A stretch of 29,629 nt of DNA. Origin: a virus. The notes under the pieces were generated by a model. That model had not been told where the DNA came from, did not search any database, and was given only the letters and a program-made list of their open reading frames with translations. Below are positions 1 through 29,629 of this stretch, piece after piece. Both the position numbers and the translations under genes were made by a program. Each line of letters opens with the position of its first letter. Position 1 is the stretch's first letter. The stretch lies in IMG/VR virus record IMGVR_UViG_3300026094_000025, positions 1 through 29,629 of that record, one strand, 5' to 3'.

Positions 1-893
1 CCTTGAACTTGGTCAAGCAACTCAGGGTTTGGATCAGTTTCAAAAGTTGGTGCCGGTTCATCAGCAGCATCATCACGGAATGTCATCGTAAATGTTAATT
101 CCGTGGATGCAGAATTAAGAGAAACACGAATCTCAATATAGTTTGCTGTATATGGGGAGCTATCTGCAAACTGTTTAAAAATTAAAACAGATGAACCACC
201 CGGTGTAAGATCATAAAACCCAGTATTATCAGCAATTGATGAAACCGTGCCTGAGCCACCAAGTTTGTCAGTACCAGAATATGTGACACCAGCTATGGTT
301 GCTGTTGAACCGTTGGTAAATGCAATTGTACCTACGTCTGATGCTAAATCATTCCATTCCGAACTTTTGCTATTATTAGTACCTGAACGAACTGGATCTA
401 GGCGTATCATTCCACCTGCATTAAAGAAGTAGCGGGCAGCGTTTGCACTTGAAAATGACACAGTAGTTGTGGTTTCTGCTTGTGTATACCAAGATGTGGT
501 TCCAGTAACACTCCCCCCAGAGGTGATGTCTGACCCATTTGCAGCAGCATCTAAGCGGTTGTTAAAAACAGCAGTTATATTTGAACTTAGTGCATTATAT
601 GCTTCAATTGTATCGCCAACAGTTGGGTTTGTTATTGCAGTTATTGAAGTACCTTGATGATTTGCCAAAGACGAAACCCTGTTGAGAAGGCTTGACCATT
701 GCGTTGCAGTAATAGTATTACCAGCACTAACCGAACTAAGCGTGCCACTTTGTCCATAACCTTTGTTTCCTGTTCCACCACCCCAAACTGTATTAACATT
801 TGCGGTATTATCATCGCCAGTACCTGACGCATTTCCGGTTACGAAGATATTATAATCGTCGTCGAGTATTGTTGATCCTGATGAGTATGCCAT
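1..893 (-). CDS. Fibre-like virion structural protein, 3' end cut by the window edge
   Basis: The frame is open from ATG at 893 to base 1, giving 297 residues and no stop, so the C-terminus lies outside the window. The protein is rich in Gly, Ser, Thr and Asn and has almost no Cys, as phage fibre and appendage proteins do. Segments I recognise as recurrent in marine T4-like structural proteins are GYGQ near residue 45, ATQWSSLLNRV at 63-73, ARYFFNAGGMIRL at 152-164 and a beta-rich stretch GFYDLTPGG at 225-233 leading to YIEIRVSLNS at 252-261. A Shine-Dalgarno AGGA lies 6 bases upstream of the ATG. It follows the 455-residue fibre-like gene by 17 bases, so it is probably in the same late transcript. 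Virion location and a role at the tail periphery or in host contact are inferred from composition and context. Confidence 0.75.
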   Translation of the reverse strand, partial: MAYSSGSTILDDDYNIFVTGNASGTGDDNTANVNTVWGGGTGNKGYGQSGTLSSVSAGNTITATQWSSLLNRVSSLANHQGTSITAITNPTVGDTIEAYNALSSNITAVFNNRLDAAANGSDITSGGSVTGTTSWYTQAETTTTVSFSSANAARYFFNAGGMIRLDPVRSGTNNSKSSEWNDLASDVGTIAFTNGSTATIAGVTYSGTDKLGGSGTVSSIADNTGFYDLTPGGSSVLIFKQFADSSPYTANYIEIRVSLNSASTELTFTMTFRDDAADEPAPTFETDPNPELLDQVQ

Positions 894-898
894 TTTTT

Positions 899-904
899 AT
901 CCTA
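899..904 (-). promoter_or_regulatory. Ribosome binding site for the 893-start fibre-like gene
   Basis: On the minus strand TAGGAT (AGGA core) ends 5-6 bases before the ATG at 893. This is one of the better Shine-Dalgarno matches among the minus-strand genes and supports that start. Confidence 0.6.
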
Positions 905-910
905 TTGTCT

Positions 911-2278
911 TTATACTATTTTGACGATTGCTTCAACTGTCGCAATCTCGTCATTGTGTTTTGCTTCTAACGCTCGTCCAATTGTGTTAAACGAGGTAGC
1001 CTCGCCCTCTGCAGCAGCACGAGCCATGCCATTACCAGCAGATACTAGTCGATCACCAAGATTGACCTTTCCAATTGTTTTAACTGGAACACGACCAGTC
1101 ATTGCTACTGGCGGATGTGTTTCGTCACCACCAGAGCCAGCGTTCATTAAGTACGCAGCACGAGTACTTATTACGCCAAATACTTTGTCGCTCAAGTCTT
1201 CGCTTGCTTGTGTTATTTCAGCAGAGCCGCCCAATTCAACAACTGTACCAGCCTCATATACGACGTCAGCTGCAAAACGCTCAGCCAAGTCAGCATATTG
1301 AGCACTGGTTGCTTTAGCATGAACGACATTAAAAGAATTAGACGCGGAGCCGATATTTGCTGTGCCGTTAGTGTTTGTGAGTAAGGCGTTTGCAATTTCT
1401 ACATCGCCGGTAAGTCCACTAACTGTAATTCCTGCCGTTTGTGTTCCAGAGGTGTTTACTCGTAAAATCAAATCACCATTTGTTTCACGGTTGTCAATTC
1501 TGAAATCAGTTCCAGCTATGTTTAGTGAACCCTCGTTGCCTTCGCCAACAATTAAACCACTGTTGTTTTCAATTGATAAGCGGCCAGTTGTGGTGTCATT
1601 GCCAGTTGAGCTCAAGAACCCCGTAGAGTCAACACCATCAAGAGTTTGTGCATTTGTGGCAGTGCCTTGGAAAAGAAGTGCTTGTCCGCTTAATGGAGAA
1701 TCTGGCAAGTTGATACCGGGCTTAATTGTCGATGTAAATCCTGTGATTGCACTTGCTGGAGTAAATGCTGCGTCCTTGCTGACAATTGCCACCGTAGCAT
1801 CATCTACTACAATCCGAACAACAAAGTGCTCGACTGATAGATTATCGACGATAGTCGTGGGTATCGCTCCTGTTTCTCCGGCACCGGGGCCTGCACCGAG
1901 CGGTCCTACAAGTGTGAAGTCAGAACCATTATAAACATTAAGTTGGTTATTAACTGTGTCAAACCAGATATCGCCCACAACGTTATTAGTAGGTTCATTG
2001 TTGCTGGCAGTGGCAGCACTTATTGTTTTAAAATCTGAACCATTGAATACTTTCAGTAATCCGGCACTGGTATCATACCAAAGTTGGCCGGTTAATGGTG
2101 AACTGGGGGCGGCATTATTTGCAGCATTCTCAAGTAATTGAACAAAGTTCTCATTGAGAAACTCGCCGTATCCAGCAAAGTTTTTACCAACCAGTGTAAC
2201 ATTACTGTCGGTGTTAAGGGTACCATCTGCAACAACTGCAAAGATACTACCATCTGTTTTATTTACGGTATACGCCAT
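911..2278 (-). CDS. Fibre-like structural protein with two GQLWYDT repeats and a conserved C-terminal fibre domain
   Basis: 455 residues. Two tandem repeats of the form G(Q/D)(L/I)W(Y/F)DT....L.V(F/Y)NGSDF occur at residues 64-83 and 102-121, a motif common in marine phage tail-fibre and appendage proteins. The middle is beta-rich and repetitive, with a GQALLFQGTA-like copy near 198. From about 308 to 455 there is a distinct domain beginning NIGSASNSFNVVHAKATSAQ, then YADLAERF, VYEAGTVVELGG, VFGVISTRAAYLMN, GRVPVKTIGKV and GDRLVSAGNG. It matches my memory of the conserved C-terminal domain of many cyanophage fibre proteins. Whether it is an autoproteolytic chaperone or a permanent tip cannot be read here. 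A late-type CATAAATA lies 58-65 bases upstream and a CGGAG ribosome site precedes the ATG, so it can be transcribed independently late in infection. Likely trimeric and on the virion surface (inference). Confidence 0.8.
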   Translation of the reverse strand: MAYTVNKTDGSIFAVVADGTLNTDSNVTLVGKNFAGYGEFLNENFVQLLENAANNAAPSSPLTGQLWYDTSAGLLKVFNGSDFKTISAATASNNEPTNNVVGDIWFDTVNNQLNVYNGSDFTLVGPLGAGPGAGETGAIPTTIVDNLSVEHFVVRIVVDDATVAIVSKDAAFTPASAITGFTSTIKPGINLPDSPLSGQALLFQGTATNAQTLDGVDSTGFLSSTGNDTTTGRLSIENNSGLIVGEGNEGSLNIAGTDFRIDNRETNGDLILRVNTSGTQTAGITVSGLTGDVEIANALLTNTNGTANIGSASNSFNVVHAKATSAQYADLAERFAADVVYEAGTVVELGGSAEITQASEDLSDKVFGVISTRAAYLMNAGSGGDETHPPVAMTGRVPVKTIGKVNLGDRLVSAGNGMARAAAEGEATSFNTIGRALEAKHNDEIATVEAIVKIV

Positions 2279-2287
2279 TTCAAGAAA

Positions 2288-2292
2288 CTCCG
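2288..2292 (-). promoter_or_regulatory. Ribosome binding site of the 455-residue fibre-like gene
   Basis: CGGAG on the minus strand with a 9-base gap to the ATG at 2278. It gives the leader made from the upstream CATAAATA element a conventional translation start, unlike gp48 and gp6. Confidence 0.6.
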
Positions 2293-2324
2293 TGTGCTAT
2301 AGCTTTAATGTATTTAGTCATTAG

Positions 2325-2338
2325 ATATATGCATATAT
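2325..2338. repeat. 14-base perfect palindrome
   Basis: ATATATGCATATAT reads the same on both strands. It lies in the 60-base gap upstream of the 455-residue gene and overlaps the downstream edge of the CATAAATA element. It is AT-rich, has no loop and is not followed by a T run, so it is not a convincing terminator. It could simply reflect AT richness or mark a binding site at the promoter. Confidence 0.5.
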
Positions 2339-2343
2339 TTATG
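2336..2343 (-). promoter_or_regulatory. Candidate late promoter (CATAAATA) for the 455-residue fibre-like gene
   Basis: Minus-strand CATAAATA differs by one base from the T4 late -10 element TATAAATA and fits the relaxed NATAAATA form I recall for marine T4-like phages. A start 6 bases downstream would leave a leader of about 50 bases containing a CGGAG ribosome site before the ATG at 2278. It overlaps the last codons of the preceding gene. Confidence 0.6.
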
Positions 2344-2941
2344 ATGTACTTAGATTAGTAAGTGTTTGAATACGAATAGTATAATCAATTTGTATTTGTC
2401 TGTTTAAACTCTTTTGAACTGGATGAAAAATTGCATGAGTAATCAATTTAAGATTATCTGCTGAACCATTCCAGCTTTTTAATCCAAGTTCATCAAAAAC
2501 AAAATCTCCCTCAAGGTCAGTTGAATTATCAAATGCCTGTTGACCATTTGGTTCGCCAAAATCTAACAAGCAACTTACCAATATATCAGAGTAGATATTT
2601 CCTGATATATGTGAAACTGTTAGATTGTTTCGGATTGGGTCTGAGTTCGCTGCTGAATTATCATCAACCACTTTCGTAAAAGTAGAATTATATAGTTCAG
2701 CATTTTGTCCCGTAACATTAGGCGGCAAGTATGTAATAACACCAGTTGGATCAACTGCACTACCACCATTACCAAAACTCATTGCATAAATTTCACCGAC
2801 GTCTCTGTTAGCTAGACTATTAGCCATTGCTTCACTCATGTTTTCATAATGTATAGCATTTTGTGTGTCAAGCAATACTTCATTTGTTATTGGGTCAAAT
2901 ATTTTTATTAACCCCTTGACTGAAATGGGTGCTGCAATCAT
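2339..2941 (-). CDS. Probable virion structural protein (200 residues), unknown role
   Basis: 200 residues, no signal peptide or membrane segment. The N-terminus has ISVKGLIKIFDP followed by NAIHYENMSEAMANSLANR (about 28-46) and IYAMSFGNGGS (51-61), a pattern I associate with small structural proteins next to baseplate genes in several large myophages. The rest is beta-rich with no catalytic motif, ending in a segment with alternating hydrophobic residues (IQIDYTIRIQTL). Its ATG overlaps the stop of the upstream 40-residue gene (ATGA), implying coupled translation, and that small gene repeats its first beta-strand region. It follows the giant wedge-region protein, so a baseplate or fibre-attachment part is likely (inference). 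T4 gp8 lies downstream of gp7 in T4, but I see no specific gp8 similarity. Confidence 0.7.
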   Translation of the reverse strand: MIAAPISVKGLIKIFDPITNEVLLDTQNAIHYENMSEAMANSLANRDVGEIYAMSFGNGGSAVDPTGVITYLPPNVTGQNAELYNSTFTKVVDDNSAANSDPIRNNLTVSHISGNIYSDILVSCLLDFGEPNGQQAFDNSTDLEGDFVFDELGLKSWNGSADNLKLITHAIFHPVQKSLNRQIQIDYTIRIQTLTNLSTS

Positions 2942-3060
2942 GCTCGTGTCTCCACAATAGTTTTTCCTGTTTCGGGATCTGATATTTTAATAAAACCTTC
3001 AACACGGGTTACCCCAGTTTCGTTTGTTGGTTTTGGCTTTTTGTCTTTATTTTCTTTCAT
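2938..3060 (-). CDS. 40-residue mini-gene related to the N-terminus of the next gene
   Basis: ATG at 3060 and TGA at 2940-2938 give a 40-residue product: a lysine-rich start (MKENKDKKPKP) then TRVEGFIKISDPETGKTIVE. The stop overlaps the next gene's start as ATGA, the arrangement expected for translational coupling. Its residues 18-40 align with residues 6-29 of the next protein (V.G.IKI.DP.T....T, about 9 identities in 21). A weak TAAGG lies rather far upstream of the ATG, and the giant gene ends 20 bases before it. Either it is a real small protein sharing a strand motif with its neighbour or it is the remnant of a partial duplication. Function is unknown. Confidence 0.6.
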   Translation of the reverse strand: MKENKDKKPKPTNETGVTRVEGFIKISDPETGKTIVETRA

Positions 3061-3080
3061 GTGTAGTTATTTACCTTAAC

Positions 3081-6000
3081 TTATTCGCCTTTTAAGAACT
3101 GTGCGAAAATGTTCTCTGAATCTTGTAGTGAGTCACCAGTTAAAATGGTACTATCACCTAAATCATACCACGTTGAGTTAATAGCGTTTTCTAACTCATT
3201 GGCACGACTACCGTCATTAACTCCATCACCAGTTGCATGACTAAACACGCCAGTTCCAGCAGTCCCTCTACGAAGACCAGTAACTGTATTATTAATCAAG
3301 TCACGCTCACGGAATGTTATACGTTCTCCATTTACAAACAATATGCCAAAGCGGGCTTGGCTTAGTTCTGGGTCTTCCAATACACTCGCATCATTTAGAT
3401 AAATTGTGTCATCACCGATTAATAATGGTTGAGTTAGTGTTGTTGAACTGCTACTAAGCATTCTATACACCGATTGATTTCCACGCATATCATCAAACAA
3501 TTTAAATGTTAGTGCGATTGGTACAACCGATTGCCCAAATATAGTAATGGCGATAATATCGCCTGCAGCGGCAGAAAGTCTTGTGACTATCAGTATATCT
3601 TCACCATCCCGCGTTTCAATCACAAAATCTTCATTAGGTAACAATCTTTCTCCGTTATATGTTACCCACGTTCTATTTTCTATAACACCTGTTGCTCCAA
3701 GACCAAATTCTGTTATAAACTCTGCTGCATCACTTGATTCATCGTATCTGTCAGTATCATATGGCAAAATATCATACGGAACAACGTCAGTAGATGTAGC
3801 CGCTGTTGGTCCTTGGAATACAAACGTTTTAAGCCGTTGCTCACGAGTGTCGTTCCATGTTCGAATCGTAACGTCATCGCCAGAATTTAATTCAACCGAC
3901 TCTCTAATTATTAGCGAGTTTCCAGTTAATACATAATCGCTCAATGACCTAACATATATAGATATTCTGTCTCCATTTGTAGGAGGAGTTGTCAAAGTTA
4001 TTGTTCGTATAGAACTGCCATCAGATGGATTCAAATCAAATTCATCAAATCCCAACTCTTCGCCGTTAATATAAACATCAACATCTATTTCACCAATTTG
4101 GGTAGGATCAATAGCGTCATCATCTCTTGATACGTTATATGTTAGCGTTGATTGGTCTGCAATATGATGAATACCATTTGGAGGTTGTAGCCGGAATCCA
4201 TTCACTTCAACAATAGCATGACTTTGATTGGCATACTCTAAATCATTCTGTAAAATAAACTGTCGATCACCAGTGTATTCAAATGATTGAAGTCGTGGGT
4301 AAGAGTAACTGAACTCCTTCTCTGTCTCTCCCAGTACAAATACCGAAATCAATGCACCATCTGCAATACTTGAAAGTAGCTCAATCTCGGTATTTGGTGC
4401 TGAATCGCTATAATCAAAGTTGGTGTATTCTTCTCCATCTACCAAAATTAGTATCTCAGTGATTTCTTCAAACTTTACTGAAATCTCGATGGTATTATCA
4501 ACAATGTCTGCACTGTTAAACGATTTAGATAATAATTGATTGCCTCCCCCAAGACCAAACGCCTCAAACCTAACAATGTTCCCCGTTCCTGCACCAGTTA
4601 ATAAAGTGATCGTATTATTGACCCAATCAATATCATAAGCATCTTGAGGAAGTGTTGCACCAGATGTCATATTTGTCACCACAACTGCTGTAATGGGCGA
4701 GCCTAATTCAGGAAGAGAATATGTACGCCTAAGAGATGCTGATTCAACTTCAATGTTCTTTACCGCAACGTCCCATGCATGTCCATTATTATTGGTGTCA
4801 AACCCAACTCGCGTTGACACTGTCATATCTAGCGTATCAAATGTCGAGCCGGGTACCAATTCTTCTGGAGCATGACTGGCATAAGTGTCAATAAAGTCTC
4901 CGCCATTTACTTCAATGCCGTATGTGCGAGTATCTTCTAGAGCACCATCATATGCGGGTGCTGCATCTGTTCCCAAGAATGTGTCTGTGAAATTACTATA
5001 ATATTCAACATCCAAAATCTTATCACTGTATGTTGGGCGTGTGATAGTAGCGGTTAATGTTATCTGTGTATCAGCATCAGGTGCTGTATCAAATGTAATC
5101 GTACCCACCGTAACAGGAGAGAAAGAATCTAATACAAAATCTGTATCTTGTGTTTGCTCTATTCCATCAATCGCTACTGATACACTGATTATGGTTGTCG
5201 AAAGCCCGTCGTCTGGGTACCCTAGTTCATAAGTTGCAGTCGACCCATCGCCGATGTATTCAGCTGAAACTTCATTTTCAGGTCCAACATCAATATTATC
5301 AAACGGGGTTATGTCAAATGCCGATATATCATATCCAGTATTTTCGTTAAACCTCGGGGCAGACACCTGCACTCCCGGATAATCAATGCCATCCACCAAA
5401 AGAGCCAAATCATCACCAGTTGTTCGCGGTGCTGGTACATAATACCCCGCAGTTCTGTCAAGACCACTTAACTCACCAGCTGGTACCCTTTGATAGTTTT
5501 CAAGAACAAATTCATCACCAGAGAACAATATACTGCTGTCGTTGGTATTAATAACACGATAAACTTCGTTTTCATAACGCACCAAATCATTTTCAGCATA
5601 AAAAGTATTTGGTTGCCAATCTGAAACTGTACTCTGATATTCGCACCTGTCATAGCGAATAGTAACAAGAGCGTTTCTTGGTCCTTGTGTTTCCATTATC
5701 GGAACAACACGTGCCCCAGAACCATTGCCACCAACTAAGTTAATGGTTGGTGTATTAATGTAACCGGAACCAGATTCTACAACTTCCACACTAGTAACTC
5801 TGCCAAAGACATCCAGTCTTGCACGGGCGGTTGCTGGAATATCTGCGTCACCAATAATTTCTACTTCTGGCGGGATGTTATACCCAGAACCACCGGCAAA
5901 TACTGATATTGATTCTATTTTTAATAAACGATTATTAAACCATTCTGAATATTTTCCATCTAACCATGTGTCAGAATCAATATCGACGCTGCTAGTGGTG

Positions 6001-9000
6001 CTCAATCTTCCAGTTTCATCTAATACTGGACTTACAAATTGATTCTGTTCTGAATTCCATTCGGCAGGCAAGTCAAAATCAGTAATATCACCTCGGAAAA
6101 GTTCTTCGCCTTGATATTTGAGATTAAACTGCCTTACTTTAACATGATACGGCTTGACCTCATTGATGTAGTCAGCAACAAATGTCTGGTTATCTTGTTG
6201 ATATACTCTGAAAGGCTCTAGTGACCGGACTGTATGATCTACATCAACGAGACTGGTTTTTTCTAGCCACTCTGGTGTAGTCTGTTCTGAAAGAATATAA
6301 TTAAATAGCAGAACGAGAGCAGCATTTCTTTCTATTCCTAGCTCATTGATTAAGAGGTCATCGTTGATTGCCTCAATGATCTCACGAGTTTCGCGAACTG
6401 GTCTTTCGTCAAAGAATTGAGCATCAAAGACTTCATTATCAAATCCATATCTTCCAGCAGTGTTATCTGCTATAACCAAATCAAATTGTATAGTCGCAGA
6501 TTGAGCAGCGACACGCGTCCATGAATTATTTTCTCGGAGATATATCTCCCACTGCCCTGAACCATCATTATCTACACGGACCAACTCACCATTGGTCGCA
6601 TTCAAAGTTTCTAAGTCTGAAAAAACATTAACGGTTTGGTCTAGAAGAGTTTCACTCGAATAACCTTCACTGTACCAATCTACAAAATTCCAATATTCTT
6701 TAGTATTGAATGTTTGTATTCTAACTTGATTTAAGTTTTTGTTTTCATCTAATTCGTATATTGACCACAATCCATCAACAGTATCATCGTTTAATATAAG
6801 ATAACGATATCCAGTTGGTACTATTGATAAGTTTTGATATTCTAGTTCTAGTAATGTTTCAAGTTTTTTATTCCACTCTCCACTAGCAGTATCTGGGATA
6901 GGTTCTTCAGAATTTAATCGTGTAAAGTCACGTGACTCAGCAATAGGAAGAGTTAGCAAGACACGATTTACCTGACTTAAGTAGTTATGCAACGCTGATT
7001 CGCGATCTTTAAACATACTTTGTCTAGGTCTGAAATCTATGCCATACAACTCTGATGGTGGCAATGTTACATCTGGTACCAAGTTCCCTTCCGTATCTGC
7101 CCCACTTAAACTATCTAGTAATTTTCTGTATATTTGTCCTGTGACAAACCCATCAGCACGATTCTCTGGTATTAGTTCATATTCAACATGAACTTGATTT
7201 TGAGTTTCTATGCGATCAAACTCCACGTGAAGAATGCTGTTCTCTCGGTTTATCAACTCTTTGCAGTTGAAAAGTCCAATTGTATTAGTGGATATAGGTG
7301 CGAGGTAAGGAATACCACTTGAACGCGGCGATTCAATATACTGCTGCACTGCATTAAGCCCGAGAGTTTTTCCTGCGTTTCTGAATATGGAATCAGTATT
7401 TGACACCCAGAAATAGTATTGGTTAGATATTATTTGATTATCAAACACACCGCCAATGACAGTAAATGACTCAGTATCTTTGGGAACACCCGGACCCTGA
7501 TATTGTGAAGGAGGAACATCACTTTCAACCCACTGGTACAACTCAACTTCACTGCCTGATACTGCTTGTGCCCAACGTCTGCTTGCATAGGTAATGTCAC
7601 TAGAATGATACTCTGTTAAACGATAGTTAGAAACATCCCACCAAATTTTACCGACGTGTTGATCACGCCAAGAATTTGCATTTGACGTGTTTGGTCCTTG
7701 ATTATATCCTGCTGGATCGAGCGGAGTAATGAAATCAATGTTCTCTTTTGCAGCACCTAGTATTTTTCCTTGTAGAGGGTCAATCCAATCAAGGTATCTT
7801 AATACGCTATTGTTGTCCGCGTCATACACATATATCGAGTTAATAAGTTTGCTATCTACTTCTTTAACTTGTTGATCAATGGCTTGCCACGCGGGTTTGC
7901 GGTCTAGATTATTAAATACGTAGATTTCTCCTGCATTTCGGTTGGGTGCCCCAATCAATAAACGACCATTGACATAATCAACATCAAAACCAAACTTATC
8001 CCCAGTAGATATTACATTTACAAACATTTGCTGACCAAAAACAAATTTACCGGGGTTAAGAGGGCTAGCATTTACACTTGGTAAAAAGTCAAACGTATAT
8101 ACTGTACCAGCTTCTGCAACTGTATCAATGAATGTTGTTGCTCCATTGTCAAAACTTAGATCACCTTCATTTGTCCATGTGCTTGCGGTTGTTAATGTTG
8201 CACCGGGTGAGCCAATGACTAAATTATCAGCTTCAGTATCAATTTGGACAATGTGCCCAAATCGTGCACTTGTTTGAACTTGTGGCGGAAAGATTGTTTG
8301 TGTGCGACGAATAGGTGCAAACCCTAGATCGCTAAATGCTGTGCCTACGCCCGGAAGAACAAGTAATTTATTAAAATCTGCTTGTGCTCTTGGTTCTACT
8401 GCATTTATAACCAATCTGCCTTGTGAATTTATACTGGCTTGCACATTTGATATATTTGCATCATTAATGTCTTGTGCAAATACCGCAGTCCATGATGATT
8501 CAACCCAAAAGTCTGTATTTGTAATTGCTATACCTGCAGGAACATCTTGTATTGCTAGATAGACATTACCACCAGACAAACGGAAGTCACCTTCGCTGTG
8601 TGTAGCTGCAGCAACATGTGATGCAACGGCAGATACTTCAACATCAATATTATTGATTCTTACTGTGTTTCCGGGTGTCAATTCTGCAGTTGCAGTGGTT
8701 GATGTCGCAATCCCATAAATTCTTGGGCTATTAACAAATCGTTCTGCTGATCCACCATTTTTAACTTGACTACTATCCCCCGGAGAACCAATGTATAAAC
8801 TACAATTTGTAGGACACTGGCTCAGGCTAAATCCAAATTCTGCACCTTCTTGCTGAATTTCTGCGGTTAATGTTTGTAATTTAGTAAATTCTGCGGTTTC
8901 TACTTCTAATACATCTCCAATCTCAAAGTTGGAGTTAGAAATATCAATGTTCGCATTTGTTAAAATTGAATATTCACTTTCCAGATTGTATTGAGGCACT

Positions 9001-12000
9001 GAATTTAATTCAGAAGGAATCAAATGCTTACCATTAATCTGTACTGGAATAACCGACGTATTAAGAATGTCAGAGTCACGGCGTGGGTCATAAACCGTTT
9101 GTGTTCGACTGTCTATTTCAAGCCGCTCAACAATTCTGTCAAATACGAAAACTTGTCCCGGCGTTTGTTCATTGCCGACGCAACCAATTGCTACTTGTCT
9201 TCCATCTGTGGTGGTGTCAAGACTAGAACCAAAATTGTTTAAAGTAAATTCAAGGTCGCCAGAAACCGCACTATTGGCCGGTGCGTTTAATGTAACGCTG
9301 TTACTATCAGCATCAGTCGATACCACGTATTGACCAGAATTAAATCCTGTTCCCGATACTACCATTTGCGGAACAATACCAGCGACATCATTTAGTGTTA
9401 TTGTTTTATCAGCACCAGATACATATGTTTTAGTTTGTGCTGGTATCTCAATAGTATTCACGTGTTTAAAATGTGTGCGGGCCCTTACTAAAATATCTTG
9501 GTCGATTATCTCTGAATCACCACCAACAAATTCAATTGTATTTGCTGCATTATCAAAAGTATAATCTACCCCAGCACGCAATATAGATCCGTTTTTAAGT
9601 ACTGTAAAACTATCGATATGATCATCTACGCCAATTAGTTGATCAAGCACTGGGTTAAACACTGTTATGGTGCTGCCCGTAATAGGTGCAGAATCAAAAC
9701 TTAGTATTTGTCCGGTTATCGTATAATCTGTGGATAGGGTTTGTTCCGTATTGTCAACAAAGACTCGCAAACTAGAAGCATCGATCACTCCAACAGAAGT
9801 AATATTAAAGTCCGTTGTTGTTCCGGTTCCACTGCTTCTGTAAGTTAAAGAAATTTGTTCTTTTCTTGTAATTACTACGGGTTCTCCTGCACCCGGTGCC
9901 GTTGCAAAGCTAATAAGATTGTCTGTTGTATTGACAACATAATCGCCATTTGTTCTTGAAAAAACTTTATTATTAACAATTACAGAAAGCTCATCACCGC
10001 TATTCGATGACCCAATAATGATGCTACCATCAAAACTAAATTCGGTAGTAGCACCATCTGCAATATACCTAATCGATTGTGATTGTCGATCGACGCGTGC
10101 ATATACATAAACACGGTTCGCACCCGGAGCAGAAACATATGCCCATCGTTCATCGTCACTTATGGCAACCGACTCACCAAACTTATCGCCATCACTGCCG
10201 GTAGAGTCTAACAATAATTGTGTTTGATCATACTGTGGATTTGCTGGGCTTTCTTTAAATATTACACCAGCATATCCTTTTGCATTGTCTGACTCTGGAG
10301 CACCAACTATTGCCCAATTAGAATTTCCCGCCGCGATTGATCGTCCATAACCTTTTATTTCTGGTGTTCTTGAAGACAATACAGCAACAGAATCATAAGA
10401 CCCGTCTCGATTTAAAATATATGCAAATACTTGTCCTGCAGAATCCGTGCCACCAGCTGGAGCACCTATGAGGACCCCTGCACCGTCAAATCCTTGTGCA
10501 ATTGCAGCACCATACTGATCTGTATCCGCTTGTGGGATTAAGGTGGTAGTTGTGCTAAATGGGGCTTGTTTTTCTAATACCTGCCATGTGCCGTCACCAC
10601 TATCATCTACCCATGCACGATCACCTGACTCCAATGCGGTGGAATAACTAAGATTAATTACATCACTTGGCTGTTTAACTCTTGCTGATTCAAATGCTAA
10701 AGCAATGCCATCACCGGTTTCTTGTGTCTGTAAGCTCGGAAGACTAAAATTAATAACAGCAGTAGTAATACTAGGCACTGATTCAATTTCGTATGTTCCA
10801 TCAACAAGATTAGAAAAGAATTTTATAATAATTCTATCGCCAACCGACAACCCGTGTGGTGATGTGAATGTGATTCTAGATTGTCCATCAAGATTATCAT
10901 CAAGTTGTATTATTTTTGTATCTAATTTTATTATATAATAAACATTCCAGTCAAAATCAGAATCACCAGCGACCCATACCGTAGTTCCGGGCCCAATTGC
11001 ATCAATAACTTCTTGATTGTTTAGCTGGTTTAATGAAAATACTTGGAAATCAACGTCATCGCTGTTGACATATCCAGCTGTAGGAAGATTTGTATCTGGA
11101 CGATTGCGTGTTAGTTCAGGCAATATGTTTGTGTCAGTAAAGCGTCTGCTTTCTTTGTATAACTGGTCAAACCGAACAGTTTGATCAGCGACCGTATCAT
11201 TGCTGTTGTCAATTATAGAAATTGTAGATGGATTCGCCTGCAATAGTGGGCGGTTTAATGCTATTTCAAAATATGAACGGTTTGCATTAGCACCATAGGT
11301 GCCTTGTTTTACTGCCCAGTTCTCAAATACATTGTACTCAGCCTTTTCTTTACCAAAATCTGCTGCCGATAATAGTTGCGTTGCTGGAAGCGTTCCCTTT
11401 GCTGCAATGAAATTGCTGTATATGTTAGTTTGAGTGATATCGTCTAAATTAAGATTCTCTAGATAGTCCCGTGGGCGGAATCCTATTATGCCCAAGCCTA
11501 ATAAATCTGCATCATTATTAAGATTTGCAGAATTTTTATTGTAATAGTCAAGAGCATCATCGGCTTTAGTTGCAATGTTTGGTAGTAGTCCTTGACGACT
11601 ATCGTCAAAATCACTTAATAACCAATTGTTATAATCAAATTCTTCTGAAGGCTCAACTAACTCTCTTGCACTCCACAACTGATTTTTGAAACGTACAATT
11701 TCGCCGCGTGCATATTTTTTATTAGGTTGCCATTCTTCAATATTTGAATCCGAAATAATGAATCCCGGAGCGTCAGGGCGACCTGCCCAATTTGTTGTGC
11801 GTGACCCTGAAAGTAGTAGACGTTTCTGGCGGTTCCCCGTTGCTGGGTCATATAGCAAATCAGAAAATATACTAGCGTTGTCGAGTATTAATAGTTGTTC
11901 ATAGTTGACGAAGTTTAAATCGGCATATCCGATAAGTTCTTCAGTCAGCACCTGAATTTCTGTCAAATCCCCACTTCGGTCAACATTATAGTTAATCGGT

Positions 12001-15000
12001 TTAATTGGTCGGCGATTTTGATTAAGAAGAATACGTGGGTCACTTGAAATATCTTCAAGAAGACCTGCTGCTCTGTTTACTGTAATTTTTTCAGCACTAG
12101 GGTTTAGGTTTATAATATTATTGGTTGCCCAGCCTTGCTGACTCCAATACACAAACTCTTTTGCCATTTGTAACCAATCAAGCACATATCCATTACTACG
12201 AGAGTCGAATTGCATTCCTCTGGCACTGAGTTGTCTGCCATAACTTATTAGAAAGTCAACAACCGCGTCTCGTGTCCTAAATGTATATCCGTATGGAACA
12301 CGAACAATATCTGTTTTAAAATCTTTTGGGTATCTGATTGTGGTGTCATTAATTGCAAAAGAACTAAAATTTCCATTTGGAATACTTTCTGTAATTTCAA
12401 AATATGGCCGTGCTGAGCTATTTCCCCAAACTGTCCATCCATCATCACTGACTTGTACAATTACTGAACTAAAAGATATACGAGCATCAGGTTCATTGCT
12501 GTATAATAAAAGTTGATAGCTCTCGTCAGGAATCATCAAGCTGCTGTTTTGGGTATTGGGGGTAAAGTTTTCAGCAAATAATTTTAGATACTGCTTATCA
12601 GTAAATCCAGCTAAACGATAGCAGAGCCTTACATCAATATTTGAAAAACAATCATTGATACAGTCTTGTCCAGTCTCTCCTAACTGTTGCTCATAATCTG
12701 CAATCCAGTTAAAGTAACTATGTTGAGGATCTCCTTGACCATAACTCATCAAAGCTGTTACGTCGAGTCTGCTTCTAGAATCAAACAGATACTGATCAAA
12801 TTCTGGCTCTAAACGATAACGATCACGATCAATACCAGTCGCAAAGTATTTTGCTGGTCGTGTGAGTGCTATTAACTTTTGTATCACAAACGGATAGGTG
12901 CTGCTGCGTCTCCAAGCACTCTCCACCGGAGCACCATCTCCAAATACCCATCTTTTTCTAAAGTCTTGTGCATTGTAACTGTTAACCACAGCAGACAGGG
13001 GTGACTTAAGATTTCCATGCCCATCAACAGGTATGACTTCTAAAAGCCCATCACGTACATGTGGTTCACTAATGTACTCACCACTTGGGTCTCGTACACG
13101 CCCATCTGCAATATCTCCCCACAAAATTAAGTTATTTTCAGTGTAAGGTGCAGGACCATATGTGTCATCCCACCAAGTTGGTTTGTTGACCAAACCAAGC
13201 ATCTCCCAAGGGCGTGTATGTGGGCTGTCAGTATCATAAAAATACTCATAAATTCCACGCCAATGACCCTGCAAAATTTCTCCGTCAATAATTTCATTAG
13301 TGGTAGAATAATTGAACGTAAATTCATTTTCAGACAAGTATGTCTGTTCTTTATAATCCAATCGGTTAAGCCCAGACCAAGTTAAAAACTCTGTTATAAG
13401 AATATTATTAATTTCACCGATGCTATAATCTGTTTCTCTAAACTTACCGGGAACAATATCGCTCTCAAGAATTGGTGTTTCTGATGATACTTTGAGGTTA
13501 TTATAAATTCTTGATTCAAATTCTAAAATCACATCATCTCGGATATCGTTGTATGCTAATGTAATTGAACCATCGTGGCCCTGTATCACATCTGCAGGCT
13601 CGACAAAAGTATCATCGCTAAACTTACGTGGCTTGTAGGCTGGATATAGTCCTATCTTAGTCGGTGTGTTGGGAACAAAACTTGAGTTTGTTTTTGTGTA
13701 TTCTCGTATACGAACAACATCACCTACTCCAAGAGCAGAAGTAATGGTAATTGATGGGGTGTCAGTAGATACCACATAATCTTCATCTTTGATTAATATG
13801 GTATCATTAACATAAACCATCAAACTTTGACGGTTTGCACTCGAAAAATCATACACATAGATTGTGTCAAACTCTTGACCAGTGACCTCACTTACTAGTG
13901 TTTCACTATCAACATACTCGATTCCGCTTGGTAGCATATCACTATAATAAAAAGCACTATTTTCACTTTTTTCTGATGCAATTTGTGCAACAACTTTGTC
14001 AAGAATATCCCAAGCAGGGGAAAATCCAAAGTCTTGATTAGTAACTGCATCAATTATTCTGGTTTTGTAAGATTCATATGCCCTTGCGTTGAATTCCAAT
14101 GCCTCAAAAAATTCAATTCTGCCAGATCGCAATACTGCACCAGTAGGAATCATTGAACTACTATGTTGGATTATATCTGTACCAAAGGGGACAATGTTCC
14201 CTAAATCGCGACTATTGTTTGTTCCATTAATTTGCCCACGCAATTCTGGAATATTCTGAACTAGTGTTTGGTAATGATTTCTTATAGTACCAAGCGTTAC
14301 CGTTTTTGATTCTTCGTTAAATGGATTCTTTTCTAAATTTTCTGGTATCTGGTAAAAGCCAATTTCTGATGCTTTGTTTGATAGAACACGAACTTCAACA
14401 ACAGAATCATTTTCTGGTTCGTTGGTGAAACTTATTATCGTACTATCGCCGCTAACCTTCACATTATATTGCGATGGTGGAACAAATTCAGTACCTATCG
14501 AAATATTAACTGATGGTACAGCGTTTACCTCAATAACTGGAACATCTAAAGTAATATCACTGCCTGATTGATATATAAAACGGAATACTTGTTTTTGTTG
14601 GACAAGAGAATTTGCCTTCTGCCACCCAATACGTCGTTGATATGTGTTATCCTGACTATATTCTCTAACATATCCAGAATTGACTAGTCGTGTTTCTCCT
14701 GTACGATTATCCACATAAGAGAACGTATCAGAGTAGAAATTATTATCAAATACAATATCACCAACATTATTAATGGTTAAGAATTCTAGCGGGAATCCTA
14801 ATATATCGTCTTCAACGCCTGTACCAACTGCATATGAAAAGAGCTTAGATCCTGAAAAATCACTTCCAGAATATTTGGTTTGGTCACCAAAACTTGTTTC
14901 TTTATCATCGAATACATCAAAAAGAGGCGACTGATTGACACTGGTTTTTTGCTGTGTTGGTATCCATATAGAACCATCATATCTAAAACTCTTGCCTTGA

Positions 15001-17093
15001 CTTTGGATGCCGCTCTTAATAACAATTGTGTCATCTGCATCTATTGTTATCGGCAACTCGTTTAATAGTACTTGTTGATTGCCATCATTATTTGGATCTT
15101 TAAGTGATACCTCATAGATTTTATTTCTAACTCTATCGTCAGTATCATTTGCAAAAATAATACGTGTTTGGTCTAAGAGAGTAACACCATCAATGCTATA
15201 ACCAAGACTACCATTGACATTAGTAAATGCATCCGTTTGACTAAAATCTATAATATCAACCGGAGGTTTCGCAACATTTCCAAAATTGAAAAGTCGTAGT
15301 CCTGCTCTAAATTCTAATATTGGTCGGCGGGCTTTTTGGTCATTATCAATAAGTGTATTTGTGTTGTTGTATTCTGCGGTTAAGCGAATAACATCTTCAT
15401 GGAACCATCTGTTCGAGCGGGTCCACGGATTCAAGTCTGGGCTTGCACGGTTGATAGTAAAATAATCTTGTTCTTGTGGTTGATTGAGAGATTCCTCAAA
15501 GTTGCCAACATCAAATGGGAATTGGTCGAATCTTATTGCATCACTATCAGTGTAAGTCTCTGGTGTGACGAAATTATCAACTGGCAATAACTGAATGCTG
15601 GTGCCAACACCTTCAACATAATACTGCTGGTCAGCAAAGGTAGAAGGCTCAACCAATCCTCTAAACTGGACTTTTAATCCGTTCGTAAATTCAACGCCAT
15701 TAGGGCTTGTATAAAATCTACTTCCTAGAATTTCATCAACTTCGAGCAATCCTCGTTGCTCTTGCTCTACCAACAATATACGACCAAATAATTCAGGATT
15801 ATTTGAATCTTGATAGTATAGGGTGTCTTTTATTGCCGATAATAGTGGAATTTCTTCAAAATTATTCTCTGCATCACGATAAAAACTTCTGTTGGCATTT
15901 TCATTTCCAAATTCTACAGAAAATTTGTTTAAAACAGGAATTTCCTGCTCAGATGTTAGCTTTAAATAATCTCTGCCATCATTGCCCTCAATGACTGCGA
16001 TTTTCCATATACTCTTGATTTCGGATAAATTTGTTATCGCTGATGTTTGATCCCATGAGGTGGTATCAAACGACCCAGTAGTACCATCAAGAGTGTCATC
16101 TCTATTATCAAATTCTTCTGTAAACCCGCTTCCATCTGTAAAATTTCCACTGGTCAATAAAGGATCAAAAAATGTTGTTTGGTTCCACGATCCACTGTCA
16201 GCTGGTTGTGTTATAACTAATGTTTTACCATCAAGGTCGGTGATACCATCTATCCCGCCATATTCACTGAGAAATTCATCGAGGTATCGGTTATTAATTT
16301 CATCAAAGCCAATATCAGTTATTAAATCAACTGTTCCAACACTTTCTAAATTATAAAAGAAACTTTGCTCATTACGCTCTGGCACATTAAATGTAATAGT
16401 GCCTGTGTCCGAACCATTATTAACAACGCCCAATACATTGCGTGATGATTTGTTTGGTGATTCTTCTAGAACACCTGAAGTTCCCGGCTCGCTCTGAATC
16501 CAGAGCGGATTACCGGGTTGATTAAGTTCAAATGTATAACTTCCGCCGCGTACAAGTGTTATAACTGGATTGTTCCCTGCCAATCCTTCTAACGAGTAAC
16601 CAGATGCTTGTCTATCAACTGCAAAACTATCTGTAAATGGCACTTCTGTGGCGGAAACATCAACAGCATCTGGTCCTGCTGGTAGCCAATAATAACGATT
16701 AAAGTTACTGAACTTATCAAAGTCAATGAATGGATCCCACGCTGCGTATTCAGCTTTAAACAGCCTGTCATGACGAGATACATCGGCACCGTTATTGACT
16801 AATGCATCGAGCATTCCGGGATAAGTTATGGCATCGGTTGCTTTGCTGGATTCGTTTTCTGTGAACACCACCGCAGGCTCAAGCTGATAATTCGCACGGT
16901 TCGCTGTCAATTCATCTATGAAATTATCAGTAGTTTTATAGCCCGGCGTATTAATTCTGCCGATATACCCCTGAATACGCTCGAACTCTTGATTGCGTGA
17001 TAATTGGTCTAGAGTGGACGATAAGAATTTTCGATTTGGTTCTGTACGAAAAATCTCAGGTAGTAAATCAATTGTTCTTGTTAGTTGTGCCAT
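3081..17093 (-). CDS. Giant virion structural protein (4670 residues) in the gp7 wedge position
   Basis: A single uninterrupted frame of 4670 residues directly after gp6 (stop and start form TAATATG, so translation is probably coupled). T4 has the 1032-residue wedge gp7 at this place; I see no clear gp7 similarity, so wedge assignment rests on position. In order: N-terminal helical segment with PEIFRTEPNRKFLSSTLDQL (12-31); cupredoxin-like segment 176-258; RPWEMLG and YGPAPYT near 1291-1320, typical of marine phage giants; a Cys cluster near 1472-1490; a chitin-binding-like module 1784-1828; FG-GAP propeller about 2190-3065 with insertions; GKIWWD near 3150; EPFRVYQQDNQTFVADYINE near 3625, recurrent in marine T4-like structural proteins; two GSGY repeats 3731-3800; another W..Y..DLVRY module near 3824; a string of beta-sandwich repeats 3940-4520; C-terminal IYLNDASVL and RITFRERD...GLRRGTAGTG (4561-4625). 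No enzyme motif seen. Probably an extended baseplate arm or appendage touching the cell surface (inference). Confidence 0.85.
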   Translation of the reverse strand: MAQLTRTIDLLPEIFRTEPNRKFLSSTLDQLSRNQEFERIQGYIGRINTPGYKTTDNFIDELTANRANYQLEPAVVFTENESSKATDAITYPGMLDALVNNGADVSRHDRLFKAEYAAWDPFIDFDKFSNFNRYYWLPAGPDAVDVSATEVPFTDSFAVDRQASGYSLEGLAGNNPVITLVRGGSYTFELNQPGNPLWIQSEPGTSGVLEESPNKSSRNVLGVVNNGSDTGTITFNVPERNEQSFFYNLESVGTVDLITDIGFDEINNRYLDEFLSEYGGIDGITDLDGKTLVITQPADSGSWNQTTFFDPLLTSGNFTDGSGFTEEFDNRDDTLDGTTGSFDTTSWDQTSAITNLSEIKSIWKIAVIEGNDGRDYLKLTSEQEIPVLNKFSVEFGNENANRSFYRDAENNFEEIPLLSAIKDTLYYQDSNNPELFGRILLVEQEQRGLLEVDEILGSRFYTSPNGVEFTNGLKVQFRGLVEPSTFADQQYYVEGVGTSIQLLPVDNFVTPETYTDSDAIRFDQFPFDVGNFEESLNQPQEQDYFTINRASPDLNPWTRSNRWFHEDVIRLTAEYNNTNTLIDNDQKARRPILEFRAGLRLFNFGNVAKPPVDIIDFSQTDAFTNVNGSLGYSIDGVTLLDQTRIIFANDTDDRVRNKIYEVSLKDPNNDGNQQVLLNELPITIDADDTIVIKSGIQSQGKSFRYDGSIWIPTQQKTSVNQSPLFDVFDDKETSFGDQTKYSGSDFSGSKLFSYAVGTGVEDDILGFPLEFLTINNVGDIVFDNNFYSDTFSYVDNRTGETRLVNSGYVREYSQDNTYQRRIGWQKANSLVQQKQVFRFIYQSGSDITLDVPVIEVNAVPSVNISIGTEFVPPSQYNVKVSGDSTIISFTNEPENDSVVEVRVLSNKASEIGFYQIPENLEKNPFNEESKTVTLGTIRNHYQTLVQNIPELRGQINGTNNSRDLGNIVPFGTDIIQHSSSMIPTGAVLRSGRIEFFEALEFNARAYESYKTRIIDAVTNQDFGFSPAWDILDKVVAQIASEKSENSAFYYSDMLPSGIEYVDSETLVSEVTGQEFDTIYVYDFSSANRQSLMVYVNDTILIKDEDYVVSTDTPSITITSALGVGDVVRIREYTKTNSSFVPNTPTKIGLYPAYKPRKFSDDTFVEPADVIQGHDGSITLAYNDIRDDVILEFESRIYNNLKVSSETPILESDIVPGKFRETDYSIGEINNILITEFLTWSGLNRLDYKEQTYLSENEFTFNYSTTNEIIDGEILQGHWRGIYEYFYDTDSPHTRPWEMLGLVNKPTWWDDTYGPAPYTENNLILWGDIADGRVRDPSGEYISEPHVRDGLLEVIPVDGHGNLKSPLSAVVNSYNAQDFRKRWVFGDGAPVESAWRRSSTYPFVIQKLIALTRPAKYFATGIDRDRYRLEPEFDQYLFDSRSRLDVTALMSYGQGDPQHSYFNWIADYEQQLGETGQDCINDCFSNIDVRLCYRLAGFTDKQYLKLFAENFTPNTQNSSLMIPDESYQLLLYSNEPDARISFSSVIVQVSDDGWTVWGNSSARPYFEITESIPNGNFSSFAINDTTIRYPKDFKTDIVRVPYGYTFRTRDAVVDFLISYGRQLSARGMQFDSRSNGYVLDWLQMAKEFVYWSQQGWATNNIINLNPSAEKITVNRAAGLLEDISSDPRILLNQNRRPIKPINYNVDRSGDLTEIQVLTEELIGYADLNFVNYEQLLILDNASIFSDLLYDPATGNRQKRLLLSGSRTTNWAGRPDAPGFIISDSNIEEWQPNKKYARGEIVRFKNQLWSARELVEPSEEFDYNNWLLSDFDDSRQGLLPNIATKADDALDYYNKNSANLNNDADLLGLGIIGFRPRDYLENLNLDDITQTNIYSNFIAAKGTLPATQLLSAADFGKEKAEYNVFENWAVKQGTYGANANRSYFEIALNRPLLQANPSTISIIDNSNDTVADQTVRFDQLYKESRRFTDTNILPELTRNRPDTNLPTAGYVNSDDVDFQVFSLNQLNNQEVIDAIGPGTTVWVAGDSDFDWNVYYIIKLDTKIIQLDDNLDGQSRITFTSPHGLSVGDRIIIKFFSNLVDGTYEIESVPSITTAVINFSLPSLQTQETGDGIALAFESARVKQPSDVINLSYSTALESGDRAWVDDSGDGTWQVLEKQAPFSTTTTLIPQADTDQYGAAIAQGFDGAGVLIGAPAGGTDSAGQVFAYILNRDGSYDSVAVLSSRTPEIKGYGRSIAAGNSNWAIVGAPESDNAKGYAGVIFKESPANPQYDQTQLLLDSTGSDGDKFGESVAISDDERWAYVSAPGANRVYVYARVDRQSQSIRYIADGATTEFSFDGSIIIGSSNSGDELSVIVNNKVFSRTNGDYVVNTTDNLISFATAPGAGEPVVITRKEQISLTYRSSGTGTTTDFNITSVGVIDASSLRVFVDNTEQTLSTDYTITGQILSFDSAPITGSTITVFNPVLDQLIGVDDHIDSFTVLKNGSILRAGVDYTFDNAANTIEFVGGDSEIIDQDILVRARTHFKHVNTIEIPAQTKTYVSGADKTITLNDVAGIVPQMVVSGTGFNSGQYVVSTDADSNSVTLNAPANSAVSGDLEFTLNNFGSSLDTTTDGRQVAIGCVGNEQTPGQVFVFDRIVERLEIDSRTQTVYDPRRDSDILNTSVIPVQINGKHLIPSELNSVPQYNLESEYSILTNANIDISNSNFEIGDVLEVETAEFTKLQTLTAEIQQEGAEFGFSLSQCPTNCSLYIGSPGDSSQVKNGGSAERFVNSPRIYGIATSTTATAELTPGNTVRINNIDVEVSAVASHVAAATHSEGDFRLSGGNVYLAIQDVPAGIAITNTDFWVESSWTAVFAQDINDANISNVQASINSQGRLVINAVEPRAQADFNKLLVLPGVGTAFSDLGFAPIRRTQTIFPPQVQTSARFGHIVQIDTEADNLVIGSPGATLTTASTWTNEGDLSFDNGATTFIDTVAEAGTVYTFDFLPSVNASPLNPGKFVFGQQMFVNVISTGDKFGFDVDYVNGRLLIGAPNRNAGEIYVFNNLDRKPAWQAIDQQVKEVDSKLINSIYVYDADNNSVLRYLDWIDPLQGKILGAAKENIDFITPLDPAGYNQGPNTSNANSWRDQHVGKIWWDVSNYRLTEYHSSDITYASRRWAQAVSGSEVELYQWVESDVPPSQYQGPGVPKDTESFTVIGGVFDNQIISNQYYFWVSNTDSIFRNAGKTLGLNAVQQYIESPRSSGIPYLAPISTNTIGLFNCKELINRENSILHVEFDRIETQNQVHVEYELIPENRADGFVTGQIYRKLLDSLSGADTEGNLVPDVTLPPSELYGIDFRPRQSMFKDRESALHNYLSQVNRVLLTLPIAESRDFTRLNSEEPIPDTASGEWNKKLETLLELEYQNLSIVPTGYRYLILNDDTVDGLWSIYELDENKNLNQVRIQTFNTKEYWNFVDWYSEGYSSETLLDQTVNVFSDLETLNATNGELVRVDNDGSGQWEIYLRENNSWTRVAAQSATIQFDLVIADNTAGRYGFDNEVFDAQFFDERPVRETREIIEAINDDLLINELGIERNAALVLLFNYILSEQTTPEWLEKTSLVDVDHTVRSLEPFRVYQQDNQTFVADYINEVKPYHVKVRQFNLKYQGEELFRGDITDFDLPAEWNSEQNQFVSPVLDETGRLSTTSSVDIDSDTWLDGKYSEWFNNRLLKIESISVFAGGSGYNIPPEVEIIGDADIPATARARLDVFGRVTSVEVVESGSGYINTPTINLVGGNGSGARVVPIMETQGPRNALVTIRYDRCEYQSTVSDWQPNTFYAENDLVRYENEVYRVINTNDSSILFSGDEFVLENYQRVPAGELSGLDRTAGYYVPAPRTTGDDLALLVDGIDYPGVQVSAPRFNENTGYDISAFDITPFDNIDVGPENEVSAEYIGDGSTATYELGYPDDGLSTTIISVSVAIDGIEQTQDTDFVLDSFSPVTVGTITFDTAPDADTQITLTATITRPTYSDKILDVEYYSNFTDTFLGTDAAPAYDGALEDTRTYGIEVNGGDFIDTYASHAPEELVPGSTFDTLDMTVSTRVGFDTNNNGHAWDVAVKNIEVESASLRRTYSLPELGSPITAVVVTNMTSGATLPQDAYDIDWVNNTITLLTGAGTGNIVRFEAFGLGGGNQLLSKSFNSADIVDNTIEISVKFEEITEILILVDGEEYTNFDYSDSAPNTEIELLSSIADGALISVFVLGETEKEFSYSYPRLQSFEYTGDRQFILQNDLEYANQSHAIVEVNGFRLQPPNGIHHIADQSTLTYNVSRDDDAIDPTQIGEIDVDVYINGEELGFDEFDLNPSDGSSIRTITLTTPPTNGDRISIYVRSLSDYVLTGNSLIIRESVELNSGDDVTIRTWNDTREQRLKTFVFQGPTAATSTDVVPYDILPYDTDRYDESSDAAEFITEFGLGATGVIENRTWVTYNGERLLPNEDFVIETRDGEDILIVTRLSAAAGDIIAITIFGQSVVPIALTFKLFDDMRGNQSVYRMLSSSSTTLTQPLLIGDDTIYLNDASVLEDPELSQARFGILFVNGERITFRERDLINNTVTGLRRGTAGTGVFSHATGDGVNDGSRANELENAINSTWYDLGDSTILTGDSLQDSENIFAQFLKGE
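3520..5275 (-). other. String of beta-sandwich repeats in the C-terminal part of the giant protein
   Basis: Approximate residues 3940-4520 contain about five modules of one plan: a start like YIGDGSTATYELG, a strand with V.(V/I)(D/N)G.E, a D(Y/F) near the middle, then ITF..AP..G..I.V. Examples are around VAIDGIEQTQDTDFVL, ILVDGEEYTNFDYSD, VYINGEELGFDEFDL and VTYNGERLLPNEDFVI. Similar copies occur earlier, inserted in the propeller (VIVNNKVFSRTNGDYVV, VFVDNTEQTLSTDYTI, VLKNGSILRAGVDYTF). They are probably Ig- or FnIII-like spacers or adhesion domains; boundaries are by eye. Confidence 0.55.
7899..10526 (-). other. FG-GAP (integrin-alpha-type) seven-repeat beta-propeller region of the giant protein
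   Basis: Seven copies of (F/Y)G.(S/A)(V/I/L)...........(I/V)(G/S)(A/S/C)(P/V)G followed by a (V/I)(F/Y)(V/A)(F/Y) strand begin near residues 2194, 2248, 2304, 2619, 2752, 2945 and 3033. Clear ones are YGRSIAAGNSNWAIVGAP, FGESVAISDDERWAYVSAP, FGHIVQIDTEADNLVIGSPG and FGFDVDYVNGRLLIGAP. The spacing of repeats 1-3 (about 55 residues) is regular; the longer gaps later hold beta-sandwich modules (between 3 and 4) and an EGDFRLSGGNVYLA module (between 5 and 6). Canonical DxDxDG calcium loops of integrin propellers are not evident. Confidence 0.7.
16320..16568 (-). other. Cupredoxin-like segment lacking metal ligands in the giant protein
   Basis: Residues about 176-258: PVITLVRGGSYTFELN, PLWIQSEPGTSG, LGVVNNGSDTGTITFNVPE and FFYNLESVGTVDL. 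The layout (strand, GxxYTFE, hydrophobic W/H-P-x-W turn, VTNNGT.xGTITFxVP, YY) resembles the plastocyanin-like domain frequently seen in marine phage and bacterial surface proteins, but the usual C..H copper ligands after the last strand are absent. It is likely a structural beta-sandwich. Recognition is from memory of the pattern. Confidence 0.5.
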
Positions 17094-17094
17094 A

Positions 17095-20000
17095 TTAAAT
17101 TTGTGTAGTCGTTGGTGAAATTCTCAAAGTAGATGAGGTCAGTGAATCTACAACCTCTACGTCATTTACAGTTGCCGCATTTACAAATATTTCATCTGGT
17201 TGTGAACGCACTTCGTAGAGGTCTCCAAAACGCTTGTTGAGATCCAGTGGTACCAATACCACGCTAGATACTATGTCACCCAATTCTTGGTGCAAGTATG
17301 CACTCAATTCTGAAAAGTAAAATGTATCTCCAAAATCCCAATTCTCTATTGTAAAGTAATTATTCATTTCAGAAATAACCCTACTTTTAACTTCACTGTC
17401 ACTTACCACTGAATTACGTTGTTTAACAACTTTAATTGTGGCTTGTAATTCTACATCTGCTTTACTTCCAAAAAGTGTTTTAAACTTAGCACTGTTTAAA
17501 ATGATATTATCTGAAATCATTTTAAAATCTTGCAATTCACTATATTCCTGTGATAACTGCTCAATAGATGGTGGGACAGGTTCTGCTACAGTGTTTGTGC
17601 TATCATTAATATATTGTTGATATGCTGAATAATAACCACTCGTTATAACATAGATATCAATAATGTTTGTGCTGCCCGGATCTATTCGACGACTATTTGG
17701 AGAATTATGGCGATATTGAAAATCAATATCTTGACGACCGGTTCGTGCAAAAAAATCATCTCGCTCTGTTAAAGTACCTACTCCATTAGAGTCTGAAAAT
17801 TGCCAGAAATGTTCTTCGGAAGTTGCATAAAATATCTGACCATCTACCAAACGTTGTCTGTTTTGTAGAATTTCGTCTTTCGTTGAATAAGAAGAATTAA
17901 TTACGCCACTTGATACAACCTGTAAGCGTTCTAAATTATCAAAATCTACAATTCTTTGAAGAAATACAAGCTTTTGGCTTGGTGAGCGACTAGGATTGAC
18001 AATCTCACGGAAGAAATCAGGGTCATCAGCTACACCATCTGAGTCAGAATCTGCATAGCTAATAAGAACACTAAAATCATTAACAAACCCGTCACTTTGT
18101 TGTGGCTGTCCAATAATATCTAATTTGTTATCAAATGCTATTGGTTGTGGGCTATCTGGTTGACTATTGGTTTTCAATACATTAACAAAATCATTAATTA
18201 CTGTTCCATTCTTACTATCAAACACTGTTTCATTATCATTATAATAGAATCGCGTTTCCAATACGGACGCAAAATAATATTCTAATGAACGACTTTTGAC
18301 CGTGAATACCTGCCCTTGTGTTGTGAATTGCACCAACCACGAAGCATCCGCGTTTATGCCGGTAGTGTTTTTTGCATTATCTAAATTAAATTCAGCATCT
18401 TCAGCTAGATTGGTACTGGTGATAATATACCACTCTCTGTTGTCACTATCATAACCAAGACCAAAATTGCGGAATAAACGAACTTGTTCAACAATTTGTT
18501 GTTCAAAATCTACTGGAAAATCAATTACAAATTTTGGTATAATATCAGTAATAATTGCACCACTAGGAATTCTTTCATTTAGTGTGATAGGGCCTACACC
18601 ATCTGGCAAATTTCCGGTACCAAAGTTAGTACCGTCTTCTATTATCTCGACTGGTGTTGCCCATATAAATGATTTCTCGTTGCTTCTAGTTGGTGTTCCT
18701 ATTACCAATTGATTATCACTAGTAAAGTAGAATCCAGCAGGTGCTTCAAACTTTATCAAGGCACCGGGCTCAATGTAGCGTCGAGTGCTACTGGTGAATT
18801 CACCAACACTTTGCGGTCTAGAAATAGATTCCGAATAAAAGAATCCAGTTGTTTGGTTGATTTTTGTGGTCGACAAATTCCACTCTAATTCTTGAACTGC
18901 AATATTAGGGCGTGAAAACTGATCATGATAAAACTGAATTGTTGAACGTCTAGATACAAGTGGCTCGACTCGATTAACAATAGTGTCAGCGATATCATTT
19001 ATTGTATTCCATGTAAATGTAAAACTTGGTTGTCCTTGCTCACGATACAACGCACCATCACTTGCAAATATATTTGTACTGGAATATTTTCCTGTAATGT
19101 CAATCAAATCAAGATAACGATTTGTGCCAACGCTGCTCCGGTTGACTGCTTTACTTTTGATAATGCTGCCGAATTTTGTAAATGGGAAGTTATTGTAATC
19201 TTCACCATTTACCATTCTATTTTGAGTGTAGTATCGTGCTGGTGCACGCTGTTTGATTTCGTCTAGTGTTTCTCTAGAGCGGGCATTGCTTACCGGAGTC
19301 TCAAGTGCAACAGTTAGTGTTAGTGTTTCGTTACGACCACTGCGACTAACATATGAAACGGGTATCGTGACAGACTGTAAATCTTCTGTGGTTATGACAT
19401 AATTCAAACCGTTATTAACACGCAATATTGTGCGGAAAAATCCTAATGGCATTTCGGCGAATACACCATCACCAAAATTAAGAGTAATTTGGTCATTTGC
19501 ACGACTGCTAACCGAGTAATAATATCGGTCATTTGAATCATTTTGTGTTCGGCTTGAGTAGATGTTCTCTACTTGTTCCCACTCACGTTGTAATTCACCA
19601 TTTGTGTCTAATTGGTTTAACCAAACGTCTTGGTCATTGATGCCACGAACATCAATTTTTATTTGGCGATTAGGTACTTTTTCAGTTACACGAAAATCTT
19701 GGAAACGAAGTGTGCCTTGTTTAAAATATAAAAAATATCCAGTATTATCAGATGCAAAACCTAGCCCATCATTGCGGAACAACACATTGAATTGTCCATT
19801 TGCTCGTGGGGTTGGTTCATAAATTCTATTTTCATCAGCACTCGTTGCGGATATCGCTTCAAATGCCATATCAATACCATTAACAGTAGCGTTGAATGGG
19901 AATACTGGGAGAAGCCCAGATGACAAATTGACAGTGTATTCTTCTGTACGCACGCCCAACAACTCTTTGCTGTTTGATGGATTTCCTATGCGTTGAGAAT

Positions 20001-20496
20001 CAACGAGTGCGGCATTAAATATTGAGTTGAATTGTTCCTGCCAGTTTTGATTGGTTGCATCATTCCAGTTTATTACTGTGTCAGCAAGATTGTTGCCTGC
20101 AAAATCACGAACAGTTTCTGTTGTTGAAACGGACTGTACTTTTAAAAACCCACTTGCAGATTCTGCACGCTTGGGTGTATAACTTATTAAGTCTGCAGCC
20201 TTCGTTACTGAGTCCCTGCGTTCAGCAGTTTCTAAAAAGTTTTCTCGGGCATTTAAATCTGATCTAAAAGATAGTGATTGCCCCATAAAGGCAACAACGT
20301 CGAGTAGTGCGATAAATTCAGAACTTTCAACATAATCATTGAAGCTTTCTGGATAATACCGTCTGAGATAATCAACAAAACTTTTTCTTAAAGTTTCATA
20401 GTCATAACTCTGGAAATCTGCTTCCCGGTATGTTTCATATATTCGACGCCAGTCCTCGACGCCAAAAACGGAAGTTTGTCTTGTTGTCTTTGCCAT
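17095..20496 (-). CDS. gp6: Baseplate wedge protein gp6 (Baseplate_J-like), enlarged
   Basis: 1133 residues. The N-terminus YDYETLRKSFVDYLRRYYPE, YVESSEFIALLDVVAFMGQSL (about 61-81) and DLNARENFLETAERRDSV (83-100) is the hallmark of T4-like gp6. The C-terminal region has the gp6/Baseplate_J pattern: VELQATIKVVK, a conserved ENWDFGDTFYFSELSAYLHQ, then IVSSVVLVPLD. gp6 dimers join neighbouring wedges into the baseplate ring around the hub and react to the infection signal (known for T4). T4 gp6 is about 660 residues, so this one is much longer; the region between about 600 and 980 includes an acidic DSDSDGVADD loop (816-825) resembling a calcium-binding loop. No Shine-Dalgarno is visible; a CATAAATA element lies 5 bases upstream of the ATG. 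It follows gp25 with a 32-base gap and is followed at one base by the giant gene. Confidence 0.93.
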   Translation of the reverse strand: MAKTTRQTSVFGVEDWRRIYETYREADFQSYDYETLRKSFVDYLRRYYPESFNDYVESSEFIALLDVVAFMGQSLSFRSDLNARENFLETAERRDSVTKAADLISYTPKRAESASGFLKVQSVSTTETVRDFAGNNLADTVINWNDATNQNWQEQFNSIFNAALVDSQRIGNPSNSKELLGVRTEEYTVNLSSGLLPVFPFNATVNGIDMAFEAISATSADENRIYEPTPRANGQFNVLFRNDGLGFASDNTGYFLYFKQGTLRFQDFRVTEKVPNRQIKIDVRGINDQDVWLNQLDTNGELQREWEQVENIYSSRTQNDSNDRYYYSVSSRANDQITLNFGDGVFAEMPLGFFRTILRVNNGLNYVITTEDLQSVTIPVSYVSRSGRNETLTLTVALETPVSNARSRETLDEIKQRAPARYYTQNRMVNGEDYNNFPFTKFGSIIKSKAVNRSSVGTNRYLDLIDITGKYSSTNIFASDGALYREQGQPSFTFTWNTINDIADTIVNRVEPLVSRRSTIQFYHDQFSRPNIAVQELEWNLSTTKINQTTGFFYSESISRPQSVGEFTSSTRRYIEPGALIKFEAPAGFYFTSDNQLVIGTPTRSNEKSFIWATPVEIIEDGTNFGTGNLPDGVGPITLNERIPSGAIITDIIPKFVIDFPVDFEQQIVEQVRLFRNFGLGYDSDNREWYIITSTNLAEDAEFNLDNAKNTTGINADASWLVQFTTQGQVFTVKSRSLEYYFASVLETRFYYNDNETVFDSKNGTVINDFVNVLKTNSQPDSPQPIAFDNKLDIIGQPQQSDGFVNDFSVLISYADSDSDGVADDPDFFREIVNPSRSPSQKLVFLQRIVDFDNLERLQVVSSGVINSSYSTKDEILQNRQRLVDGQIFYATSEEHFWQFSDSNGVGTLTERDDFFARTGRQDIDFQYRHNSPNSRRIDPGSTNIIDIYVITSGYYSAYQQYINDSTNTVAEPVPPSIEQLSQEYSELQDFKMISDNIILNSAKFKTLFGSKADVELQATIKVVKQRNSVVSDSEVKSRVISEMNNYFTIENWDFGDTFYFSELSAYLHQELGDIVSSVVLVPLDLNKRFGDLYEVRSQPDEIFVNAATVNDVEVVDSLTSSTLRISPTTTQI

Positions 20497-20501
20497 TCAG
20501 A

Positions 20502-20509
20502 TATTTATG
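20502..20509 (-). promoter_or_regulatory. Candidate late promoter (CATAAATA) abutting the gp6 start
   Basis: Minus-strand CATAAATA, then TCTGA, then the gp6 ATG at 20496. If transcription starts 6 bases after the element, as in T4 late promoters, the first base of the RNA is the A of the ATG. No ribosome site is visible, so this transcript would be leaderless; readthrough from upstream may also supply gp6 mRNA. Confidence 0.55.
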
Positions 20510-20528
20510 GCAAAAGTTAAAACCGCAG

Positions 20529-20903
20529 TTAATCTAGTTGGACTGTACGGCTACTTTCATCAAATTGTAACCGTAAATCTAGCGGAGTAGCACCTGAGTT
20601 AATTAAAAGCGACATTTCTAGCAATACGCCACCATCTCGGGTGAATACATTTATATCTTCTACAGCAAGACGAGGGTCATTGGTAACTACTCTTTCTGCT
20701 TCTTCTACGATTCTACCAACTACAGAATCGTTTAGTGGTTCAAATATAAATGACCAGATAGAGCTACCATACTCAGGGTTTCCGGGCTTTTCACCTTGAC
20801 GAATATTAAATGCATTTAATAAATCAATTTTTATTAAATCAACATCAAGTGCTGCAAATTTTTTAAAACGATTTTTGGTAGTGAATCCACGAAAAGTAAC
20901 CAT
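20529..20903 (-). CDS. gp25: Baseplate wedge protein gp25
   Basis: 124 residues, close to the 132 of T4 gp25. It carries the GPW/gp25 family signature: DLIKIDLLNAFNIRQGEKPG (22-41), YGSSIWSFIFEPLN (45-58) and the VVTNDPRLAVEDI segment (67-85). gp25 is a small lysozyme-fold-like wedge part (not an enzyme) that, with gp6 and gp53, forms the wedge core and contacts the first sheath ring (known for T4 and type VI secretion TssE). It sits 9 bases after gp5 and 32 before gp6; the order gp5-gp25-gp6 is what marine T4-like phages show. The start is supported by MVTFRGFTT, a typical beginning. Confidence 0.93.
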   Translation of the reverse strand: MVTFRGFTTKNRFKKFAALDVDLIKIDLLNAFNIRQGEKPGNPEYGSSIWSFIFEPLNDSVVGRIVEEAERVVTNDPRLAVEDINVFTRDGGVLLEMSLLINSGATPLDLRLQFDESSRTVQLD

Positions 20904-20912
20904 AATGTATAT

Positions 20913-23321
20913 TTAACCTAACTGGTCTGGCACACCATCATCAGGTGTAGTAAATGGTGGTACTTTTTTCGCAATAATTCTATCGGCTGCTTGAGTAAAT
21001 GCCTCGGGGAGATCTGATGTGTTGACATCTATTAACGGACTTCTAGTTCCGGTGCCACCGCCGCCACCAAAAAAGCTTCCAAGTGCTGGGATTTTTTGTA
21101 TTGCAAAGTTAACCGCATAGTTAGCACCGGCTGCGGCGATATTAATGTCACCAAGATTATCAGTTAAATCAGAAATTTTTCCGCCAATATCGTCTGCAAT
21201 ACCGCCAATGCCACCATCAAGTGCTGAACTAAATCCCTCGCCTATACTTGCCAATGACTCACCAAAATCTCCAGCAATATCACCTATTGATTCGCTTAAG
21301 TCACCGGCAATATCTGTTACATTACTCGATGATGAAAAACTTTCAATCCACTGTTTAGTAACACCAACGCCGTTTTTAGTTGCAGTTTGAACAAACACTG
21401 CTAATTGTTCAGGTGGTTCTTCGCCAGTAATTAATCCAGCATCTTGAAGTTGCAAAAATCTATCTGACATTACTTGTTGTTGGATAGAGTCTTGCAAATC
21501 TACGTTATTAATTAGAGTTTCAATGCTCGTTGCACCTTCTCTGCCTGTCCATATTTGAGAATTTTGTACAAATGTTTCTAAATTTAAATCGCTGTTGTTA
21601 AAAAATTCAGTTGAGCCGGGCTTTAACACACCAATTTCTTCTAACTTATCTGGTGTAAATGCAAATTTGCCTATACCTTTTTCAGTTACTTCTTCAGCTG
21701 CTTGTCCAGTGTCTTTTGCTGCTTGTGCAAGGAGTGCAGTAACTTGTTGAGGTTCAATTGAACCCAATGAAATTTGTCCGGGGTTTTGAAGGCTTACATC
21801 TCCAAGGTCAATGCCAGCAAATTGTGTTTCTTTTGTGCTTTCAATTGCTGCAGATTGTGCTTCTGCTAGTGCAGCTGGACTTCTTGTTGACAAGCGTGTA
21901 TCTAGTGCCACACCTAAGTTGTGTAAGGGATATGGCTCGTGTGTCGGAGCTCGTGTTACAATTGTTTTGAGTTCGCCCTGTTCAACTTGCCACCCAAGAT
22001 TTGAATCATATTTTGACTCTGAAAGAGGGTATTTTGCAATTGGTGCAGGTTTTAAAACAGGAGTAGGGGGGAAGGTGTTTAACCCAATGACTCCGCCACG
22101 CAATGACAACAAATTATCTGATGAGAAGCTTCCTATTTTAGACTGAAGTGCCAACGTAACACCAGAACGAATTCCAACAGATTTGTCACCATTGATTGAT
22201 ACTGCATTATTAGAATTAAGAGATAATGAACCTGCCGATTGTGCCGTTAAGTTTTCTTCAGAATTTAGGTTAAGGAACTTCCCTGCATTGATATTAACAT
22301 TTTCATCAGCGTGTAAGTTCAAATCACCTTGTGTTCTCAAGTTGATTGAATTTGACGAATAAACATCTACTGTTCCTTCTTTGCCAAATTCTAACCATGT
22401 TTGCCCATTTGCGTGAGTGATATAAAAACAATCACCAGAGTCACTCATTGTAATTTGGTGACCTCGGGCAGTTCGTATTCTAACCATTTGATCACGACCA
22501 TCCAAGTCGCCATCATCCATTACAAAACTGTGCCCACCTTTGCGAGCAACTACTTTTGCATCTTCAGGTGATATTTCACCTGAATCAAGTTTTTCACGAA
22601 TTTCTGAATCTTCAAGGCGAGTGTCATACACTGGACGGCCCGGTGATGAGACACCATATACAGAGCTTGGTGTTTCCCTCTGGCTAGTTGAACCAATTGT
22701 TCCGCGAACACGATCTTGTAGTAGACCTTGTTGGAAAAGCTGATTAGCAACTACACTGTGAACTGGTTTTTTTACATTTGGAAAGTTTTGATCAGCAAGA
22801 ATGGAGCGATCTTCATCGTTAAGTTCTGTGACTGGTAAGCGATATTCACCTGCGAATAATTTTCTTTGATCGTCGGATAAATTTACATTTTCACGCTCAG
22901 CACCAGCAATTCCCGGTACCATATGAGAAACACCCGGTTCTGGTATACATCCAAGATAGTATCCGTCATTGTGCTTTCCAGCCGGAAAAAAACAAAGAAC
23001 TCGAATTCCTATGTCAGGTGGGGTGAACCACATCCCATAAGAATGCCGATTTCCTTCATATGTCCCGATGCCTTCGGCATTTCCAGATTTTTCAGTTGTT
23101 CCAAAAAATGGAGACAGATAACGAACAGTTCTCCATAAAGACGAATCAGATTTGTCAGGGCCCGCGAACTCCTCAATATAAACACTCACACGACCTAGTC
23201 TTAATGGGTCAATGTTATTACGAATTTCACCTATGTAAGGACCTGTTTCAACTGACACTCCGCCGCGATCAAATTTAAACCCTTGTCCTTTTCCTTTTCC
23301 GCGTATTATATTTTCAGTCAT
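20913..23321 (-). CDS. gp5: Baseplate hub / central spike protein gp5 without lysozyme domain
   Basis: 802 residues. An OB-fold domain occupies about 25-135 (YIGEIRNNIDPLRLGRVSVY, SYGMWFTPPDIGIRVLCFFP, YYLGCIPEPG), as in T4 gp5 and VgrG. After a linker, GHSFVMDDGDLDG, VRIRTARGHQITMSDSG and TWLEFGKEGTVDVYSS lead into a repetitive region (about 325-395) of short alternating strands (LNLHADENVNINAGKFLNLN) typical of the gp5 triple beta-helix needle. The T4 lysozyme domain is not present between OB fold and needle. Past the needle there is a long extra tail; residues about 667-725 repeat the pattern DIAGDLSESIGDIAGDFGES, probably amphipathic, and a Gly run lies near 750. In T4 the gp5 trimer sits under gp27 and punctures the outer membrane. 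It is translated 17 bases after the upstream 865-residue hub-like gene. Confidence 0.9.
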   Translation of the reverse strand: MTENIIRGKGKGQGFKFDRGGVSVETGPYIGEIRNNIDPLRLGRVSVYIEEFAGPDKSDSSLWRTVRYLSPFFGTTEKSGNAEGIGTYEGNRHSYGMWFTPPDIGIRVLCFFPAGKHNDGYYLGCIPEPGVSHMVPGIAGAERENVNLSDDQRKLFAGEYRLPVTELNDEDRSILADQNFPNVKKPVHSVVANQLFQQGLLQDRVRGTIGSTSQRETPSSVYGVSSPGRPVYDTRLEDSEIREKLDSGEISPEDAKVVARKGGHSFVMDDGDLDGRDQMVRIRTARGHQITMSDSGDCFYITHANGQTWLEFGKEGTVDVYSSNSINLRTQGDLNLHADENVNINAGKFLNLNSEENLTAQSAGSLSLNSNNAVSINGDKSVGIRSGVTLALQSKIGSFSSDNLLSLRGGVIGLNTFPPTPVLKPAPIAKYPLSESKYDSNLGWQVEQGELKTIVTRAPTHEPYPLHNLGVALDTRLSTRSPAALAEAQSAAIESTKETQFAGIDLGDVSLQNPGQISLGSIEPQQVTALLAQAAKDTGQAAEEVTEKGIGKFAFTPDKLEEIGVLKPGSTEFFNNSDLNLETFVQNSQIWTGREGATSIETLINNVDLQDSIQQQVMSDRFLQLQDAGLITGEEPPEQLAVFVQTATKNGVGVTKQWIESFSSSSNVTDIAGDLSESIGDIAGDFGESLASIGEGFSSALDGGIGGIADDIGGKISDLTDNLGDINIAAAGANYAVNFAIQKIPALGSFFGGGGGTGTRSPLIDVNTSDLPEAFTQAADRIIAKKVPPFTTPDDGVPDQLG

Positions 23322-23338
23322 GTTGTCTTTCTTTCATT

Positions 23339-25936
23339 TTAATCATCATCCAGTGATGTTGGAGGTGGTATCAAATCGACTCCAGCCTGCACTCCGGGAT
23401 TGCTTGTTGTATCTGCCGATTGAAAAGTATTTCTATTTGATTCTTGAAATCCGCGATTAATTCGTTCAGTGACGTCAAACATCAAAGTTGCTGAGATTTG
23501 TTGTGTAAACTTTCCACCTGAAAAATTACTTAGCACTCTGTTGGCTCTATATACAAGTTTATGGCTGCCGGGGTCAGCATCTTTAGTTTTATTAAAATTT
23601 CTGATTGGCATTGTACCAGTTTTTTCAACATCATAATCTGTTGGAAGATTAAATGATAATTGAAAAAGTGGTTCTTGGGAGTCATAATTTATTGAATCGT
23701 CTGGTAAAAATTGATCAATATTAAAACCTCCTACTGAGTTATAAAATAATTCACTTTGTTGAATCCATGCTGGATCTCCCATCACTTTCAATTCAGCATA
23801 CCCTTGATCGGCAGGACTATACAAAGAACTTGCGGCGTCTGCAGCTGGTCTTCCGGCTTCGCCGGTTTCCATCACTTCACTTTGATCTGATATATCAAGA
23901 GTGGTGTATTTTGAGGTAGAGGTTTGTGGGTTTCCTACACCTATATCAATGCCAGCCGTGGCGGCTTTGGGTGCCATTTTAAGGTAAAAAAGAGAATTAA
24001 ATTCTTGTTCAAAGGCTAAGACTTCTGTATTTTCGCCGGTGAACCAATAATCATATTTTTTATGAACTCCTCTGAACTTCGCTGATGGGAAATATTCACT
24101 ATGCAAATCATTTACTTTATACTTAGAAATATTGTATGTTATGTCATAAGCATATTCCTGCCTTCTAGTATCATACTCTTTGAAGTTTATATGTGTTGTT
24201 ATTTTATACCATAATGGCGGAGCATCATCATCTTCTTCATTATTCTCGGTGCTGTTCTGATTTTCGCTGTCAATCGAACCAGCGATGCCGCGTGGTATTT
24301 GAAACTTTTTACTAACAAGTGTTACGCCCGCCGACGATGCGGAGTCCGGGTTGTTCCGATTCAAAGAACGGCTACGATCAACAGCTGGATCTGATGTTAT
24401 GTCTACTATTTGTTGATTTGTAATATAAGTACTTGACCGTATAAGAAGATCTAATACTTGTGTCAATGGTTGTCCAGCAATTATTGAATATTTACGGCCC
24501 GCTGCTTGATTAAGGGGTATCGACTGGTTCACCGAATTATTGGTTCTCTCAACCGTTGGTAGATTTGCTAAATTTGAGGTCTCTGAACTATGAACTACCT
24601 TGGCCTTTTTTATGTCTTCATCGATTACAACATGATACTTGTTTGCTACCTCGGCACCCTTTTCTGCAGCACGAATTTCTTCATATCTGTTAAGTGCAGC
24701 TATTATTCCACCATGCAGCGTTTTGTTTGTTTCTTCGCCAATTGCATCATTATTATCATCATCATCATCAACAAACTCAGGTTCATCGCCACCGAATAGT
24801 TGTTCTATAGTTTGTCCTGATATTTCAATATTATAGGGCACAGAAGCATAAATCTGACCCAGACCCACATATTGATTAATTGCCAATGCTTTACAAGCAT
24901 ATACTACTGATTGATTAGCAATTGTAAACTTTATGCTTTCCCACATAAATGGTATAAATTTTTCAACAACTGCATTTGAATCTGTGGCACTTCTTGCATT
25001 ATTTTCAGGTCTAACCAAGTTACCATCTTCGTCATATCCATAAAATTGAATAACCATAAGATAAGGCTGGCTTAACATGTTTTGATCCGAACCTTGAAAA
25101 TTATTCACTGCATCACGCAAGCGATCCAAAAAACTAATTCCATATGGTTCAATGATATCAAATGCCAACCTTGTAGCGTTATGTGCACCTTGTGTGCTTT
25201 TGCCTGTGATTAATGATTCCATTTCAAAATTATCAATGTAAAAATCATCATCAAAAAATTGATTTCTTTTTTCATCAGATGACTTTATGCCACCTGTTTG
25301 TATTAGTAATGTGCTACCAAGAATATCTTTTACACCAGTTAATATCATATTTCTATAGTCATCCGGTTTCATCAAATAAATTGAAAGAGAATATGAATAA
25401 CTTGTGAACTCAGATAAAATATTTGGGCGTGGAACTATTGTCGACGTAAAACTATTTGGAATAGATACTCCATCCCTTACTGTGCTTGTTGCATCTTCTT
25501 CACTATAATCGTCTGCTGACTCATTACCATCGTCATCCGGAACGGTTTCTGGTATTATGGGGTTTCCGGGTTGTCCCGGTGCAAAAGTAGACTGACCTCC
25601 CACACCGCCAGCTCCTCCGGGTCCTTGTCCTAACGGCCCGGTTCCCCCACGAAATACTCTTACTCCACTAGCTAAGTCGTTTTCATTCTCTGGATCTACC
25701 GTTCCGGAATCAGGTTCAGGGCGTTGTGTGTTTGCGTCTTCTGCTCTTGCCGCCTGATCCGTGCTTACAGTTTGTCCAGAGCTTTCTGCTGGGTTGCCGC
25801 CACCCCAAATACCTTTAGTTCTTACTAGACTTTGGTACACGTCTTCAACTGTTGCATCGGGGTCGACACGCAATATATCTTCCCGCTCTTCAGTAAAGAT
25901 TTCTTCTGCACGCTTTCGCAGATCGGTTTCTGCCAT
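23339..25936 (-). CDS. Hub-like virion structural protein (possible gp27 counterpart)
   Basis: 865 residues. Residues 1-40 are charged and helical (LRKRAEEIFTEEREDILRV), 45-160 are low-complexity, acidic and Gly/Pro-rich, and a folded part starts near 175 with EFTSYSYSLSIYLM. Patterns seen in hub proteins of large marine myophages follow: TRLAFDIIEPYGISFLDRL, YLMVIQFYGYDEDGN, WESIKFTIANQSVVY, then a late WYKITTHINFKEYDTRRQEY, KKYDYWFTGENTEVLAFEQE and FNSLFYLKMAP. An acidic DDDDD run lies near 388-397. Position between the tube cap/wedge genes and gp5, where the spike's partner should be encoded, suggests it forms the hub cup like T4 gp27 (391 residues), but I see no direct gp27 sequence similarity. 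A structure prediction would decide. There is no clear Shine-Dalgarno; a 55-base gap separates it from gp53. Confidence 0.75.
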   Translation of the reverse strand: MAETDLRKRAEEIFTEEREDILRVDPDATVEDVYQSLVRTKGIWGGGNPAESSGQTVSTDQAARAEDANTQRPEPDSGTVDPENENDLASGVRVFRGGTGPLGQGPGGAGGVGGQSTFAPGQPGNPIIPETVPDDDGNESADDYSEEDATSTVRDGVSIPNSFTSTIVPRPNILSEFTSYSYSLSIYLMKPDDYRNMILTGVKDILGSTLLIQTGGIKSSDEKRNQFFDDDFYIDNFEMESLITGKSTQGAHNATRLAFDIIEPYGISFLDRLRDAVNNFQGSDQNMLSQPYLMVIQFYGYDEDGNLVRPENNARSATDSNAVVEKFIPFMWESIKFTIANQSVVYACKALAINQYVGLGQIYASVPYNIEISGQTIEQLFGGDEPEFVDDDDDNNDAIGEETNKTLHGGIIAALNRYEEIRAAEKGAEVANKYHVVIDEDIKKAKVVHSSETSNLANLPTVERTNNSVNQSIPLNQAAGRKYSIIAGQPLTQVLDLLIRSSTYITNQQIVDITSDPAVDRSRSLNRNNPDSASSAGVTLVSKKFQIPRGIAGSIDSENQNSTENNEEDDDAPPLWYKITTHINFKEYDTRRQEYAYDITYNISKYKVNDLHSEYFPSAKFRGVHKKYDYWFTGENTEVLAFEQEFNSLFYLKMAPKAATAGIDIGVGNPQTSTSKYTTLDISDQSEVMETGEAGRPAADAASSLYSPADQGYAELKVMGDPAWIQQSELFYNSVGGFNIDQFLPDDSINYDSQEPLFQLSFNLPTDYDVEKTGTMPIRNFNKTKDADPGSHKLVYRANRVLSNFSGGKFTQQISATLMFDVTERINRGFQESNRNTFQSADTTSNPGVQAGVDLIPPPTSLDDD

Positions 25937-25991
25937 TTTAATTATTGTCCATTATTTGCCTATCTGGCACCAAGTGTTCCATAACAGACTG

Positions 25992-26294
25992 CTAAAACCC
26001 TAGTGCCACGCGTAAATTTTCTATTTGTGGTAATCTAATACTTACACCTGTGCGAAAGTCTCCTAAAGGATCTATTAGCGTATTGGGATTACGCTGTGCG
26101 AACACCCACCAAAGACGTGATTCACCATATAAATCGTGTGCCAACAAATCTGGTCTAAACTCATATATTGAATTTATTTCAAACTTTTTGTCTGTTGGGT
26201 CTTTGGGGATAGGACGGTTTGACATAAACCCAAGCCGACCCGAACGCACTTCAGTGTCAAAATATGGACTATACTGACTGTATTGTTGTGCCAT
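25992..26294 (-). CDS. gp53: Baseplate wedge protein gp53
   Basis: 100 residues from the ATG at 26294. The upstream gene's stop overlaps this start as TAATG, which favours it over the TTG two codons earlier. The signature FRPDLLAHDLYGESRLWWVF, followed by AQRNPNTLIDPLGDFRTGVSIRLP, is the conserved LysM-like part of T4 gp53, which locks gp6 and gp25 in the wedge core. T4 gp53 is about 196 residues, so this is a short form consisting almost only of the conserved domain; the N-terminal 35 residues (SPYFDTEVRSGRLGFMSNRP) form the small lead-in. It lies between gp48 and the hub-like gene in one run of minus-strand genes. Confidence 0.87.
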   Translation of the reverse strand: MAQQYSQYSPYFDTEVRSGRLGFMSNRPIPKDPTDKKFEINSIYEFRPDLLAHDLYGESRLWWVFAQRNPNTLIDPLGDFRTGVSIRLPQIENLRVALGF

Positions 26295-27259
26295 TACCAA
26301 AATCCTCGTTTAATAAGTTTGCCCGATGCAAAATCACGCAGACTAAAGTCTTCACTAACTTGTTTTCTGCTTTGAATTGGCAATAGTGTCAATGATATCG
26401 TCAACTCAGTAGGAACATATGTTGGCCGTTGGGTTGTGCTTGATATTCTATTTCGAGAAACAAAATCTGAAATTTCGCTAGGATTTGTTGATAGGGTTTC
26501 AGCAGGAGCACCCGGCAACAATGCTGATGACGCCAGACGGGCTGCTGTTCCGTCAAACTGCCCAAGAAAACTAGCAGCGGTCTTTGCCCAAAAACTAGTG
26601 TCTTGAAGTGGGTCGCTGCTCTGCGGTTGATTAAAACTGCTTGGTGCAGCGGCACGGATATAATCTACATCGCTAGGCAAGTTATAGTTAAACTGTGAGA
26701 GAGCACAAGGATGCAAGTTGTATTGATAATCACCCAAGCCATCCAAATACAATAATGGTGGTGGCGTGCCTCTTTGGTCGTCTTGGCCATAAAACATTTT
26801 AGTGGCAGAGCGGAAAAAATGTATCACAGCCAAGATATAATCTGCTTCTTCTGAAGTTTGAGCTGTAAATGTTGCTTGCATTAATATTTCACCGGGATAA
26901 CTGTTTTGATAGAAGTATCCTCGGTAATTGGAATGCGTCAAATCTTCGTTGTTGTAGTTGGCGTAATACACCGTATCAATCTGCGGCGTATAAGGAAATA
27001 TAACACCATTGGTGGATTGCAGTGGTGCCAGAATACCCGGATCTGGTGCTTTATAAAGATAATTGGCAGATGGTGCAATTGACAATTTTACACGCCAATC
27101 AGCATCGGCGGGTGACCGGCCCGGACGTTGAGCTCTTGACCCTTGCGTCGGTTGGGGGGTACTGTTTGCCGGACCCGGCCCAACTGGAGCCGGGGGAGGC
27201 GTTTGTTCCCCTGCTCCGCTAGGGAATGCTGGGTTAGATGGTGATATTATTGATGCCAT
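26294..27259 (-). CDS. gp48: Baseplate tail-tube cap protein gp48
   Basis: 321 residues. Residues 1-50 are Pro/Gly/Gln-rich and probably disordered. The conserved part starts DWRVKLSIAPSANYLYKAPD (54-73), then GVIFPYTPQIDTVYYANYN, DLTHSNYRGY, ILAVIHFFRSATKMFYGQDD and NYNLPSDVDYIRA, and ends FASGKLIKRGFW. I recognise this as the tail-tube cap protein called gp48 in marine T4-like phages; gp48 and gp54 are related tube-like proteins, so gp54 is the alternative. In T4, gp54 and gp48 sit on the hub and start tube polymerisation. It is the first gene of the leftward tail block, preceded by TATAAATA six bases before its ATG and by no ribosome site. Its stop overlaps the gp53 start. Confidence 0.8.
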   Translation of the reverse strand: MASIISPSNPAFPSGAGEQTPPPAPVGPGPANSTPQPTQGSRAQRPGRSPADADWRVKLSIAPSANYLYKAPDPGILAPLQSTNGVIFPYTPQIDTVYYANYNNEDLTHSNYRGYFYQNSYPGEILMQATFTAQTSEEADYILAVIHFFRSATKMFYGQDDQRGTPPPLLYLDGLGDYQYNLHPCALSQFNYNLPSDVDYIRAAAPSSFNQPQSSDPLQDTSFWAKTAASFLGQFDGTAARLASSALLPGAPAETLSTNPSEISDFVSRNRISSTTQRPTYVPTELTISLTLLPIQSRKQVSEDFSLRDFASGKLIKRGFW

Positions 27260-27265
27260 ATAGCA

Positions 27266-27273
27266 TATTTATA
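27266..27273 (-). promoter_or_regulatory. Late promoter TATAAATA driving the tail gene block
   Basis: Perfect match to the T4 late -10 element on the minus strand, in the divergent gap before gp48. Six bases (TGCTAT) separate it from the gp48 ATG at 27259, so the expected transcript starts within a base or two of the start codon. It would be read by host polymerase carrying gp55, which is encoded immediately on the other side. One base separates it from the -35 box of the opposite promoter. Confidence 0.8.
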
Positions 27274-27274
27274 C

Positions 27275-27303
27275 TTGACAAAAACACCCAACATAAGTAC
27301 AAT
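27275..27303 (+). promoter_or_regulatory. Sigma70-type early promoter of gp55
   Basis: TTGACA (27275-27280), 17-base spacer, TACAAT (27298-27303): a perfect -35 and a one-mismatch -10 at ideal spacing, 32 bases before the gp55 ATG. Host housekeeping polymerase would start near 27310, leaving a leader with AAGGAG. It likely drives gp55, gp47 and gp46 together. Confidence 0.78.
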
Positions 27304-27316
27304 ACACAATTGACCC

Positions 27317-27322
27317 AAGGAG
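27317..27322 (+). promoter_or_regulatory. Ribosome binding site of gp55
   Basis: AAGGAG, 12 bases before the ATG at 27335; a strong core but slightly long spacing. It supports this start. Confidence 0.65.
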
Positions 27323-27334
27323 TAAAACGAGTTT

Positions 27335-28264
27335 ATGGCAGACCAAAAGCCAAAAAAGAAAGTCAATTACCTTAATAATAGAGATATTTTAAAAGAGATA
27401 CACAAGAGCAAAAATACTTATTGTTCATACCGAGATCGAGAAACTGACCATCAGTTTGATATTATTTTGCCTGCTGTTGAAAAAATAAACTTACGCACAG
27501 TGGCACAAGCTCGAAGAAATCGTGCAGCACGGCTAACAAAAGAAACCGGCGTCAAACACGATGAAAAGAAAATATCAAATACCGAGCTAGTATTCCGAGT
27601 GACCACTTGGGATCATATTCCCATGGTGCCAAAGAAAAAAGCAAAGAACTCACGCTCACCTATCCCAAAAAAGCGTAAGCTTGAGGACATTATGGACTTT
27701 GATGATGAGTTTGACAATGATGTGGATGTAGAAGAAATTGATCCAACCAATGACCCAGATGTGGAAATGGTGCGTATGAAGATGAATTTTCCTCCATTCT
27801 TTCATTACCGTATTGATGAAAACCGGCAGCCATATCTGGTGGGCAAAAGCCATTGGAAGGGTGATTTAAAAACCGGATATTTTTCTAAAGACCACGGCAC
27901 AATGACTCACAAATTGGCAACAATGTTTCTTAAATTATGTGAGCGATACGCAACTCGCTTTAACTGGAGAGGGTATAGCTACAACGAAGAAATGCGTGGT
28001 CAAGCCTTGCTGCAGTTAAGTCAAGTGGGATTACAGTTTGATGAATCAAAGAGTCAGAATCCGTTTGCGTATTACACAGCTACCATAACGAATTCTTTTA
28101 CTCGTGTGTTGAATACAGAGAAAAAGAACCAAAGCATTCGTGATGATATTTTGGAAATGAATGGATTGGATCCATCTTGGACACGCCAGTTTTCAAATAC
28201 TTCAGAAGCCCAACTATTAGATGGTACTGCTGCATATCGTAGTACTACTGGCAAAAAATCATAA
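27335..28264 (+). CDS. gp55: Late-transcription sigma factor gp55
   Basis: 309 residues; T4 gp55 is 185. The conserved C-terminal part (about 200-270) holds the minimal sigma region-2-like core: KLCERYATRFNWRGYSYNEE, MRGQALLQLSQVGLQFDESK, SQNPFAYYTATITNSF and TRVLNTEKKNQSIRDDIL, close to the gp55 of marine T4-like phages. gp55 replaces sigma70 on host polymerase and recognises late TATAAATA promoters, as found upstream of gp48. The N-terminal 150 residues are an extension: basic start, then a very acidic stretch (116-145) opening with LEDIMDFDDEFDND. In T4 the sliding-clamp contact is a hydrophobic-acidic tail at the C-terminus; here the C-terminus is polar (STTGKKS) and the acidic epitope is internal. 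It has its own sigma70-type promoter and is followed at 30 bases by gp47. Confidence 0.88.
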   Translation: MADQKPKKKVNYLNNRDILKEIHKSKNTYCSYRDRETDHQFDIILPAVEKINLRTVAQARRNRAARLTKETGVKHDEKKISNTELVFRVTTWDHIPMVPKKKAKNSRSPIPKKRKLEDIMDFDDEFDNDVDVEEIDPTNDPDVEMVRMKMNFPPFFHYRIDENRQPYLVGKSHWKGDLKTGYFSKDHGTMTHKLATMFLKLCERYATRFNWRGYSYNEEMRGQALLQLSQVGLQFDESKSQNPFAYYTATITNSFTRVLNTEKKNQSIRDDILEMNGLDPSWTRQFSNTSEAQLLDGTAAYRSTTGKKS

Positions 28265-28294
28265 TAAACAAGTTTACATTTTTTAACTAACTTT

Positions 28295-29311
28295 ATGTCA
28301 AATCTTTTTAAAAAGGCTGTGGTGTTTACAGATATTCACCTTGGCCAAAAATCAAATAGTTTTTTACACAACCAAGATTGTGAGCAGTTTGTTGATTGGA
28401 TGATTGCCCTCGCAAAAGAAGAAGGGTGTGAAACCTGTATTTTTGCAGGGGATTGGCATCACCATAGAAACTCAGTAAACTTACAGACGTTAAGCACTGG
28501 TATTCGTGCACTTGAAAAAATATCAAAAAACTTTGATCAAGTGTTTATGATTCCGGGTAACCATGATTTATACTACAAAGACAAACGTGATGTACATGGC
28601 ACAGAATGGGCTAAACATCTTCCTAATGTTCATGTTTTAAATGAATGGTACGAAAGCGGTGATTGTATTTTTGTTCCATGGCTAGTTGGCGATGAACACA
28701 AAAAGATTCGTGGTGCTGAAGCAAAGTATATGTTTGGCCATTTTGAATTACCACATTTTAAAATGAATGCTATGGTTGCGATGCCAGACCATGGTGATCT
28801 AAAACACGACCACTTCTCTGGTATTGAGCAAGTGTATTCAGGTCATTTTCATCTACGCCAGCAACAGAAGAACATTTATTATATTGGCAATGCTTTCCCT
28901 CATAACTTTTCTGACGCAAATGACAGCGAAAGAGGGTGTATGATTCTAGAATGGGGCGAAAAAGAAATGTTTCATGCTTGGCCAGACCAACCACTATATA
29001 ATACTTTTAATTTGTCACATTTAATTGATAATGCTGATGCGATTTTAAAACCAAAGATGCATGTACGAGTTCCTCTTGATATTGAAATATCATATGAAGA
29101 AGCAAATTATATCAAAGAAACATTTGTTGAAAAATATAAGTTGCGTGAACTTGCACTAATGTCGAGCAAGCAATCAGATATCGGTCACGACCATGCACCT
29201 GAACAAGTTCATTTTGAGAGCGTAGACCAGATTATTACTGACCAAATCACAAATATAAACTCAGAATTTTATGACCCAAACCTACTACTAGAAATTTACA
29301 GAGCCCTATAA
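28295..29311 (+). CDS. gp47: Recombination endonuclease subunit gp47 (SbcD/Mre11-like)
   Basis: 338 residues, matching T4 gp47 (339). All metallophosphoesterase motifs are present: D13-x-H15 (FTDIHLG), G52-D53 (FAGDWHHH), G88-NHD-91 (IPGNHDLYY), GHFE at 148-151 and SGHFH at 182-186, so the two-metal nuclease site is intact. With gp46 it forms the Mre11-Rad50-type complex that resects DNA ends for recombination-dependent replication and helps degrade host DNA (known for T4). It lies 14 bases before gp46, and the pair follows gp55 in one rightward operon. No good Shine-Dalgarno precedes the ATG (TTTTTTAACTAACTTT), so translation may depend on coupling. Confidence 0.95.
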   Translation: MSNLFKKAVVFTDIHLGQKSNSFLHNQDCEQFVDWMIALAKEEGCETCIFAGDWHHHRNSVNLQTLSTGIRALEKISKNFDQVFMIPGNHDLYYKDKRDVHGTEWAKHLPNVHVLNEWYESGDCIFVPWLVGDEHKKIRGAEAKYMFGHFELPHFKMNAMVAMPDHGDLKHDHFSGIEQVYSGHFHLRQQQKNIYYIGNAFPHNFSDANDSERGCMILEWGEKEMFHAWPDQPLYNTFNLSHLIDNADAILKPKMHVRVPLDIEISYEEANYIKETFVEKYKLRELALMSSKQSDIGHDHAPEQVHFESVDQIITDQITNINSEFYDPNLLLEIYRAL

Positions 29312-29325
29312 ACTAGTCAAATTAT

Positions 29326-29629
29326 ATGATTAAAATAAAAAATCTAACAGTAAAAAACTTTATGTCGGTAGGCAATACTACCCAAGCCGTCAACTTTGAT
29401 CGTGAAGATCTAACGCTAGTTCTTGGTGAAAACCTTGATTTAGGTGGTGATGGTAGTAGAAACGGTACCGGAAAAACTACTATAATCAATGCGTTATCCT
29501 ATGCACTGTATGGTCAAGCACTAACCAGTATCAAAAAAGACAATCTAGTCAATAAAACCAATAATAAAAATATGATGGTTAGTCTGGACTTTACTATTAG
29601 TGGAATAGACTACAGAGTAGAGCGTGGTC
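29326..29629 (+). CDS. gp46: Recombination endonuclease subunit gp46 (SbcC/Rad50-like), 5' part only
   Basis: Open from ATG at 29326 to the window edge: 101 residues of a protein that is about 560 in T4. It begins MIKIKNLTVKNFMSVG, matching the T4 gp46 start (..NIMSVG), so the start is secure. The Walker A motif is GSRNGTGKTT at 43-52, the ATP-binding loop of SMC/Rad50 ATPases, followed by INALSYALYGQ as in the family. The ATPase subunit opens and drives the gp47 nuclease. The coiled coil, zinc hook, signature motif and Walker B lie beyond the edge. The 14-base gap to gp47 has no ribosome site. Confidence 0.96.
   Translation, partial: MIKIKNLTVKNFMSVGNTTQAVNFDREDLTLVLGENLDLGGDGSRNGTGKTTIINALSYALYGQALTSIKKDNLVNKTNNKNMMVSLDFTISGIDYRVERG

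Follow-up and report, generated by a model that had tools for sequence, protein, structure and literature searches.

A late sigma factor gene and a divergent virion gene share a closely packed pair of predicted promoters in a giant-phage DNA fragment of 29,629 bases (hereafter the window, meaning the whole stretch analysed). Within the 75-bp gap between the two genes, a sigma-70 promoter pointing towards the gp55-like sigma factor gene and a T4-type late promoter box pointing the other way lie a single base apart. We lean towards the view that these overlapping divergent promoters act as a hand-over switch in which gp55 caps its own synthesis; with regard to gp55 itself, shut-off by its own product is the best reading of the arrangement. 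The features on which this reading draws are listed below.

3081-17093, minus strand: single open reading frame of 4,670 aa in the tail gene cluster
25992-26300: baseplate wedge gp53-like protein, neighbour of the virion gene
26294-27259, minus strand: virion structural gene (phrog_12050), putative target of the late box; cultured jumbo phages have homologues at the corresponding position
27259-27260, minus strand: predicted late transcription start, from T4 numbering (PMC2988020) and the 6-nt spacing
27265-27305: conserved interlocked core, with 39 of 41 bases the same in the window and its nearest relative, L082, and diverged flanks
27273-27266, minus strand: T4-type late promoter box TATAAATA, positions -13 to -6, facing the virion gene; read from the sequence, identical in L082, with a TAAATA core in relatives
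27275-27280, plus strand: early -35 element TTGACA, separated from the late box by one base (27274)
27281-27297, plus strand: 17-bp spacer between the early -35 and -10 elements
27298-27303, plus strand: early -10 element TACAAT, read from the sequence
27309-27311, plus strand: predicted early transcription start for gp55, about 7 nt past the -10
27317-27322, plus strand: ribosome-binding site AAGGAG of gp55, read from the sequence
27335-28264, plus strand: gp55-like late sigma factor of 309 aa, ATG at 27335 (phrog_12791, phrog_234, T4 gp55 chain 7d7c_F)
28295-29311, plus strand: gp47, SbcD-like nuclease subunit (phrog_100), downstream of gp55
29326-29628, plus strand: 5' part of a gene for a gp46-like ATPase, truncated where the window stops and assigned by synteny with relatives

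The original prediction had named the rightward gene as gp55, the sigma factor of late transcription. Its homology in sigma region 2 confirms this: profile searches matched phrog_12791 (E 1e-70), phrog_234 (E 1e-25) and the T4 gp55 chain 7d7c_F (E 2e-6, residues 45-117). The leftward gene had been called gp48. That name was not confirmed, as the only match was to phrog_12050, 'virion structural protein', and profile searches gave neither a Pfam nor a solved-structure match. The leftward tail and baseplate cluster also holds genes for an 865-aa virion protein and for gp5-like, gp25-like and, by position, gp6-like proteins, while gp33 and gp45 are absent from the window fragment.

Direct reading confirms that the early and late boxes lie one base apart on opposite strands. 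The early promoter agrees with the sigma-70 hexamers at 11 of 12 positions with a spacer in the 16-18 bp range, is conserved in L082 and, with both strands of the 29.6 kb considered, is the sole sigma-70 match that reaches 11/12. Its -35 is TTGACA and not the TGAAACG element found in phage CBB. TATAAATA conforms to the -10 box of T4-type late promoters and occurs exactly once in the whole window. Shuffling the whole window yielded a mean of 2.8 copies, so the 8-mer is not unusual by itself at such base composition; the argument is carried by position and conservation. When the 75-bp gap was put through 20,000 dinucleotide shuffles, TATTTATA arose 143 times, a sigma-70 promoter scoring 11/12 or better arose 62 times, and the two arose together once.

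The gp55 of L082, which we also read from its whole 26.8-kb record (contig G001), is 89% identical to that of the window, and the same boxes and spacing are kept there between clearly diverged flanks. A scan for the exact box spacing of the window returned L082 alone with a neighbouring gp55 of the same kind, and a megablast search of the region against phage records gave no match. Elsewhere on G001 (~15401-15456), the gap of another divergent gene pair contains closely neighbouring boxes of the TATAAATA-like and TAAATA types.

A sister clade carries the two boxes in fused form. It was first exposed by a pattern scan for tight boxes, which itself selects for overlap, so we took counts from a sample chosen by gp55 protein similarity; the query alignment was built from pattern-found members, which defines the clade and not the spacing. 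In this sample, 64 of 67 distinct upstream regions read TATTTA(G)TTGACW-N17-TATAAT, with the caveat that loci inside one clade are not independent. The gap between the boxes is 0-1 bp in 63/63 measurable loci, while the late box lies mostly 15-31 nt from its start codon and the early -10 lies 21-56 nt from gp55. A box gap that stays fixed while both flanks vary is the strongest sign of selection on the overlap itself. Among the loci examined for this count, fused boxes stood at gp55 in 94 cases versus 7 elsewhere. A tree of 112 gp55 proteins placed the window within a different, wide-spaced clade (99/83), which makes its tight form separate from that of the sister clade, although the long branch of the window leaves its exact position unsure.

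The wide-spaced clade, labelled 'freshwater' for convenience only, was collected through similarity to gp55 or to the virion protein. Of the 76 loci whose upstream sequence is long enough, 74 contain both a TATTTA late box and a TTGAC-type early promoter (one TTGTTT). The two hexamers are all but invariant, the promoter has a spacer of 16, and the boxes are mostly 32-38 bp apart. The expectation that relatives would conserve the arrangement was thus borne out for the two boxes, both of which are kept, but not for the one-base interlock, which is not universal. Between the late box and TTGACA lies a moderately conserved block, AACGGCGYAGTTTA, that resembles the promoter spacer of the sister clade (TAACTGCGTAGTTTA). 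In L196, two tandem TTGACA promoters, one of each kind, precede gp55; the first is fused to the late box, and the locus may represent a transitional form linking the tight arrangement to the wide one. Judging from such sequences, the wide-spaced clade may retain a remnant of the interlocked promoter together with a newer promoter downstream.

Right after the gp55 -10, 84 of 98 freshwater loci (for example, L028, L018 and L016) carry a rightward TAA(G/A/C)TA, in the exact form TAAATA in 32 and as TAAGTA in 45. The motif was absent behind nine other strong sigma-70 promoters, and neither the window nor L082 has the rightward TAAATA element. The motif may represent a rightward late box or some other element; as a late box, TAAATA or TAAGTA at this place could sustain gp55 late in infection, which counts against shut-off in that clade. 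We rejected TAAGTA as a general late-box variant, as other genes lack a 16-18 nt peak for it. Gaps of 12-13 bp in L083, L096, L136 and L144 were set aside as chance second TATTTA matches, with a normal late box further upstream, and helical phasing of the spacings (about 2, 4, 34 and 46) was dropped because 36-39 bp is common.

Cultured phages show how widely the layout extends. The divergent arrangement is common to PA5oct, MIJ3, Munch, 121Q, BF, Hallingskeid, Kaldavass, CBB, GAP32, RaK2, XaC1, XbC2, Vibrio 2.275, SCTP-2 and others; in Atu_ph07 (L398) and Phosso (L396), a nucleotidyltransferase-type gene separates the virion gene from the shared promoter region. TATTTA points towards the divergent gene in 20/20 cultured intergenic regions, some of which come from near-copies of one another, versus 5.3 on average and at most 11 in shuffles; TAAATA on the plus strand occurs in none. 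SCTP-2 has two copies of TATTTA, less well placed. In 14 of the 20 records, the late box either abuts a TTGACA directly or is separated from the early -10 by 27-29 bp. The enteric-type phages have the 27-29 bp distance and, in most, TGGAACG or GGGACA at -35, with TGGAACG at that position in relatives such as CBB and GAP32. Atu_ph07 carries TATTTAGTTGACA, PA5oct has 23 bp between its boxes, and in Vibrio 2.275 the late box is 38 bp from the -10. Tight spacing is found in lineages with different -35 types (TTGACA, TTGACT and TGGAACG/GGGACA). In cyanophage S-PM2 and phage OC, gp55 sits in an ordinary uvsY-uvsW operon and the divergent layout is absent, indicating that it is dispensable for T4-type phages.

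In T4, the late box spans -13 to -6 and no -35 element is used (PMC2988020). On this scale, the late +1 of the window would fall at ~27260, the early -35 would occupy late positions -20 to -15, and the early -10 would occupy -43 to -38. The predicted early and late starts are ~50 bp apart, and by geometry an early footprint (about -55 to +20) would cover both the late box and the late start, an overlap of the sort expected of mutually exclusive divergent promoters. With normal footprints, two polymerases should not fit together, and simultaneous occupancy of both promoters appears implausible. Early in infection, host RNA polymerase with sigma-70 would bind TTGACA-N17-TACAAT and make gp55 and gp47/gp46. 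Once loaded on the polymerase core, gp55 would open the TATAAATA late promoter, and the late complex would extend over the early -35 and a large part of the early -10. Because that complex would cover the early promoter, late occupancy should keep the early promoter from firing again, so that gp55 synthesis is capped as the tail genes switch on. Conversely, sigma-70 polymerase at the early promoter would cover the late box and delay late firing here.

Mutual exclusion, as originally predicted, fits the close overlap in the window, where geometry suggests that polymerases should exclude each other. The nearest clade keeps its boxes apart, so a strict interlock is not needed there. The activating clamp of T4 lengthens the upstream footprint by 13 bp (PMC2988020); if this holds here, a late complex might extend as far as the early -35 in wide-spaced relatives too, and exclusion in the clade of the window would depend on the larger, clamp-bound late complex. 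Titration is a possible complication, since many templates exist after replication and occupancy per copy need not suffice to shut off gp55.

The late box also bears on where the mRNA of the virion gene begins. In the window and L082 it lies 6 bp from the virion gene ATG (27259 in the window), and TAAATA-N5/6-ATG recurs on the minus strand at the gp25-like (20903) and gp6-like (20496) genes. Relatives have TAAATA exactly 5 bp before the ATG at 12 genes, beside a main peak at 16-18 bp. On the T4 scale, a spacing of 5-6 bp places the start of the mRNA at the AUG or 1 nt before it. By this analogy, the late mRNA of the virion gene is probably leaderless, and the box positions imply leaderless late mRNAs in part of the phage group. 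We also observed TAAATA 5-6 nt before a late-gene ATG in L082, L007, L014, L025, L029, L051, L090, L098, L100 and L111.

The overlap might instead be mere packing in a short gap, with early transcription already off by other means when gp55 acts. Intergenic regions are short throughout, the wide-spaced clade manages without the tight form, and T4-type phages turn off early transcription by other routes. Intergenic economy in phages likewise favours overlap and also counts against a switch. Yet the 0-1 bp gap between the boxes is constant in the sister clade while both flanks vary by at least 16 bp, tight spacing turns up more than once, in separate lineages and beside different -35 types, and the cultured members, with genomes of 280-490 kb, are under no obvious pressure to save 10 bp. 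We consider packing a rather unlikely explanation.

Two further readings keep a regulatory role but assign it differently. Since the geometry is symmetrical, exclusion could operate mainly in reverse, with sigma-70 polymerase silencing the tail operon until host sigma is displaced and gp55 self-limitation being incidental; no sigma-70 match in the window is stronger than the early promoter, and a polymerase bound there must have the late box within its footprint. A late promoter is inactive without gp55, however, so that an extra block would be needed for a short interval only, and we find this quite improbable as the main function. The composite could also be mainly the operator of another regulator, such as a phage middle-phase activator or repressor, whose site would comprise the spacer stretch (TAAC..GTA) and AACGGCGYAGTTTA, the late box being secondary. 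The sister-clade spacer does have invariant or near-invariant positions that are not expected of a sigma-70 spacer, a similar block between the boxes of the wide-spaced clade is nearly confined to the locus (46 matches there versus 11 elsewhere), and the CBB report describes a gp55 promoter of a distinct class with a TGAAACG -35 (PMC5259590). Against an operator, the window and L082 keep both promoters without these conserved blocks, and the TAAATA box stands at a start-compatible distance from the virion gene, either 5-6 or 16-21 nt; we give this reading very little weight.

We therefore retain the hand-over switch, with gp55 limiting its own synthesis, as our preferred reading of the window. 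Its extension is more tentative: these sequences may reflect a repressor-free feedback switch conserved in jumbo phages whose hosts differ widely, either retained or rebuilt around other -35 elements and in some cases joined to leaderless late mRNAs, a proposal about which we are nearly evenly divided. The passage from early to late transcription is poorly studied in large T4-type phages that lack their own RNA polymerase, and a conserved 40-bp element could limit the late sigma factor and at the same time switch on the operon that this factor targets. As the element is small and occurs in cultured phages that grow on laboratory hosts, the hand-over question is directly testable with purified components.

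Among known systems, the late promoters of T4, served by gp55-RNAP, gp33 and the gp45 clamp (PMC2988020), share the 8-bp TATAAATA box, and here a gp55 homologue is encoded beside it. In contrast to the ordinary gp55 operon of S-PM2 and OC, the late box of the window interlocks with the early promoter that serves the sigma gene itself. The CBB report predicts RpoD-like, TGAAACG-type (middle-like) and ATAAATA late promoter classes, notes gp55 downstream of the TGAAACG-type class and, in the passages covered, makes no mention of overlap with a late promoter (PMC5259590). CBB and GAP32 resemble the window in gene order (gp53 and the virion gene diverging from gp55-gp47-gp46) and in having a predicted promoter before gp55; they carry the ATAAATA late motif and, by our own reading of their sequences, a late box 28 bp from the early -10. 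The gp55 -35 of CBB is TGAAACG-type, whereas that of the window is TTGACA. The RaK2, MIJ3 and Atu_ph07 papers do not mention promoters, and the literature covered on divergent or overlapping phage promoters contains no report of such an overlap; coverage was partial, making novelty provisional.

The sister clade, Atu_ph07 and the cultured enteric-type jumbo phages share with the window a late gene divergent from gp55 and a late box beside the early -35, but differ in a gap of 0-1 or about 4-8 bp rather than 1 bp, in a TATAAT -10 and in a virion gene with a longer leader and a ribosome-binding site. A more distant parallel is lambda PRM/PR, where divergent promoters overlap with mutual occlusion. 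Like those promoters, the pair in the window stands back to back, too close for two polymerases. Unlike in lambda, one promoter of the pair yields the very sigma factor by which the other is read, so a dedicated repressor would not be required.
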